Assembly (NCBI GenBank): GCA_029258915.1
Contig: JAPDJU010000005.1
Coordinates: 1-64,000, forward strand
Length of the DNA stretch: 64,000 nt
From: Thermoproteota archaeon
Lineage (GTDB): Archaea; Thermoproteota; Thermoprotei_A; EX4484-217-1
Direction: 5' to 3'
The translations under genes were made by a program, and so were the position numbers. The notes beneath the pieces were generated by a model, which was not told where the DNA came from, ran no database searches, and was given only the letters and a program-made list of their open reading frames with translations. Numbering within the stretch: the stretch's first letter is position 1; each line of letters opens with the position of its first letter. Shown one piece after another: positions 1 through 64,000 of this stretch.

Positions 1-1
1 C

Positions 2-481
2 TTTAACAGTAAGGCGATTTTCTCGGTAATAAGCGGCTTACCAATGCTTGCTGGAGATAAGGAAGTAATAGATTATGTACGTAATACTGCAAGAACATGG
101 CTCTTAAGCGCAGCTTATCCGCCATCGGTAACAGCAGCAAATATAAAAGCTCTTGAAATAGTTATGAAAGAACCTGAAAGAGTTAGAAGACTATGGGACA
201 ATAGAAATTACTTCAAAAAGGAATTAGACTCTATGGGGTTTAACACAGGGAAAAGCCAAACACCCATTATACCAGTAATAGTTGGAGACACTAAAAAAGT
301 TAAAGAACTGGCTCGAATGCTGTTTGATGAAGGAATATTTGTATTACCTATAGTTTATCCCATGGTTCCCAGAGGAACGGAGAGAATTAGAAACCAGGTT
401 AATGCAGATCATACTAGAGAAGATTTAGATAAGGCTCTGAGCGCATACGAGAAAGCTGGGAAGAAATTAGGAATAATTTAA
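2..481 (+). CDS. kbl: 2-amino-3-ketobutyrate CoA ligase (glycine C-acetyltransferase), C-terminal part
   Basis: PLP enzyme that cleaves 2-amino-3-ketobutyrate with CoA to glycine and acetyl-CoA, the second step of threonine breakdown. The gene is cut by the window edge; the frame is open from base 2, so the first ATG at 44 is internal. The first visible residues read FNSKA, matching the S-x-K segment that carries the PLP lysine in this alpha-oxoamine synthase family (lysine codon at 11-13). The rest is the family C-terminal domain, with NTARTWLLSAAYPPSV and IFVLPIVYPMVPRGTERIR. A T-rich tract at 491-513 follows the stop, and a threonine dehydrogenase gene starts 45 bases later, so the two probably act in one pathway. 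Glycine C-acetyltransferase is preferred over the related BioF because of that neighbour. Confidence 0.85.
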   Translation, partial: FNSKAIFSVISGLPMLAGDKEVIDYVRNTARTWLLSAAYPPSVTAANIKALEIVMKEPERVRRLWDNRNYFKKELDSMGFNTGKSQTPIIPVIVGDTKKVKELARMLFDEGIFVLPIVYPMVPRGTERIRNQVNADHTREDLDKALSAYEKAGKKLGII

Positions 482-526
482 AAATAAACTTTTTCTTTTT
501 TTAACTTCTTTTTGAGGTGAAGTGAA

Positions 527-1492
527 CTGCGCGGAAGAAGCAGTAGAATTCTTGTAACAGGAGCGACAGGTCAAATAGGTTCGGAATTAACACCTGCTCT
601 ACGTAAAATATATGGAGATTCAAACGTTATAGCAGGATATCATAAGAGGAAACCTGCAGGTATATTGTTGAAAGGACCATGCGTTTATGTTGATGTTTGT
701 GATAGGAAGACAGTAGAGGATGTTGTTAAGAAATATGATGTTGATACGATATATCATTTAGCAGCTATTCTTTCAGCAGTAGGAGAGAAAAATCCTCAAT
801 TAGCATGGAAAGTTAATGTTGATGGTTTATACAACGTACTTGAAGTATCTAGAGAATATGACCTTAGGGTTTTCTGGCCGAGTTCCATAGCTGTTTTCGG
901 CCCGAAAACTCCAAAGCACAATACTCCACAAGACACTATACTTTGTCCTACAACAATGTACGGTGTAACTAAGGTCGCTGGAGAACTACTATGTAAATAC
1001 TATGCTGATAAGTATGGGTTAGATGTGCGTGGTGTTAGATATCCCGGAATTATTAGTAGTGAAACTCTTCCCGGAGGAGGAACTACAGACTATGCTGTTG
1101 AAATGTTCTATGCTGCTATAAAGCGTGAAAAATATGTATGTTTTGTAAGAGAAGATACTGTTTTACCTATGATGTATATGCCTGATGCTATTGATGCAGC
1201 TATAATGTTAATGAATGCGAATTCTTCAAAACTAACGTATAGGGTAGGATATAATGTTTCAGGAATGAGCTTTTCAGCAGGTGAGTTAGCTTCTGAAATT
1301 AAAAAGCACGTTCCTGACTTTGAGGTAGAGTATAAGCCTGATTTTAGACAGAAAATAGCGGATTCTTGGCCTAAAACAATAGATGATAGTGTTGCACGTA
1401 AAGAATGGGGATGGAAACCTAAATGGAATTTAGAAAACATGGTTAAAGATATGCTAGAGAAGTTAAAAAGAAAACTACTCTCATTAACTTAA
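527..1492 (+). CDS. L-threonine 3-dehydrogenase, SDR (GalE-like) type
   Basis: Short-chain dehydrogenase of the extended, epimerase-like type that oxidises threonine to 2-amino-3-ketobutyrate. The Rossmann motif GATGQIG, the YGVTK catalytic Tyr-Lys motif and a PGIISSETLPGGGTTDYAVE segment match the GalE-like threonine dehydrogenases of Thermoplasma and Flavobacterium. The Rossmann motif lies upstream of the first TTG in the frame (665), so the true start must be earlier. The frame is open from a stop at 518-520 and contains no ATG, GTG or TTG before 665. A GAGGTG box at 514-519 lies 7 bases before a CTG at 527, which I take as the start (321 residues). It follows kbl and supplies its substrate. 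Function is well supported; the start is inferred. Confidence 0.85.
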   Translation: MRGRSSRILVTGATGQIGSELTPALRKIYGDSNVIAGYHKRKPAGILLKGPCVYVDVCDRKTVEDVVKKYDVDTIYHLAAILSAVGEKNPQLAWKVNVDGLYNVLEVSREYDLRVFWPSSIAVFGPKTPKHNTPQDTILCPTTMYGVTKVAGELLCKYYADKYGLDVRGVRYPGIISSETLPGGGTTDYAVEMFYAAIKREKYVCFVREDTVLPMMYMPDAIDAAIMLMNANSSKLTYRVGYNVSGMSFSAGELASEIKKHVPDFEVEYKPDFRQKIADSWPKTIDDSVARKEWGWKPKWNLENMVKDMLEKLKRKLLSLT

Positions 1493-1526
1493 ATGATATT
1501 AATAGTAGATAACAAGGATATACGCT

Positions 1527-2111
1527 TTGGTTTTCCATGGCTTAATAACGGATCTTGATGGAACATTAGTAAGGTTGCCTATAAATTGGGATAAAATCCG
1601 TTCTAAGGTAAGGAAAATATTAAGAACAAATCATCATTTAAAACCATTAGCTACAACAATACCCATGGTAGCGTGTGGAAGAAAATTCCTTGAAAGATTA
1701 GCTTACACTTATATAGAGCTTGAAGAGCTAAAGGCTGTTAAGTATGTAGTTTACGATGAAAACCTTTATTCCTTACTTAAAGAGATTAAAGAAAGAAAAA
1801 TGAAGATAGCATTGGTAACATTGCAAGCATACACGTCTACAGATAAAATTCTTCGAAAATTACGTGTAAGAAACTTTTTCGATCTTATAGTGACTAGAGA
1901 CCTTAGCGTGAATAGACTAGAACAGCTAAAATATGCTATTAAAAAACTAAAACTAAACCCCAGGAACACTATTTTTGTAGGAGACATGCCATGGGACCAT
2001 GATGCCGGAATTACTCTTGGTCTCTACACAGTAATTGTAGGCAATAATGTTCCACATGCACGACGTAAGATAGAGAAATTCATAGAAATAAAGAACATAA
2101 TATTTCATTAA
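1527..2111 (+). CDS. HAD-superfamily hydrolase (phosphoglycolate phosphatase-like)
   Basis: Small cytoplasmic phosphatase of the haloacid dehalogenase family, 194 residues. Motif I is DLDGTLV near residue 9 (nucleophile and acid/base Asp), motif II the Thr in ALVTLQ, a lysine follows in LEQLKYAIKKL, and motif IV is GDMPWDHDAG. A helical cap segment separates motifs I and II, as in subclass I enzymes. Translation starts at TTG 1527, with an AAGGA-like sequence about 8 bases upstream, 34 bases after the dehydrogenase gene, so co-transcription is likely. The substrate cannot be read from the sequence; a sugar phosphate or phosphoglycolate is possible. Confidence 0.75.
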   Translation: MVFHGLITDLDGTLVRLPINWDKIRSKVRKILRTNHHLKPLATTIPMVACGRKFLERLAYTYIELEELKAVKYVVYDENLYSLLKEIKERKMKIALVTLQAYTSTDKILRKLRVRNFFDLIVTRDLSVNRLEQLKYAIKKLKLNPRNTIFVGDMPWDHDAGITLGLYTVIVGNNVPHARRKIEKFIEIKNIIFH

Positions 2112-2242
2112 CCCCATATTCACAATAATGAACTATATAAGCAGCTCGGTATTGCCTAAGGCGTGCCAAACATTTTGAACTCAACTAGTGTATAAAGCTA
2201 AACCTTAATGGTTGTAATAAGTTTGAAAGATACCATAGTTGG

Positions 2243-2315
2243 AGCCGCCGGCGGGATTTGAACCCGCGACCACCAGCTTACAAGGCTGGCGCTCTACCCA
2301 CTGAGCTACGGCGGC
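2243..2315 (-). tRNA. tRNA-Thr (anticodon TGT)
   Basis: Read on the minus strand, the acceptor arms GCCGCCG and CGGCGGC pair. The D arm, an anticodon stem CCAGC/GCTGG around loop CTTGTAA, and a T arm with GGTTCAAATCC are all present. Anticodon TGT gives threonine. No intron and no encoded CCA. It is a free-standing gene between the HAD phosphatase and a small unknown gene. Confidence 0.95.
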
Positions 2316-2452
2316 TTCTCTTAGACCATGTACTTTATAGATTCTGAGGCTTTTTAAAAGTTAATCTCTAACTTTAATTGCACAGAAGATATATTGTTTC
2401 GTTCTCTTGTTTAGCTATTGCCAAAATAGCGTTATATAAAGTTTTTATATTT

Positions 2453-2638
2453 ATGGGAGTACCTATGGAAACCACAATAAGTGTTCATGATATGAGGTGT
2501 TTGTTAGCCTTGCTTAAAAGAGAAATTAGAAGAAAGGTTTCAGAAAAATGTTTTAATGAGGTAATTACAGTGTTTCATGAAATAGAAGCTAAACTTGAGG
2601 AACTGGAATATTTAGAAGCATTGAAGAAAATAGGTTAA
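2453..2638 (+). CDS. Small unknown protein (61 residues)
   Basis: Not recognised. The frame opens further upstream (2378), but a TATA-like TTATATAA at about 2432-2439 sits 26-30 bases before the second methionine (2465), suggesting a nearly leaderless mRNA starting at ATG 2453 or ATG 2465. The product is charged and helical, with repeated Lys/Arg/Glu heptad-like spacing (LKREIRRKVSEK, EIEAKLEELEYLEALKK), so a short coiled coil is likely. The G+C pattern is like its neighbours. It could be an archaeal small regulatory or chaperone-like protein; I assign no function. Confidence 0.45.
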   Translation: MGVPMETTISVHDMRCLLALLKREIRRKVSEKCFNEVITVFHEIEAKLEELEYLEALKKIG

Positions 2639-2819
2639 GTGGGATATTCGACACATGTGATATCTAGTATTTTAACTTTAGATGAAACATTCCTTAAAAA
2701 CTCCTTTATAATCCCATTAGGCTTCTCGCATTCTATAGTAACTAATATAAGGTATTTCTTTGCTTTCTTAACCATGCTAAGAGCCCGAAAGTATTATAGA
2801 AAAATACTGTTCTATAAAT

Positions 2820-2848
2820 CTATCTACTGTAACGTGTACAGTAGATAG
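2820..2848. repeat. Perfect 11-bp inverted repeat, possible operator or hairpin
   Basis: CTATCTACTGT (2820-2830) and ACAGTAGATAG (2838-2848) are exact reverse complements separated by 7 bases. The repeat lies 43 bases before the winged-helix gene at 2891 and not after any convincing gene, so an operator for that regulator fits better than a terminator. No second copy was noticed in this window. Confidence 0.55.
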
Positions 2849-2890
2849 CCAATGCTTTTCTACGTAATACCTAAGTCTTTAAAGTGGTAG

Positions 2891-3193
2891 TTGGTTTTGT
2901 CTTCGCGCGAATGGTGGAAAGCATCATTTGGACATATAGTGAGAGCAATAGTAGTGCTTTACAAAAACGAGAAAAGTGGAAAGCCAACATTAACTATAGG
3001 TGAACTCATAGAAAAAACAGGAATACCTGAGTCAACATTTCATAGAACAATAAAAAGGGCTTTAGAGGAGGGCGGACTAGTCAAGTACAACGTTAAGAAA
3101 AAAGAAAGGATCGTTGAGGTTTGCTTAACAGACCTGGGTCGTAAGTTAGGTCAGCGCTTAGAGGATGTAATCGTAGAATTAAGGATGTCGTAG
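2891..3193 (+). CDS. Winged-helix DNA-binding protein (100 residues)
   Basis: Probable transcription regulator. Residues about 30-90 form a winged-helix fold: a helix-turn-helix LTIGELIEKTGIPESTFHRTIKRALEEGGLVKY, then the wing KKKERIVEVCLTDLGRKL, as in MarR/PadR-like archaeal regulators. The first 28 residues (REWWKASFGHIVRAIVVLYKN) are probably a dimer helix. Start is TTG 2891 or TTG 2897; the upstream sequence has only a weak ribosome-binding site. A perfect inverted repeat at 2820-2848 is a candidate autoregulatory operator. It is a single gene between the small unknown gene and tRNA-Met. Confidence 0.65.
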   Translation: MVLSSREWWKASFGHIVRAIVVLYKNEKSGKPTLTIGELIEKTGIPESTFHRTIKRALEEGGLVKYNVKKKERIVEVCLTDLGRKLGQRLEDVIVELRMS

Positions 3194-3282
3194 TCATATA
3201 ACAGATTAACTTAAAGAATTTTACAGCGGCAAAGTAACTAAAGTTTATTTAGGACACATACTTACTACGTTTCTATGGGGGT

Positions 3283-3374
3283 GCCGCCGTAGCTCAGCTG
3301 GTCGGAGCGCCGGACTCATAGGGCCGTTTTCCTAAGAAATCCGGAGGTCCCGGGTTCGAATCCCGGCGGCGGCA
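3283..3374 (+). tRNA. tRNA-Met (anticodon CAT) with an 18-base intron
   Basis: Acceptor arms GCCGCCG (3283-3289) and CGGCGGC (3367-3373) pair, followed by discriminator A. The anticodon stem is CCGGA (3310-3314) with TCCGG (3340-3344). Between them lie 25 bases instead of 7, so about 18 bases (roughly 3321-3338) form an intron at the canonical 37/38 position, removed by the bulge-helix-bulge endonuclease. The T arm GGGTTCGAATCCC is standard. The CAT anticodon and lack of initiator features suggest elongator Met; the CAT-reading tRNA-Ile2, modified with agmatidine, is the alternative. Confidence 0.9.
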
Positions 3375-3615
3375 CTACCATTTTTATCAATTCTTAAACA
3401 TCATATTATTAATGGAATTATGTTCATGCTATTCATTATACATGCAATTTAAGAGGAATTTCAACGTTCTTGTGTTGGACATACCATAATGGTTCTTCCT
3501 ACAATGTATCGTTAAGAGTTTAATGTAAAATTTAACGAATCTGAAATAAGCCTCTAGAAACTGTTTAGTTTACCTTACTGAGATTATACTTGAACACAAT
3601 GATGTTTAATGTCAT

Positions 3616-4386
3616 CTATTCTTTTGGTTTTGCTACGAATTCGCAGTATGGGTCTCCTTTAGCAATACATTTAACCTCATCAACAACCATCTCCCTACCT
3701 GTTAGCTCTGATAGTAGACCAGCTAATACTCCTCTGGAGAAATGGCCGCTTGGTTCATTGGATGGTTTATTTAAATAGCATTCTAAGTTATTGCGCCCCC
3801 GTATTATATATAGATCCTCATATTGTTTTATTTCCTCTATTATACCCCATCCTACAGCTTTAAGAAAAGCTGCAAACATAGTTAACATTTCATGAACTGA
3901 GGTAACATACTTTCTATAGTCGTTATATAAATGTTTACCTACTTCTGCACCTTGGTGGTATAGGAACATTTTTCCAACATCACCCCACTTTAGTCTAAGC
4001 CCTCTAAACAGCCCTCTTAATACGGATTCTCGTGCTATCCAAGCTCTTTCTTTAAACACTGTTATAGGGAAATGAATAGTATCTATTAGAAGGCCTTTAA
4101 GTATAGGTTTTATAAGGTGAACCTCTCTAACTTCTTTAACATTTCTTAAATTTTTAACTATTTCATTTAAGGATGCTTTAACTTCTGAGAAATCTAGGTA
4201 TAGCAATATTTCTTGCTCCTCATTTATGCTTATTATAACTCCGTATAACGGTTTTATACTATACTTAACTAGTATACTAGCAAGCTTATAATGTACTTCA
4301 GGACTTCCTATAGCTTTAATAAGAAAACCAAGTATTTTCTTTGAAGGCGCATAGGCTGCTCTTGATAATTCTAAAGACTTACTCAT
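3616..4386 (-). CDS. V4R-domain protein
   Basis: Predicted ligand-sensing protein of 256 residues. The C-terminal half matches the V4R (vinyl 4-reductase) domain: GMFL-type helix YHQGAEVGKHLY, then the signature SRGVLAGLLSELTGREMVVDEVKCIAKGDPYCEF with two conserved cysteines near residues 240 and 249. The N-terminal 100 residues look like a small alpha/beta domain similar to those of archaeal V4R regulators. V4R domains bind small hydrophobic molecules and occur in regulators and in chlorophyll and methanogenesis proteins. It is a single gene, convergent with nothing annotated. Domain call is firm, the ligand is unknown. Confidence 0.7.
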   Translation of the reverse strand: MSKSLELSRAAYAPSKKILGFLIKAIGSPEVHYKLASILVKYSIKPLYGVIISINEEQEILLYLDFSEVKASLNEIVKNLRNVKEVREVHLIKPILKGLLIDTIHFPITVFKERAWIARESVLRGLFRGLRLKWGDVGKMFLYHQGAEVGKHLYNDYRKYVTSVHEMLTMFAAFLKAVGWGIIEEIKQYEDLYIIRGRNNLECYLNKPSNEPSGHFSRGVLAGLLSELTGREMVVDEVKCIAKGDPYCEFVAKPKE

Positions 4387-4639
4387 TCATTATTACCTAT
4401 TCCCTGTCTCGTTATAGTTTTTAATATTCTTTATCTCTTAAATCTTTGTCTACATTAAGCATTTCATACTCCGTGAACGTCTTATAAATTTTACACCAAA
4501 GCAATATTTAAAAACTTAAAATAGGACCTTGATTTAAACTTTAAATAAGAGAAGCAAACTTAACTTTGAAAATACTTTATGATAAGGTTAAAGAAAAATA
4601 ATAGACTGTTTAAGTTCTGAAGATCTTTTAATAATAGTT

Positions 4640-5682
4640 ATGGGTAAAAACTTTAAAACCCATGGTTCTAAATCAAACTTTGGTGGGGGCCGTAGTTTAG
4701 CCTGGGAGAATGCGCGGCTTGGGCCCGCAAACCTTCATCCCTTCTCCTTTATCCCATGGTCATATGAGGTCAATAGTGATGGTCATATAAACCTGCTGAA
4801 CATAAAGGTTCCTTTAACCGAGGGGCTTCTTAATAAGTTCAGGGAATGGTACAGTACCAGGGTTTTGGGAAAAACACTGTAGGGTACAATTTAAGATGCA
4901 TTCGATGGTTCGGCCACCTTCTAAACAGCGATAAGCTAACATTCATGAAAACTCTAAGCGAAGACTCTAGGAGACCATATATTCTAGATGCTTTAAGCAA
5001 CTACACTAAATTCTTAGACGACTACTTCAACACAGACATTTACCATAGAAAATTCGAGTACCTGAAAAAAGGCCTGAAAAGGAGCAAAGAGAGAAAACAA
5101 TACTTCACAGGAACAGCACCTAGCCTCCAGGACTTGGAAAGATTCTACGAAGCACTAGTAGAATACGGTTACAAAGCAGCATTAGACTTCTTCAGAATCC
5201 TACTGTTCTCAGGCTGCCGCACATGGGAGTCAAGGCTAATAGTTAGGAAAATAGGTGAGAAAAGCTACTTCACAGTAAACAACGTAGCAGTAGTTCACGT
5301 ATGGAAATACACTAAAGTAAAAAACCTCTACATAACCCTAATACCCTCAGAACTCCTAGAACACCTTTCCAAGAGAAAAGGGCTTGGAAGAACAAGCTGC
5401 ATTTGGAAAGCATGGAACTACGCAAGAGAGAAAACAGGAAAACACCTGAACCCGTATGATCTAAGAGACTTCTACACAACTTGGATGAGAGCTCATGGAC
5501 TATCAAAAGCCGACATAGACCTACTGCAGGGAAGAATATCAATAAAATCAATTCAAGAAGAACACTATCTCGATATCAAAACACCAACAAGCCCATTCAT
5601 ACAATCATTAGCAGCAAAATACAGAGTAGCCATGGAACCGCTAATACCGAAATTCCTCCAAGGTGGTAATAATGTATTCTAA
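4640..5682 (+). CDS. Tyrosine recombinase (archaeal integrase) expressed by a possible -1 frameshift
   Basis: Integrase of a tRNA-targeting mobile element. Two overlapping frames make one protein of about 347 residues: 4640-4873 in one frame, then -1 at GGGAAAA (4867-4873) into the frame ending at 5682. The joined sequence runs LLNKFREWYSTRVLGK into NTVGYNLRCIRWF, the expected SAM-like DNA-binding domain. The second part carries the catalytic residues: Arg in SGCRTWES, Lys in YTKVKN, Arg in YDLRDF (the usual His of HxxR is Tyr), and the nucleophile Tyr in EEHYLDI. The first residues translate the 5' half of a tRNA-Pro gene, so the native amino end may be different. Alternatively the gene is broken by a simple frameshift, or expressed from ATG 4846. 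Confidence 0.75.
4686..4729 (+). pseudogene. 5' half of tRNA-Pro (TGG), probable attachment junction
   Basis: Positions 1-43 of a tRNA can be read: acceptor strand GGGGCCG, D arm GTTT/GAAT with TAGCCTGGG loop, anticodon stem CGCGG/CCGCA (one C-A mismatch) around loop CTTGGGC, giving anticodon TGG. A TATA-like CTTTAAAA at about 4650-4657 is correctly spaced for its promoter. No variable loop, T arm or 3' acceptor strand follows; the sequence passes into integrase coding. I interpret it as the chromosomal side of an integration junction. A trans-spliced split tRNA is a less likely alternative. Confidence 0.6.
4867..4873 (+). other. Candidate -1 ribosomal slippery heptamer (G GGA AAA)
   Basis: The zero frame reads TTG GGA AAA ACA CTG and stops at TAG 4880-4882. 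Slipping back one base on GGGAAAA allows GGA and AAA codons to re-pair as GGG and AAA, then continues AAC ACT GTA into the frame that holds the integrase catalytic domain. This has the X XXY YYZ form. No strong downstream pseudoknot was seen by eye. Confidence 0.5.
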
Positions 5683-6379
5683 AGGTATTCTTGAACTAGC
5701 TTACAGGTTAAGAGAGGTTTTGAAATCCGATAAGCCACTGTATGAAAGAGCATGGGAAATATATGTCAGCTACATTATGTCCTACGGTAAATATGGTGTC
5801 TTAAGCGAAATAGCTAAGAGACTTTATCCTGTGCTTTACAGTTTTAATAAGCAGAGGGCAATAGATAGGGCATATCATTTGATAAGATATAAGGTTAGTA
5901 AGCTTCTTTCTCGATATAATGATTCTCTAGCTTCTCTAGATAAAAAACAGTTTTTCTCTAACTCAACCGCAGCAGAGCCCCTAGTTGAAGAGAAAATATA
6001 TCCAGGTCTAACAGGTAAAATGCTTTTCAAAAGAGATGGATTTAGAACATTAGCTGAGCTTCTTAAGATAAGCTATGCTACACTTAAAGAATTCGGTCTC
6101 CAAGGGAAACTCCTATACCATGCTCAAAGCATTGTAGAGAAAATCATTAAAGAAAAAGGACCTGAACTCATAGCTAAATACCCGCATAAGACATGGTTCA
6201 AGAAAGACTACGTTAAAATCTCTAAGCAACATACAGCATTCATTTACGCAGCATGCTTAAAAGCAATAAGAAGAACACTTAAAACAAACCATAATAGCCC
6301 ACCGAAGCTGAAAGCAGTAATAACCGCACCAACAGGGGTAGGCGATAAAGAGCTTAACGAAGCTAGGTATGAGGCTTAA
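5672..6379 (+). CDS. Unknown protein next to the integrase
   Basis: Not recognised; 235 residues, lysine-rich and mostly helical. The start is ATG 5672, since GGTG at 5662-5665 serves as its ribosome-binding site. It overlaps the integrase end by 11 bases and itself overlaps the next gene by 11 bases, so the three form one operon. Residues about 110-160 (YPGLTGKMLFKRDGFRTLAELLKISYATLKEFGL) resemble a helix-hairpin-helix or HTH-like element seen in integrase-linked proteins. No membrane segment. Probably a mobile-element gene; no function is claimed. Confidence 0.55.
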   Translation: MYSKGILELAYRLREVLKSDKPLYERAWEIYVSYIMSYGKYGVLSEIAKRLYPVLYSFNKQRAIDRAYHLIRYKVSKLLSRYNDSLASLDKKQFFSNSTAAEPLVEEKIYPGLTGKMLFKRDGFRTLAELLKISYATLKEFGLQGKLLYHAQSIVEKIIKEKGPELIAKYPHKTWFKKDYVKISKQHTAFIYAACLKAIRRTLKTNHNSPPKLKAVITAPTGVGDKELNEARYEA

Positions 6380-6800
6380 ACGTTTTCTTAAAGCTGCGGC
6401 AGCTATTTTGATCTTTTCAGCACCAATGGACTACTTGCTTTGGTTCACTATTAGATTTCACGTTCCCTCATGGACAATTGCTACACTATCCCTGTGCTTA
6501 GCCATTATACTCCTAGCTTTTTCTAGGTTTTTATCTTCTTTAAAGGTGTTAGGTAGGCTTCTGCTGGAAAAGCTACCTAACACCATTTGGTTTAAACACT
6601 CTTTCGTACCCTTAGGTACTCTTGGAGGTAAAAATATGAGTTTCCCAGATAAGCTGACGGTTGTTTACGAGAAAGTTGCAGAGTTCGAAGCCCATGTTGT
6701 TAAAACCTCGGGAAAATACGCAATAATAGTTCCGAAACCTTTAGGCGAAAAACTCTGGGGCAAAAGATTTAGAATAATCCTATACCAAGAGGTAAAATAG
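6369..6800 (+). CDS. Membrane segment joined to an AbrB-like domain
   Basis: The 143-residue frame has two parts. Residues 1-65 contain two predicted membrane helices (AAAAILIFSAPMDYLLWF, IATLSLCLAIILLAF). Residues 90-143 read MSFPDKLTVVYEK, then AHVVKTSGKYAIIVPKPLGEKLWGKRFRIILYQ, which resembles the swapped-hairpin AbrB/DUF2080 fold of small transposon-linked DNA-binding proteins. A strong GGAGGT box (6624-6629) precedes an in-frame ATG at 6636, so a separate 54-residue protein is likely made as well as, or instead of, the fusion. It overlaps the preceding gene by 11 bases. It is part of the integrase-associated cluster; the function is inferred only. Confidence 0.55.
   Translation: MRLKRFLKAAAAILIFSAPMDYLLWFTIRFHVPSWTIATLSLCLAIILLAFSRFLSSLKVLGRLLLEKLPNTIWFKHSFVPLGTLGGKNMSFPDKLTVVYEKVAEFEAHVVKTSGKYAIIVPKPLGEKLWGKRFRIILYQEVK
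6624..6638 (+). promoter_or_regulatory. Internal ribosome-binding site and in-frame start
   Basis: GGAGGT (6624-6629) sits 6 bases before ATG 6636, in frame with the surrounding coding sequence. It is a stronger site than that of the full-length frame and separates the membrane part from the AbrB-like part. Confidence 0.6.
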
Positions 6801-6882
6801 AGATGAAAATGCCCCGAAACCGAATAATCTGGACAAAAGAAACACAACCTAACCCAACCAGAACAAACAATAATGGAATTAT

Positions 6883-7009
6883 GCGGCCCTGCCAGCACGG
6901 CGCCCCTGCGAGGCCTTTCGGTCCTCACGGGAGCAGCCGCGGAGGCAGCTTAGCTTCCGGGTTCGATACGAGTCCGGGCGTTGCCTGCCTCCTATGGCCG
7001 GCGGGCCGC
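6883..7009 (-). rRNA. 5S ribosomal RNA
   Basis: Read on the minus strand, this 127-base G+C-rich island has terminal helix arms GCGGCCC and GGGCCGC. It carries the archaeal 5S signature: GGCAACGCCCGGACTC, then ATCGAACCCGGAAGCTAAGC (loops B/C), then the second arm CCGTGAGGACCGAAAGGCC. The order and spacing match Sulfolobus-type 5S RNA. It is solitary, as is common in crenarchaea: no 16S or 23S gene is near. A TATA-like element lies 27 bases upstream. Confidence 0.95.
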
Positions 7010-7031
7010 GTTTTAGTGTTTGTTTTCTGGT

Positions 7032-7039
7032 GTATTTAA
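7032..7039 (-). promoter_or_regulatory. TATA-like element of the 5S rRNA gene
   Basis: On the minus strand CTTAAATA is centred about 27 bases before the first base of the 5S RNA (7009), the standard archaeal TATA distance. It lies just after the stop of the zinc-ribbon gene (7043), so 5S has its own promoter. Confidence 0.65.
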
Positions 7040-7042
7040 GGG

Positions 7043-7321
7043 TTATTTTCTTGGCACTTTTACATCGTATATTTTGAAGATTCTTGTTTGTGCTTTACAT
7101 TTTGGACATTCTTTTTCTGGTTTTAAAATGTAGTCTCCTGTTTGGAATTCTCTTTCCTCGGTGTATCCGCATTTTGAACATTTTATTAGAGTTAATGTTT
7201 GGAATTGCTCCCTTTTTAGCTTCTTTCTCTCGATAAATACTCTTATAAGTGAGGTTATTAGAAACAGGAGGAGCATGAGAAGTAATAATGTATATAGTTC
7301 GGATATTTGCATCATAAACAC
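7043..7321 (-). CDS. Membrane-anchored zinc-ribbon protein
   Basis: Unknown 92-residue protein. An N-terminal membrane helix (LLLLMLLLFLITSLIRVFI, residues about 12-30) is followed by a basic linker and one zinc ribbon with ligands CSKCGY and CPKCKA (residues 49-52 and 73-76). It is encoded 6 bases after the DUF1512 gene, so the two form an operon and may work together at the membrane. The start ATG 7321 follows GGTG. No enzymatic motif is seen. Confidence 0.65.
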   Translation of the reverse strand: MFMMQISELYTLLLLMLLLFLITSLIRVFIERKKLKREQFQTLTLIKCSKCGYTEEREFQTGDYILKPEKECPKCKAQTRIFKIYDVKVPRK

Positions 7322-7327
7322 CTCTTT

Positions 7328-8449
7328 TTACTGAGCAATTCCTACAGTATTTCCTACACCTACAATTACTACTATGTCTCCTTCTTTTGTTCTTTCTTCA
7401 AGAGCTTTATCTATTTTCTCAATTACTTTCTCAGCAGCATTGCTAATTTCTTTTCTCATAGGTGTTATTGCTTCTTCAAGAGATTCTTTAATAATTATAG
7501 AGTCCAAGGGTATACTATACTTCATCGCTATGCTTTCTATTTTAAACTTTTCAGGTCCAGGATCTCCAATAGCTGCTCCAACACCTTCAATAACTTCTCC
7601 TGTTTTCTCTCCTTCAAGCTTAAGCGCTGCATCTATCATTATTATTCTTGAAACTTTACCTTTAAGCTCTTCAACAACTTTTTTAACAGCTTCGCCAGGT
7701 TTACCTACAGTTCCTCCAGGCCCTTTAGCCTTAATTACGTATAATTTTCTTCCCTTTCTCTCAGTAACTCCCATAATAGTGTCTTCTACTATTTCTTTCT
7801 TTATTGCTGAACCTCCACTGTTCATTAGGGTTGCAGCTGCTAAAGCTCCTATACCGTCTCCTACAGGTTTTCCGCTTTTGAACGCATCTAATGCTTTATA
7901 ATATGTTTCGGCAAGTTTAACTATTTGGGGCATTTCAAGCTCTAACTGCATTATTAAAATCCAGTTGTTTGTTTTCTGACCTAGCATTAAATAGTGTCTT
8001 ACAATACGATATATTAGATCTAATGCTCTAGCAGCTTCAATCATTATTTCAAGGTTATTTCTTGTAAATTCACCCAGGTCTGGAAGTACTTGTTTAAGCC
8101 CAAGTTTCATCCTTTTCTGCCTAATGTCAAGTAAGTGTTCAAGTCTTCTCATAAGATTTGTCGGCTCATCTCTGACAGGGTCTATTACGAAAAATTGAAG
8201 ATACGTGTTTAGAAACTTTTCTGGATCTCCTTTTATCCCTCCTTTCTTTAAAACATCCAATACTTTCTTCTTAGCTTCCTTAGCTAGCCTTTCTATTCTA
8301 GCTAAGCGCATTTTAATATTTCTAATCCATAGCATCATCTGTATTCTCTGGTTTAACCCAGTAAAAATAAGCAACATGAATGTTAGGAAAATTAAAGTGT
8401 TTATTATGGCTATCCAGCTAGTATCCTGGCCTGTTATGGGAAATATCGT
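7328..8449 (-). CDS. DUF1512-family membrane-anchored protein
   Basis: Matches the archaeal DUF1512 family in the segment LTQRIQM-type motif (here LNQRIQMMLWIRNIKMRLARIE), the long helical middle and the C-terminal domain with KAKGPGGTVGKPG and VIVGVGNTVGIAQ. Function unknown. The first ATG (8377) leaves out part of a hydrophobic N-terminal helix; the frame stays open to a stop at 8453-8455, with no ATG, GTG or TTG there. A GAGGTG box lies 7 bases before ACG 8447-8449, which I take as the likely start (373 residues); ATA 8444-8446 is an alternative. The downstream zinc-ribbon membrane protein is co-transcribed. Confidence 0.7.
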   Translation of the reverse strand, partial: TIFPITGQDTSWIAIINTLIFLTFMLLIFTGLNQRIQMMLWIRNIKMRLARIERLAKEAKKKVLDVLKKGGIKGDPEKFLNTYLQFFVIDPVRDEPTNLMRRLEHLLDIRQKRMKLGLKQVLPDLGEFTRNNLEIMIEAARALDLIYRIVRHYLMLGQKTNNWILIMQLELEMPQIVKLAETYYKALDAFKSGKPVGDGIGALAAATLMNSGGSAIKKEIVEDTIMGVTERKGRKLYVIKAKGPGGTVGKPGEAVKKVVEELKGKVSRIIMIDAALKLEGEKTGEVIEGVGAAIGDPGPEKFKIESIAMKYSIPLDSIIIKESLEEAITPMRKEISNAAEKVIEKIDKALEERTKEGDIVVIVGVGNTVGIAQ

Positions 8450-8526
8450 TCTCTAGCACCTCTATTTTCTTCTAAGTTAGCTGCCTATAACATTTCTTGC
8501 ATAGTAAAAATTAAACTTTCATGAAA

Positions 8527-9450
8527 CTATAGTGTTGTTATAATAACCTCTTTTTCAAGAACTAGAACTGTGTGTTCAAACTGTGCTACAGGGTTTGTGG
8601 ATGCTTCCACTAAAACAGGGTAGCAGTTAAGTACCTTGTTTTTCACTAAGTTTTTAAGAACCCTTATAAGCTTGCTTCTCTCAGATATGATATTCTTTAA
8701 CCATCTTTCAGCAAACGGTAATCCATTATATTTCTTCTTAATTTCCTTAATAATTCTCCTACTTTCCTCATTCTTCATTTTCCCTTCCTTTTTTAGACTG
8801 TAAATGTATGTTTCTTTTCCCCCAACTACGTAGCCTATACCGCTTGTTGCAAAAGGCTCAATAGCATATACGCGGTTTACTTTTATCCTATCTAGACTGA
8901 AAATATCTTTAACATTAGGAATAGATGTACCGGAATGTAAATTATATCTCTCAATAGAATGCCCGCTTAGGTTTCTTATAGGCTTATATCCGTAAGCTTT
9001 AATGGTGTTCTCTATTATTTCCCCAATTTTCGAAACCTTAACACCGGGTCTAATAAATTCTAATGCTCTTTCTAACGCTGTTTCAACTGCAATATTCAAA
9101 TCTTCAAACTTAGGATTAAAGGATATTGTAACTGCAGTATCTGCTATGTATCCGTCTATGTGAACACCTATGTCTACTTTTACTAATGATTTATCAGGTA
9201 TTATGGAAGTGTCTCCAAGAAATGCTGTATAATGTGCTGCTATTTCATTTATAGAAACGTTACATGGAAATGCAGGTAACCCTCCTTCTTCAACGATTTT
9301 CTTCTCTATACTTTCACATAAATCATAAATTCTTATCCCAGGTTTTACCATTTTTAAGGCGTATTTTCTTACTTTCGAAGCTATTTTCCCTGCCTTCAAA
9401 TACTTCTCTATGATCTCGTCGGTTAACATACTCTCTAAACCCAAGGGCAT
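8527..9450 (-). CDS. map: Methionine aminopeptidase, type II
   Basis: Dinuclear metalloprotease that removes the initiator methionine from new proteins. The pita-bread fold residues are visible: Asp in VDIGVHIDGYIADTAV, His in GHSIERYNLHSG, Glu in YAIEPF and Glu in QFEHTVLV. The archaeal type II insertion (about residues 195-260) is present, and 307 residues is a usual archaeal length. The start ATG 9450 precedes MPLGLESML; ATG 9426 is an alternative closer to the family start. It is divergently transcribed from the UPF0173 hydrolase gene. Confidence 0.93.
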   Translation of the reverse strand: MPLGLESMLTDEIIEKYLKAGKIASKVRKYALKMVKPGIRIYDLCESIEKKIVEEGGLPAFPCNVSINEIAAHYTAFLGDTSIIPDKSLVKVDIGVHIDGYIADTAVTISFNPKFEDLNIAVETALERALEFIRPGVKVSKIGEIIENTIKAYGYKPIRNLSGHSIERYNLHSGTSIPNVKDIFSLDRIKVNRVYAIEPFATSGIGYVVGGKETYIYSLKKEGKMKNEESRRIIKEIKKKYNGLPFAERWLKNIISERSKLIRVLKNLVKNKVLNCYPVLVEASTNPVAQFEHTVLVLEKEVIITTL

Positions 9451-9516
9451 TTTTCTAGTCTTAGTATAATAAAACTTATTTTAAACAGACAGTAGTTTTA
9501 AATTTAGGTGATCAAA

Positions 9517-10188
9517 ATGGGCTATCTTAAATGGTTAGGTCATGCTGCTTTTGAAGCCGAAATAGATGGGGTAAAAATATTCTTTGATCCATGGATAGAT
9601 AATCCTATGTCACCTGTAAAGCTAGAGGATATAGCGAAGGCGGATTTAATCTTCGTTACTCATGATCATGGAGATCATTTAGGCAATGTTATTGAAATAT
9701 CTAAGAAAACAGGAGCGAAAATAGTTGCTATTTTTGACCTATGCGAAGCATTAAAGAAAGAATGTAGTAGCATAGAATGCATAGATATGAATATTGGAAG
9801 CTTAGTGGAACTTGACGGCTTAAAGGTGGCAATTACACCAGCATTCCATAGCTGTTTCCACGGACATCCAGCAGGCTTCGTAGTTAAAGGTAAAGAGACC
9901 TCGATATATCATGCGGGCGATACTTGTCTTTTCAAAGATATGGAGCTAATAGGTGAAATATACAAGCCTGAAATAGCCCTCCTTCCAATAGGCGGATGGT
10001 ACACTATGGGTCCTTATGAGGCAGCATATGCTGTAAAACTTATAAAGCCCAAGATAGCCATACCCATGCATTATCAAACATTTCCTGCGATTAAAGGAAG
10101 TCCTGAGGAATTTAAGAAACATGTTGAAGATCTTTATCCAGCAACAAGAATTATTATTTTAAAACCTGGAGAAAAAATTGAGTTTTAA
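9517..10188 (+). CDS. UPF0173 metal-dependent hydrolase (metallo-beta-lactamase fold)
   Basis: Predicted cytoplasmic hydrolase of 223 residues. It carries the metal-binding THDHGDH motif near residue 51, a further His in AFHSCFHGHPAGF, Asp in YHAGDT and the final His in IPMHYQTFP. These are the ligands of the YtkL/UPF0173 branch of the beta-lactamase fold. The longer frame starts at GTG 9508, but that GTG is part of the GGTG ribosome-binding site, and ATG 9517 is 6 bases further on. Substrate unknown. Confidence 0.88.
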   Translation: MGYLKWLGHAAFEAEIDGVKIFFDPWIDNPMSPVKLEDIAKADLIFVTHDHGDHLGNVIEISKKTGAKIVAIFDLCEALKKECSSIECIDMNIGSLVELDGLKVAITPAFHSCFHGHPAGFVVKGKETSIYHAGDTCLFKDMELIGEIYKPEIALLPIGGWYTMGPYEAAYAVKLIKPKIAIPMHYQTFPAIKGSPEEFKKHVEDLYPATRIIILKPGEKIEF

Positions 10189-10244
10189 TGGAAAAATTTT
10201 TAACCATATTCAACACCAATTTTCCACGGTGATCTCTATTTTCA

Positions 10245-10727
10245 ATAAGACCTAAGATTGCAGTAGTAGCTGGAACTTTTGACCATTTACATATTGGACA
10301 TAAACTTATGGTTTCTAAAGCCTTTGAAATAGCAGATCATGTAATCATAGGTATTATGAGAGACAATGCGATAAACAAATTACATAAGATATGCAGGAGA
10401 AATGTAGAATCTCTCGAGAAAAGAACTTCAAACTTAACGGTATATGTAAGGAAACTTCTGAGCAAATATAAAAACAAAACGTATGAAATTGTAAAAATAT
10501 GTGGACCTTATGATGTAGTTTTAGAAAGAAAGGATATCGACTACATCATTGTAAGCGATGAAACTTTACCTAGAGCGGTTATGATAAATGTCCTTAGAAG
10601 GAAAAAAGGCTTAAACCTGATAAAAATAATCGTAGTCCCTATAGTAAGAGACAGTAATGGAAGACCTATTTCAGCACATAGATTCAGAACAGGAGAATTA
10701 CCATACAACTCTAATATAGGTGTTTAA
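10245..10727 (+). CDS. coaD: Phosphopantetheine adenylyltransferase, archaeal type (COG1019)
   Basis: Nucleotidyltransferase of coenzyme A synthesis that transfers AMP from ATP to 4'-phosphopantetheine. The T/HxGH motif is in AGTFDHLHIGHKLMVSKAFE; the C-terminal ISAHRFRTGEL corresponds to the ISSTRIR-type end of the family. The first ATG (10308) would remove the whole ATP-binding motif, so the start lies upstream, where the frame is open to TGA 10230-10232 but has no ATG, GTG or TTG. I place the start at ATA 10245 by default; it could be nearer the GGTG box at 10228. The gene ends one base before pheS, and the pair is probably one operon. Confidence 0.75.
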   Translation: MRPKIAVVAGTFDHLHIGHKLMVSKAFEIADHVIIGIMRDNAINKLHKICRRNVESLEKRTSNLTVYVRKLLSKYKNKTYEIVKICGPYDVVLERKDIDYIIVSDETLPRAVMINVLRRKKGLNLIKIIVVPIVRDSNGRPISAHRFRTGELPYNSNIGV

Positions 10728-10728
10728 C

Positions 10729-12276
10729 ATGTTAACTGTTAATGAGAGAAAAATATTGGAAGTTTTAAAAGAGCTTAAAAAAGCAAAGATTGATACTTTA
10801 GAAGATAAAACAGGTCTTTCTAGAAGCACTTTAATGTCAGCTATTGAAAGCTTAAAGACCAAAAAAGCGGTTATAGTTCATACTAAAAGAATAGAGTTTA
10901 TTGAACTTACAGACGAAGGTTCTAAAAGAGCCATTCAAGGATTACCTGAAAGGATCATAGTAAATAAAGTGTTTGAACTGGGTGGAAAAGCTAAGCTCAA
11001 AGACTTAAAGAATTTAACAGGTCTTAGCGAACAAGAAATCTCCATAGGGCTGGGTTGGATAAGAAGAAAGAAATGGGGCAGAATAGAATCAAAATACATT
11101 AAATCATATACAGTATCTGCTGAAGGCGTGAAAAAGGAAACAATAGTTAAAGAAGCAGAATTAATTGTCGATAAAACTCCCCCTAAAAGTATTGTAGAAC
11201 ATGTTTTAGAAAAAACAAACAAAATAGGATATCTAAGACTTGATACCCTATCTACAGTAGAGCAAAAAGCAGCTTCAGAGCTTCTTTCAAGGAATTTGCT
11301 TAGAAAGAAGACTTTAGAAGAAGTCGAAGTTGAAATAAAACCTGAAGGCTTAAAACTACTTATAGAAGAGAAAGAATACATCAGCGCTATAACCCATGAC
11401 ATCATTAAAAGAAAAGAATGGTTGACAAAAGAAATTAAACCCTATGACATAAAAGCATTACCACCCAAGGTATATCCAGGTAAAAAACATTTCTACTTAG
11501 AATTCATAGACATGATAAAGGAAATATTAGTGTCCATGGGTTTTGAGGAAGCAGACGGACCAATAGTAGAAGTAGAACTATGGAACTTTGATGTTCTTTT
11601 CCAACCTCAAGACCATCCAGCACGTGAGATTCACGACACATTTAGACTCAAATTCCCTAATAGGGCAGGCATAGACGATACTATTGCAATAAAGGTTAAG
11701 GAAGCGCATGAACATGGTGGTAAGACTGGTTCACGAGGTTGGAGGTATTCTTGGAAAAAAGACATAGCTGAAAGACTGATTTTAAGAACTCAAACAACAA
11801 GTGTTTCAGTAAGATTTTTAGCTAGGAGAAAGAAGCTGCCAATAAAAATGTTCACAATAGGTAAAGTTTATCGACCGGACACTATAGATGCCAAACATTT
11901 ACCGGAATTCCATCAATTGGATGGAATAGTTATGGATAAAAACCTTAGTTTCAGGAACCTTTTAGGAATTCTTGAAGAATTTTTCAAGCAACTAGGAATA
12001 GATAGGGTAAAGTTTAGACCGTCATATTTCCCATTTACAGAGCCTTCAGTCGAAGGGTATATTTGGCATCCTAAAGTAGGATGGGTAGAAACATTTGGTG
12101 CTGGAATGTTTAGACCTGAAGTATTAGATGTTTTAGACGTAAAATATCCAACAGCTGCATGGGGCATTGGCGTAGATAGGGTTGCTATGATAATTATGGG
12201 TATAAATGATATACGTAATCTTTACTCTCAAAGTATAAGCTACTTAAGAGGAACAAAAGTTCTATGGAGGTTTTAA
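10729..12276 (+). CDS. pheS: Phenylalanyl-tRNA synthetase alpha subunit
   Basis: Catalytic subunit of the (alpha-beta)2 enzyme that charges tRNA-Phe. Residues about 5-220 hold repeated winged-helix DNA/RNA-binding units typical of the archaeal/eukaryotic form. The class II core follows, with motif 1 around FEEADGPIVEVELWNFD, motif 2 in RTQTTSVSVRFLAR and FTIGKVYRPDTIDAKHLPEFHQLDG, and motif 3 in AWGIGVDRVAM. 515 residues is the usual length. Start ATG 10729 follows AGGTG by 6 bases, after the coaD stop. pheT begins 3 bases after it ends. Confidence 0.96.
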   Translation: MLTVNERKILEVLKELKKAKIDTLEDKTGLSRSTLMSAIESLKTKKAVIVHTKRIEFIELTDEGSKRAIQGLPERIIVNKVFELGGKAKLKDLKNLTGLSEQEISIGLGWIRRKKWGRIESKYIKSYTVSAEGVKKETIVKEAELIVDKTPPKSIVEHVLEKTNKIGYLRLDTLSTVEQKAASELLSRNLLRKKTLEEVEVEIKPEGLKLLIEEKEYISAITHDIIKRKEWLTKEIKPYDIKALPPKVYPGKKHFYLEFIDMIKEILVSMGFEEADGPIVEVELWNFDVLFQPQDHPAREIHDTFRLKFPNRAGIDDTIAIKVKEAHEHGGKTGSRGWRYSWKKDIAERLILRTQTTSVSVRFLARRKKLPIKMFTIGKVYRPDTIDAKHLPEFHQLDGIVMDKNLSFRNLLGILEEFFKQLGIDRVKFRPSYFPFTEPSVEGYIWHPKVGWVETFGAGMFRPEVLDVLDVKYPTAAWGIGVDRVAMIIMGINDIRNLYSQSISYLRGTKVLWRF

Positions 12277-12279
12277 AAC

Positions 12280-13953
12280 ATGCCAGTTACCGTGATAAAA
12301 AAGAGAAGACTTTTTAAACTGCTTAATATGGGTATTAGCGGTGAAGAGCTTATAGAGCTCCTATCGAACATCAAAGTAGAGGCAGAAATTCTTGATGAAG
12401 AAAGCCTTCAAATAGAAGTAACACCTGATAGACTAGATTTGCTCATAAGTGAGGGTATAGCAAGAGAACTTAGAGGAATATTGGGTTTAGAGAAAGGTTT
12501 TCCTAAATATAAAACTATGAAAACAAACCTAAAGCTCATAGTTGATAGTAATAGCAACATTAAACTTATTAGACCATATATAGCTGTTGCAGCTATTTAT
12601 GGATACTTCGTTGATGAAGATACTTTGGAAGAGCTTCTTCAGTTTCAAGAAAAACTAAACATTAGCATGGGTAGGGATAGAAGGAAAATTGCTATCGGAT
12701 TTTATGATCTAAATAAGCTAAATTCGAAAGTAATAATTTACAAAGCAGTGGAACCCGAGAAAATAAGGTATATTCCCTTGGGCGAAGAAAGAATTTTAAC
12801 GGCAAATGAGATTCTCGAGCTTACGGACAAGGGAAGGAAATATGGGCATTTAGTAAAATGTTTCCACAAATATCCTCACTTAGTAACAGATAAGGGTCAA
12901 ACGCTTTCAATGCCTCCAATACTTAACAGTGAAGATACTAAGGTGGAAGTAGGTACGGAAAACCTGTTTATTGACATAACAGGTACTGATGAGTATACAG
13001 TAAATAAAACACTGGATTTAATTACTACAACCCTTGCTGAAAATGCTAAGTATATAGGACTTATCGAAGTAGTTAATGGAGAGACCGAATATTATACGCC
13101 TAAGCTTGAAAACACTATAACTAGAATTAATCTCAAATACATTAGGGAAAACCTTGGATTACACGACTTGACTTTGCAAGAAGTAATTAAGCTTCTAGAG
13201 TCGCTCAGACATAAGGTTGAAGTAATAGATGATGAAACATTGAATGTTATTAGTCCACCTTATAGATATGATATATTGCACCCAATAGATGTTGTTGAAG
13301 ATGTGGCTATAGCTATAGGTTACGATAATCTTAAACCCGAGTTACCGCGGACGTTTACTATAGGTAGGGAGCTTAAAAAGACCAAGTATCTGAGAAAAGC
13401 AAGAGAAATAATGGTGGGATTAGGGTTTCAAGAAATACTAACATTTACCCTTTCCTCAAGTATTATGTTAAAGGAAATGTTAGAAATTAAAACTGCAGAA
13501 TATATTGAAATCTTAAATCCTATATCACCCCTATATGATACAATAAGAACCAGTATCATACCGAATGTAGTTACCTTTCTTAAAATAAACCAACATGAAG
13601 ACCATCCAATAAAAGTTTTTGAAGTAGGGGATACCGTAGAAGTTGTTCAGGGAAAACCCTGTATGAGGACAAAGCTAGCAGCTGGAATGTTGTCGTATAA
13701 GGTTGGGTTCGAAGATATTCAGGCGGTTTTATTCTCATTAGCAGACAATTTAGGGTTAAAAATAAAACTAGAAGAAATTAGTGAACCACCCAAACTTTTC
13801 ATTAAAAATAGAGCAGCTAAAGTGATTATTAAAAACGAAAAACGCGGAATAATAGGTGAGCTAAATCCACAGATCCTTTTAGAAAAACTAGGAATAGAAT
13901 ACCCTATTGCAATATTCGAAATAGATTTAACAAACCTCTGGGAGAAACATTAA
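12280..13953 (+). CDS. pheT: Phenylalanyl-tRNA synthetase beta subunit
   Basis: Structural and editing subunit of phenylalanyl-tRNA synthetase, 557 residues, the short archaeal/eukaryotic form. Visible parts are the B3/B4 editing domain (residues about 80-260, with MSMPPILNSEDTKV), the B5 domain (VISPPYRYDILHPIDVVEDVAIAIGYDN) and the catalytic-like C-terminal domain (GFQEILTFTLSS, HEDHPIKVFEVGD). Adjacent to pheS with a 3-base gap, so made from one mRNA in equal amounts. A structured RNA element follows the stop. Confidence 0.96.
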   Translation: MPVTVIKKRRLFKLLNMGISGEELIELLSNIKVEAEILDEESLQIEVTPDRLDLLISEGIARELRGILGLEKGFPKYKTMKTNLKLIVDSNSNIKLIRPYIAVAAIYGYFVDEDTLEELLQFQEKLNISMGRDRRKIAIGFYDLNKLNSKVIIYKAVEPEKIRYIPLGEERILTANEILELTDKGRKYGHLVKCFHKYPHLVTDKGQTLSMPPILNSEDTKVEVGTENLFIDITGTDEYTVNKTLDLITTTLAENAKYIGLIEVVNGETEYYTPKLENTITRINLKYIRENLGLHDLTLQEVIKLLESLRHKVEVIDDETLNVISPPYRYDILHPIDVVEDVAIAIGYDNLKPELPRTFTIGRELKKTKYLRKAREIMVGLGFQEILTFTLSSSIMLKEMLEIKTAEYIEILNPISPLYDTIRTSIIPNVVTFLKINQHEDHPIKVFEVGDTVEVVQGKPCMRTKLAAGMLSYKVGFEDIQAVLFSLADNLGLKIKLEEISEPPKLFIKNRAAKVIIKNEKRGIIGELNPQILLEKLGIEYPIAIFEIDLTNLWEKH

Positions 13954-13981
13954 ACACTCGGCAACGTTAAGTTTTAAAAGG

Positions 13982-14092
13982 GCCGCCGGATCTGCGACAA
14001 CCCCGCCTCGCCAGGAGAGAGCCTGTAAGAGACGGCTGAAAAGCCGCCTATGAAGACAGGTGTTAGCTGGCGAGGACAGCGGGTCCGGCGGC
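13982..14092 (+). ncRNA. Candidate H/ACA-like guide RNA or structured leader of tyrS
   Basis: A G+C-rich island in the gap between pheT and tyrS folds into a long rod. The outer stem is GCCGCCGGA (13982-13990) with TCCGGCGGC (14084-14092). Inside, a 9-bp stem CCTCGCCAG/CTGGCGAGG (14006-14014/14067-14075) is followed directly by ACA (14076-14078). Above it is an open pocket GAGAGAG/TGTTAG, a 5-bp stem CCTGT/ACAGG, a purine-rich internal loop with GA and TGA that could be a kink-turn, and CGGCT-GAAA-AGCCG at the tip. Stem, pocket, kink-turn and ACA are the layout of archaeal H/ACA RNAs, with 15 bases from ACA to pocket top. The extra outer stem is unusual. Confidence 0.55.
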
Positions 14093-14115
14093 TCATCATT
14101 AAGGGTGCTAAGTTT

Positions 14116-15198
14116 ATGGATGCAGAAGATAGACTGAACCTCGTAATTAAGAACGTTGCTGAGGTAGTCACTGTCGACGAACTTAAGCTTAAACTTAGAT
14201 CAGGTGAGAAGCTTAAAGCATACTTAGGGTTTGAGCCAAGCGGACTATTTCACATAGGATGGATTATATGGGCAAGGAAGCTTCAAGATTTTTTAAATGC
14301 TGGTATTGAAACAATACTTTTGGAAGCAACATGGCATGCCTGGATAAATGATAAGTTAGGGGGTAGTTTAGAAAACATTAAAAAATGTGCTAAATACATA
14401 GAGCATTCTTTAAAGGCTTTAGGCGTAAGCATAGAAAGAATTCGCACTATTGACGCTGAAGAGCTTGTAAAAGATAAGGAATATTGGGGATTAGCCATTA
14501 AAATAGCAAAAAACATTACTTTGGCTAGAGTTAAAAGAGCTTTAACGATCATGGGTAGAAGGGAAAGTGAAGCAGAAATAGATTTCTCTAAACTAATATA
14601 CCCACCTATGCAGGTTGCTGACATGTTCTACTTGGGGGTTGACATAGCATTAGGTGGAATGGATCAAAGAAAAGCACATATGCTTGCAAGAGATGTAGCT
14701 GGAAAACTTAAACTTAAAAAGCCTATAGCAATACATACGCCTTTACTTACAGGTCTACAGGGAACACAAAAAATGGAGGCTTCAAGTTACGAAGAAGTAA
14801 TATTAAGTGTTAAGATGAGCAAATCAAAACCAGAATCAACAATACTTATACATGATAGCCCAGAGGATATAAGAAGGAAAATTAGGAAAGCTTATTGCCC
14901 GCCAAAAGTAGTAGAATTTAACCCCGTAATTGAAATAGCTAAGTACATACTCTTTACCCAGCAGAATTTCACGTTAGTTATTAGAAGACCTCAAAAATAT
15001 GGAGGAACTATAGAAGTTCAAAACTACAATGAGTTGGAAAAACTATATAAAGAAGGGAAAATACATCCCCTAGACTTGAAAAATGCTATAGCAGATGCTC
15101 TTATAAACTATCTTAAACCCGTAAGACTATACTTTGAAAAGAACAAAGAAGCAAGAGAACTCCTAAACACTATGCTTAAAACTACTATAACCAGGTGA
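14116..15198 (+). CDS. tyrS: Tyrosyl-tRNA synthetase, archaeal type
   Basis: Class I enzyme charging tRNA-Tyr; 360 residues. The HIGH-like motif is HIGW in YLGFEPSGLFHIGWIIWARK, and the KMSKS loop is present in VKMSKSKPEST. The tyrosine-pocket residues lie in ADMFYLGVDIALGGMDQRK. A longer frame from 14050 would translate the structured RNA; ATG 14116, 23 bases after it, agrees with the family start. Clustered with pheS and pheT upstream and dnaG 6 bases downstream. Confidence 0.95.
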   Translation: MDAEDRLNLVIKNVAEVVTVDELKLKLRSGEKLKAYLGFEPSGLFHIGWIIWARKLQDFLNAGIETILLEATWHAWINDKLGGSLENIKKCAKYIEHSLKALGVSIERIRTIDAEELVKDKEYWGLAIKIAKNITLARVKRALTIMGRRESEAEIDFSKLIYPPMQVADMFYLGVDIALGGMDQRKAHMLARDVAGKLKLKKPIAIHTPLLTGLQGTQKMEASSYEEVILSVKMSKSKPESTILIHDSPEDIRRKIRKAYCPPKVVEFNPVIEIAKYILFTQQNFTLVIRRPQKYGGTIEVQNYNELEKLYKEGKIHPLDLKNAIADALINYLKPVRLYFEKNKEARELLNTMLKTTITR

Positions 15199-15204
15199 AT
15201 CAAT

Positions 15205-16410
15205 GTGAAATATTTAATTAAAGCTAAAATAGAAGTTGAAGGAATAGTTGAAAAACCTGACGTAATAGGTGCAATATTTGGTCAAACAGAAGGTCTTCTA
15301 GGTGAAGAATACGATTTAAGAGACCTACAGGATAGAGGTAGAATAGGTAGAATCCAAGTAGAACTTAGAACTCTAGGTTCAAGAAGCATAGGCGAAATCA
15401 TTGTCCCCTCGAATCTTGACCGTGTAGAAACAGCGCTATTAGCAGCACTTCTTGAAGTAGTTGATAGAGTTGGCCCGTATCCTGCTAAGGTTAAAATAGA
15501 TGAAATATTGGATTTAAGAATTGAAAAAATAAAGAAAGTAATAGAGAGAGCTAAGGAAATTTTACAGAAAATGATACAGGAAAGAAAAGTAGATATTAAA
15601 GAGATAATGGATAACGTAGTAAGAGACGTAAGAAGTGCTGAGATAATAAAATATGGCCCAGAAGGTTTGCCTGCAGGACCCGATGTTAGCAAAGCAGATA
15701 CAATAATTTTGGTTGAAGGTAGAGCTGATGTAATCAACATGTTGAAACACGGTTATAGAAACGTTATAGCAGTTGAAGGAGCAGGAACTAGAGTTCCAGA
15801 CACTGTAATTAAGCTAAGTAAGGAGAAAACAACGATAGCATTCTTAGATGGTGATAGAGGAGGGGATCTAATATTAAAGGAGCTAATTAAGTTTGCAGAT
15901 ATAGACTACATTGCAAGGGCTCCTTCAGGAAAAGAAGTAGAGGAACTCACGGGAAAGGAAATAGTAAAGGCGCTTAAAAACGCTGTTCCTATAGAACAAT
16001 ATTTAAGCAGTGAAAGAGAAAGAAAAATGCTCAAAGAAACCGCAAAAGAAACTAAATTCACAAAGGAAGAGAAAATACAAAAACGTTTTGAAGAAAAAAG
16101 AAGGGAAGAAATTTTACTTCCTCAAAACGTACTTGAAGATATTAAAACTCTTCCAGGAACATTGAAAGCTAAACTTTATGATAAAGAATGGAAGCTTATT
16201 GAGGAGATCCCAGTAAGGGATCTTGTAGACAATCTAGCTAAGCTGTCTAAAGAAGTTTATGCAGTAATATTCGATGGCGTTATTACTCAAAGACTCGTAG
16301 ACATAGCAGCATCAAAGAATGTTAAATACATCATAGGGGCTAGGATAGGAGGAATAATGAAGAGACCGATTATGGTAAAAATATATTCATTTAATGAAGT
16401 ACTTAAATAA
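15205..16410 (+). CDS. dnaG: DnaG primase-like protein, archaeal
   Basis: Archaeal DnaG, a TOPRIM protein linked to the exosome and RNA handling and with weak primase activity. The TOPRIM core is at about residues 165-270: ILVEGRADVINMLKHGYRNVIAVEGAG with the catalytic Glu, and AFLDGDRGGD with the DxD. The N-terminal domain (GQTEGLLGEEYDLRDLQDRGRIGR) is characteristic of the archaeal family. 401 residues is typical. Start GTG 15205 lies 7 bases after AGGTG. Its 3' end overlaps the convergent DHH gene by 24 bases. Confidence 0.94.
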   Translation: MKYLIKAKIEVEGIVEKPDVIGAIFGQTEGLLGEEYDLRDLQDRGRIGRIQVELRTLGSRSIGEIIVPSNLDRVETALLAALLEVVDRVGPYPAKVKIDEILDLRIEKIKKVIERAKEILQKMIQERKVDIKEIMDNVVRDVRSAEIIKYGPEGLPAGPDVSKADTIILVEGRADVINMLKHGYRNVIAVEGAGTRVPDTVIKLSKEKTTIAFLDGDRGGDLILKELIKFADIDYIARAPSGKEVEELTGKEIVKALKNAVPIEQYLSSERERKMLKETAKETKFTKEEKIQKRFEEKRREEILLPQNVLEDIKTLPGTLKAKLYDKEWKLIEEIPVRDLVDNLAKLSKEVYAVIFDGVITQRLVDIAASKNVKYIIGARIGGIMKRPIMVKIYSFNEVLK

Positions 16411-17622
16411 TCCCTTCTGTTTTATTTTTCTATCTACGATCTTTACAAATTCTTCAATGAACTGTTCTATTCTTTTTTCCTCTATAACGCCTGAAGCTGC
16501 AACAGTATGACCATCAGCAAACCCATTTACTCTTTCTGCAGCTTCAACCATAACCTCCCCTATCCCAGGCATTTCTCCTACCTTAATTTTCTCTCCTAGT
16601 CTTAAGGGAACTCTTCCAGAAACTTTAGCTAAATTATCTTTTAACTCGCCTAAGCCAGGTATTTTGGGATTCATCAGCATGAATCCAAGAATGTATTTAT
16701 CTTGGTCAATGATCCTTCTATATTTTAGTTGGGAAGTAAAGAGTCCAATACTTTTTACGCCAATGTTATAGAATAGTTTACCTAAATTAAACCACTGAAC
16801 ATACTTTGTTTTTCTAAGACCATGAGCATATATTTTGTCAAATGCTTTTTTAAATAATTCGTTTTTCACCTGCTTCATTTCATTATACAATTTTAAGGTA
16901 TTTTCACTAAATCCTTCAACACAGCTTCTTACAGCTTTCTCTGGACCGTTAACATAATAGCCTATACTTGCTATTGTTGAAAGCATTGAAGAAAGTGCTG
17001 CATGCGGTTTCCTTAAGCCATAGAAATCAACATAGTATTTTACTGTTTTCATAGACCTAAATACTCTCACTTTGTCTATTGTTTCGGCATCGTTCAATGG
17101 TATACTATTAAGCGAAGTTAAAGGTCCAGGTATCTCTGCAGACCCTATTACTGCTAGGAAAGAGTAATATCGGAGCTCTGGAGCCGCTGTTTTAAAGAAA
17201 AGGTAGGTCATAGTTGATGCTGACGCATCACGTTCTCCTGTTAAACCGTAAAGTTCAGGATTCACATGTATAATATTATTTTTACGTATTCTCTTAGGAT
17301 CATGATGGTCTATAATGATTACTTTCTCTTTTCCTACTTCTTTAGCGATTTTATCCGCATGCGGTGAACCTAAGTCCACATACACGACAACATCGTTTTC
17401 GCTTAAGTCGCGATGTATTATTTTTATTGCTTCTGGGAACAATTTTTCGAGACATATTCTTCTCTTTACTTTTACCTTTAGTTTTTCAAGGCCTAATATT
17501 GCTAGTGCTGCTGAACATACGCCATCGGCATCATCATGGTATATGAGGATCGTGTTTTCTGCTTTATTTAAGATCTTTATACCTTCATTTATGTTGCTTT
17601 TCATTTCGAAAGGTATTAACAT
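16387..17622 (-). CDS. DHH-family phosphoesterase (RecJ-like)
   Basis: Metal-dependent phosphoesterase or single-strand nuclease of the archaeal RecJ-like group, 411 residues. DHH domain motifs are YHDDADGVCSAA (residues about 28-40), VVYVDLGSPHAD, and IIDHHDPKR near residue 100. A DHHA1 domain ends the protein with GFADGHTVAASGVIE. Archaeal relatives act with the replication CMG complex (GAN) or as exonucleases. Eight bases separate it from polB on the same strand, which fits a replication or repair operon. It overlaps convergent dnaG by 24 bases. Confidence 0.85.
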   Translation of the reverse strand: MLIPFEMKSNINEGIKILNKAENTILIYHDDADGVCSAALAILGLEKLKVKVKRRICLEKLFPEAIKIIHRDLSENDVVVYVDLGSPHADKIAKEVGKEKVIIIDHHDPKRIRKNNIIHVNPELYGLTGERDASASTMTYLFFKTAAPELRYYSFLAVIGSAEIPGPLTSLNSIPLNDAETIDKVRVFRSMKTVKYYVDFYGLRKPHAALSSMLSTIASIGYYVNGPEKAVRSCVEGFSENTLKLYNEMKQVKNELFKKAFDKIYAHGLRKTKYVQWFNLGKLFYNIGVKSIGLFTSQLKYRRIIDQDKYILGFMLMNPKIPGLGELKDNLAKVSGRVPLRLGEKIKVGEMPGIGEVMVEAAERVNGFADGHTVAASGVIEEKRIEQFIEEFVKIVDRKIKQKGLFKYFIK

Positions 17623-17629
17623 TGTTTTT

Positions 17630-20017
17630 CTATCCTCCGAAAAAGTCGAAGAGTGTTTTTTGCGCCTTAACCGTAACAGCCTTTAATTCTTTTTCTGTTA
17701 TTCCAAAATACTCTAAAACTCTAACTGCCGCGGGGATTACTTGTCTGTCTACATAATAGTTAACGTCTATATCGTCTATTTTAGCCATAAAATACGGTAT
17801 TGCTCTATCTGAGAGTCTGCCTGTACCTTTTGTTATAACATAGCCTATTTTGCTTCCTGCAGTAACTTTTCCACCTTTCTCTATAATCTTTCGCGCAGCA
17901 GCTACATGGGGTGCTTCTACTTCGTATTCCTCAAGTCTTTTGCTTATTGTTTTCCATATTATGAGTTTATTTATTGGTATTTTCTTTTCTCTTAAATCAC
18001 TTACTATGCCTCTAACGTAATCTACTGCTTTTTTAGTGCTTCCCTCTTTCAATATTATCTCCATAACTGCTTCCTGGACATCCTTAGCTAACTCGGACCA
18101 GTCTCCCCTTATTGCTTCAAAACCTACGATATCTATTCTACCATCCGGTAAAAGTCCAACATATCTTTTCTTAGCTTCAGTAAAGAAGACTCTCTTATAT
18201 ACTTTGTCGATTTTAATTTCAAACCCTAATTCATCTTTTATCATTTTAATAAGTTTCTTAACTTTTTCTTCATCATATTTAACAAATATGCTATCAGTAT
18301 CTCCATATATTACTTCTAAACCTAGTTCTCTCGCCATTTCCATGGCTCTTCTTATCGTTTGTCTACCCCATGCTGTAATTGCCTCAGCAGCTTGTTTACA
18401 ATACCATCTAGCTCCAACCCATCCTTGATATCCATACATTGCATTAGCTAATATTTTCAATGCTCTTTGTCTTTCATCAAGAATACGGTATTCTACACTA
18501 TCTACAGAGTATTTTTTCATTTCCTCTCTCACTTTCTTTCTTAAACTCAACAACATTTGGAGAACTCTTTTGAAGAATCCTGGAGGTTCTTTCCTAAATC
18601 TATGTCCTATTTCAGGAGCTCTCCACACTTTATCTGGATCAATGTTTTCTGCTGGAGAAACGTATGTATCAGGTGAAATATTGTATTTTATCATAATGTT
18701 TGGATACATTGCTGAAAAATCTAGAACAGCTATGTCTTCGTGGACTCCTTTCTTAGGTTCAAGAACTATTGCTCCCTTATACGGCTCATATGGTCTTTCA
18801 ACCTTGCTTGGTATTAGTTCATTAGCCTTGTATGCTTCTCTCATAAGGAACCATTCTACTCTAAAACCTACTGACGCGGCTCCAACTTGGTCTAGGGGAA
18901 GCCCGGTGATGCTTGATAATTGTATGGCGAATGGCAGAAACTTCTCGCCTAAACCATAGGTTGAAATAACATCGTCAGCTGCGTATTTTAGGAATACTTT
19001 TCTTTTTTCAATATCATCCCAATATTTCGGCATCTCCCACCAATTAATCATAGTTCTTTTGCTCTTAGCCATAACGCCTAGGTAGTCAGCAACATTTTCT
19101 AATGTTTTAACCTTAACTTCAGTAATTTCTTCGGCAAAATCGTAGAGATCAATATTAGCTCTACCCATAACTGAAATATGGCCATAAACGCTTGGATTAG
19201 GTTCACCACTTGATCTGCTTATAGCTATTTTAACACCTACTCTTTTACCTCTGTTAATTAGATAAGGCCAGTCAAATTTGTTATTGTTATACCCCATGAT
19301 TATATCAGGGTCGTATTCTTGAACATATTTTACGAACTTCATTAGAACAGGTTTGTCGTTTCTATCTGTAGCTGAGAATTGTATTAGTTCTCCTTTATCA
19401 TTATATATTGAAATAATAATTACTGGATCTCTTTCAGGGCTTGGTGCACCATGAGGATTATAGCATTCTATATCGAAAGCTATTTTCCTTAATTTAGGTT
19501 CCTTAACAAGTCTTATAGGTTTAATAGGTGCTTTTACTTCGTAAATTTTATCAACTTTAAGATTCGGCATTTTTAAGGGTATTTCTTCAACCACTGCTTC
19601 ATGCCATGCTGACGGTTGTAATTGATAATCAATTAAATATCGCATTGAGAATCTTATGTCTGCCTCTAAAACTTTCTCTACTTCAGACATTTTCTTTATT
19701 TCTTCTCTATACTTTGGTACTTGGTCGGGTATTACAGTTTTGACTTTAAGCACTTTAACAGGTTTTCCAAAGTATTTCTTCTCAACAATTTCAATAGATG
19801 TTATAGGAGATCTTGCTGTAGAAAGTGTTTTAATTTTTAGCATTAACTTATTAACGTCAATGTTTTCCTTGGGTAAAACATAGAGATATGGTCTGAAAGT
19901 TTTATCTAATATTAATATTCTTTCTCCTTTCTCGGAAATGCCCCAGATCATTATGCGAGGTTCTCTGCCCACAACCTGGTAATTTATATCTAAAAACCAA
20001 AATCTAATAGTAACCAT
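17630..20017 (-). CDS. polB: DNA polymerase, family B
   Basis: Replicative or repair DNA polymerase with proofreading. Exonuclease motif Exo I is KIAFDIECYN, Exo II is GYNNNKFDWPYLI, Exo III is KYAADDVISTYGL. Polymerase motifs are A in VLDFSAMYPNIM, B in LKILANAMYGYQGW, and C in YGDTDSIF, all with their acidic residues. The last residues QKTLFDFFGG are a PCNA-binding PIP box. 795 residues is usual for crenarchaeal PolB enzymes, and all catalytic residues are intact. It heads an operon with the DHH gene. Confidence 0.95.
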   Translation of the reverse strand: MVTIRFWFLDINYQVVGREPRIMIWGISEKGERILILDKTFRPYLYVLPKENIDVNKLMLKIKTLSTARSPITSIEIVEKKYFGKPVKVLKVKTVIPDQVPKYREEIKKMSEVEKVLEADIRFSMRYLIDYQLQPSAWHEAVVEEIPLKMPNLKVDKIYEVKAPIKPIRLVKEPKLRKIAFDIECYNPHGAPSPERDPVIIISIYNDKGELIQFSATDRNDKPVLMKFVKYVQEYDPDIIMGYNNNKFDWPYLINRGKRVGVKIAISRSSGEPNPSVYGHISVMGRANIDLYDFAEEITEVKVKTLENVADYLGVMAKSKRTMINWWEMPKYWDDIEKRKVFLKYAADDVISTYGLGEKFLPFAIQLSSITGLPLDQVGAASVGFRVEWFLMREAYKANELIPSKVERPYEPYKGAIVLEPKKGVHEDIAVLDFSAMYPNIMIKYNISPDTYVSPAENIDPDKVWRAPEIGHRFRKEPPGFFKRVLQMLLSLRKKVREEMKKYSVDSVEYRILDERQRALKILANAMYGYQGWVGARWYCKQAAEAITAWGRQTIRRAMEMARELGLEVIYGDTDSIFVKYDEEKVKKLIKMIKDELGFEIKIDKVYKRVFFTEAKKRYVGLLPDGRIDIVGFEAIRGDWSELAKDVQEAVMEIILKEGSTKKAVDYVRGIVSDLREKKIPINKLIIWKTISKRLEEYEVEAPHVAAARKIIEKGGKVTAGSKIGYVITKGTGRLSDRAIPYFMAKIDDIDVNYYVDRQVIPAAVRVLEYFGITEKELKAVTVKAQKTLFDFFGG

Positions 20018-20088
20018 TGTTTGTCGCTCCTACCTCTACATTTTACTCTAAGTCGTTTTTCCTTTAAAAATAAACTACTCATGCTTTG

Positions 20089-20529
20089 TTAGAGCGCTTT
20101 AACCATAACATATGCGTCTTCCCCGTCTAGGTAAAAGTTCTTAATAATATGGGCTATTTTGAAACCATGTTTTTTATATAAATTTATAGCTGCAACATTT
20201 GATACTCTTACTTCGAGTCTAACTTTATGAACTTTTAATTTCTTAAACCTTTCAAGTATCGTATTGAGTAGAAGTGTTCCATAACCCTTTCTTCTTTCTT
20301 TAGGATCTACAGCAAGAGAAACTATATGCCCTAATCCGCCTAACCTTATAAGTCCAATGATATAGCCAACAATATTACCATTCTTCTCCGCGACTAGAAA
20401 TAATTCTGGTGTTAGTTTAAGATACATGTAAAGTAAGCTCTTAGGGTAGGGTTCTTTAAATGATGAAACTTCTATTTCAAATATTCTATTAAGATCTTTC
20501 TCCGTAGCCTGTCTTACTATTTCAGACAT
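20089..20529 (-). CDS. rimI: N-terminal acetyltransferase RimI (GNAT)
   Basis: GNAT-fold enzyme that acetylates protein N termini, 146 residues. The acetyl-CoA loop is LAVDPKERRKGYGTLLL (R/Q-x-x-G-x-G/A form) and the C-terminal VRVSNVAAINLYKKHGFKIAHIIKNFYLDGEDAYVM is the RimI/Ard1 signature. Archaeal homologues act as the main N-terminal acetyltransferase. Encoded upstream of polB on the same strand, with a 71-base gap; divergent from Pelota. Confidence 0.9.
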   Translation of the reverse strand: MSEIVRQATEKDLNRIFEIEVSSFKEPYPKSLLYMYLKLTPELFLVAEKNGNIVGYIIGLIRLGGLGHIVSLAVDPKERRKGYGTLLLNTILERFKKLKVHKVRLEVRVSNVAAINLYKKHGFKIAHIIKNFYLDGEDAYVMVKAL

Positions 20530-20604
20530 TGCTGCAAACGCACCTTTAGAGCCTAGAAACGTTAAAAAGCCCGAAGTTTATTTTTAAGCTGAGGAGTATT
20601 TAAA

Positions 20605-21687
20605 GTGATTATTTTATCTTTAGATGAGAAAAAAGGTATGTTAAAAGTGAAAATAGAAAGCGATGAAGACTTATGGTTACTTGACCTTATTATTTCAGAG
20701 AACGACGTAGTTTATGCTCAAACTACGAGGGAGATTAAATCTAAAACAGGAAGCAAAAGCAAAAGACTCCCCATGTTTTTAGGGGTTAGAGTTAAAAAAA
20801 CAGAGTATCATCCTTTTACTAACAGACTAAGAATAACTGGAATAGTTATTCATGGCCCTGAGGAATTCGGTCTTCATGGACACTACCATACACTATCTAT
20901 AAGCCCGGGCTATGAGGTAACTATAGTTAAAGAAAAAGGTATTTCTAAATCTATGCTTAAAAAGATAAAGATTTCTGAAAAAATGAGGTTTAAAGTTGCT
21001 ATAGCTTCTATAGATTATGAGGATTTCTGTTTAGCAATAGCCCGTGCTCATGGAGTTAAGGTAATAAGCACAAAAGCTATGCAATTGCCGGGTAAAGCCG
21101 ATGCAGCTAGAGAAAAAATACTGGAAGAAAAAGTAAACAGCATAGCTAACGAAATAGTTGAAACATTAATATCTGAAAACATAAAAAACATTGTAGTGAC
21201 AGGACCGGGTTTTCTTAAGGGGAAATTAGCAAAGACAATTAAAGAGGTTTTAAAATCAAAGGGAGTAAGCGTTAATGTTATTGTTGGACACAGCTCTACT
21301 GGTGGGATTAAAGGAGTTTTTGAAACCACAAAATCCGAGACCATAAGAAAGGTTATAAAAACTTTTGAATTAGCTGAAAAAGAAAAGCTTTTCGAAGAAG
21401 TTATGAAAAACTTATCCTTAAATACAGGAAAAGTAGCATTAGGTATAAATGAGGTTATGAAAGCAGCTGAACTAGGTGCCATAGAATATCTGCTAATTTT
21501 AGATAGAACTCTAAAAGACCTAGCAAGCGGTCTTAGTGAGGTTTTAGAGAAAATTCTAAGTAATGTTGAGAAATATAATGGTAAGATAAAAATTTATACA
21601 ATACATCACGAAGCAGGCATACAACTTAAGGCATTAGGCGGTATAGCAGCTCTTTTAAGATATTCTCTCAAATATAAAGAGGAATAA
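20605..21687 (+). CDS. pelA: Pelota, mRNA surveillance and ribosome rescue factor
   Basis: eRF1-like protein that recognises stalled ribosomes and works with ABCE1 (encoded at 43.5 kb) to split them. The N-terminal Sm-like domain contains DLWLLDLIISENDVV and HPFTNRLRITGIVIHGPEEFGLHGHYHTL; the central domain has FCLAIARAHG and VVTGPGF; the C-terminal domain is L7Ae-like (GAIEYLLILDRTL). No GGQ motif, as expected for Pelota. Start GTG 20605. It overlaps the convergent radical SAM gene by 20 bases. Confidence 0.93.
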   Translation: MIILSLDEKKGMLKVKIESDEDLWLLDLIISENDVVYAQTTREIKSKTGSKSKRLPMFLGVRVKKTEYHPFTNRLRITGIVIHGPEEFGLHGHYHTLSISPGYEVTIVKEKGISKSMLKKIKISEKMRFKVAIASIDYEDFCLAIARAHGVKVISTKAMQLPGKADAAREKILEEKVNSIANEIVETLISENIKNIVVTGPGFLKGKLAKTIKEVLKSKGVSVNVIVGHSSTGGIKGVFETTKSETIRKVIKTFELAEKEKLFEEVMKNLSLNTGKVALGINEVMKAAELGAIEYLLILDRTLKDLASGLSEVLEKILSNVEKYNGKIKIYTIHHEAGIQLKALGGIAALLRYSLKYKEE

Positions 21688-22759
21688 TGTTTTTAACAGT
21701 TCTTGTTTTCTCAGGATATTCTTCAATAACAAGTGCTTTAAACGGAATGTTCCTTGACTTTAGCTTATTAGAAATAATTTTTAGTTTTTCAACAGGTAAG
21801 TACACTATTAACTTACCGTTCTCTATGCTGTATTCAGAAGGTATTTCGCGAATTAAGTTAAATACAATGTTTTTCCTTTCAACACTTGTTTCAAGAAGTC
21901 CTCTTAAAACCAAGCCTTCACGAGAAACTTTTTCATAAGCTTTAGCTATATTTAATGCTTTTCTTAAAAATCTTCTTCTTGTCTGAATAATATCTTTGAA
22001 AAGCGCGCTACAATAATGAATATTTATTTGTGTTGTATTATATGTTGCCCAGTTGAGTATTTTTAATGCTTCTTCCTCGCTTCCTTGCACAGCTGCTATC
22101 CTGTCTTCTCTTAATCTCATATTTCTCTCTAGAAGTGCCTTATAGTTGCCTTCGGAGATTTCTAGTTCGTTAAGGTTTACGAATTTAACACCATATTTCT
22201 CAGCTTGCTTAATAAGTTTCTTGTAGAACTCTATGTTCCCAGGTACTACCGGTACTTCTATTCCTACATCCATTCCCGTATTTTGTACAGCATATTTAAC
22301 TTTCTTAAGTAATGAATAGTTTGTTACATGAAATCTTATTTCGTCAAGACCGACATCATATAATTTTAAGATTAGTTCTTTTGATGCCTGCTTCCCTATG
22401 GTATATAAGTGTATGTGGAATTCTTCTCCAAAAGTGTCTTTTAAGTTTTTAATAAGATCTATAACTCTGCTTGGAAAAATTAAAGGTTCGCCTCCAGTTA
22501 TGCTTGCACCTAATGCTTTCATAGCGTATAGTTCTTCAAGAATATCATTAATTTCCTTAACTTTCTTATTATTTACAAAAATTACGTCCTTATTTCTTCT
22601 AGAAACACTAATTGGACAGTAATAGCATTTTTCATAGCAGATTCCAGTTATGAATATAACAGCTTTGGCACCTTCATAACATAATTTACAACCTATAGGT
22701 AGGTCGCCGATAAATTTAGAGCCAGCTTTGCTTTTCACTATTTTTCTACGTTCTCTCAT
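21668..22759 (-). CDS. Radical SAM protein (COG2108-like)
   Basis: Iron-sulfur enzyme that starts radical chemistry from S-adenosylmethionine. The cluster motif is CYEKCYYCP (Cx3Cx2C, residues about 38-45), followed by SITGGEPL, the SAM-binding GGE. An extra pair of cysteines, GCKLCYEG, precedes the motif. The C-terminal 100 residues have no clear domain. It overlaps the upstream nucleotidyltransferase gene by 14 bases, so the two form an operon and may act on the same, perhaps RNA, substrate. The substrate is unknown. Confidence 0.8.
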   Translation of the reverse strand: MRERRKIVKSKAGSKFIGDLPIGCKLCYEGAKAVIFITGICYEKCYYCPISVSRRNKDVIFVNNKKVKEINDILEELYAMKALGASITGGEPLIFPSRVIDLIKNLKDTFGEEFHIHLYTIGKQASKELILKLYDVGLDEIRFHVTNYSLLKKVKYAVQNTGMDVGIEVPVVPGNIEFYKKLIKQAEKYGVKFVNLNELEISEGNYKALLERNMRLREDRIAAVQGSEEEALKILNWATYNTTQINIHYCSALFKDIIQTRRRFLRKALNIAKAYEKVSREGLVLRGLLETSVERKNIVFNLIREIPSEYSIENGKLIVYLPVEKLKIISNKLKSRNIPFKALVIEEYPEKTRTVKNIIPLYI

Positions 22760-23465
22760 ACACTATTCTCCTCACGTACTGGTTAGACTTCATAAGTTTT
22801 TCCAATGCTTCTTCAAATGCTTCATCAGGCTTTAAAGCATGTTTTACGAAAACCCCTGTTCTTCCAAGCTTATCACGTCTTGTAAGAACTCTTACTCTTT
22901 CCTCAACTACGTCAATTGAAACATTAAGTACTGCAGCAACTTCGGCTTCTCTTCCTATCACTGGTACTTCTATATGGCCTTTTTCCGTAGGTTTTATTAA
23001 AATAAGCCTTTTATTAACCCCTGGCACTCTTAAGTCTTTCAATAAATCTTCAAGATAAAGCATTCCTCCAAATCTATAGAATTCTAATTCTTTTCTTGAA
23101 AGCTTAACCAAGGGGAAAGAAACGACTTTTAGTTCTAATTCATCTAATATTATGTAGGCTTTAGGCGCATGTCTCGGTGTTGCTTGTATTATTAATCTTT
23201 TATATGGTCTTAAACCTATGTTTTCTAAAGCTAATTCTACTCTATATGATGGTGTTGGTGTAAGTATGGCTATGTCTATGTCGCTTGTCTTACGGACATC
23301 TCCTCTAGCTATGCTTCCATGGACTATAGGATTTAATCCAAATTTTCTGAGGGCTTCCATTATTTCTTGTGCTTCCTTTCTCTTCTCCTTTAAAAGAAGC
23401 CATCTATTACTATCGTAAGTAACTTCTACTATATCTCCGACTTTGGTAACTTTTTCCTTAACCAT
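22746..23465 (-). CDS. Predicted nucleotidyltransferase (COG2413-like)
   Basis: Residues about 45-75 carry the minimal nucleotidyltransferase signature GSIARGDVRKTSDIDIAIL, with GS and the DxD metal ligands. A third acidic residue is probably in ELELKVVSF. The C-terminal part (GHIEVPVIGREAEVAAVLNVSIDVVEERVRVLTRRDKLGRTG) looks like a DNA- or RNA-binding helix-turn-helix. 239 residues. The downstream radical SAM gene overlaps by 14 bases. The substrate is not known. Confidence 0.8.
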   Translation of the reverse strand: MVKEKVTKVGDIVEVTYDSNRWLLLKEKRKEAQEIMEALRKFGLNPIVHGSIARGDVRKTSDIDIAILTPTPSYRVELALENIGLRPYKRLIIQATPRHAPKAYIILDELELKVVSFPLVKLSRKELEFYRFGGMLYLEDLLKDLRVPGVNKRLILIKPTEKGHIEVPVIGREAEVAAVLNVSIDVVEERVRVLTRRDKLGRTGVFVKHALKPDEAFEEALEKLMKSNQYVRRIVYERT

Positions 23466-23560
23466 TTCATTAATTCCTTTACACTCATACTCTGTATTTC
23501 TTTAGAGAGTAACTGATATTTATAAGAGTGATGTTTACAAGGTTTAGGAGAGAACTAAGT

Positions 23561-24775
23561 ATGAATAACTTTTCGTTACCACTACTGTTCGCTATGTATC
23601 TAATGTTTCTCCTTGTACTTAACATAGTTTATTATAATTATAAAGATAAGTTTAAGGAGGTCGGAGTTGAAGTTGCAGGTATATCGGTTGTCTGGAAGGT
23701 TATTAGGAAAGAAATACTTCCTTCGTCTAAAATTTTTAGGTACTTAAGACGCTATAGCTTTCTACTGGATTTTCTCGTAGTGTTTATTTTTCTAAGTTTT
23801 CTTCTTGCAGTTAAGATATACTTTGAAAATCTAACTGGCATCTTTAAGTCTATAATTGCAGCGAAGAGTCCAGTAAAGGGCGTTGCGGTCCCTATAATCC
23901 CTATAATACCTGGTATAACAGTGTCTCTCTCGATTTTACCAACATTAATCATCGTTATTGGTTTAGCTGTACTTGTACATGAAGGCATGCACGCTGTTGT
24001 AGGTTTGATTGAAGGCGCTAAGATAAAGAGTTTTGGTATAGCTTTAATTCTTATAATTTTAGCACCATTTGTAGAAATAGATGAAAATGATTTCACAAAA
24101 CTAAAACTTCGTAGTAAATTAAGAGTTTTGTCTGCAGGTGTTTCAGGTAACATAGTATTGGCTTTAATTTCGCTTATTTTGCTTGCCTGCTTAGTTCCTT
24201 TGCTTTTTAATGTTCATTTAGGTTTATATGTTGCTAAAGTTGTTGAAAATACTCCAGCTGCTCAAATAAACCTACCAAACAGTTCAGTAATTGTGGCTAT
24301 TAATGGTACAAAATTAGATGAGGGCATGAATATTTTAGATTATCTTTTTAATTCTAGGTTTCTCTTCGATAGGCTTTCTAAGTTTAAAAGTAAAGGGGAG
24401 GTTTTAGTATTAACTCTAATGGATCCTCAGTATCCATATAATACATATAACTTTACAGTCATTAGAGAGAATATTACGCAACCTATTGGTGTCATACTTT
24501 ACCCATATGCTGTTCTAGAACCTAAAAGTTTCATAGCTAGATTGTTAGGATATAAGTTACAATCGTTTCTAATATGGTCTTTTGCCTTAAACTTAGGTTT
24601 AGCTGCTATCAATGCTACACCATTATTCATTACTGATGGTGGAAAAGCATTAGACGAATTTTTAAAATCAAAGTACGGTAAACAGGGGCTTAAACTTTCA
24701 AAAGTTACTCAAACATTTTTCGTAATGGTTGTTTTGATAAACATTCTTACTTCCCTTATGCTTTACATACCATAG
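23561..24775 (+). CDS. Site-2 protease family membrane metalloprotease (M50)
   Basis: Intramembrane zinc protease, 404 residues. The zinc motif HEGMH (HExxH) lies in a membrane helix, VIGLAVLVHEGMHAVVGLI, and the third ligand motif NATPLFITDGG matches NxxPxxxxDG in a later helix. A PDZ-like insert lies between (VAKVVENTPAAQINLPNSSVIVAINGTKL). About six membrane helices. Two earlier in-frame starts exist, but a TATA box at about 23518-23525 and an AGGAG-like site favour ATG 23561. Such proteases release membrane-bound regulators; the substrate is unknown. Confidence 0.87.
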   Translation: MNNFSLPLLFAMYLMFLLVLNIVYYNYKDKFKEVGVEVAGISVVWKVIRKEILPSSKIFRYLRRYSFLLDFLVVFIFLSFLLAVKIYFENLTGIFKSIIAAKSPVKGVAVPIIPIIPGITVSLSILPTLIIVIGLAVLVHEGMHAVVGLIEGAKIKSFGIALILIILAPFVEIDENDFTKLKLRSKLRVLSAGVSGNIVLALISLILLACLVPLLFNVHLGLYVAKVVENTPAAQINLPNSSVIVAINGTKLDEGMNILDYLFNSRFLFDRLSKFKSKGEVLVLTLMDPQYPYNTYNFTVIRENITQPIGVILYPYAVLEPKSFIARLLGYKLQSFLIWSFALNLGLAAINATPLFITDGGKALDEFLKSKYGKQGLKLSKVTQTFFVMVVLINILTSLMLYIP

Positions 24776-24815
24776 CTGTAACAATTAAATACCTCAGTAC
24801 TATACTTAATAGGTC

Positions 24816-25138
24816 GGGGCACGCGGGTAGGGCTGAGGGGCTCGTCCTCCCTCGTAACCCGAAATGGGCGATATGCGGGGGCCAGTAACCCGCTGCTGTA
24901 CAGTGTGTACTCTAAGCCCTACAGTAAGTGGTTATGAAACTCCGCCCCATGGGGTTGGCGGTGGCGGACTGCCCGCTGGAAGGCGGGTTAGTACCGTCTT
25001 TGCCGAGGGAACCCGGCTAGGCCCGGAAGGGAGCAACCTAACCTCGGACGCCAACGTTCATGGGTTCACGGAGTAGAACCCGCTTACTGTAGGCTCCTTA
25101 GAGTATACACTGTTTAGGCGGCGGGGGCCGCGTGCCCC
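24816..25138 (+). ncRNA. Signal recognition particle 7S RNA
   Basis: G+C-rich RNA of about 323 bases whose ends pair (GGGGCACGCGG with CCGCGTGCCCC, helix 1 of archaeal SRP RNA). The 5' domain contains GGGGGCCAGTAACCCG. The helix 8 region carries the SRP54-binding signature GGCCCGGAAGGGAGCAACC. A TATA-like AATTAAAT at 24783-24790 has the right distance. It scaffolds SRP19 and SRP54 for membrane targeting of new proteins. Frames drawn through it are not genes. Confidence 0.95.
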
Positions 25139-25188
25139 ATAATGTTTTTAATACATTTTTAACCTTAGACACTCGAGGTTTGTTTAAT

Positions 25189-26037
25189 ATGTTAGCACTT
25201 TGTTTCATAAACGGAGAACTTAAGATATCTAAGAACATATCCGACGCTAAAAACTATGGGTTATGGATACATACGGGAAGGGACATTAGAAATTTCTGTA
25301 AAATATTATCAATACCTAAAGATATTGTGGATAAAGAGCTTAAGTCCTATAGAAGTGCAATATATAGCTTCCTGTTAGTACCATTCAACGGTTATTTACA
25401 CAAATTGCACATACTGCTTCTCAATGGAAAAATTTATAGTTGGGACTTAGAAATACCTGAAGACTACATTAGGAATATTATGGAATACTGTATAACAAAT
25501 GACTTTAGACAACTAAACTTAGTTTTAGAAACAATAATCTCCTATACGGTTGAGAAACTTTATTCAACGCTTGAAAGCTTAACGTTAGAAATAGATAAGT
25601 TCGAGGAGGTAATTGCTCAGAAACCTGAGCTAAGAAGACTACATAGAATATTAAGTAAAGCCAGAAGGTTAAGAAAGGCTATTTTTCAAATCAACAGTTT
25701 TACCTCAAGAATAGCTTTAGGTAGAAAAGTTAGTGAACAGCTTGTTGATGACGTTAGAAGATTGCTTGATCACGCGGATAGGTTACTTGAAAGAATAACA
25801 ATGCTTACTCAGTTCCATTACATGGTATTAAGCGATAGAGTGAACAATGTAGTTCAAAAACTAACAATAATTTCAGCAATATTCCTACCATTAACGTTAA
25901 TAGCGAGCATTTATGGCATGAACTTTAGGTATATGCCTGAGTTAGGACATCCGTTAGCGTACCCTGCAGTACTTATAGTAATGGCATCTATAGCAGTAGG
26001 ACAATTAATATACTTTAAAAGGAAAAAGTGGATCTAA
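25189..26037 (+). CDS. corA: CorA-like magnesium/divalent cation channel
   Basis: Pentameric membrane channel for Mg2+ or Co2+. The C-terminal membrane hairpin has the defining YGMNF motif (SIYGMNFRYMPELGHPLAY) at the end of the first membrane helix and a second helix VLIVMASIAVGQLIYF. A long helical stalk precedes it. 282 residues is a little short for CorA, since the N-terminal domain is compact. An upstream frame from 25132 overlaps the SRP RNA end; ATG 25189 is preferred. Confidence 0.88.
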   Translation: MLALCFINGELKISKNISDAKNYGLWIHTGRDIRNFCKILSIPKDIVDKELKSYRSAIYSFLLVPFNGYLHKLHILLLNGKIYSWDLEIPEDYIRNIMEYCITNDFRQLNLVLETIISYTVEKLYSTLESLTLEIDKFEEVIAQKPELRRLHRILSKARRLRKAIFQINSFTSRIALGRKVSEQLVDDVRRLLDHADRLLERITMLTQFHYMVLSDRVNNVVQKLTIISAIFLPLTLIASIYGMNFRYMPELGHPLAYPAVLIVMASIAVGQLIYFKRKKWI

Positions 26038-26084
26038 AACCATAAACTCTAAAAGCTACAGAATAAGATATTAGCTAAGTGAAA

Positions 26085-26168
26085 GCCGGGGTCGCCTAGC
26101 CTGGTAGGGCGCCGGCCTGCTAAGCCGGTGGGGGTATCCCCGCGCGGGTTCAAATCCCGCCCCCGGCG
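26085..26168 (+). tRNA. tRNA-Ser (anticodon GCT)
   Basis: Acceptor arms GCCGGGG and CCCCGGC, anticodon stem CCGGC/GCCGG around CTGCTAA (anticodon GCT), a long variable arm GGGGGTATCCCC typical of type II tRNAs, and T arm GGGTTCAAATCCC. 84 bases. The 273 bases between it and the next gene (26442) hold no convincing gene. Confidence 0.95.
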
Positions 26169-26441
26169 CCATTTTACAATATTTATCACCTAATACTTTC
26201 TCTTTATGTGCCATTACATTAATAACTAGAATCTCAGCTGATGCCATAATGATGCATAACAACCATGATTTCTCCTTTCTCCTTGTTAATACTTGCAATA
26301 AATGTAATGTTATAGAAAACAGTTTCTTTCTTCAGCCAGCAGGGAATTCTTCATCAAGACTCAGTTTAGGTGTTGGCTCATCATTTCTACCAACTTCTCT
26401 ATTAAACTATAACTTTTTCATTTCTAATAAATTATTTAAAG

Positions 26442-27455
26442 TTAATGTTTATGTTTACCTTTTTTCCTTAGAAATATAGACATTATGCCTCCATGACCTA
26501 ATTTGGCTATGTCTTTTCTGGTCCATTTTTCATCAGCCATAATTCTCGGCAGTAATATGTCAAGCGCGTTTTCTTCTTTGAAATAGATTATCCCTGAAGA
26601 AATACCTATTATCGGTTTAGAATTTAAATAAGCTATCATAGTCATTGTAGTGGGTTTTACTGGTATACCATACGCAATCACGTTAGCGCCTGTGGCAGCT
26701 ATTGCTTTAGGTGTTTTATCTGTAGGGTCAATACTCATGCCCCCTGTAAGAATAACGATGTCGTATTTTCTAATGTATTTAAGAATAGTATCTTTTATAA
26801 TGTCTTCCTGGTCAGGTACTATTATTTTTTCTACAAGGACTCCGCCATATTTTCTTACCTTTTTCTCAACTTTATCTGAAGCTAAATCCCTTATTTTACC
26901 CTCATATATTTCAGTTCCAACTACAATTAGCCCTACTTTCTTTCTTTTAAACGGTTTTATGTAAACTAATGGTATGAATTTCTTTAACCTCTTCTTTATT
27001 TCTTCAATTTCATTTCTGCTTATGGCTAATGGTATTAAGTCTACTATAGCAATTAACTCATTCTTTTCCACACCTATGTTCTCCCAGCGGGTAATAATAA
27101 CGTAGGTGCTTGAAAGATTGGCCTTAAAAACCCCTTCAATGTTAATCTTCAATAAACCTTTGCATTTAGCCAAAAGTACAGCTTTTCCCTCTTCAATATT
27201 TTTTACAAAAACATTAGGTCCAGCAATGTACTCTGCAAGTTCTCTAACCGCTTCATCTTCAAACACCGTATCCGCATTAAAACATTCCTCTATAAAAACA
27301 TAATAGTGTCCAGCTTTCTTCAGCAATTCTACATCATTGGGCTTAAGTACGTAACCTTTTCTAAAAATAGCTCCTTTAAAATTCTCTGTAATTAAAGTTA
27401 CATCATGTAATAGTTTCTTGCCGACAGCTTTCTCTACAGGTACAGGTTTCCACAA
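26442..27455 (-). CDS. Molybdopterin-binding domain protein (MoeA/MoaB-like)
   Basis: 337 residues. The N-terminal half resembles MoeA domains 1-2 (WKPVPVEKAVGKKLLHDVTLI, FKGAIFRKGYVL). The C-terminal half is the MogA/MoeA nucleotide and pterin-binding fold: IVVGTEIYEG, ILTGGMSIDPTDKTP, and YGIPVKPTTMTMIAYLNSKPIIGISSG. The longer frame starts at TTG 27494, but an AGAGGGGA site precedes TTG 27455, which I take as the start. It may take part in molybdenum or tungsten cofactor synthesis; a paralogue with another role is possible, since no other cofactor gene is near. Confidence 0.8.
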   Translation of the reverse strand: MWKPVPVEKAVGKKLLHDVTLITENFKGAIFRKGYVLKPNDVELLKKAGHYYVFIEECFNADTVFEDEAVRELAEYIAGPNVFVKNIEEGKAVLLAKCKGLLKINIEGVFKANLSSTYVIITRWENIGVEKNELIAIVDLIPLAISRNEIEEIKKRLKKFIPLVYIKPFKRKKVGLIVVGTEIYEGKIRDLASDKVEKKVRKYGGVLVEKIIVPDQEDIIKDTILKYIRKYDIVILTGGMSIDPTDKTPKAIAATGANVIAYGIPVKPTTMTMIAYLNSKPIIGISSGIIYFKEENALDILLPRIMADEKWTRKDIAKLGHGGIMSIFLRKKGKHKH

Positions 27456-27520
27456 GAAAGCATTCCCCTCTACTAGAGGTGAAAAAAGAAACAATATTTG
27501 AAATATACGGTGGGTTTTAG

Positions 27521-27595
27521 TGGGCCCGGGGGGATTTGAACCCCCGACCTCCGCCTCGTGAGGGCGGCGTCCTAACCAAACTAGACGACGGGCCC
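27521..27595 (-). tRNA. tRNA-Val (anticodon CAC)
   Basis: On the minus strand: acceptor arms GGGCCCG and CGGGCCC, anticodon stem CCGCC/GGCGG around CTCACGA (anticodon CAC), and T arm GGGGGTTCAAATCCCCC. Discriminator A. 75 bases, no intron. Confidence 0.95.
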
Positions 27596-27753
27596 CAACC
27601 CACTATAAAGCATATAGGAGGCTTAAAATTTTAAGCATTTTAGCTGTAGCTCTGTCTTACATCCCTCCTATTCATGCTCAGTTTTTGCCTATTCTGTATT
27701 CAGAATGAAAATGAGGATAAGACTGGTGGAGTTTTACATAAATGTTCTACATC

Positions 27754-28215
27754 TTATAAACGTTTTAATATTTCGTAAAGTGTTATTGATACGTAAGGTA
27801 CTATACCTATTTTCTCACACATATCCTCTATGTTGAATGGTCGACCTAATGCTAGGTCATATTTGGAAAATGCTTCTTCGCATCCAGGAAGTATTAAGAG
27901 AGTTTTCTGCTTTTTTATACTATTAACTATTTCCTCTACTTTAACTTCAGATTTTATAGTTGACGTTGCTATGAATGTTTTTTCAGGTTTCAAAATTTCA
28001 ACGGCATCTTTAAGCTCATTAACTATAAGTACTGATCTATTTTGCTTATAAGCTATCTTACTTACTTCTGGTATTCCTGTTTGAGCAGCAGAACCTGTAG
28101 GTTTTGATATAACAAGTAACCGTATTTGAGAAGCTAATGTATAGTTAAATATGAACTTAGCTATTTCAATAAGTCTCTGTACACTACTAATATCATGTAT
28201 TAGTACAATCAGCAT
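27754..28215 (-). CDS. COG4080-like archaeal protein (often named RecB-family nuclease)
   Basis: 153-residue soluble protein of a widespread archaeal family, recognised from the N-terminal MLIVLIHDISSVQRLIEIAKFIF, the KPTGSAAQTGIPEVSKIAYK segment and the C-terminal GIVPYVSITLYEIL. The family is labelled as a RecB-like nuclease, but its pattern of alternating beta strands with a GSAAQ-like loop is closer to a SPOUT methyltransferase. It ends a minus-strand cluster of transcription and RNA-modification genes (MBF1, HflX, Trm56, TFE, DNA methylase), with 12 bases between it and the DNA methylase gene. Confidence 0.6.
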   Translation of the reverse strand: MLIVLIHDISSVQRLIEIAKFIFNYTLASQIRLLVISKPTGSAAQTGIPEVSKIAYKQNRSVLIVNELKDAVEILKPEKTFIATSTIKSEVKVEEIVNSIKKQKTLLILPGCEEAFSKYDLALGRPFNIEDMCEKIGIVPYVSITLYEILKRL

Positions 28216-28227
28216 TGCTAAAACCCT

Positions 28228-29199
28228 CTAATATTTTTCCCTAAGATGTTCCAATACAACTTCAGCTATAGCTTTAGATAAAGGTACTGGTACAGATTCT
28301 CCAACCTGATTATACTGGACATCTCTTCCACCAAGAAATACGAAATTGTCGGGGTACCCCATGAGTCTAGCTTGTTCTCTCACTGTTAGAAACCTATCTT
28401 CGTATGGATGTATGAACCTTGAAGAACCTAAAACTGTAGGGGCTATTTTCTTAGGATGCAAACGTATTAGATTTGGTAATTGCCTACCTCTAAACCCATG
28501 GTATCTTATGAGTGCTTGACCCCATTTTAGTCTCCTTATTTTCCTTAGCTTTCTCCTACTTATAGGCGGAACATCATGGTTCATAACGTTAGATGATCCC
28601 AGTGGGGGTAGATTCTTTAAAGCTTCTTCTACTATGATTTTCTTATAGGTTCTCTTCGGCCTTATAGGTATGTTTGAAATGAAAACCCTGACTCTATGAG
28701 ACGGTGTACCATAGTCTTCAGCTTTTAAAATGTTAAAGAATATCTTCTCATAACCTGCGCTTTTAAACTCTCTAATTAGAGCTGTCTTTAATTCGCCCTC
28801 CATGATCTGAGGGACATTTTCCATTATAAATACTTCGGGTTTTAACTGCTTAACTATGCGTATAAATTCTAAAGTTAATTGGCCTTGCAGATCAACATAT
28901 AGTCTATCTAAAGGTTTTTCCTTCCTATTTGGGTTTGCTGCCGTAAATGGCTCGCACGGAGGACTACCTATTACCACATGAGGAATCTTTCCTTTAAGAT
29001 ATGACTGTATTTCATCAGAATATATGCTCTTTATGTCTTCGCATATTACTATGGCATTTGGAAAGTTTAGTTTAAACGTTTTTGCAACAGGTTCAAAGTT
29101 GTCTATGCCTAAAACTATGTTAAATCCTATGTCCTGGAATCCTTTAGAAAATCCCCCTGCTCCACAGAATAAGTCTATTACATTATAACACATTGTCAC
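28228..29199 (-). CDS. DNA (cytosine-5) methyltransferase
   Basis: Complete C5-cytosine DNA methylase, 323 residues. Motif I is DLFCGAGGFSKGF, motif IV GSPPCEPF with the catalytic Cys, motif VI ENVP, motif VIII the Arg pair in HRVRVF, and motif X GESVPVPLSKAIA. The target-recognition region is short (about residues 200-265, rich in Lys/Arg). No restriction endonuclease gene lies beside it, so it is a solitary methylase. It is placed between TFE (13 bases upstream) and the COG4080 gene in what seems a housekeeping operon. The recognised sequence is not known. Confidence 0.93.
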   Translation of the reverse strand: MTMCYNVIDLFCGAGGFSKGFQDIGFNIVLGIDNFEPVAKTFKLNFPNAIVICEDIKSIYSDEIQSYLKGKIPHVVIGSPPCEPFTAANPNRKEKPLDRLYVDLQGQLTLEFIRIVKQLKPEVFIMENVPQIMEGELKTALIREFKSAGYEKIFFNILKAEDYGTPSHRVRVFISNIPIRPKRTYKKIIVEEALKNLPPLGSSNVMNHDVPPISRRKLRKIRRLKWGQALIRYHGFRGRQLPNLIRLHPKKIAPTVLGSSRFIHPYEDRFLTVREQARLMGYPDNFVFLGGRDVQYNQVGESVPVPLSKAIAEVVLEHLREKY

Positions 29200-29212
29200 G
29201 TAATACCGTTAC

Positions 29213-30267
<1,055 letters not shown>

Positions 30268-31566
30268 TTAGCTCTCTATTTCTTTAACTTTCAGAATTTT
30301 TGCTCCCAAATCTTTTAGTTCATATAGTATGTTTTTTAGTTCATGGTTTCTTGTTATTAGCTCACAGAGATATAGCCCGTTTTTCTTTTCTAATAACATG
30401 AAGGGAGTTTTTATTTTACGTAGTTTGTCTTCAGAAAGTGCCATGCATATGAGAACTGTTTTTGGTCTTATAAACTTTGCAATAGCCTTTTTCACTTCAA
30501 TAATACCTGTTTGCTTTAAAGCTGAAGCATAAACTATTACAATGGATCCATCGTATGATTTCGCTATTTTATCATAAATAATTTTTGTTCTCCTTTTTGC
30601 TTCTTCAAAGTTATTTATAAGGTCTATTTTATTTGCAACTATTATTAGCGGTTTACCTGAAACACCTATTTTCTCAAATGTTTCTAATACTCCATTAATT
30701 TTCCTTATAATTTCTCTATACTCTTCCGCTATATCCACAATTAATATAAGAACCTTAGCTTTCAATATCTCCTCAAGGGTTGAGTAAAAGGCTTCAATAA
30801 TTTCTATGGGTACATAGTCTATAAAACCTACAGTATCTAGGATTAGCACTTTTGTCCCGTTAATGTGAGCTGATTTTATTTTAGGAGAAAGCGTTGTAAA
30901 TAATTCTCTTCCTGTTTCCTTGTTTTCACCTGTTAACGCATTAAATAATGTAGTTTTTCCTGCAGAAGTATATCCTACAATAGCTACGGTTATTAGACCT
31001 ATTTCTTCTCTTGACTTCCTAAGCTTATTTCTTTGCTCTCTTATTCTTTTTATTTCTCTTTCAATATGTGTTATTCTCCTTTTTATTAGTGAGTAGTACG
31101 ATTCTACTTTATATCCTCCAGCGCCCAAGAATCCAGGTAATTCGCCTATTTTCCTCTGCCTTATCCATTCTTTAACAATGGGTATTATATGTTTTAGCCT
31201 TGCCAGCTCTATCTGTAATTTTGCTTCTCTAGAACCAGCATGTTTATCAAATATTTCTAAAATTAACTGCACCCTATCGATTATTGTTGCATTGTTTAGA
31301 GCTTTAAAAAGGTTAAAATACTGAATAGGTTTTAAACTGCCGTCTATAATTACGGTTACTTTTTCTTTGTTTTTAGTAAGTTCCTTTACAACTTCCTTTA
31401 GTTCTTTAAGTTTACCCTTACCTATGAAGAATCTAGAATCAGGTCTTTTCCTGTTTTGCGCTACAACATTAACTACTTTATATCCTATGGTTTCAGCTAA
31501 GGCTATTAACTCTTCTATCTTGCCCTTGTTCTTTGGATTTATTGTAACTACTACAGCTTTTTCTAT
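30268..31566 (-). CDS. hflX: GTPase HflX
   Basis: Ribosome-binding GTPase. G domain: G1 GYTSAGKTTLFN, G3 DTVGF, G4 NKID, G5 ASAL. The N-terminal HflX domain is complete only if translation begins well before the first GTG (31272): upstream reads KAVVVTINPKNKGKIEELI, then RPDSRFFIGKGKLKEL and IIDGSLKPIQYFNLFKALN, the standard family sequence. The frame reaches back to the TAA stop of MBF1 (31573-31575), with no ATG, GTG or TTG before 31272. A GGAGGTT box overlapping the MBF1 end is 8 bases from ATA 31566-31564, the probable start (432 residues). Both genes share the same frame. Confidence 0.85.
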   Translation of the reverse strand: MEKAVVVTINPKNKGKIEELIALAETIGYKVVNVVAQNRKRPDSRFFIGKGKLKELKEVVKELTKNKEKVTVIIDGSLKPIQYFNLFKALNNATIIDRVQLILEIFDKHAGSREAKLQIELARLKHIIPIVKEWIRQRKIGELPGFLGAGGYKVESYYSLIKRRITHIEREIKRIREQRNKLRKSREEIGLITVAIVGYTSAGKTTLFNALTGENKETGRELFTTLSPKIKSAHINGTKVLILDTVGFIDYVPIEIIEAFYSTLEEILKAKVLILIVDIAEEYREIIRKINGVLETFEKIGVSGKPLIIVANKIDLINNFEEAKRRTKIIYDKIAKSYDGSIVIVYASALKQTGIIEVKKAIAKFIRPKTVLICMALSEDKLRKIKTPFMLLEKKNGLYLCELITRNHELKNILYELKDLGAKILKVKEIES

Positions 31567-31572
31567 TTTATA

Positions 31573-32103
31573 TTAACCTCCTCTCTTTTTTCTTATAACT
31601 ACTATGTCTCCTAAGGTTAGGTCTTCTTTAAATCTTCCTCTAACAGTATACTCTGAAACTGTAGGTTCCAACAACGATATTTTAAGTATTTTCTCAAGTT
31701 TTCTAGCCAATTCTAAGGTTGGTTTTAATTTTCCTGATTCTATTCTCCTAATTACAGATTCTTTTTCCCTAACTTTCTGCGCCAGTACCTCAGAGCTCCA
31801 TCCAAGGTTTTCTCTTGCTTTTCTAATCCTTTCAGCATAATCCTCAACTACTTCATACTCGTATTCTAATGATGACCTAATTTTTCTTGTTGACGAGGTT
31901 TTTCTTTGATATGTTGGAGTACGTGTCTGTACTGCTCTTAACGGTTTCCTTGTAATATAGGGAAAGACTGTGACATGTTTTAGAGGTTTTCTGCTGAGGA
32001 ATTTCATATAGCATGTCTGGCAGACAGTTAAAGTTACACCTTCAATAGCAACTTTAAATGCCTTACCTACTATTTTTTGTCCGCAAAGTTCACATTCAAC
32101 CAT
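31573..32103 (-). CDS. mbf1: Multiprotein bridging factor 1
   Basis: Archaeal MBF1, a conserved helix-turn-helix protein that binds the small ribosomal subunit and is related to the eukaryotic coactivator. Zinc ribbon CELC...CQTC at residues 4-32, a flexible basic linker, then a Cro/C1-type HTH at residues about 85-145 (RIRKARENLGWSSEVLAQKVREKESVIRRIESGKLKPTLELARKLEKIL). 176 residues. It heads a minus-strand operon with HflX, Trm56 and TFE. Its last codons form the ribosome-binding site of HflX. Confidence 0.93.
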   Translation of the reverse strand: MVECELCGQKIVGKAFKVAIEGVTLTVCQTCYMKFLSRKPLKHVTVFPYITRKPLRAVQTRTPTYQRKTSSTRKIRSSLEYEYEVVEDYAERIRKARENLGWSSEVLAQKVREKESVIRRIESGKLKPTLELARKLEKILKISLLEPTVSEYTVRGRFKEDLTLGDIVVIRKKRGG

Positions 32104-32250
32104 GTAATATTAACCTCTGAATTAAGGTTTACACTTTCTTCCTTAAACAGTTTCTGACGGTTTCAGCTAAGTATATGTTAGAGCAGTAGGTATTATAACA
32201 TTAGTTTATTAATGTGTAGATTGTAAGAATTAGGTAGAGGTTTTAGCTAA

Positions 32251-33420
32251 ATGGCTATAGCAAGTGATAGCGGGTTTCCGGATTTCGAGTCTATAATAGA
32301 ATATATTAGGCATTTGGAAAGACGTCTCAGAGAACTTGAAGTAGAAAGAAATGCTTTGAAAAGAGAGTTAGATTACTATAGGAGCGAGGTTGAAAAACTT
32401 CTTTCACCACCTCTCATTGAGGCACAGCTCTTAGAAATTCTTGATGATGGACGAGCTGTAGTTAAAAGTAGTACGGGGCCTAATCTTATCGTTCATATAA
32501 GTGAGAATATTGATCGTGAAAAACTAAGGCCAGGGGCTATTGTTGCTTTAAATCAAAGAGGATCAGCTATAGTTGAAGTGCTTCCTTCACACATTGACCC
32601 TTACATAAAAGCTATGGAAGTTATTGAAAGACCTGATGTAACATATAACGATATTGGTGGCTTAAAAGAACAAATTAAGGAGATAAAGGAAGCAATAGAA
32701 CTACCTTTGAAACGTCCGGATTTATTTAAAGCTGTAGGTATTGAGCCTCCTAAGGGTGTTTTGCTTTACGGCCCTCCTGGATGCGGTAAAACACTACTAG
32801 CAAAAGCAGTTGCTCATCATACAAATGCTACATTTATCAAGCTAGTTGCTTCTGAGCTCATAAGTAAATGGATCGGTGAATCAGCACGTTTAGTTAGAGA
32901 AGTGTTCAAGTTTGCTAAGTTTAAAGCTCCTAGTATAATTTTCATTGATGAAATAGATGCTATAGCAGCTAAAAGACTTGAAGTAGGAACAAGTGGAGAA
33001 AGAGAAGTTCAAAGGGCATTAATGCAGTTACTAGCTGAAATTGATGGTTTTGATCCGCTCGGCAATGTGAAAGTAGTTGCTGCAACTAATAGGCCAGACA
33101 TCCTAGACCCAGCACTACTAAGACCAGGAAGATTTGACAAGTTAATTGAAATACCTTTACCTGATGATGAAGGTAGATATGAAATATTTAAGATACATAC
33201 TAAGAAAATGAACTTGGCAAATAATGTGGACTTATGGGAGCTAGCTTTGAAAACTAAAAATGCAACGGGGGCTGATATTAAAGCAATATGTACTGAAGCA
33301 GGTATGAGCGCTATTAGAGAAGACAGAACTATAGTTTCAAGGGAAGACTTTTTAAAGGCTATAGGGAAAATTATGGGCAAGCTAAGATCTACAAAAGAAA
33401 CAATTTTCACATCAATTTAA
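32251..33420 (+). CDS. pan: Proteasome-activating nucleotidase (PAN)
   Basis: AAA+ unfoldase that feeds proteins into the archaeal 20S proteasome, 389 residues. N-terminal coiled coil ([19 protein letters not shown]), OB domain ([12 protein letters not shown]), then Walker A GPPGCGKT, Walker [12 protein letters not shown], and the arginine fingers in LLRPGRFDK. The C terminus ends TIFTSI and lacks the hydrophobic-Tyr-X motif that docks PAN on the 20S ring. The next genes encode a PUA protein and a PAC2-family protein, so the three may form a proteostasis cluster. A Cdc48-like paralogue is unlikely given the single AAA domain. Confidence 0.9.
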
Positions 33421-33457
33421 AACCATTATAGAATTCGGCAAGGAAAGGAATCAGAAT

Positions 33458-33940
33458 ATGATAATAAGAAAGCCTACATCCTTAGAGCTAAAATTTCTAA
33501 GAGGGATAGCTAATTATCAATTTGGCAGAAATGTAGGTGATATTTTAGTACCAAATGAGGCTACAATAGCCATTTCTCCTTCAACTATGAGGATAAGACA
33601 TATAATGCTTAAAGATAAAATTATTATAACTTTAAGACCATCCGATGCGTTTTTCTCATTGCATATTTATGGAGGTATATTGTTGCATAAAAACTATTCC
33701 TCTCCTCTCTTCAGAGTTATAGTTAGAAATGATGTAGCAAGTTTCATAGCTGAAGGACACGATGTCTTTGCAAAGCATGTAGTTAACGTGGATAACGTAA
33801 TTAGAGCAGGTGACGAAGTAATAGTTGTTAATGAGAATGATGAAATCTTAGCTGTAGGCAGAAGCAAACTTTGTTCAGATGAAATGTTAAGTTTAAAAAG
33901 AGGTGTAGCAGTAAGAGTAAGACATGCTATTAAAGCTTAG
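33458..33940 (+). CDS. PUA-domain protein, archaeosine transglycosylase C-terminal-domain type
   Basis: 160 residues. The C-terminal part (AKHVVNVDNVIRAGDEVIVVNENDEILAVGRSKL) is a PUA RNA-binding domain. The N-terminal part (RGIANYQFGRNVGDILVPNEATIAISPSTMRIRHIM) matches domain C2 of euryarchaeal archaeosine tRNA-guanine transglycosylase, which in those enzymes lies just before PUA. In crenarchaeal-type genomes these domains are a separate protein. The catalytic transglycosylase at 34645-36273 lies next but one, on the opposite strand, supporting a shared role in archaeosine formation at tRNA position 15. Confidence 0.8.
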   Translation: MIIRKPTSLELKFLRGIANYQFGRNVGDILVPNEATIAISPSTMRIRHIMLKDKIIITLRPSDAFFSLHIYGGILLHKNYSSPLFRVIVRNDVASFIAEGHDVFAKHVVNVDNVIRAGDEVIVVNENDEILAVGRSKLCSDEMLSLKRGVAVRVRHAIKA

Positions 33941-33951
33941 GTGTTAACGCT

Positions 33952-34686
33952 ATGGCAAGAATTCATGTTATTTTGAAGAAGAAACTTGACCTAGAAAACT
34001 CAATACTTATAACGGGTTTTCAAGGAATAGGCGCTGTTGGATACATTGCTACTAAGCACCTTATTAGAGAGCTAAATGCTAAACGTATAGGCTTCATATT
34101 GAGCAGGTTTATGACAGACATAGTTTTCTTTGAAAACCATAAAGTTATCTTACCATATGAAATATACTATTTTTCAAATGATAAGACAAAACTTGTTTTT
34201 ATTTTAAATAATGCGCAACCGCTAATATATGATAGAGTTTATTTTGCCAAGAAAATTGTAGAATGGTGTACTGAGAACTCATTTTCTCAAGGAATATTTA
34301 TAGGTGGTTTAGATAAATCCACTAAAGAACTTGGAGAAAAACATACATTCAAATGCGTGCCATCAGCTAAGTATAAATCTAAAATTCCTGGGCCTTTGCT
34401 TAGTAAGGAGCTTGTTGTTGTAGGGCCTTTAGCCTTACTGATAGCATTTTCTGAAGTATATGATTTTCCTAGCATCACTATTTTACCTTACTCAGAAACG
34501 TTGAGGCCTGATCCTGCTGCAGCAGCTATCGCAGTGAAAGTCATCAGCGAAATGTTAAACCTCGATATAAGTGTTGAAAAGCTGTACGAAGATGCTAGAA
34601 CAATAGAGAAGCAAATGAAAAGATTTGAAGAATTTCAAAAGTTTTTAGAGAGAAGAGCGCATGGTAGAATTTCCCACTACATGTAA
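33952..34686 (+). CDS. PAC2-family protein (proteasome assembly chaperone-like)
   Basis: 244 residues with the PAC2 family start ILITGFQGIGAVGYIATKHLI and the conserved FIGGLDKS and PGPLLSKELVVVGPLALLIAFSEVY segments. Eukaryotic PAC2 and archaeal PbaB relatives help assemble the 20S proteasome. It shares a strand and probable operon with PAN, with the PUA gene between. A long C-terminal helix carries many acidic and basic residues. Its last 42 bases overlap the 3' end of the convergent transglycosylase gene. Confidence 0.85.
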   Translation: MARIHVILKKKLDLENSILITGFQGIGAVGYIATKHLIRELNAKRIGFILSRFMTDIVFFENHKVILPYEIYYFSNDKTKLVFILNNAQPLIYDRVYFAKKIVEWCTENSFSQGIFIGGLDKSTKELGEKHTFKCVPSAKYKSKIPGPLLSKELVVVGPLALLIAFSEVYDFPSITILPYSETLRPDPAAAAIAVKVISEMLNLDISVEKLYEDARTIEKQMKRFEEFQKFLERRAHGRISHYM

Positions 34687-36273
34687 TATATTTTCCATTA
34701 TTTCTGAAACATTGTTCTTATAGGCTAGTATTATAACTTGTTTTATAAGCTGATACAGTTTCTCACGGACTCTATATGCTAAATCTACATTTGTATCCCT
34801 AACTACTAATATCACCTTAGAATAAATCCCTTTATTTTTATCAAAATACTTGATGAATATATCCAGGGAGTTTTCTAAAACTTTATCGTCAAGGTCTTTT
34901 TCATGTTGAGAGAGGGGATAGGTTTCACTTAATTCTTCAGGGACAATGCCAAAATACGGCATGAAAGACAATATGTGTACATCTTCAAGTTTTCTTTTCT
35001 CTAGGTTTTCTCTTAGCTTAATATATACGCTTGTTCTCGTTAATGGCTTTTCTTCTAAGTCTAAGAATACTATGGACTTTCCTTTGTAAAATGGTGGTTT
35101 ATAATTGTTTAGTATTTTTCTATGGTGACGTAAGACTTCAGGTCTATTCATTGATAATATGTCATATAAGAAAATTCCATGAACTTCAGCTTTAATTGTT
35201 GGATGGTATTTCTCTAAATAATCTTTATACTTTGTGAATTCTTTAAATGCTTTAAGCAGTGAGGGATGACACTTACTACGTTCCTCTAATAAGTCCCATA
35301 AAGTGTTTTCTTTTATTGCTTGTTTTACTCTCTTTATTTCTTGTATTATGGCGTAAAGATTATGAATAGCTAAATATTTGACACGTTCATTTTTTGTCAT
35401 TTGCATGAGTTCTTTAGGTGTAAACTTCGAGCATATAGGGCAAGAACATGGGATATCTAATAACTCCTTAAGCCTCATAGTTCCATGAGAGAATATTAGT
35501 CTTTCATCCTTAGCGTATAGTATATATGAAGCAGAGTCAAATGTGTCAATACCTAGGGCTACGGCAAACGGAATAAACATTGGGTGTCCAGCACCAAAAA
35601 GATGAACTGGCATACTTGGCGGTATTACTTTTTTAACAGTAACTATCATGCGAATTATAGTACTGTAATCATATTTTTCAAGAATCTGTGTAGGGCTACC
35701 TATGCTAACTATGTCATAGGGTAATTCGAGAACTTTTTTCGCATGGTACTCTAATAAGTCTAGATACTTGCCTCCTTGAACAGGAAAAACCCATAATGTT
35801 TTCTCTCTTTTCATGTGCTTTAAACTTAAAATAGCTCTTCTAATGGTTTCTTCAACGGTCCACTTAGCTTCACTGTAGCTTGCAAAACCTCCTGTAGGTA
35901 CATCAAGAATTACTGCTATATCCGAACCTATATTTTCTTGGAATTTTACTATTTCTTCAGGTGTTACATCTATTCTACCATACTCTAAAATCTGGTACCC
36001 GCCGGAGTCTGTAACTATAGGTCCTGAGAAGTTTAGAAGCCTGTGTATGCCTTTTTCTAAAGCATCTTTTTCCATGTGCTTTTTTAAAATATAAGCATTA
36101 GTTATTATTGCTTCAAAGCCTATGTCTCTTATGGTATCTAAGCTTATCTCCTGCCTTATAGGGTTTATTACAGGAAAAAGTGTTGGTGTTTGTATTTTCC
36201 CATGAGCGGTTATTATTTCACCTATTCTACCAGCTAAGCTCTTATCTTTGATCTCAAATATTTCTTTCCTCAT
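34645..36273 (-). CDS. tgtA: tRNA-guanine(15) transglycosylase (archaeosine), catalytic protein
   Basis: Exchanges guanine-15 of archaeal tRNAs for preQ0. TIM-barrel catalytic residues are visible: Asp in SGPIVTDSGGYQI and Asp in FGAGHPMFIPFAVALGIDTFDSASY. The zinc site is CSCPIC with later His. 542 residues: barrel (1-340) plus the C1 domain (360-540), but without the C2 and PUA domains, which are encoded separately at 33458. It overlaps the PAC2 gene by 42 bases at its 3' end and is followed upstream by the Sm-like gene 26 bases away. Confidence 0.92.
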   Translation of the reverse strand: MRKEIFEIKDKSLAGRIGEIITAHGKIQTPTLFPVINPIRQEISLDTIRDIGFEAIITNAYILKKHMEKDALEKGIHRLLNFSGPIVTDSGGYQILEYGRIDVTPEEIVKFQENIGSDIAVILDVPTGGFASYSEAKWTVEETIRRAILSLKHMKREKTLWVFPVQGGKYLDLLEYHAKKVLELPYDIVSIGSPTQILEKYDYSTIIRMIVTVKKVIPPSMPVHLFGAGHPMFIPFAVALGIDTFDSASYILYAKDERLIFSHGTMRLKELLDIPCSCPICSKFTPKELMQMTKNERVKYLAIHNLYAIIQEIKRVKQAIKENTLWDLLEERSKCHPSLLKAFKEFTKYKDYLEKYHPTIKAEVHGIFLYDILSMNRPEVLRHHRKILNNYKPPFYKGKSIVFLDLEEKPLTRTSVYIKLRENLEKRKLEDVHILSFMPYFGIVPEELSETYPLSQHEKDLDDKVLENSLDIFIKYFDKNKGIYSKVILVVRDTNVDLAYRVREKLYQLIKQVIILAYKNNVSEIMENILHVVGNSTMRSSL

Positions 36274-36298
36274 ACATTATCCTCATATATTATAACGT

Positions 36299-36733
36299 TT
36301 AGGTTTGCAGTTCTTTCTCTTTAGACTCTATGTAGTCATTAAACAGTTTTCTTACTCTATCAGCTATTGGCCCTACCCCTTCTACTCCCTTCTCCGTTAC
36401 CTTAATTTTTTCTCCAATAACTACAATACCTGTTTCTTCGTATACTTTTACTAGGTTGGGGAAGTATCTTTCTAGTATTCTAGCAAATTCTCTTGCATCA
36501 AATAATGGCTTCTCTTTAGCTATAATTTCGGCAATAACGTCTCCCTTAATAATAACTTTGGGGTATGTTTTATTGCTAACTTTTACGTCTAAAAGACTTA
36601 TATTTAGTGAAGGATGATCAAAACCTGAAAGTACACCCTCAAACGTTTTTCCATCTTTTGTTATTATAACTACTGGTCTTTCTAATAATTCTGCTAGGTC
36701 TAGTAGGAACTTTCTCTGTGCTTCTTTACTCAA
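36299..36733 (-). CDS. Two-domain Sm-like archaeal protein (SmAP3 type)
   Basis: 144 residues. The N-terminal 75 residues form an LSm fold (Sm1 motif RPVVIITKDGKTFEGVLSGFDHPSLNISL, Sm2 motif VIIKGDVIAEI). An extra C-terminal alpha/beta domain follows (REFARILERYFPNLVKVYEE), as in Pyrobaculum SmAP3. Such rings bind RNA. The gene is divergent from rpoG; the two 5' ends overlap if rpoG used its upstream ATG 36718. It probably shares an operon with the transglycosylase. Confidence 0.85.
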   Translation of the reverse strand: MSKEAQRKFLLDLAELLERPVVIITKDGKTFEGVLSGFDHPSLNISLLDVKVSNKTYPKVIIKGDVIAEIIAKEKPLFDAREFARILERYFPNLVKVYEETGIVVIGEKIKVTEKGVEGVGPIADRVRKLFNDYIESKEKELQT

Positions 36734-36750
36734 TTTTTATCCCTCGTAGA

Positions 36751-37179
36751 ATGGATAGAGCAAGGATATATAAGGGGGTTACGGTTTCAACAGATATAGC
36801 GGTGATCTCTTTGCCTAGAACAGTTAAAGCCAGTAGGTTTATTGAGCTAAAAAGCGTAATAGAGAAAATAGAACAAAGCAAAATACCGCGGGTCATGAAT
36901 TTAAACATTACATCTAAGGATAAGAAGTACAAAGTTTTCATGGAAATGCATGAAAACATAGTGCTATTTAGGGAAGGGGATGAAGTGCTTTTCGGCATAT
37001 ACTTTGAAAAACCAGTGTTTAAGGAAGATGATTTCTTAGGGAGAGGAATGATATTTAAAGTCGAAAAAGATAAGATATATATTTCGATAGGCGGGTTTTT
37101 AGCTGTAATTGAAGGGAAAATGAAGCCCTTACCAAGTGTAGGCAACGAAGTTTACGTTAAGTTATCTAAAATCTCATAA
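36751..37179 (+). CDS. rpoG: RNA polymerase subunit Rpo8 (RpoG, Rpb8-like)
   Basis: Small RNA polymerase subunit found in part of the Thermoproteota and related to eukaryotic Rpb8. 142 residues. The match is in the C-terminal half, where FLGRGMIFKVEKDKIYISIGGFLAVIEGK aligns with the Rpb8 segment YGKVYRI...YVSYGGLLMRLQGD, and in the preceding strand NIVLFREGDEVLFGIYFEK. ATG 36751 is preferred to the upstream ATG 36718, which lies inside the divergent Sm gene. Sequence divergence in this family is high, so the assignment is probable rather than certain. Confidence 0.7.
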   Translation: MDRARIYKGVTVSTDIAVISLPRTVKASRFIELKSVIEKIEQSKIPRVMNLNITSKDKKYKVFMEMHENIVLFREGDEVLFGIYFEKPVFKEDDFLGRGMIFKVEKDKIYISIGGFLAVIEGKMKPLPSVGNEVYVKLSKIS

Positions 37180-37216
37180 TGCGTTTTTTAAACCCTCCTC
37201 TAAATACTGAGGGGAC

Positions 37217-38920
37217 ATGAGACGCTTATATGCGTTAGTAATTATGGTTTCATCATTTACGTTACTATATCTATCCATATATAGACCTTGGATATTTAAC
37301 TTAGATAGTTTCATCTCTGTACAGGGTAAAATAGTTATATTAGTCAGTATAACGATATTTGCAATAGTCTTGGTAGCTTACTTAAGGATCCTTTATAGAA
37401 CAAACAGAAATATATCTAAAAACGACGTAGCCATATTTAAAGTAAAACCTATGTTAAGAGAATTAAAAGAAGATGAATTAAAAGATGCTTTTAAGGAACT
37501 TAATGCTTTCTTACTTTATTTAAGAAATAAAGGGTATGAACATGCACTTACATTTTTAAGCAGCAAAGATAAACCTGTTGAGGTTATTTTGCTTATAAAA
37601 CTGCCACCTGAGAGGAAAGTTTCAGCAGACAATTTCTCTAAGATCATAGCTACAGATTTTAAAATATCGTGTAAAAAATGGAACATAAGCATAGTTGGAT
37701 ATAAGGATACTTTAACAAACTTAGTAAAAAATATACTATTTAATACGACTTCTAAAGCTATTCATCATGACTTTCTCTTAAACATGTACTTTGCCTTACC
37801 TTACGACCTTGATCTAAGTGCTAATTTTAACGTAATTGATTTTAAACATGACAGAATCATTGTCAAAGATGATGCAAAGATTAAGCTCGGTATAGTAGAA
37901 GGTACAGAGAAAGAGCTTGTACTAACACTAGATGATATAAATAAGCATGTACTAATCCTTGGTAGCACAGGTTTAGGAAAAACAACGACTTCCTCCATTC
38001 TAACATTAGAACTTATTAGACATAACATACCTGTGCTAATTATAGACTGGCATGATGAGTACTTTAATTTACTATTAAAACTGGGTTTATCGCATAATGC
38101 AGTAAAGGTGTATAATGTTAATAATCCGTATCCTTTAGATCCCTTTGCTGCAAAAAATAGTGAGAGTCTGGACGAGAAGATAAGCTACATAGTTGATATA
38201 TTAGAATCCACACTTAATTTAACACCACCTCAATCATATTACTTGTATGAGGTTCTATATGAAGAATGTAAGAAAGGGTATTCTGAAATGTCCTTCAATG
38301 TGCTTTTTGAAAAATTGAAAAGCTATAATGATATTATAGAAGGCTACTCAGGTAGAGAAGCAAGATTTGCTCTTTTAAGGAAAATAAGGTTATTAACCAT
38401 AGGTCAAGCTAAAAAGCTTTTTAAAATACAAGACAGTAAGAACACTAAGCTAGTAAGAAAGCCGGTTACCATAATCGAGTTAGGAAGAATAAAGAACAAT
38501 ACACTAAGAAGAACTTACACACTATTTCTTCTAAAGGAACTATTCTCTACATACACTGAAAAAGGGCTAAGTAGCAATTTAAAATTGGCTGTTGTCTTAG
38601 ATGAATTCCATAACCTAATAAATAATCAACCATGTAATGTTCTTGAAAGATTGTTTTCAGAAATTAGGAAATTTGGCGTAGGACTTATCGTAGTTTCCCA
38701 AACTGTCGCTGGTTTACCTAATTTTGTTCTTAGAAATGCAAATACTAAAATAATTCATTCAATAAAAACGTTTCAGGATTTAAAGGAATTAATAAACATT
38801 ATACCATACGGTCCCAAATTTCAAGATGTTATTTTGAATTTATCCGTAGGTGAAGCCTTAGTATATAAAGTAAGTATGCAATACCCTGTTAAGGTTAGCA
38901 TAAAATTGCCTTGTATTTAG
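37217..38920 (+). CDS. HerA/VirB4-type membrane ATPase (CedB-like)
   Basis: 567 residues. Two membrane helices at residues about 5-22 and 37-58, then a charged region, then a HerA/FtsK-superfamily motor: Walker A GSTGLGKTT near residues 249-257, Walker B AVVLDEFHNL near 456-464, and a glutamine sensor in VVSQTVAGLP. This layout is that of CedB, the ATPase of the crenarchaeal DNA-import (Ced) system, and of VirB4-like ATPases. No CedA-like small membrane protein was found next to it. DNA transfer is the leading idea; a HerA-like repair role is the alternative. The 3' end overlaps the convergent kinase gene by 4 bases. Confidence 0.7.
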   Translation: MRRLYALVIMVSSFTLLYLSIYRPWIFNLDSFISVQGKIVILVSITIFAIVLVAYLRILYRTNRNISKNDVAIFKVKPMLRELKEDELKDAFKELNAFLLYLRNKGYEHALTFLSSKDKPVEVILLIKLPPERKVSADNFSKIIATDFKISCKKWNISIVGYKDTLTNLVKNILFNTTSKAIHHDFLLNMYFALPYDLDLSANFNVIDFKHDRIIVKDDAKIKLGIVEGTEKELVLTLDDINKHVLILGSTGLGKTTTSSILTLELIRHNIPVLIIDWHDEYFNLLLKLGLSHNAVKVYNVNNPYPLDPFAAKNSESLDEKISYIVDILESTLNLTPPQSYYLYEVLYEECKKGYSEMSFNVLFEKLKSYNDIIEGYSGREARFALLRKIRLLTIGQAKKLFKIQDSKNTKLVRKPVTIIELGRIKNNTLRRTYTLFLLKELFSTYTEKGLSSNLKLAVVLDEFHNLINNQPCNVLERLFSEIRKFGVGLIVVSQTVAGLPNFVLRNANTKIIHSIKTFQDLKELINIIPYGPKFQDVILNLSVGEALVYKVSMQYPVKVSIKLPCI

Positions 38921-39492
38921 ATAAGAAATTTTTCTAATAATTTAAAATCTATGATGGTAGTCCAATCTATGAATTCCTTTTTCTCGCAGCGTCCATGTTT
39001 AATTATTTCAAGTATTCTATTAACCACATTGTCTAAATTCATGTTTGTTACATTGATTTCGCATATGCGATGTTCTCCTAAAACACTAATAGCATTAGCT
39101 GTAGGAACACCAAGTATCTCTGCTGCAACATTTTCTTTAATCTTTTTTTCATTCCATTTTCTTTTCTTTAGTCTTTCGTAAAGAACTAATGGGTGTAGTC
39201 TAAGTACAAAAAAGAGGTTTATATATTCCTTAGGAACTATTTCTCCATAATGGCCTTCAATTATCAAGTACTCGTCTTTGTAATCCTCTATAAATTCCCT
39301 AATTTTTGCAATGGTTTTTTCCTCGTCGATAATATAGGTCTTACGATTATCATCGTAACTTACATACAATTTGTTATCTATAATGAATTTGGATAGATTA
39401 ATAACCTTAGCCTTAAGTTTTTCAGCTAACTTAGTTGCAATAATAGATTTCCCTACTCCAGGAACTCCACTTATTACTATTATTATAGTCAA
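38917..39492 (-). CDS. AK6/Fap7-type adenylate kinase
   Basis: P-loop NMP kinase of the AK6 (hCINAP/Fap7) family, 191 residues, also needed for small-subunit rRNA processing in eukaryotes and archaea. Walker A is ISGVPGVGKS; a lid-region LKKRKWNEKKIKENVAAEILG holds the conserved RxW. The C-terminal WTTIIDFKLLEKF is family-like. It is on the minus strand upstream of nothing, facing the HerA-type gene (4-base overlap), and downstream of the thermosome gene after 70 bases. Confidence 0.87.
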   Translation of the reverse strand: MTIIIVISGVPGVGKSIIATKLAEKLKAKVINLSKFIIDNKLYVSYDDNRKTYIIDEEKTIAKIREFIEDYKDEYLIIEGHYGEIVPKEYINLFFVLRLHPLVLYERLKKRKWNEKKIKENVAAEILGVPTANAISVLGEHRICEINVTNMNLDNVVNRILEIIKHGRCEKKEFIDWTTIIDFKLLEKFLI

Positions 39493-39562
39493 GACTAGTC
39501 CTCAGAAATCTATGAGAAAGAAGTGTTACAAAAAATTGTTCTTTATTAATATAAAACTTAGT

Positions 39563-41203
39563 TTACTCTTCCTCTTCTTTCTTTTCTTCTTTCTTTTTCT
39601 CTTCTTCTTTTTCAAGTTTTGAAGCTGCTATTATATCGTCTATTCTAAGTATTAATGTTGAAGCCTCAGTAGCTGTCTTTATGGCGTTAGCTTTTACGCT
39701 TGAAGGCTCTATTACGCCGAGTTTATACATGTTTTCTGGTTTTCCTGTAAATACGTTAATTCCGTAAGGCAACCCTTCAGGTTTTTCATGTAATGCTCTT
39801 AGCTCAACTATGACATTTACCGGGTCTAATCCTGCGTTTTCAGCCAAAGCCCTCGGAACTGATTCAAGTGCATTAGCAAATGATTCAATGGCTAGTTGTT
39901 CTTTCCCTCCAACTTCAGGCGCATATCTTCTTAGTAACTTAGCTAATTCTACTTCTATTGCTCCACCGCCAGGAACGATTCTTCCATCTTTAACGACATC
40001 TGCTGTTGCATTTAATGCGTCTTTAATTGCTCTTTCTGCTTCATCAACCATTCTTTCTAAACCTGCTCTTACAAGAATACTTACTGCTTTTGGATTCTTG
40101 CATCCTTCGATAAATACCATTTTATCTTCTCCTACTCTTCTTTCTTCAACAAGCTCTGCTTCACCAAGATCTTCAGGTGATAGTTCATCGAGATTTGTTA
40201 CTATTCTTCCTCCTGTTGCTCTTTCCAACTTCTCCATATCACTTCTCTTAACCCTTCTAACAGCCAATATACCATGTTTAGCTAGGAAATGCTGAGCGAC
40301 TTCATCGATACCCTTCTGGCAAAATACTACGTTGGCGCCTGTTTTAGCTATTTTTTCAACCATCTCCTTAAGTAGTCTTTCTTCTTCCTCTAGAAACGCT
40401 CTCATCTTAGTTGGATCCGTTATTCTAATTTCAGCATCTATTTCCGTTTTCTCTATTTCTAACGCTGTATTTAACAAGGCTATTTTAGCATTTCTTATTC
40501 TCTTAGGCATACCAGGATGTACAACTTCCTTGTCAATAATTATACCGTACACTAATTGCGTGTCACGAATGCCTCCTCCATGTTTCTTAATTATTTGTAC
40601 ATTATCTAAATCCACATACCAGCGGTCTCCACGTTTTTCAGCAACCTGTTTAACGGCTTTAACAGCGATTTCTGCTAAATGTTCTCTAGCTCCATGAACC
40701 GCTTTACTGGTTAAGGCTGTTTTAGCTATGTTCTTTAAGGTCTCAATATCGTCGATGTCTATTTTCTTAGATACCGTATTTATGAACTCTACGGTTTTCT
40801 GTAAAGCCTTACGACATCCTGAAATTATTACTGTTGGGTGAATGTTCTTTTCTAGTAAAGATTCTGCTGCTTTTAGTAATTCACCCGCTAAAATAACGCA
40901 GGTTTTAGTTCCATCTCCGACCTCATCGTCTTGTGCTTTAGCTATTTGTACAAGCATTTTTGCTGCTGGATGCTGTACATCTAGTTTGTCTAATATGGTT
41001 GCTCCATCATTTGTTATTGTTACGTCCCCTAAAGTGTCTACAAGCATTTTATCCATTCCACGTGGTCCTAGCGTTGTTCTCAGAGTTTCTGATATAGCCC
41101 TTACAGCCATGATATTTGTTCTTAAAGCATCTCTACCGGTAGTTCTTTGAGTACCCTCTTTTAATATGAGGACAGGTATTCCCATAGGTTGTTGTACAGC
41201 CAT
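39563..41203 (-). CDS. Thermosome subunit (group II chaperonin)
   Basis: ATP-driven protein-folding chaperone, 546 residues. The ATP motifs [25 protein letters not shown] and the catalytic Asp region are intact, as are [11 protein letters not shown] and [12 protein letters not shown]. The C-terminal tail is a run of Lys and Glu. The longer frame begins at GTG 41212, but that belongs to the GGTG ribosome-binding site; ATG 41203 is the start. A strong TATA element lies about 65 bases upstream. It is divergent from rps17e. Confidence 0.96.
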
Positions 41204-41270
41204 ATTTCCCACCTTAAAATCATAATATCTACTAAATAATGTGTAGTCCGGAAACCATGAAGCCAGTGCT

Positions 41271-41290
41271 TCTATATATACCTTTCGGTA
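41271..41290 (-). promoter_or_regulatory. Thermosome promoter (BRE and TATA) inside an inverted repeat
   Basis: On the minus strand CCGAAAGG (BRE-like) is followed by TATATATAG. The BRE half, TACCGAAAGGT, recurs inverted at 41336-41347 (TACCGAAAAGGT with one extra A) in front of rps17e. The rps17e TATA TTTATAAA lies at 41324-41331. The repeat may link the two promoters. Confidence 0.55.
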
Positions 41291-41357
41291 TTAAGACCAA
41301 GAGGTAGGCTTAATAGGGACATGTTTATAAACCTCTACCGAAAAGGTGCGAAACTCT

Positions 41358-41570
41358 ATGGGCAAGGTCAGAACATCAATAGTGAAAAGAACTGCAAGAA
41401 AAATACTCGAACTACATCCTGACAAAGTATCGTTAAGTTTCGAGGAAAATAAGAAACTTGTACAAGAAGTAGTGGATGTTAAATCTAAAAAGTTAAGAAA
41501 TCAGATAGCAGGATACTTAACGCACTTAGTGAAAATAAAGAAAAAGCTTGAAGAACAAGTAGCAAAGTAG
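41358..41570 (+). CDS. rps17e: 30S ribosomal protein S17e
   Basis: Small archaeal/eukaryotic ribosomal protein, 70 residues, basic. The family start MGKVRTSIVKRTARKILELHPDK and LSFEENKKLVQEVVDVKSKKLRNQIAGYLTHLVK are unmistakable. ATG 41358 is the start; the frame is open to 41346 without a ribosome-binding site there. Divergent from the thermosome gene. Confidence 0.96.
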   Translation: MGKVRTSIVKRTARKILELHPDKVSLSFEENKKLVQEVVDVKSKKLRNQIAGYLTHLVKIKKKLEEQVAK

Positions 41571-41706
41571 TAGTGCAACAGGTTTCATCAAAATAAACTA
41601 TGTTTTAATACGTATTGCTGTTAGAAACCAAAAATATATTTAGGGGAATTATAAACAGTGAATACAAAATAACGCATCCTCTGTTCTTAACTTAAGGTGT
41701 ACATTA

Positions 41707-42318
41707 TTGTCTAAGTTAAAGCTTAAATTTCTAACACTAACTTGGGACGATGTGCAGCAGTTATCATATAAAATATGTGATCAGATACTAAAAGAGAATT
41801 TCAAACCTGACGTCATCGTAGGGATTATGCGTGGAGGGTGGATTCCTGCAAGAATAGTACTAGATATATTGGATGTAGAAACCTTAGCAGCATTGGAAAT
41901 AAAATTTTATAAGGGTATAGGAGAAGTCAAAGAAAGACCTATACTTACTCAACCACTCATAGTTAATATAAGGGATAAAAAAGTGTTAGTAGTGGATGAT
42001 GTTGTTGATACAGGTAAGAGTCTTTCAATAGCTGTCGAAACACTTAAACTTTACGGTCCTCAGCAAATTAAAACCGCTGCTTTAGTTGTAAAACCCTGGT
42101 CCATAATAAACCCTGACTTTTACGCTTTAAAAACAGATGCATGGGTTATATTTCCATGGGAAATCAGAGAGACCGTGAAAGAAATTCTTAAATCGTTAAA
42201 TATAAGTGTAAAAGAGGTAAAAAGCGTAAAGAAGGTAGCTAACCTTATATCGGAACAAACAGGGATAAAGATAAACCATGTTATAAGAGCTCTGGAAATC
42301 TTGAGGAAAGAACAATGA
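41707..42318 (+). CDS. Phosphoribosyltransferase (COG2236, purine salvage type)
   Basis: 203 residues. The PRPP-binding motif VLVVDDVVDTGKSLSIAVETL and the N-terminal VGIMRGGWIPARIVLD place it among hypoxanthine/xanthine-guanine-type phosphoribosyltransferases of archaea. It joins a purine base to PRPP. TTG 41707 lies 7 bases after AGGTG and starts the protein. A C-terminal 50-residue helical extension is present. The next gene, cgi121, overlaps by 4 bases, so the two are translated together. It may use purines taken up by the ABC importer at 47-52 kb. Confidence 0.85.
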   Translation: MSKLKLKFLTLTWDDVQQLSYKICDQILKENFKPDVIVGIMRGGWIPARIVLDILDVETLAALEIKFYKGIGEVKERPILTQPLIVNIRDKKVLVVDDVVDTGKSLSIAVETLKLYGPQQIKTAALVVKPWSIINPDFYALKTDAWVIFPWEIRETVKEILKSLNISVKEVKSVKKVANLISEQTGIKINHVIRALEILRKEQ

Positions 42319-42881
42319 CTCTTGTAATAAACTATAAGGAAAAAAATAATTTGATCATAGCTGTAAGTCTTTTAGAAGTAGGTAAAGAAGTAAATATAAA
42401 TAAGATTATTAAAAGTCTAGGCCAAGTAGAGGACAATTTATGGGTACAACTAGTAAATACATACGCTGTTTTCTCCATAAAACACTTGCTCCTATCATCA
42501 TACATATCATTGAAAAAATATCTAAACAAAGAACTGATCACTCAAAATCCTCACATAGAACTTTTAGTAACGCTTACAGCAAAGAGGCAGATAAAAGAAG
42601 CTTTAAGATTAGCCGGTATATCTGAAACGGTAAAAGAAGTTTTCTTGGTAGTATTAGCTGTAAATAAACCTGTAAAACATGTAATTGAAGTTTTAAAGTT
42701 TTTCATAGAAAACCATGGTTTAAAGGAAAAAGACATATCTAAATTTACTTACAACATGGAAGCACCGCTAATCTGTAACATTACTAGTAAAGAGATAGAG
42801 TCAACTATTGGCTTGTCGAGTACTGAAAAAATAGAAAAGAACGTGCTAATGAAAGTTTCAAGTGTTTATCTGAAGCCCTGA
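42315..42881 (+). CDS. cgi121: KEOPS complex subunit Cgi121
   Basis: 188-residue protein of the KEOPS complex that helps make t6A on ANN-decoding tRNAs and binds tRNA. The family features are LLLSSYISLKKYLNKELITQNPHIELLVTLTAKRQIKEALRLAGI and the C-terminal domain. Overlap of 4 bases with the phosphoribosyltransferase gene (ATGA). Sequence is divergent from eukaryotic Cgi121, but the H-I-E-L-L...A.RQI.EA motif is characteristic. Confidence 0.82.
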   Translation: MTLVINYKEKNNLIIAVSLLEVGKEVNINKIIKSLGQVEDNLWVQLVNTYAVFSIKHLLLSSYISLKKYLNKELITQNPHIELLVTLTAKRQIKEALRLAGISETVKEVFLVVLAVNKPVKHVIEVLKFFIENHGLKEKDISKFTYNMEAPLICNITSKEIESTIGLSSTEKIEKNVLMKVSSVYLKP

Positions 42882-42997
42882 TTAATCGTTGTAAACAAAC
42901 AATGGTGCTGTCTTGTTAAACGTTATGATTAAATATCACGATACCTTTAAATATACAAATTTATTCCAAAAAGATGTAGCACGGGAGGTGTACGGTA

Positions 42998-43081
42998 TTG
43001 TTCTTTGAAGAAGAGGAATGGTGGGAGGAAGAGGAAGAGCTTTGGGAGGAAGAAGAGGAAGAAGAATGGGAGGAATGGTAG
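42998..43081 (+). CDS. Glu/Trp micropeptide of 27 residues
   Basis: Not recognised. TTG 42998 starts a frame ending at TAG 43079-43081. The product is M-F-F, then Glu runs of 4, 5, 7 and 2 residues broken by Trp at positions 8, 9, 16, 24 and 27 and one Leu at 15: 18 Glu, 5 Trp, net charge about -18. A GGAGGTG box (42984-42990) is exactly 7 bases before the TTG, matching other starts here, and a TATA-like TTTAAATA lies near 42949. Repetition could also make a chance purine run, but the codon pattern GAA/GAG/TGG is steady. The next gene is the TFS-like protein 29 bases on. It could bind a basic partner. Confidence 0.6.
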   Translation: MFFEEEEWWEEEEELWEEEEEEEWEEW

Positions 43082-43110
43082 TAACTTAATAATGATGAGA
43101 GTGGTTAAAT

Positions 43111-43395
43111 ATGGAATTTTGTCCTAAATGTGGTAACTTAATGGTTCCGGTAAGAAAGCATGAAAAAACAGTTCTCAAATGCAGAGCATGCGGTTATGAA
43201 TTAGAGAAAACACAAGTAGACTATAAGATCTCTCACCATGTAGGGGAAAGTAAACACGTTATAACTTCTAAAGTTTCAGAAGAGACAGGGAAATCTTTGA
43301 GAAGAAGTGAAGAAAGAGAAATGTTACAAGAGTATTACGAGGTTTTCTTAGAAACATTTAGCGAAGAAGAAAGTGGTAGTGAAGAGAGCTCTTAG
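43111..43395 (+). CDS. TFS/RpoM-like protein with a single zinc ribbon
   Basis: 94 residues. The first 25 residues (FCPKCGNLMVPVRK, then CRACGYE) match the N-terminal ribbon of transcription factor S and RPA12-like subunits. The usual C-terminal ribbon that reaches the polymerase active site with DE residues is absent; instead there is a helical, Ser/Glu-rich acidic tail ending SEEESGSEESS. Cleavage-stimulating activity is therefore not expected. It follows the Glu/Trp micropeptide by 29 bases and may share its mRNA. Confidence 0.7.
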   Translation: MEFCPKCGNLMVPVRKHEKTVLKCRACGYELEKTQVDYKISHHVGESKHVITSKVSEETGKSLRRSEEREMLQEYYEVFLETFSEEESGSEESS

Positions 43396-43535
43396 CTATC
43401 AGCTTTCAAATTTAAATCATCAACCAGGAAGTTTCTTAGCCGTCACCACTCATCATCTAGTTTTTCTAAACTATTCACTTACAGCTCAAGTATATGAAGC
43501 TATATGAACAACATTCCACTAGGTGTCTAAGCAAG

Positions 43536-45338
43536 ATGGTTAGAATAGCAACCATAGATAAGGATCTGTGTAGACCAAGGAAATGTAATTTAGAGTGTAT
43601 AAGGTTTTGCCCTATAAATAGAACTGGAACAAAGGCTATCGAAATTAATGAAGAAGCAAAAAAACCAGTAATATACGAAGAAATATGTATAGGATGCGGA
43701 ATATGCGTTAAAAAATGCCCATTTAAAGCAATAAATATTGTAAATCTACCTGAAGAATTAGAAACAGACCTTATCCATAGATACGGTATTAATGCGTTTA
43801 AACTTTATAGATTACCTATTCCTAAGCAGAAAATGATTACGGGAATTGTAGGGAAAAATGCTACAGGAAAAACAACTGCTTTAAAAATACTTTCAGGAAA
43901 ATTAAAGCCAAATTTAGGTAACCTTGAAAAAACCCCTGAATGGGATGATATAATAAAGTCTTTTAGAGGTACAGAACTGCAAACCTATTTCACAAGACTG
44001 GTAAATGGGAAGATAAGGACAATACTTAAAATACAATACGTTGATGCAGTACCAAAGTATCTTAAAGGAGAAGTAGGTAAGCTATTAATTAAAATAAATG
44101 AAAGAAACATAGTAAACGAACTAAAAGACGATTTAGGCCTCACGAAAGTTTGGAATAGAGAATTAAAAGTACTTAGTGGTGGCGAATTACAAAAATTCCT
44201 GATCGCTGCAACGTTATCTAAAGACGCTGACGTATACATGTTTGATGAGCCATGCAGTTATCTTGATGTTTATGAGCGTATGAGAATAGCTAAAGTGATA
44301 AGGAAGTACACTGTTGATAAGGGTAAAACAGCCATAATTGTGGAGCACGATATTGCAATCTTAGATTACCTATCTGACTTAGTTCACGTAATATATGGTG
44401 TTCCAGGAACATATGGCATAGTCTCGCATCCCTATGGAGTAAAATCAGGAATAAACTTCTTCCTAGATGGATTCTTACCTGATGAAAACATGCGTATCAG
44501 AGACACTCCGATAAGATTCCATGTAAAACCTCCAACTATTGCTTGGCCCTCAGAAATGGAGCTTATTAAGTGGACTGAAACACTTGTTAAATTGAATAGC
44601 TTCGTACTCAAGATTTCGAAGGGAAGCATACATAAGGGTGAAATTGTAGGCATCCTAGGACCCAATGGTATAGGTAAAACAACATTTGTAAGAACCCTTA
44701 TAGGCGAAATAAAACCTGTAGAAGGTACAGTATATTCATTTTCTGAAATAACTATGAGCTATAAGCCGCAATATGTTTCAACATATTATGCTAAGTTTAA
44801 AGAATATAAAGTAAGTGAAGTATTAAAGCTCATTTCTCAGGTTTCTGAACCTCCTAACTGGTTTAAGAAAGATGTTATTAGGAAACTGGGTGTAGACAGG
44901 TTATATGATAGATACATTGGAGAATTAAGTGGAGGAGAACTGCAGAAAATAGCTATAGTGGCATGTTTATTAAAAGAAGCAAAAATATATCTGCTGGATG
45001 AACCCTCAGCTTATTTAGATGTCGAAGAAAGACTTACTGTAGCTAAAGCAATAAAGAATGTTATTGAAATGCGTGAGGCAGCCGCATTTGTGGTTGAACA
45101 CGATATAATACTTCAAGATTACTTGGCACAAACATTAATGGTTTTTAGGGGTAAGCCTGGCATTGAAGGTTATGCTGAAGCTCCTATGGGCCTTAGAGAA
45201 GGTATAAATGTTTTTCTTAAAGACGTTGGCATCACCTTTAGGCGTGATGCGAGAACTAAAAGGCCTAGAGTAAATAAAGAAGGTAGTTACCTCGATCGTT
45301 TACAGAAAAGATTAGGAGAATACTATTACGTTGAATAA
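43536..45338 (+). CDS. ABCE1 (Rli1), ribosome recycling ATPase
   Basis: Splits ribosomes after termination or rescue, with Pelota (20605). 600 residues. Two 4Fe-4S clusters: CRPRKCNLECIRFCP and CIGCGICVKKCP. NBD1 Walker A GKNATGKTT and signature LSGGELQKF; NBD2 Walker A GPNGIGKTT and signature LSGGELQK; hinge regions in between. The frame reaches 43494, but ATG 43536 (MVRIATIDKD) agrees with the family start. All catalytic residues are present. Confidence 0.96.
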   Translation: MVRIATIDKDLCRPRKCNLECIRFCPINRTGTKAIEINEEAKKPVIYEEICIGCGICVKKCPFKAINIVNLPEELETDLIHRYGINAFKLYRLPIPKQKMITGIVGKNATGKTTALKILSGKLKPNLGNLEKTPEWDDIIKSFRGTELQTYFTRLVNGKIRTILKIQYVDAVPKYLKGEVGKLLIKINERNIVNELKDDLGLTKVWNRELKVLSGGELQKFLIAATLSKDADVYMFDEPCSYLDVYERMRIAKVIRKYTVDKGKTAIIVEHDIAILDYLSDLVHVIYGVPGTYGIVSHPYGVKSGINFFLDGFLPDENMRIRDTPIRFHVKPPTIAWPSEMELIKWTETLVKLNSFVLKISKGSIHKGEIVGILGPNGIGKTTFVRTLIGEIKPVEGTVYSFSEITMSYKPQYVSTYYAKFKEYKVSEVLKLISQVSEPPNWFKKDVIRKLGVDRLYDRYIGELSGGELQKIAIVACLLKEAKIYLLDEPSAYLDVEERLTVAKAIKNVIEMREAAAFVVEHDIILQDYLAQTLMVFRGKPGIEGYAEAPMGLREGINVFLKDVGITFRRDARTKRPRVNKEGSYLDRLQKRLGEYYYVE

Positions 45339-45417
45339 TTCTCTATACCATGAGCGGTAAAAATAAAAATATAAGAGACAAACCCCCTATCTTAGATATT
45401 GAGTCGTAGGTGGTATT

Positions 45418-46563
45418 ATGGGAGAAAAAACAACAATAAGCATTATAAAAGCAGATATAGGCTCGCTCGTTGGACATCATGTAGTACATCCTGACACTAT
45501 AGCTGCTGCTACAAGAGTTTTAGCAGAAGCAAAAAGCAAAGGTGTTCTTGTAGACTTCTATGTAACAAATGTAGGAGATGACTTGGAATTAATAATGACA
45601 CATAAGAAAGGCGTAGATAGTCCAGAAGTCCATGGAATCGCTTGGAATGCTTTCCAAGAAGCAGCTAAAGTAGCTAAAGAACTTGGCTTATATGCTGCAG
45701 GCCAAGATCTCTTATCAGAAGCTTTTTCAGGAAATGTGAGAGGTCTAGGGCCCGGAATTGCCGAAATGGAAATCGAAGAAAGACCTGCAGAACCGGTAAT
45801 AGTGTTTATGGCAGATAAGACAGAGCCCGGAGCATTTAACTTACCCTTATTCAAGGTCTTTGCAGATCCATTTAACACTGCAGGTTTAGTTATAGATCCG
45901 AGGATGCATGAAGGCTTTATATTTGAGGTCTTAGACGTATATGAGGGTAAAAAGGTTTTACTTAATGCCCCAGAAGAACTTTATGATATCCTTGCACTGA
46001 TAGGTACTCCTGGAAGATATGTTATTAAGAGAGTTTACCGTAAAACAGACAAACTAATAGCCGCCGTCATAAGTAGTGAAAGGCTAAACTTGATAGCAGG
46101 CCGCTATATAGGTAAAGACGACCCGGTAGCTGTGGTCAGATGCCAGCATGGATTACCGGCTGTAGGAGAAGTTCTAGAAGCATTCGCATTTCCACATCTA
46201 GTAGCAGGATGGATGAGAGGGAGTCATTTCGGCCCACTAATGCCTGTGCCACAGAGACATGCTAAATGTACAAGGTTTGATGGACCGCCAAGAATAGTTG
46301 CTCTAGGCTTCCAAGTTAAAAACGGCAAGTTAATTGGTCCAGCAGATCTATTTGACGATCCGGCATTCAATGAAACTAGGAGGCTGGCACAAAACATTGC
46401 AGAATATATGAGACGCCATGGACCATTTATGCCTCATAGGCTAGGTCCTGAAGAAATGGAATATACAACTCTACCTAAAGTTCTTGCAAAACTAAAAGAT
46501 AGATTTGTTGTAGACGTACAAGCCATGATGGAAGTAGAGAAGTACAAAAAGAAGGCAGAATAA
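45418..46563 (+). CDS. fbp: Fructose-1,6-bisphosphate aldolase/phosphatase
   Basis: Bifunctional archaeal gluconeogenic enzyme that joins triose phosphates to fructose-1,6-bisphosphate and removes one phosphate. 381 residues. The family landmarks are SIIKADIGSLVGHHVVHPD at the N terminus, DDPVAVVRCQHGLPAVGEVLEAF, GSHFGPLMPVPQRHAKCTRFDGPP and DLFDDPAF. The next gene, 84 bases on, encodes triosephosphate isomerase, which supplies the same triose pool. Start ATG 45418 follows GTAGGTGG. Confidence 0.96.
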   Translation: MGEKTTISIIKADIGSLVGHHVVHPDTIAAATRVLAEAKSKGVLVDFYVTNVGDDLELIMTHKKGVDSPEVHGIAWNAFQEAAKVAKELGLYAAGQDLLSEAFSGNVRGLGPGIAEMEIEERPAEPVIVFMADKTEPGAFNLPLFKVFADPFNTAGLVIDPRMHEGFIFEVLDVYEGKKVLLNAPEELYDILALIGTPGRYVIKRVYRKTDKLIAAVISSERLNLIAGRYIGKDDPVAVVRCQHGLPAVGEVLEAFAFPHLVAGWMRGSHFGPLMPVPQRHAKCTRFDGPPRIVALGFQVKNGKLIGPADLFDDPAFNETRRLAQNIAEYMRRHGPFMPHRLGPEEMEYTTLPKVLAKLKDRFVVDVQAMMEVEKYKKKAE

Positions 46564-46617
46564 ATTTACTTAAATAAAGACAGTTAATGTTCAAATAAAG
46601 TTAAATTAAATTTTTAA

Positions 46618-47334
<717 letters not shown>

Positions 47335-47355
47335 AAATCTAAATAAAAAATCTTT

Positions 47356-48333
47356 TTACTCCCTAGTGTAAGGTGTTCCAATAGCTTTTGGAAATCTTCT
47401 TTTACCTATAAACGCTGTTACTACGGCTAATGTGGTAATGTAAGGTATCATAAGGACTAAATGGTATGGTATAGCTTCTTTAATTCCTGGTGTAACAGCA
47501 ACCGTATAGGCTAATCCTTCGGCAAAACCAAATATAAACGCGAAACTCATAGCTAATAGGGGTTCTAGCCCTGCTGAAACAAGGCATGCAAGCGCTATAA
47601 AACCTCTGCCGGCAGATATCTCTTTAACAATACCTCCAAACCAGCATAAAGGCATGAACGCGCCGCCTAGACCTGTAAGAGCTCCGCTTAAAATTGCTGT
47701 AAATATTCTTACGTAGTCTACTCTAATACCTGCAACGTCAAGTGCTTCCGGCGTTTCACCAGCAGCTAATATTCTTAGACCTAAAGGTGTTTTATGAAGC
47801 ATCAAGTGTAGAAGAATGCCAAGCGTTATAGCCAATAATGTAATTCCGCTAATACGCATTACAGGTATTGGAAGAGGCGGTACAAGCACTTCTTTGGGAG
47901 GTATGTATATTCCTGGAAATCCCCATGTGGACATCATAAAGTACGGTACAAACCCTATAGCAAACACGTTTATTCCTATACCTACAATAATTTGATCTGC
48001 TCTACCATAGACACTAAGCACTCCGAAAAGTAGTCCTATTAAAGCACCTATTATAACTCCGAAAAGTAATCCTACCATGCCATTATTAGCTTCTACTGCT
48101 CCATATACTCCTGCAACAGCAGTTATCAGAAATATGCCTTCTAAACCTATGTTAACTAAACCTGCTTTTTGATTTATACTTTCACCCATAGCAGCTAAGG
48201 CTAAAGGTGTCATAGCTAGTAGAGCGGCTTCTAAAAGGGCTATAGGGCTTAAGCCTAGAACTTCAGTTATTACAAGTACTACGCCTAAAACTATGAATGC
48301 TAATAATATCTTAGTGGAAACCTTCACTTTCAT
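47356..48333 (-). CDS. Nucleoside ABC transporter permease (YufQ/NupQ-like)
   Basis: Inner-membrane subunit of the purine nucleoside importer, 325 residues with about nine hydrophobic helices. The conserved MGESINQKAGLVNIGLEGIFL segment and ETPEALDVAGIRV loop (EAA-like) are characteristic. It overlaps the second permease gene by 4 bases. With the ATPase and binding protein encoded divergently nearby, the importer is complete. Confidence 0.92.
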   Translation of the reverse strand: MKVKVSTKILLAFIVLGVVLVITEVLGLSPIALLEAALLAMTPLALAAMGESINQKAGLVNIGLEGIFLITAVAGVYGAVEANNGMVGLLFGVIIGALIGLLFGVLSVYGRADQIIVGIGINVFAIGFVPYFMMSTWGFPGIYIPPKEVLVPPLPIPVMRISGITLLAITLGILLHLMLHKTPLGLRILAAGETPEALDVAGIRVDYVRIFTAILSGALTGLGGAFMPLCWFGGIVKEISAGRGFIALACLVSAGLEPLLAMSFAFIFGFAEGLAYTVAVTPGIKEAIPYHLVLMIPYITTLAVVTAFIGKRRFPKAIGTPYTRE

Positions 48334-49394
48334 GGTTTATACCTCTTTAAATGTCTTCTAATTAAAGCCATTACCTCTGGTACAGCAAGAGCTATAATTA
48401 TTAACCCATTAATTGCACCTACAAGTTCCGAATAAACTCCAGCAGAATATTCCATGTATCTTCCCCCATTTTTTAACGCACCTAGAAATATTGCTGCTAT
48501 AATCACCCCTATGGGATTGTTTCTACCTATCAAAGCAACTCCTATGCCATCAAATCCTAGACCCATGACATTACCTAAAGTTCCATATAGCGCCCATGTT
48601 GGCGGTCTTCCTATTATTTGCGTTGCTCCGGCAAGCCCAGCTGCTAAACCACCGATAATGAAGCTTGAAAGTATAACACGTTTCGCATTAACACCAGCAT
48701 ATTTTGCTGCATCAGGGTTAGCGCCAAGAAGTTTAAGTTCATAGCCTGCTTTAGTTATGGTGAGAAACAGATAAATTACTATACAAAAGGCTGTTGAAAT
48801 AAAAATAACAGATGTTAAGCTTGCACCAGGCATGAGAACACTATATCTAGCTGTTTCAAGCACAGAAACAGTTTTCTCCGCTCTACCTGGCTCAGCTAAA
48901 TGGTATAAAGCAAAGTACATAGTTAAGTAAAATGCTATCCAGTTAAACATTATTGTAGATATAACCTCATGTACACCACGCCATATTTTTAATAATGCAG
49001 GACCTATACTCCACAGCGCACCTAAGATCATGGCGAAAATTGTTGTAACTGCTACATGAACTCCAAAAGGTAGATGTAGAAAAGCACCAGCAAGTACGGC
49101 ACCTAAAGCGCCAATATAAACTTGGCCTTCAGCACCAATATTAAACAACCCTGCCTTAACGCCTATAGCAAATGTTATGCCGGTGAGCATTAATGGTATA
49201 GCAAACGATAATGTTTCAGCAAACTCAGCCATGCCTCCGAATGCGCCTCTAAATAAGGCGGTATAGGCTAAGATAGGATTATAACCATAAATAATCATTA
49301 GAAAAGCACCGGCAATAAGCCCTATAATTAAGGCCAGCCCGGAATGTAATAGAGGCTGAATAACTTTTGAAGACGCAATAAACGTCTTCTCCAT
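48330..49394 (-). CDS. Nucleoside ABC transporter permease (YufP/NupP-like)
   Basis: Second permease subunit, 354 residues, about nine membrane helices. Family segments TLSFAIPLMLTGITFAIGVKAGLFNIGAEGQVYIG and LLGANPDAAKYAGVNAKRV are clear. Starts ATG 49394 and overlaps the next permease gene by 4 bases. The divergent ATPase gene begins 129 bases away; an A+T-rich promoter region with TATATATG-like repeats lies between. Confidence 0.92.
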   Translation of the reverse strand: MEKTFIASSKVIQPLLHSGLALIIGLIAGAFLMIIYGYNPILAYTALFRGAFGGMAEFAETLSFAIPLMLTGITFAIGVKAGLFNIGAEGQVYIGALGAVLAGAFLHLPFGVHVAVTTIFAMILGALWSIGPALLKIWRGVHEVISTIMFNWIAFYLTMYFALYHLAEPGRAEKTVSVLETARYSVLMPGASLTSVIFISTAFCIVIYLFLTITKAGYELKLLGANPDAAKYAGVNAKRVILSSFIIGGLAAGLAGATQIIGRPPTWALYGTLGNVMGLGFDGIGVALIGRNNPIGVIIAAIFLGALKNGGRYMEYSAGVYSELVGAINGLIIIALAVPEVMALIRRHLKRYKP

Positions 49395-49523
49395 TAAAAT
49401 ACACCTACTTACTTCTTTACTATTATTTTTAAAAAATTTACTGTACTATATATGATATATGGGGTTAGTTTAAATTCGACTCAATACGGTAATTAGTGTA
49501 GAGCATGTTTTAGGTTGAAGTGC

Positions 49524-51095
49524 ATGGAGAAAGGGCCTATTGTAAAGATGAAGAACATAGTGAAAATATATCCTGATGGGACAGTTGCACTTAGAGGTGT
49601 AAACTTTAAAGTTTATGAAGGTGAAATTGTAGGGCTTCTTGGCGAGAATGGTGCTGGTAAAACAACATTAATGAAAATATTGTCGGGGCTTTTAAGGCCA
49701 ACAAAGGGTGAAATACTTTACAAGGGTAGAAAAGTTAAATTTAAGAATCCATCAGATGCCTTAACATTAGGTATTGGTATGGTTCACCAGCATTTTACAC
49801 TTGTACCTATATTTACAGCCTTACAGAACATAATATTAGGTGTTGAATTTTCAGGAAAAGACCCTGTAAAACTTATGTCACCAATAAACCCTGAAATTGC
49901 TGCTGAAAAAATAAAGAAACTTATGAGTGAAACAGGGCTAGAAGTACCGTTAGATGTACCTGTAGAACTCCTACCTTTGGGCATGAGACAGAGAATAGAA
50001 ATATTAAAGGTTCTTTATAGAGGAGTTCGAGTTTTAATTTTAGACGAGCCTACAACATTTCTAACACCTTTGGAAGTTGAGGAGCTATTTAAGATAATGA
50101 ATAAGCTTAAGGAGCAAGGTAAAACGGTAATTTTTATTACACATAAGATTAGGGAAGCATTAGCAATAACGGATAGAATAGTTGTTTTAAGACATGGACT
50201 GGTAGCAGGCGAGATACCTACGATAGAAGCATCTCCTGAGAAGTTAGCTGTTCTTATGGTTGGCAAGGAAATGAAACTAGATATTACTCTTAGAGGAAGA
50301 GGCGTATTAGCTAAAGCACCTACAGTTCTTAAAGTTGAGAACTTATATGTGAAAAATGATTTAGGACTCATGGCAGTAAAAGGCGTGTCATTTGAAGTAA
50401 AAGCAGGCGAAATCTTTGGTATTGCTGGCGTTGAAGGAAACGGGCAAGCTGAACTTGTAGAAGCAATAACAGGGTTAAGAAAAGTTGAAAAAGGAAAAAT
50501 AGTGGTAAATGGGGTCGAAGTGGCAAATAAGGGACCTATCGATGTATATAGACTAGGAGCGTCTCATATACCTGGTGATAGAGAAAAATACGGTTTAGTA
50601 CTTGAATTTACCGTAGCCGAGAATTCTATTATGAGTAGACAGTGGGAGTCTGGCTTCTTAAAGGAAGTGAAAATAAGTGAGGCACTTAAACTCAGTAGGC
50701 TAAATTGGAAGAGAGTTAAAGAATATGCATTAAAGCTCGTTAAAAGCTTTAATGTAATAACCCCAAGTATAGACACTATAGCTAAAAGTTTAAGCGGAGG
50801 TAATAGGCAAAGGCTTCTTGTTGGAAGAGAGCTAAGTAAAAATCCGAATCTTATCGTAGCAGTTCATCCAACAAGAGGCTTAGACATAGCTTCAACGCTG
50901 TATATCAGGCAGTTGCTTGCTAAAATGAGAGATGAAGGAAAAGCAGTTTTACTTGTTTCAGCAGATTTAGATGAAATAATGCAGCTAAGTGATAGAATAG
51001 CCGTAATGTATGAAGGGGAGTTCATGGGTGTGAAAAAAGCTGAAGAAGTTACAAGAAAGGAAATAGGTTTAATGATGGGCGGTGTTAAAGTATAA
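49524..51095 (+). CDS. Nucleoside ABC transporter ATPase (tandem domains)
   Basis: Energising subunit with two nucleotide-binding domains, 523 residues. Domain 1: Walker A GENGAGKTT, degenerate signature (LPLGMRQR instead of LSGG), Walker B VLILDEPTT. Domain 2: GVEGNGQ in place of Walker A, signature LSGGNRQR, and AVHPTRGLD in place of Walker B. The asymmetric, partly degenerate sites are normal for RbsA/NupO-type sugar and nucleoside ATPases. The frame opens at TTG 49515; ATG 49524 is preferred. Pairs with the two permeases and the BmpA protein. Confidence 0.92.
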   Translation: MEKGPIVKMKNIVKIYPDGTVALRGVNFKVYEGEIVGLLGENGAGKTTLMKILSGLLRPTKGEILYKGRKVKFKNPSDALTLGIGMVHQHFTLVPIFTALQNIILGVEFSGKDPVKLMSPINPEIAAEKIKKLMSETGLEVPLDVPVELLPLGMRQRIEILKVLYRGVRVLILDEPTTFLTPLEVEELFKIMNKLKEQGKTVIFITHKIREALAITDRIVVLRHGLVAGEIPTIEASPEKLAVLMVGKEMKLDITLRGRGVLAKAPTVLKVENLYVKNDLGLMAVKGVSFEVKAGEIFGIAGVEGNGQAELVEAITGLRKVEKGKIVVNGVEVANKGPIDVYRLGASHIPGDREKYGLVLEFTVAENSIMSRQWESGFLKEVKISEALKLSRLNWKRVKEYALKLVKSFNVITPSIDTIAKSLSGGNRQRLLVGRELSKNPNLIVAVHPTRGLDIASTLYIRQLLAKMRDEGKAVLLVSADLDEIMQLSDRIAVMYEGEFMGVKKAEEVTRKEIGLMMGGVKV

Positions 51096-51211
51096 AGCTC
51101 TAGTTAATATCTTTATCACATTTTGTTTAGCTGTGTTTTTATTTCTTTTTCAGTTATTCCCTAGTAAAACTTTATTTCTCACTACCACACTTAATAATTC
51201 GGGGTTCTTAC

Positions 51212-52621
51212 ATGAGGTTATTGCCACGAAAAGCTATTTCTAAAGTAGCACTAATCATAGTAGTTGTAGTAATAATAGCTATAGTAGCTGCTGCCGCGTT
51301 TGCATTAGCCCCTGCTCCATCACCTACGCCAACAACTCCTGCTAAAAAGTTCAAGATAGCTGTTGTTACTGATATTGGTGGTAGAGGCGACTTATCGTTT
51401 AACGATATGGCATGTAAGGGCGCTGATGAAGCTGCAAGAGATTTCGGTGTTGAAGTTATTGAGTTAATTAGTAAAACTGAAGCAGATTATCTGCCCAACT
51501 TAAGAACAGCTGCAAAAGACCCTGATGTAATACTTATTGTAGGTGTAGGTTTCCTATTAAGCGATGCTTTATTTACGGTTGCCCAAGAGTTTCCAGACAA
51601 AAACTTCGCTGGAATAGACACCTATACTCAAGCTATTGCTATGGATAAGCTTGGACATATATTACCTAACATGTTAGACATAAAATTTGAAGAACATAAA
51701 GGAAGCGCGCTTGTTGGTGCTTTAGGCTGCTTACTGGCAGCATACTTTAACGAAAAAGGATACGAGTTCAAACACATTGGAGCTGTTTTAGGTATTGAAA
51801 TACCTGTCTTATGGAAGTTTGAAATAGGATATAAGTGGGGCTGTGACTGGGCACTTAAATGGTATGAAGAAAAATTTGGTAAGAAAGCACCAATAATAGG
51901 TGAAGACTCATATTACGGTACCGGACCTTATTGGAAAGATGGAATGTACTGTCCTGAAGGTAAAGGATGCTGGTATAAGAATAGAGTTCTATGGACATAT
52001 ACAGGAACATTTAGTGACATAACTAAAGGGTATGAAGCAGCTAAACCAATGTATGAGAAAGGAGCTGTAGCAGTATATAACATAGCAGGACCATTAGGGC
52101 TAGGTATAAACCAGGCAGTTAAAGAGATAGCTGAAGAAAAAGGTTTAGAAATGGGTCCACCATTCTGGATAGGTGTTGACGCTAACCAGGACTGGATTAA
52201 TCCAGGGTTTATAATTGCAAGTATGATGAAAAGAGTTGATAAAGGAGTATATTACGCAACATGGTTAGTATTAGAAGATAAGTTTAGAGAAGTCATACAG
52301 AAATACGATGGAGTCCTACTGCTGGGTATAGGTACGGAAGTTGAAGGTAAGCTAATGGAAGGAATATCTGTAAGCACACTAGCTGACCTTGACGAATTCA
52401 TAGAAATGGGTATTACAGCTGAAAAATTAACAGGAAAGAAAGTACTGCCTATGAGCCCAGAGGACATTAAAGCAAAAGTTAAGTCTATGAGAGAATCAAT
52501 ACCAAGCTGGATATGGGACGCAGTTAAAGAATTAGAAGAAAAGATTAGAAAAGGTGAAGTAGAAGTACCATTAGCATTCGACAAAGAAACAGTAGAGTAC
52601 TGGCGTGACCTACTAGGCTAA
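51212..52621 (+). CDS. BmpA/Med-family nucleoside-binding protein
   Basis: Extracellular substrate receptor, 469 residues. An N-terminal membrane helix (VALIIVVVVIIAIVAAAAFAL) is followed by a Ser/Thr/Pro linker (PAPSPTPTTPAK) that tethers the domain outside the cell, without a lipobox Cys. The BMP fold starts IAVVTDIGGRGDLSFNDMACKGADEAARDFG, the family signature for purine-nucleoside receptors. A promoter-like TATA lies near 51168, so this high-demand subunit may have its own transcript. T-rich terminator-like runs at about 52649-52685 follow. Genes for permeases and ATPase adjoin. Confidence 0.92.
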   Translation: MRLLPRKAISKVALIIVVVVIIAIVAAAAFALAPAPSPTPTTPAKKFKIAVVTDIGGRGDLSFNDMACKGADEAARDFGVEVIELISKTEADYLPNLRTAAKDPDVILIVGVGFLLSDALFTVAQEFPDKNFAGIDTYTQAIAMDKLGHILPNMLDIKFEEHKGSALVGALGCLLAAYFNEKGYEFKHIGAVLGIEIPVLWKFEIGYKWGCDWALKWYEEKFGKKAPIIGEDSYYGTGPYWKDGMYCPEGKGCWYKNRVLWTYTGTFSDITKGYEAAKPMYEKGAVAVYNIAGPLGLGINQAVKEIAEEKGLEMGPPFWIGVDANQDWINPGFIIASMMKRVDKGVYYATWLVLEDKFREVIQKYDGVLLLGIGTEVEGKLMEGISVSTLADLDEFIEMGITAEKLTGKKVLPMSPEDIKAKVKSMRESIPSWIWDAVKELEEKIRKGEVEVPLAFDKETVEYWRDLLG

Positions 52622-52725
52622 ATTAGCAAACTAAATTAAACAACATTACTCCTTTTTTTAGCCGTTATTTTCAACAGTTTTTTTGTCAAAATAGCTTAGT
52701 ATATTGCTTCGAAAAATTATTTTGG

Positions 52726-52800
52726 CGGGCCCGCCGGGATTTGAACCCGGGATCACCAGCTCCGGAGGCTGGTGCCCTATCCAGGCTAGGCCACGGGCCC
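52726..52800 (-). tRNA. tRNA-Arg (anticodon CCG)
   Basis: On the minus strand: acceptor arms GGGCCCG and CGGGCCC, anticodon stem CCAGC/GCTGG around CTCCGGA (anticodon CCG), T arm CCCGGGTTCAAATCCCGGG, discriminator G. Nearly identical in body to tRNA-Arg(TCG) at 60257, so the two are sister genes. It lies directly after argS. Confidence 0.95.
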
Positions 52801-52803
52801 TAG

Positions 52804-54777
52804 CTACATTCTCTCTGGTGCTTCTATTCCTAGTAGTGTTAATATGTTTTTCAAAACTATTTCTACAGTCTTCACTATGTAGAGTTTTGTTCTTTTCTTT
52901 TCCTCTACAGGTTCTTTAAGTACAGGTTCCATAGTGTAGAACGAGTTAAACGTATCTGCAAGTTTTCCTGCATACTCGGCAAGGTATTCTGGTTTTAGCT
53001 CCTCAGCTGTTTTAACAAAAACTTTAGGAAACTTTATTAGTAATATTAATAGTCTCCTAATTATCGGTTTCTTCAATATGCCGTAGTCTAATGTTTCTAG
53101 GCTAAAATCTACTTCTTTACCGTAGTTTCTAAGTATGTTTAAAGCTCTAGCATATGTATATTGAATGTATGGTCCGCTATTTCTTTCAAAGTTTAAAACA
53201 TCATCCCATATGAATGTTAATGGTTTAGAGGCTGAAACCGAGACTAGAGCGTACCTTATTGCACCTAAGCCTACTGTCTTAGCTATTCTTTCTTTCATTT
53301 CCTCATCCATTTTGGGATTTCTCTTTGAAACTTCAAGATACGCTCTTGAAACTGCTTCTTCAATTAAAGAATCTAAATCTACAAATCTTCCCTTTCTACC
53401 CGACATTCTCATTCCAGGTAAATTAACTATTTCATATGAGTAATGAATTAGATTATAGGCTTCTCTCTTGTATCCTAAAGCTAGAAGCGCTAATCTTAAC
53501 TGTGCTTGCGCTAGTTTCTGCTCTGACATTATAACGTTAATAACTTTATCCGCATTCTTAAACTTGATAATACTATAGGCAATGTCTCTCATAGTGTAAA
53601 GTGTTGTTCCATCGCTTCTTTGAAGTATTAAAGGAGGTATTTCAAAAGTTTTAGGTAGCTTAAGCTTTTCTCTAACCTCACTTACTTTCTGTAGCGATGA
53701 AAAATCTAAAGCTGAAGTACCTTTATGTATCGTAAAATATGGGCTTTTCCTAGCTTCTTCAAGTATCTTGCTTATAATGCTACTCCAAACAATATCACTT
53801 TCCCAATCCCAGAAGTCAAACTCTACTCCTATTTTGTCTAAAGTTTCTTTGAAACCCTCAACTATGTTGTTACATATCGTTCTTATGATTTTAACAATTT
53901 TCTCACTAGACCGTTTCTCGTATGCTTTCATAATCTTCTGAATTTCACTTTCATGTTCTTTACCCTTAAGTTTCTCAATAAGTTCCAAAACAAGTTTAGG
54001 TTCTTTACCTTTAAGTTCAGCTAAAACATTCAGCCAGTCAAGAAGCTCATTATTAGTTCTCTCTAAGTCTTCAAATCTTCCTTTCTCTTTAAGTTCCTCT
54101 ATTTCTCTCTTTAACCTATCTATCTCTATTACTGCATTAGTTATAGAGTATATTACACCGTAAAAGTGGTCAGGTTTTCCTTTAGGTAATGGATTGTTTA
54201 AATGTAAGCAGCCGTAGGCTAATATTGCTACCTGCCTACCCATGTCATTCACGTAGAATCTTCTAATAACGCTATGGCCTCTTTTAGCTAGTATTCTAGA
54301 GATAACATCACCTAAGATAGCATTTCTACCATGACCTATATGTAAAGGGTGTACAGGATTTGCGCTAGTATGTTCGACAACAATATGTAATGGTTTGTCT
54401 ACTTTAATGAAACCATAATCATAACCCATGTTGGAAACCGTATTGAAAAGATGTTTAGCAGCGAATTCTTCATTAATGAAAAAGTTGATATAACCTCTGA
54501 CAACATTTACTTTACTTATAAACTCCGGTTTTCTCTTAGACGTTTGTGTTGTTATAGACTCTGCTAAGACATTATAGTCAACACTAAGTTTTTTCAAAAA
54601 CTTAAACGTAGGTAATGCTATTTCACCAAATTTTTCTAAAGGAGGCTCTTCTAATGATCTATAAATTTCGCTAGCACTTACTTTTAGATTTATACGATTC
54701 CACGAATCGCATATATGATTACTTAGTTTACAAAGAATGTACTCATAAACATCTTTAACATAATTATTCATATTCAT
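52804..54777 (-). CDS. argS: Arginyl-tRNA synthetase
   Basis: Class I enzyme charging tRNA-Arg, 657 residues. HIGH-like motif in EHTSANPVHPLHIGHGRNAILGD, the KMSKS-equivalent in GMRMSGRKGRFVD, and the C-terminal DALR anticodon-binding domain (QYTYARALNILRNYG, ending in LLGIEAPERM). An N-terminal Arg-tRNA-synthetase domain precedes. Encoded next to tRNA-Arg(CCG) on the same strand, which may be co-transcribed. Confidence 0.95.
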   Translation of the reverse strand: MNMNNYVKDVYEYILCKLSNHICDSWNRINLKVSASEIYRSLEEPPLEKFGEIALPTFKFLKKLSVDYNVLAESITTQTSKRKPEFISKVNVVRGYINFFINEEFAAKHLFNTVSNMGYDYGFIKVDKPLHIVVEHTSANPVHPLHIGHGRNAILGDVISRILAKRGHSVIRRFYVNDMGRQVAILAYGCLHLNNPLPKGKPDHFYGVIYSITNAVIEIDRLKREIEELKEKGRFEDLERTNNELLDWLNVLAELKGKEPKLVLELIEKLKGKEHESEIQKIMKAYEKRSSEKIVKIIRTICNNIVEGFKETLDKIGVEFDFWDWESDIVWSSIISKILEEARKSPYFTIHKGTSALDFSSLQKVSEVREKLKLPKTFEIPPLILQRSDGTTLYTMRDIAYSIIKFKNADKVINVIMSEQKLAQAQLRLALLALGYKREAYNLIHYSYEIVNLPGMRMSGRKGRFVDLDSLIEEAVSRAYLEVSKRNPKMDEEMKERIAKTVGLGAIRYALVSVSASKPLTFIWDDVLNFERNSGPYIQYTYARALNILRNYGKEVDFSLETLDYGILKKPIIRRLLILLIKFPKVFVKTAEELKPEYLAEYAGKLADTFNSFYTMEPVLKEPVEEKKRTKLYIVKTVEIVLKNILTLLGIEAPERM

Positions 54778-54939
54778 CCCTAGTTTAGCTCCTAATCTCT
54801 TGTAGAGATTTGATACTAAGACTTAAAAGTTTACTCAGCTTCCCATATGTCATAATATTAGGCAATTATTAAATATGTAAATATGCTTAGGAGTAAAAAT
54901 GATACTAAGGGATATACATGTAAAAGTATTTATGGTAGT

Positions 54940-55578
54940 TGCTTCTCAGCTACTTTTCATAGATATGGTGGTATCTTTGCAGAAGACCCGGAGTGTTTCA
55001 GGAAACTACTTTAAAGATTTTGAGAGAGTTCAAAAAGAGATACTATCGTTAATTCCTAGTAATGTAAAAAATAATTCTTGATGTAGGTATAGGTGGTTCG
55101 ATAAAGAATATATTGAGATTAGTGCATGCTAGCTTAGTAGTTGAAGTAGATATTGATCGGGAAACTTGAAAAGTTTAGACAACAGCACTGTAATGATGCT
55201 AGATTAGCTCTGATTAATGCTGATGCTTCATTACTTCCACTAAGGTTGAGCTCCATAGGTGTAGCTATACTCTACTTTACTCCTCACGAGGTTAATCCTT
55301 AAGGGCATGTAGTAATGCTTTCCGCATTAAAAGAGGTCGCTCGATATCTCATAGTAGTTGAGCCTTCACCATATGGCTGTAAGCTCTATGAAAAGTTTGC
55401 GAAGATATGGAGAGAAGCAATGCGATCAATAGGAAGATTTGAAGAATATCGGCCTTTAGAATACTGGGTTAGGGTATTAAAGCTAGCCGGACTAAAAATA
55501 CGTAATGCCAAAAGGGTTCCATGGCAATATCCAGTGCCCTTTAAAGTTCTTGAATCAATTATTAGAAGTACTATTTAA
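54940..55578 (+). pseudogene. SAM-dependent methyltransferase remnant
   Basis: Pieces of a class I methyltransferase appear in different frames: FKDFERVQKEILSLIPSNVKN, then after a shift ILDVGIGGSIKNILRLVHASLVVEVDID (motif I with GxGGS and the acidic strand end), then DARLALINADASLLPLRLSSIGVAILYFTPHEV (motifs II-IV), then a stop, and finally LSALKEVARYLIVVEPSPYG in the frame ending at 55578. At least two frameshifts and several stops break it, so it is dead. It lies just outside the left end of the tRNA-Arg island. Confidence 0.75.
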
Positions 55579-55768
55579 GAATGGGGGTCTCTTGGCATAG
55601 ATTATCAATACATAGACATGGTGCTGAACTTTCTAAATAATGCAAAGTACAATGTATTTAAATGGTCGGATCTTATAGTAATTATAGCCGATAAAGAAAA
55701 ATAAATCATATCAATGCTTTCTATTAAGACAGATAACATCAAAATGAGACTATTTGCTATTCTATGGT

Positions 55769-55809
55769 GGGCCCGCCGGGATTTGAACCCGGGACCTCCA
55801 GCTCCGAAG
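55769..55809 (-). repeat. Left attachment copy: 3' half of tRNA-Arg(TCG)
   Basis: 41 bases identical to 60258-60298, the part of tRNA-Arg(TCG) from the anticodon loop through the T arm to the 3' acceptor strand, in the same orientation. The sequence beyond still shows weak similarity to the tRNA. A direct repeat that restores the tRNA is the hallmark of archaeal tRNA integration. Confidence 0.92.
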
Positions 55810-55933
55810 AACGGCGCATTAAGTTCTCTAATATCAGGCACAAGAGGGGCGGCAAAAATCACCAAAGAATTGACCCCTCCAATGTCACCCCGTTTTATAC
55901 CTACAGAATACCGTTAGAGAATGGGGAATAATA

Positions 55934-56983
55934 ATGAATCAAGTAATAGTCGAGGGTAGTAAACTTATTCTTGAGTTCCAAGATCAAGATAAACTCTCAA
56001 AATTCCTAGAACTACTCAGGTACCTAGGGTTAACTAGAACTATTAAGAAGAAAGAGATTGTAATCAAATACGATGAACTCTTCAGGAGGTACCTTGAGAA
56101 AGACAGACAACTAAGTGATAGAACAATAGAGGACTACATGAGATATCTTAGGAAATTGGATAGTAAAACAGTTAACTATGGCTTGTATCTTGAAATAAGT
56201 AACAACAAGTGGATGATAAAGACTGTTCGTCTCTTTTTAGATTACTTATATAAACGTGGGGAAATATCTTGAGAGGACTATCAGAAAATGAAAGGAATTT
56301 TTCAAAATAAAGAAGAGCCATAACTTCAACGATCACCATGTTGAGCCTGAGGAGTTGATCGAAATATTATACGATGAAAGACTAAGGGGAGATAGAGACC
56401 TGGTATTTGAGCTATTATTGTATAGTGGTATCATGTTCTCGGAAGCAATTAAACTAATCAATGAGTTTGACGAAGATAAGCTTGAATGTTTTAATAGACT
56501 CTGTAGGTATGGGCTCTTCTGGATGAGGGGGAGAAAACGTTGCGATTGGATTTACCTTCCTATCAAGCTAGTGGAGAAGCTTAGAAGGTATGAAGGATAC
56601 TATAGAGGGAGAAAGCTGCATGGCTTAGGCAGGTACTGTTCAGGAAACTATTCTATAGAATCTGTAGGCAGGTGTCAGATGAGGAGGTACGCGACTTTAT
56701 TGAATCGAGGATAAGTAAGCTGAGCACCAGGGATATTCACTACGACGACTTGTTGAGTTGGACAGACAGTATCTATCCGAAGATTGTTAAGAGAATCGAA
56801 GAGGTTATTGACCAAGTGCTGACTGAAATGTCCGAAGGACTGCCTGCTGAAGAGAAAAAGAAGGGAGAAATTCTTGAGATTAGATGTGGAAGCATCACCT
56901 TCAAGCCTGAGGATCTAGAGGAGGAAGGAATAGAGGATGAGGAGGAGAGGGAAGTTTATGAGTACAGTAATCATTACAGGTGA
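55934..56983 (+). pseudogene. Broken tyrosine integrase
   Basis: Three frame pieces make one archaeal integrase. 55934-56272 is the DNA-binding part (KDRQLSDRTIEDYMRYLRKLDS). 56273-56660 resumes in another frame (KEFFKIKKSHNFND, then EPEELIEILYDERLRGDRDLVFELLLYSG and WIYLPIKLVEKLRRYEGYYRGRKLHG). The third, ending at 56983, has VLFRKLFYRICRQVSDEEVRDF and STRDIHYDDLLSWTDSIYPKIV with the catalytic Tyr. A stop and two frameshifts separate them. The first catalytic Arg is replaced (SGIMFSEA instead of SGxRxSE). An acidic tail of about 40 residues is appended. It is the integrase of the tRNA-Arg island. Confidence 0.85.
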
Positions 56984-56985
56984 CA

Positions 56986-57237
56986 TTAAGGCGAAGAACA
57001 AGCCGATGAGGCTTGAGCCAAGATAACTAGGGCGGGGATGGAGGAGAGGCCCATTAGTGCGGGGTCTACGGCAATACCTGAGGCAGAGATGGCTATCATG
57101 CCCCCACGGCTCAGCCTACCCAGGAAAATCAGGGGCCAGACCCAGCTAAAGTTAGCTATAGAAATGACCCCGAATAGCCCAGCTAGTAGAGCAGCTAGTA
57201 CAGCATGCTTAAGTAGGGAACCCGTAGTAAGGCTCAT
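56986..57237 (-). CDS. Small hydrophobic membrane protein
   Basis: 83 residues with two or three membrane helices (AVLAALLAGLFGVISIANFSWVWPLIFLG, and GIAVDPALMGLSSIPALVILAQA). Not recognised. A clear GGAGGTG box lies 4 bases before ATG 57237, so it is probably translated. It follows the UPF0282 gene on the same strand by 94 bases. The sequence is richer in G+C than the chromosome around it, as expected for imported DNA. Confidence 0.6.
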   Translation of the reverse strand: MSLTTGSLLKHAVLAALLAGLFGVISIANFSWVWPLIFLGRLSRGGMIAISASGIAVDPALMGLSSIPALVILAQASSACSSP

Positions 57238-57331
57238 CCTTCACCTCCAACAATTCTTTCTCTAAGTAGAACGAGGCTTATAAGTTAGGATAAGGCGCTG
57301 AGACTAGCGCAACAAACATTGTTGAGGACTA

Positions 57332-58378
57332 CTAGCGCCTTAATCTAAAGTATGACCTTGAGTCCCCTACAGCATCCTTTAATATTCTCTTAACCTCCAA
57401 CTCATCAAGCGTTACCTCTCTCGGAACACTCTTTACTAACTCCTCAATCACGTCTCCGTAGCTGCTGATGGCTTTCCCGAACCCGCTGTACTCGCTAATA
57501 ATAAACCAGTTGCGAGGTACTGGTATCACGTTGTACAGAACCCTCCTCCAGGCCTCGAGAAGTAGCCTAGGCTTCCTCATATAGTCTGCTGCGCACATGA
57601 TCCTATTACCGACCTCTCTCCTTAAGCGGTCGAGCCACCTCATGCCCTCAATACTCCTAGCTATGTGGTGACCTATGATTACGTAATCAGCGTAGTCGGC
57701 GAGCCTCAAGGCATTACTTGTTGCCTTCCTAGCTACGCTTTCTCTCACCGCATCACTTAATCTATAGAGTGGCGGTCCATCAGTAACCACCATCCTAGGG
57801 CTCCATGAACACACCTTATCGATGACCCCATCAGCTAGTAATTGAGTATCAGATAGGTGGACTATGGAGTGCGGCGGCTCACCCACCTTCACCACCATAA
57901 CCCGCGTACTCCTACTTAGGCCGTGGAGGTGAGTGCCTGAGAACTCTATTAACCCATCATTACTAGCGCGCTCACCGTTAACATAGACTATTCTGTTCTT
58001 AAAGTACTCAGATAGCTTCTCGAACCTAGTCCTCTCGCACGGGGTTAGCGCACCGTAATCCTTCACCCAGAGTAGAGCGTGATCATTCAACTTTTTCACA
58101 AGATTCAGGGAGAGTTGAAAGGGGTTAGCATTATATAGCGGGACGTGATCGCCGTAGAAGCGAGTCACCACTATGTCCATAGCCCTATGCCAAAACGAAG
58201 TCAGTAGAACCTTGGTAATCTCTGAGAAAGCTGCCTGCAGTGGGTGGGGATGTAGCCCATAGCGCGTGTACCCTAAAGCTACGCCAGGATCTATGAGTAC
58301 AGACCGACTATCTAACTTAATGAAGCATGATAGCCCCCTCACACCTAGACTCTCGCACCCAATCAGGTACAGTATCAT
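57332..58378 (-). CDS. UPF0282 metallo-beta-lactamase-fold protein
   Basis: 348 residues matching the archaeal UPF0282 family: GCESLGVRGLSCFIKL, then LIDPGVALGYTRYGLHPHPLQ, and GDHVPLYNANPFQLS. Other members have the metal motif SHYHGDH; here the same place reads TRFYGDH, so two of the histidines are lost. Later ligand-like residues (THLHGLSRS, HLSDTQL, VIIGHHIARSIEG) remain. Metal binding and activity may be altered. Island gene with high G+C content, co-directional with the small membrane protein. No partner suggests a substrate. Confidence 0.8.
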   Translation of the reverse strand: MILYLIGCESLGVRGLSCFIKLDSRSVLIDPGVALGYTRYGLHPHPLQAAFSEITKVLLTSFWHRAMDIVVTRFYGDHVPLYNANPFQLSLNLVKKLNDHALLWVKDYGALTPCERTRFEKLSEYFKNRIVYVNGERASNDGLIEFSGTHLHGLSRSTRVMVVKVGEPPHSIVHLSDTQLLADGVIDKVCSWSPRMVVTDGPPLYRLSDAVRESVARKATSNALRLADYADYVIIGHHIARSIEGMRWLDRLRREVGNRIMCAADYMRKPRLLLEAWRRVLYNVIPVPRNWFIISEYSGFGKAISSYGDVIEELVKSVPREVTLDELEVKRILKDAVGDSRSYFRLRR

Positions 58379-58617
58379 TAATTAAGCCCTAAGACTAGGT
58401 GCTAACTCAGGAATTATGTCTATTTCGGTTCGCTAAATTAGTCCAGCACTATGGGCTAAGCAGATAATATCTTAATCCAGCGTACTAGACCCCTTGAGCT
58501 ACCTCTGCTCACCCCTTCTATCCTACTAGATAGTGTGAGATTTGTTGGCGGCATTGGATGGTACGACTATGGTTTTGCACCAAGCTTAAGAGTGAAAAGT
58601 ACTATGCCCCAGTATAT

Positions 58618-58680
58618 GTAGCTGCACTATTTAAATGTGAAGAGGCGAGTTCACCGTGATGAATTTAGTAGTGCAGCTAC
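58618..58680. repeat. Inverted repeat with 12-bp perfect arms, possible miniature element
   Basis: GTAGCTGCACTA (58618-58629) and TAGTGCAGCTAC (58669-58680) are exact reverse complements around 39 bases. Similarity extends a few bases inward. It sits just before the nitroreductase remnant in the island. It could be a tiny transposon remnant or a protein-binding site. Confidence 0.45.
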
Positions 58681-58699
58681 CTTATAGACTATTCAAAAA

Positions 58700-58919
58700 G
58701 TATTGCTGCTACGATGGAACATGTTATTAGCTATTCATGCAATGAGTTTAGGAGCTATTTGGTTAGGTTCCCTATTACTAGTTGAAGAAAAGAATCAATT
58801 CGATCATTAAACCTCCAAGAAACTGTAAATTACAAGCAGTAAAAGCCTTAGAGCATCCTGTAGAGAGACCGTCATTATCACCGAGAATGAAGGTAAAGGA
58901 AGTCACAATATTTACGTAG
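58700..58919 (+). pseudogene. Nitroreductase remnant (C-terminal half)
   Basis: Pieces of the nitroreductase family can be read across frames: NMLLAIHAMSLGAIWLGSLLLVEEKN, which corresponds to the NMLLAAHxLGLGxxWxG helix, then in another frame PRNCKLQAVKALEHPVERPSLSP and MKVKEVTIFT before a TAG at 58917-58919. The FMN-binding N-terminal half is missing. A decayed gene of the island. Confidence 0.65.
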
Positions 58920-59265
58920 GATGAGAATTTGTGCGAGCAGAAAATAAGTTCATATCTAAGTATGTTTAGGTATATAGTGCAAGACCTGGCGTAACGGGGC
59001 ACCGAGAAAATATGGATGAATACGGCAGCAGATTATATCTTCATAAGGAAGTACAGAAACCCAGAATCAGTTATAGTTGCGAAGAAAGAGCCCGTAATCA
59101 CGGATAGCGTACTTGAAGTCCCTTGAGGTACTGGCGCCTTCTTCCTAAAGCACTTGCCATAACTTACTGCGGAGCGAGGTAGCATACGCAACCCATACAT
59201 ATGTGTATATGCCAAGAGTAAGACTTAATAACTGTGCAATAGCTCATAAAAATAGTGGTTAAGAA
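58920..59265. other. Region without a supported gene
   Basis: No convincing coding or RNA gene is seen. Short readable stretches such as MNTAADYIFIRKYRNPE end at stops and resemble coding remnants. The stretch looks like decayed DNA of the island. Confidence 0.6.
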
Positions 59266-59532
59266 ATGTCCACACATAAAGAGTGCATTAACTTCAGCAA
59301 TGGCTACTGTAGGCTGTTTAACGTACCTGTAGACCCTGACGGGCCTGCGTGCCCTAACTTTCAGCTAAGAAGCGCCGCAGTAGGTCGGGTAGCAGTCCCG
59401 GGAGGTTACGGCGGCTCAGTAGGTCACCCACTCATGCTGCCGTACGCTCTACCCCCACGGCAGAGGAGAGCTAGGAGGCGCTTAAGGCATAGGAGGGGAA
59501 GGCTGCTAGCTGGTCTCTGGTGGAGGCCGTGA
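59266..59532 (+). CDS. Small cysteine-cluster protein beside a NifX-like gene
   Basis: 88 residues. The start CINFSNGYCRLFNVPVDPDGPACPNF holds three cysteines and the G-Y-C...V-D-P-x-G-P-A-C-P-x-F pattern found in small proteins next to dinitrogenase-cofactor-like genes. The remainder is Gly-rich and then a basic Arg-rich tail. It overlaps the next gene by 13 bases. Metal or cluster binding is plausible; function not known. Confidence 0.6.
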   Translation: MSTHKECINFSNGYCRLFNVPVDPDGPACPNFQLRSAAVGRVAVPGGYGGSVGHPLMLPYALPPRQRRARRRLRHRRGRLLAGLWWRP

Positions 59533-59867
59533 AGTTAGTGATAGCTACACCAACTAGAGGCCGCAATGGCTTGGAAGACGTCATTGACGAGGTATTTGCG
59601 AGGGCTCCGTACCTCACCATTATAGAGGCTTCAGAGGAAGGCTACAGAGTTAGGGAAGTCATCGAGAACGAGTTTAAGGGTTTAAGTCACGGTGTAGGAC
59701 CTATTATCGTGAAGCTCCTTAAGGATAGAGGAGTTAATGTGGTAGCGGCCCCCGAAGTAGGGTGCGGTGTAGAGCAACTGGTTCAAGAGCTAGGTATTAA
59801 GTACTATAAGGTCGAACCAGGTACTAAAGTAAGGGATGTAGTAGAGAAGATTATTAAGCAGATCTAA
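59520..59867 (+). CDS. Dinitrogenase iron-molybdenum cofactor family protein (NifX/NifB-C-like)
   Basis: 115 residues of the COG1433 fold, a ribonuclease-H-like domain: VKLVIATPTRGRNGLEDVIDEVFARAPYLTIIE, GLSHGVGPIIVKLLKDRGVNVVAAPEVGCGVEQLVQELGIKYYKVEPGTKVRDVVEKI. Relatives carry or sense metal-sulfur clusters; no nitrogenase genes are near, so a cofactor role is unlikely here. GTG 59520 or GTG 59529 is the start. It overlaps the cysteine-rich gene. Confidence 0.82.
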   Translation: MEAVKLVIATPTRGRNGLEDVIDEVFARAPYLTIIEASEEGYRVREVIENEFKGLSHGVGPIIVKLLKDRGVNVVAAPEVGCGVEQLVQELGIKYYKVEPGTKVRDVVEKIIKQI

Positions 59868-59960
59868 GGCACCAATTGACTTACGAACCAGAATACCTCC
59901 AATGCAGCGTAAATTCCATTACATACCTTAGTACTCCCTAGTAAAACCACTTCCCTAGAC

Positions 59961-60179
59961 TTACTCTACATCACATACTAGGACAGTCCCTTTGCTTGCC
60001 TCTGCTCTTTCTCCCTTTTTACATCTAGTCAGCTTTAATCCAAGGTTCTTTGAATAAATAAGTGAAGCGTGTTTAAAAATATCATTAGCAAATAATATTT
60101 CGTACCTAACAGTCTGCTTAAAACCGAGATCTAGTCCGCCAGCACCTGAAAACAGCGAAACTAATCTGTATTTTCCCAA
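59961..60179 (-). pseudogene. N-terminal fragment of a cytosine-5 DNA methylase
   Basis: The 72-residue frame begins MGKYRLVSLFSGAGGLDLGFKQT, which is methylase motif I, but stops before the catalytic PC motif. It lies beside tRNA-Arg(TCG) at the right end of the island, so the gene was probably cut by insertion or deletion. A complete methylase at 28228 belongs to a different subgroup (DLFCGAGGFSKGF). Confidence 0.75.
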
Positions 60180-60256
60180 AAATTGCTCTTTTGGGCTAAT
60201 GCTTGCGCGTTAGCAGCGCAGCGAGAACTGCCGCTATTACTATTACAGCAATGTGG

Positions 60257-60331
60257 CGGGCCCGCCGGGATTTGAACCCGGGACCTCCAGCTCCGAAGGC
60301 CGGCGCCCTATCCAGGCTAGGCCACGGGCCC
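60257..60331 (-). tRNA. tRNA-Arg (anticodon TCG), integration target
   Basis: On the minus strand: acceptor arms GGGCCCG and CGGGCCC, anticodon stem CCGGC/GCTGG (with a G-T pair) around CTTCGGA (anticodon TCG), T arm CCCGGGTTCAAATCCCGGG, discriminator G. Intact and 75 bases. Its 3' half is repeated at 55769-55809. Confidence 0.95.
60258..60298 (-). repeat. Right attachment copy within tRNA-Arg(TCG)
   Basis: The 41 bases from the anticodon loop to the 3' acceptor strand, identical to 55769-55809. Together they mark the ends of the island. Confidence 0.92.
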
Positions 60332-60412
60332 CTTGTGTTTTTATTCTAAATTTAACTTATTAGATTTCCTTTAATCCATAATATAACTATTGCTAAGTCT
60401 AATACTAACTCA

Positions 60413-61492
60413 TTAATGTACTACATTATTTTCTAATGTAATGTATTTTAGCGTTAGATTACCATCAGTTACCCAAAATATATGTTCTACTACTTCACTA
60501 CGTTGTTTTACTGTATGAAATACTGGTTTACTCATGTTAGCTGCTATTCTCATTAAATCTTCAAAGTTGTTTAATTCTATAGCTTCGTCTAATTGCTTTA
60601 GAGGTTTAACAGCATTTACTAAAACATCATCATACTTTAAAAGTATACGTTCTGTTTCAGAAGTTTTCTTAGACTTAAGCGCTGTTACTGTTAAGGACAT
60701 TAACCCTAGTGAGGAAATAACCAGAGCAGTGTATGACAGTACCTTTATAACTGCAACAGGTATATACCAGTAAATTGCTTTAATAAAATTAGGTCTAGTT
60801 GTTTCCGATTTTTCATCTTTTACAAATGTGTACTTTTCTCCTTCAAACTTTAAAACATTGTTTTGATGGTCTATTTTAATTCTGAATTCTGGGTAGTATG
60901 TTTCTTCAAATTTTCCATAAGGAAGTTCCGTCAAAATATTTACTTCCGGTTTAATTTTTAAAGTGTAAAGAAATGATCTAGAACCTGTCTCCTTGCCTAT
61001 CTTATTTATTAAGCTACTTACTTTTTCTAGGTCTATAAAGAACATTATATTAAAACTCGTTGAATTAAAGTTTTTAGGTATAATTGGTTCTATTTCTTTA
61101 ATCCAACCTTTTTCCTCTTCAACTACAATTACACCTTTTATGTTCCCTGAAACTTTTACTTCCTTGATAGATGATGCTATCTTATAGGTTAAGGTTACGT
61201 TAACTGACTTAGACATAGGGAGATACGCTACTTCACCGGGTCCAATAACTGTTTTATTATATAGTGTGTTTGGACGTAACCCTACTAGATACTTGTATTG
61301 AAAATTGTGTCTTAGAGTGTATATTGTTTTTTCTCTCTTAACTTCTACAGGTATTTTGCTTAAAATTATAGTTCCCATAGCTGAAATTGTCAGTATGAGT
61401 AATAGTGCGGTTAAAAGTAGTAGTTTTTTACAACCAATATTTTTCATGGATATATGTTTTCTAAGTTTCTTTAGCTTTAATTGCACAAACAT
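60413..61492 (-). CDS. DUF5305-like membrane protein of the filament locus
   Basis: 359 residues. A membrane helix at about residues 23-44 (LLLLTALLLILTISAMGTIIL), a long outer beta-rich domain (KVSGNIKGVIVVEEEKGWIKEIEPIIPKNFN), and a second membrane helix at about 245-270 with a short inner tail. Matches the DUF5305 type that accompanies signal-peptidase/TasA clusters. Encoded 16 bases after the signal peptidase on the same strand. Probably an anchor or assembly factor. Confidence 0.7.
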   Translation of the reverse strand: MFVQLKLKKLRKHISMKNIGCKKLLLLTALLLILTISAMGTIILSKIPVEVKREKTIYTLRHNFQYKYLVGLRPNTLYNKTVIGPGEVAYLPMSKSVNVTLTYKIASSIKEVKVSGNIKGVIVVEEEKGWIKEIEPIIPKNFNSTSFNIMFFIDLEKVSSLINKIGKETGSRSFLYTLKIKPEVNILTELPYGKFEETYYPEFRIKIDHQNNVLKFEGEKYTFVKDEKSETTRPNFIKAIYWYIPVAVIKVLSYTALVISSLGLMSLTVTALKSKKTSETERILLKYDDVLVNAVKPLKQLDEAIELNNFEDLMRIAANMSKPVFHTVKQRSEVVEHIFWVTDGNLTLKYITLENNVVH

Positions 61493-61507
61493 ATACCTCT
61501 GCTAATG

Positions 61508-62701
61508 CTAGTATTTAATTACAAGTATATAAGTTAGCATTACACCAATGTAGGATAGTATTTCCTGTACTTTGCTTGATATTCTTAAGAATAGATCCCT
61601 TATATATAGCTGTAACATACCTATTTTAGGCACCGTTAAAACTACCTTACCAATAATAGATTTTTCATCTACTGGAACTGCATCTGGTTCCTTATTTGCG
61701 TCTCCCTTAGTTAATATGAAGTTTTTACTTTCATGTTTTATAATTTCATGAATTCTATGTACGATAACGTCTTGTTCTCCTAAATATGCTATAATATCTC
61801 CTTCAGATAATTCACTTATAGGAGTTTTAGCAATAAAAACTATGTCTCCAACATTTAACGTGGGCTGCATACTACCACTAACAATAGTTAATGGTCTTAG
61901 ACCTAGAATACCTGTGGTAATAAGCAGTATGATTAAAGGAGAAAAGATTTGAACAACGTTTTTAAAGCCTATTCTCTCCTTCTTTCCTGCAGCATACACT
62001 GCAAAAATCCTGCTATTACTGATAACTATGAAACCTATAAGAGGTGTTAACACACTAACGATACTTTCAATAGTCCATGGGAGATTGGGGATTATTGGAG
62101 CTAAGTAGTAGTATCCTTTACTTATAATAATGAATATTATTGAGCAAGCAGCTCCACCCCAAAATACCAGGTATGTTAAGAAAAGGTTTAAAGCAAACAC
62201 TGGCAGGAGCTCTGAGCTTAAATACTTTATAAGTTCAAGCCCGCCGGTTATGTAGGAAATACGAGCCATGTTAACATTTAAAAGTGTAAATAAAATTGAA
62301 ATTCCCAGTAAGCTTGTAAAGCTTTGCACCGTTTTAGATGTTTTTTGTACAATAAATGTTCGAGCATATTCAAAACCAAGGGTTTTAGTAAGGAAAAAGT
62401 ACATGTTAAATAGTAAACCATATATGCTCATAACATATGGTGAAAGCCCGAATCCTACAGCTAAACCTAAGAAGTTTCTTATAAAGATAGAAATAGTTGC
62501 TATAATAATTACTAATGGTATCAATTTTTTACTTGAAAAAATACTAGCTCTAATGTTCGGATACGAGATAATGAACATAGCTATCCATACTACGGGAGGT
62601 ACAAGATAGGCGGCTGTACCTCCTAGTTTTATAACATTAGCTAGTATGAAGCTTAGCATTAGTAGTAATGGTAGAACTATTTTAGCTGTCTTGGGGAACA
62701 T
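61508..62701 (-). CDS. Signal peptidase I with a large membrane domain (SipW-like)
   Basis: 397 residues. The C-terminal third is an archaeal/ER-type signal peptidase: catalytic Ser in IVSGSMQPTLNVGDIVFI, His in VIVHRIHEII (instead of Lys), and Asp in ILTKGDANKEPD. The first 250 residues contain about eight membrane helices, an unusual fusion. Its neighbours encode TasA-like secreted proteins, so it is the likely dedicated processing enzyme of the locus. Confidence 0.85.
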   Translation of the reverse strand: MFPKTAKIVLPLLLMLSFILANVIKLGGTAAYLVPPVVWIAMFIISYPNIRASIFSSKKLIPLVIIIATISIFIRNFLGLAVGFGLSPYVMSIYGLLFNMYFFLTKTLGFEYARTFIVQKTSKTVQSFTSLLGISILFTLLNVNMARISYITGGLELIKYLSSELLPVFALNLFLTYLVFWGGAACSIIFIIISKGYYYLAPIIPNLPWTIESIVSVLTPLIGFIVISNSRIFAVYAAGKKERIGFKNVVQIFSPLIILLITTGILGLRPLTIVSGSMQPTLNVGDIVFIAKTPISELSEGDIIAYLGEQDVIVHRIHEIIKHESKNFILTKGDANKEPDAVPVDEKSIIGKVVLTVPKIGMLQLYIRDLFLRISSKVQEILSYIGVMLTYILVIKY

Positions 62702-62735
62702 TAATAGTTTCCCTCCTCTACACTGTTCAGCAACG

Positions 62736-63320
62736 TTATAGTGATGTTTTTATTGAAAAAACTACATTTAATTCGCCAGTACCATGATAGCCTCTATTTA
62801 TCATTAACCTAGTTAGAATAAGAACTTTTTCTCCAGGACTAAAGGATACTGGCAAACTAGAGTTATGAGGTAAAGGTAGGCTTCCGCAGCAGACCATGTT
62901 TTGTAAATTATGTCTTCCATGAATTCCGTAATAGAATAGCTTATAGTGAAAATGTTCCCTAATTTCACTGCTTCCTTCAGTAATTATAACATTAGTTCTA
63001 AGAATTCTTGCAGGAAGTGTTCCTCTATTGCAAACTACTATACCTACCCATCCAACCCAGCCTGGATGAAGATTTTCAAGGCTTATAGATAAAGCATTTC
63101 CATCTTCGCTAAGCTGAGCTGTTACATTACAGTGATGACAGCAGGTAAGTACTTTGTAATAGCAGATTCTAGTATCAAATTCTCCCATCGACATTCTCAT
63201 ATTTACGTTTAATGTTTCAGACCATAGGGCATAGGCAGTATTACTTAATACTATAAAAGATAAAATCATAACTAAAAGAACATATATGTAATGTGTTAAC
63301 TTAGCTCTCACCTTAAACAC
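62736..63320 (-). CDS. TasA/camelysin-like secreted filament protein
   Basis: 194 residues. Signal peptide with hydrophobic core (YIYVLLVMILSFIVLSNTAYA) and likely cleavage after AYA, then the TasA/SipW-substrate motif WSETLNVNMRMSMGEFD. The mature part is a beta-rich domain with GWVGWVGIVVCNRGTLPARI, as in archaeal bundling-pilus and TasA-like filaments. It has eight Cys, some in CCHHC, so disulfides are likely. Followed by the signal peptidase gene. Confidence 0.8.
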   Translation of the reverse strand: MFKVRAKLTHYIYVLLVMILSFIVLSNTAYALWSETLNVNMRMSMGEFDTRICYYKVLTCCHHCNVTAQLSEDGNALSISLENLHPGWVGWVGIVVCNRGTLPARILRTNVIITEGSSEIREHFHYKLFYYGIHGRHNLQNMVCCGSLPLPHNSSLPVSFSPGEKVLILTRLMINRGYHGTGELNVVFSIKTSL

Positions 63321-63358
63321 CTTTTAATGAAGTAAATAAAAAAAGAGATTATGTTTTT

Positions 63359-64000
63359 TCACTCCTCGTAATATATCGATTCATTCCACTGTACTGCTAC
63401 AAGTTTTACTGAAATAACATATTCCGAGTTTTCACTGGCGGGCTGTAATACTATGATTCTCCAGCTGCTTTCTAACCCGTCTCCAGGATCCATTTGGACG
63501 CCGAGAAGATTGTAAAGCTGTATTAGTACTTCGGGTTTGCAGTCTCCATCAGCATCAAGAAATACGAGGTCGTTGGTTTCAATTTCGTCTTTTGTAAGTA
63601 TTGTTCCATTAACAACATAGTAGTCTATAAATATTGGTATCGTACCTACGTTATCTACTTCTAAGCTAAACCAAACCATGTATCCTGGATATCCATTGTG
63701 TATTTTAACATATGCAGTATCATTATCTCCATCTCCATCACTATCTACAGTCCATGCTGTAGCCCATGCGCAGTCTTTATCTAACTGCACCCAATATAGG
63801 TCACCGCTAATTACGGCTACCCAGCCTTCACCTGTATAGCTGAAATTTTCACACGTAGGCCATGTATCAGGTGTACCATTATAATCTTTGATTCCGGGTG
63901 GTGGTACTTCATCACCAGTGTATATTCTAACAATTTCAGCATCTACTTCTCCTGTGTTTACTGTCACATTTACTTTTAACGTTTCACTCCACATAGCAAA
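63359..64000 (-). CDS. Second TasA/camelysin-like secreted protein (5' end outside window)
   Basis: The frame runs off the right edge; visible residues start FAMWSETLKVNVTVNTGEVD, the same motif as in the next gene, so the signal peptide lies outside. Two Asp-rich loops (DSDGDGDND and DADGDCKPE) look like calcium-binding loops of the thrombospondin/dockerin type. The mature domain contains GYPGYMVWFSLEVDNVGTIPIFIDYY, parallel to its neighbour. 38 bases separate the two genes, which form one operon with the signal peptidase and DUF5305 genes. Probably a filament subunit. Confidence 0.8.
   Translation of the reverse strand, partial: FAMWSETLKVNVTVNTGEVDAEIVRIYTGDEVPPPGIKDYNGTPDTWPTCENFSYTGEGWVAVISGDLYWVQLDKDCAWATAWTVDSDGDGDNDTAYVKIHNGYPGYMVWFSLEVDNVGTIPIFIDYYVVNGTILTKDEIETNDLVFLDADGDCKPEVLIQLYNLLGVQMDPGDGLESSWRIIVLQPASENSEYVISVKLVAVQWNESIYYEE

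Follow-up and report, generated by a model that had tools for sequence, protein, structure and literature searches.

Several described systems bear a partial resemblance to the small Glu/Trp (E/W) protein that we report here. In bacterial SSB, a larger DNA-binding protein, the SSB-Ct tail is a run of acidic residues ending in a single terminal aromatic, while trp leader peptides are short open reading frames with tandem Trp codons. DSS1/Sem1 is longer than the E/W proteins and mixed in composition. Like them, it is a small acidic protein with spaced Trp and Phe residues, and it docks into folded partners; its disordered ubiquitin-binding motif (DisUBM) has at least two aromatics, preferably Trp, with two to three residues between them in an acidic context (PMC9381478). 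The NTA of eIF3j/Hcr1 is, like the E/W peptide, a short acidic stretch around Trp; in yeast, the acidic motif comprises W37, D38 and EEEE40-43, and its Trp is seated in a hydrophobic pocket of the eIF3b-RRM (PMC2824034). Hcr1 directly binds ABCE1/RLI1 (PMC5737393), and eIF3j/Hcr1 may modulate the ABCE1 ATPase (PMC7196836).

The E/W gene lies in a 64,000-nt stretch of DNA from a Thermoproteota archaeon (the window), on the forward strand at 42998-43081, and encodes 27 residues (MFFEEEEWWEEEEELWEEEEEEEWEEW) between a TTG start and a TAG stop. Its product consists of 18 Glu, 5 Trp, 2 Phe, 1 Leu and 1 Met, which bears out the nearly all Glu/Trp composition given in a preliminary description of this DNA, and has a net charge of -18. 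The Shine-Dalgarno sequence GGAGGTG (42984-42990, forward strand), 7 bases before the TTG, and a TATA-like promoter element, TTTAAATATA (42946-42955, forward strand), about 50 bases upstream of the start, are likewise present as first described; the spacing of this putative element suits an archaeal TATA box followed by a short leader. Trp residues do stand at positions 8/9, 16 and 24, as listed there, but the list omitted the C-terminal Trp27, the most conserved Trp of the family. This ORF is the sole match to an E3-W-x-E3 codon pattern in the window's own genome.

In a congener (G001), the block tatcacgatacctttaaatataca, which holds the TATA-like element, is identical in sequence, and the flanking intergenic DNA has diverged. 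The congener retains the TTG start and the Shine-Dalgarno sequence, here 8 bases 5′ of it, and the coding part shows zero amino-acid replacements, synonymous GAR changes, one in-frame codon deletion and a different stop codon. Independently of any E/W pattern, relatives of the neighbouring TFS-like gene were fetched first and the surrounding DNA was then read. Among 29 other relatives from whole genomes, 13 had an ORF of the same composition in the flank of that gene, as did 18 of the 22 best loci taken from named genomes. Some of these ORFs are upstream of the TFS-like gene on the same strand (MFMFEEEEWWEEEEEEEWWEEEEEEWRKL and MRLIEEEEWWEEEEEELWEEEEEWEEEW, for instance), others are on the opposite strand (MIWLEEEWWEEEEEEEWEEEEEWWEEEEEW, with similar cases in Staphylothermus and in Sulfolobales MAGs), and Methanomethylicus carries an ORF of this type, MLHMEEEFEDDWSDEESDEDWPDEDGEEWPDDDDDETDEDEEW; in many homologues, an SD-like motif precedes the start by 6-8 bases. 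Using ABCE1 as a second anchor revealed additional members in genomes missed by the pattern (L228, L235 and L238, for example). It also revealed acidic Phe versions in family f3 (L252, L256), in which Trp is replaced by Phe (MKSKKETDEELDEDFDEDFDEEDFEDDFDEEF...) at the same site before the TFS-like gene and ABCE1. The preliminary description had proposed a real coding micropeptide and named lack of conservation of its start, box and Glu/Trp pattern in relatives as one possible refutation; all of these, as well as the Shine-Dalgarno sequence, are kept, and relatives that were retrieved independently show the same frame ahead of the same neighbour. On these comparative grounds, we regard the ORF as a real gene and not a chance ORF.

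ORFs of the same kind, 18-60 residues long, are spread through Thermoproteota, as a rule with a single locus in each genome. They usually end in EEEW-stop, and D, F or L substitute some residues in some families. The codon pattern matched 20 of 60 near relatives and its reversed control none; a looser pattern, part of whose matches are other acidic proteins, was found in 150 of the 229 genomes of the class, and 178 of 397 genomes in the phylum have pattern matches. Families that escape the strict pattern often carry Asp/Phe variants such as MEEDWEEIEEEDWEEIEEEDWEEDEW and VFEEDWEEEFEEFEEEEDWEEEEDWEEEW. (Family labels are arbitrary, and taxon names were taken from titled loci or marked as inferred.) Upon inspection, two pattern matches in family f18 proved not to be small E/W genes. 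Judging from this distribution, the gene is conserved through almost all Thermoproteota, usually just 5′ of ABCE1.

The E/W proteins have no relative in the profile and PDB collections searched, in agreement with the earlier statement that no such family was known. Pfam and NCBIfam profile searches gave zero matches up to E 10, and a PDB sequence search gave nothing usable (one chance match to a viral nucleoprotein, E 0.43), although low-complexity queries weaken the profile test; a literature search found no publication on such a family. Members may nevertheless be present as unnamed hypotheticals in annotated protein databases (UniProt/nr). By sequence, the microprotein thus appears to be of a new kind, every known kind considered being an analogy only; should all acidic-aromatic docking proteins be counted together, the E/W protein would be a new form among them that stands alone. 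For instance, it shares an acidic tip and terminal aromatic with SSB-Ct, but in the E/W case the tip is the entire protein.

The codons argue for selection on the protein. Across 99 distinct E/W cores, GAA (1147) and GAG (987) are both frequent and TGG occurs 485 times, while Lys, Arg and Gly codons made of purines are nearly absent (AAR+AGR 2, GGR 11, 13 in sum), as would be expected if the protein, and not a purine-rich RNA, is what is selected; the loci found by pattern are biased within the 7-8 matched codons and unbiased beyond them. Trp is the last residue in 79 of the 99 cores. The GARGAR runs do look like SD sequences, and one could imagine a purine-rich, SD-like decoy acting at the RNA level, or a low-complexity ORF that arose by chance. 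We consider this scarcely credible, and rejected both forms, given the free third positions of GAA/GAG, the near lack of purine Lys, Arg and Gly codons, the in-frame indel and solely synonymous changes relative to the congener, and the reversed control pattern without matches.

The preliminary description also placed the Trp residues about one heptad apart on one helix face. In 98 cores, the strongest Trp periodicity is at 5 residues (z = 6.2), with no rise at 3.5-3.6 (z = -2.0 and -1.3), which does not support a one-face heptad helix, and we rejected that arrangement. Single-sequence AlphaFold2 modelled a pure E/W member as a helix (pLDDT 92.5) and gave no structure for a member containing D and P (pLDDT 58.6), although such models carry little information for these compositions. 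The picture that we prefer is a multivalent ligand that is flexible, or helical only under some conditions.

Such a ligand invites comparison with DSS1/Sem1, and it could be an acidic-aromatic disordered protein of that type, binding a ubiquitin-like modifier or an OB-fold or proteasomal partner. The composition fits the disordered ubiquitin-binding motif of Dss1 (PMC9381478), W-EEE-W is found in many members, and some mix D, F and W as Dss1 does, for example EEDWEEEFEEF in f9 and EDDWSDEESDEDW in Methanomethylicus. Furthermore, 10 families have, no more than 4 kb away, a gene for a ubiquitin-like MoaD-type protein, in some cases with a GG end, but a shared cluster explains this link equally well. 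The E/W proteins differ from DSS1/Sem1 in their nearly two-letter composition and Trp end; they have no DSS1-like tail. Steps of 3-4 between Trp residues occur 47 times, but the commonest step, 5 (80 times), exceeds the DisUBM optimum. Searches for DSS1 homology gave zero Pfam matches and nothing meaningful in the PDB, a test that low-complexity queries weaken. Overall, we find this reading improbable, and both Dss1 and eIF3j/Hcr1 are, as far as sequence allows us to judge, analogies of working rather than of membership.

In the window, all on the forward strand, a phosphoribosyltransferase gene (41707-42318, Pfam PF00156), which belongs to the same conserved cluster and is within 4 kb in 13 families, is followed by the gene for Cgi121, a KEOPS subunit (42315-42881, Pfam PF08617, E 2.8e-12), then the E/W gene, a gene for a 94-residue TFS/RPB9-like single zinc-ribbon protein (43111-43395, Pfam PF02150, E 1.3e-13), and that for ABCE1/Rli1, the ribosome-recycling ATPase (43494-45338, start probably 43536; Pfam Fer4_RLI, Fer4 and two ABC_tran stretches). 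The TFS-like protein scores 44.9 bits against TIGR01384, below the cut-off of 64.75, and of the two ribbons of a full TFS (N-terminal RPB9 and C-terminal TFIIS), the PF02150 ribbon alone passes its cut-off. It is thus a single-ribbon protein with an acidic C-terminal tail that differs from full TFS. It had been called unusual, but it is widespread in the class, with matches in 59 of 60 relatives. A second match falls in a 121-aa frame at G000:C8.

Some families, but not all, have the TFS-like gene alongside the E/W gene, and it is not constantly adjacent. At E 1e-5, there was no TFS-like match in genomes of f21, f22, f26, f28 and f31, nor in one genome of f17, with sensitivity limited by distance. 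Given families that have the E/W gene without a detected TFS-like gene, the latter is not an obligate partner, and RNA polymerase was rejected in that role on the same grounds. The initial suggestion of a basic partner such as RNA polymerase or a ribosomal factor is therefore upheld in part: a peptide this acidic could plausibly have a basic partner and a ribosomal factor agrees with the linkage to ABCE1, the most persistent neighbour, but RNA polymerase is disfavoured on the grounds just given.

Among 95 E/W loci in 36 families, ABCE1 is the next same-strand gene, with or without an intervening TFS-like gene, in 51 loci and 22 families, at a distance of at most 140 nt in 33 of these 51; in 12 of the 36 families, ABCE1 is absent within 4 kb. 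The genes upstream vary, including those for isoaspartyl-peptidase-like, SAH-hydrolase-like, ribose-5-phosphate-isomerase-like, Sua5-like and glycosyltransferase-like proteins (named by eye). The ancestral order was likely phosphoribosyltransferase and Cgi121 (with THUMP-like and Sua5 genes on the opposite strand), then E/W, TFS-like and ABCE1, and it is still largely visible in f19, f40, f42 and f43. By its gene order, the E/W gene belongs to, or descends from, an ancestral translation cluster, and ABCE1 is its most persistent same-strand neighbour.

A short ORF with Trp codons and its own Shine-Dalgarno sequence 5′ of TFS and ABCE1 might also suggest a regulatory leader peptide, acting through Trp/Glu attenuation or as a uORF on the downstream gene. 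An attenuation leader would always lie upstream on the same strand. In f4, in f7 and in some members of f10, the E/W gene and its neighbours are on different strands, and we rejected a leader for this reason. In contrast to trp leaders, it is an independent, Glu-rich gene of varied orientation, with its own conserved promoter and no Trp-synthesis genes among the neighbours seen, and its E/W content is maintained wherever it lies; a leader role of any kind is thus very improbable.

The cluster also raises the possibility that the partner belongs to the KEOPS/t6A pathway, with the acidic peptide mimicking RNA on basic Cgi121 (or Sua5/MtaB) and so regulating tRNA access. Cgi121 has a median pI of 8.5, is adjacent to the E/W gene in 31 loci of 8 families and lies within 4 kb in 21 of the 36; it is also within 4.2 kb in 20 loci where the next same-strand gene is not ABCE1. 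Sua5 is within 4 kb in 7 families, and an MtaB-like methylthiotransferase gene adjoins the E/W gene in f7, but both were named by reading sequences, not by family search. Moreover, only families of a single class have Cgi121 immediately adjacent, and in f4 the E/W gene and Cgi121 converge from opposite strands. The E/W-ABCE1 pair is kept without Cgi121 within 4.2 kb in 12 loci of 7 families, and f22, f26 and f41 retain ABCE1 but have lost the association with Cgi121. We consider this reading unlikely, though somewhat less so than that of a DSS1-like protein.

We tentatively propose instead that the E/W peptide is a docking peptide in its own right, acidic and Trp-bearing, that serves the ABCE1/30S recycling machinery. 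As a small soluble multivalent ligand, it would be drawn to a basic surface by long-range attraction of its Glu run, and its Trp residues, the C-terminal one above all, would dock into shallow hydrophobic pockets. The target could be ABCE1 itself or its binding surface on the 30S subunit, and the peptide would tune ABCE1 binding, ATP hydrolysis or release in recycling and re-initiation; in eukaryotes, the acidic Trp region of eIF3j/Hcr1 may act similarly. The kept linkage, the charge of the peptide opposite a basic ABCE1 (net charge +20 in the window, median pI 8.4) and the eIF3j/Hcr1 precedent are consistent with this proposal. To our knowledge, eIF3 is absent from archaea, and the eIF3j acidic motif is documented to bind eIF3b, which counts against it. 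E/W members do place Trp within an acidic motif, as do the motif residues of eIF3j/Hcr1 (PMC2824034). Nevertheless, eIF3j, a eukaryotic protein, is larger and has another half that binds the 40S subunit; the partner known for its acidic Trp is the eIF3b-RRM, and homology was undetected with low-complexity queries against Pfam and NCBIfam up to E 10. The host protein of the eIF3j/Hcr1 motif binds ABCE1/RLI1 (PMC5737393), whereas the E/W peptide is tied to ABCE1 by genomic linkage, which may reflect inherited gene order. ABCE1 is also independent of the peptide in general, since no E/W ORF is found beside it in the Asgard, euryarchaeal and most Nitrososphaeria-like genomes examined.

Another basic partner, such as RNA polymerase, a ribosomal protein, a chromatin protein or a polyamine, with the ABCE1 linkage being inherited gene order only, is a rather unlikely alternative. 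The composition does not dictate a partner, and E/W genes in f14, f15, f34 and elsewhere are far from the cluster; the linkage, however, outlasts many different upstream genes in several classes. If the docking proposal holds, which we regard as possible but short of probable, archaeal ABCE1 gains a small accessory ligand, and acidic-Trp docking, as in eukaryotic eIF3j and DSS1, exists as a stand-alone archaeal gene product. It might then be an almost phylum-wide, ancient recycling (or t6A tRNA modification) factor of no more than about 20-45 residues, written in a nearly two-letter Glu/Trp alphabet, a suggestion we make with similar reserve. With no greater confidence, it could rank among the simplest dedicated protein cofactors, a counterpart in working of the eIF3j or DSS1 acidic-Trp motifs. 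In any case, a two-amino-acid protein beside a core translation factor, kept across most of a phylum, escapes the profile libraries searched, and its gene is easily overlooked by gene callers.

Outside Thermoproteota, the pattern matched 5 of 180 Asgard genomes. Of these matches, L386 is the tail of a longer ORF and L385 is not an E/W ORF; L384 and L387 (G568, G694) are free-standing ORFs of 50-80 residues built of E/W/P repeats, which lie isolated, with no ABCE1 within 1.5 kb on each side. The remaining match is on a contig of a "Njordarchaeota" MAG (B77_G9; L033/L388), which carries a Desulfurococcales-type cluster (PRT-Cgi121-E/W-TFS-ABCE1) whose TFS-like protein is 69% identical to that of the window, and it is probably a misbinned Desulfurococcales contig. 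In family f25 (L319, L320, L222-L226), a basic head (MSRRKTPPK or similar) precedes the E/W repeat, and the gene is not beside ABCE1. Finally, f14 has longer E/W repeats (L313, L314; EEEEEPWEEEEEW...) whose neighbours, identified by eye, are SPFH/NfeD-like and RNase Z-like; here the composition may have been put to a separate use.
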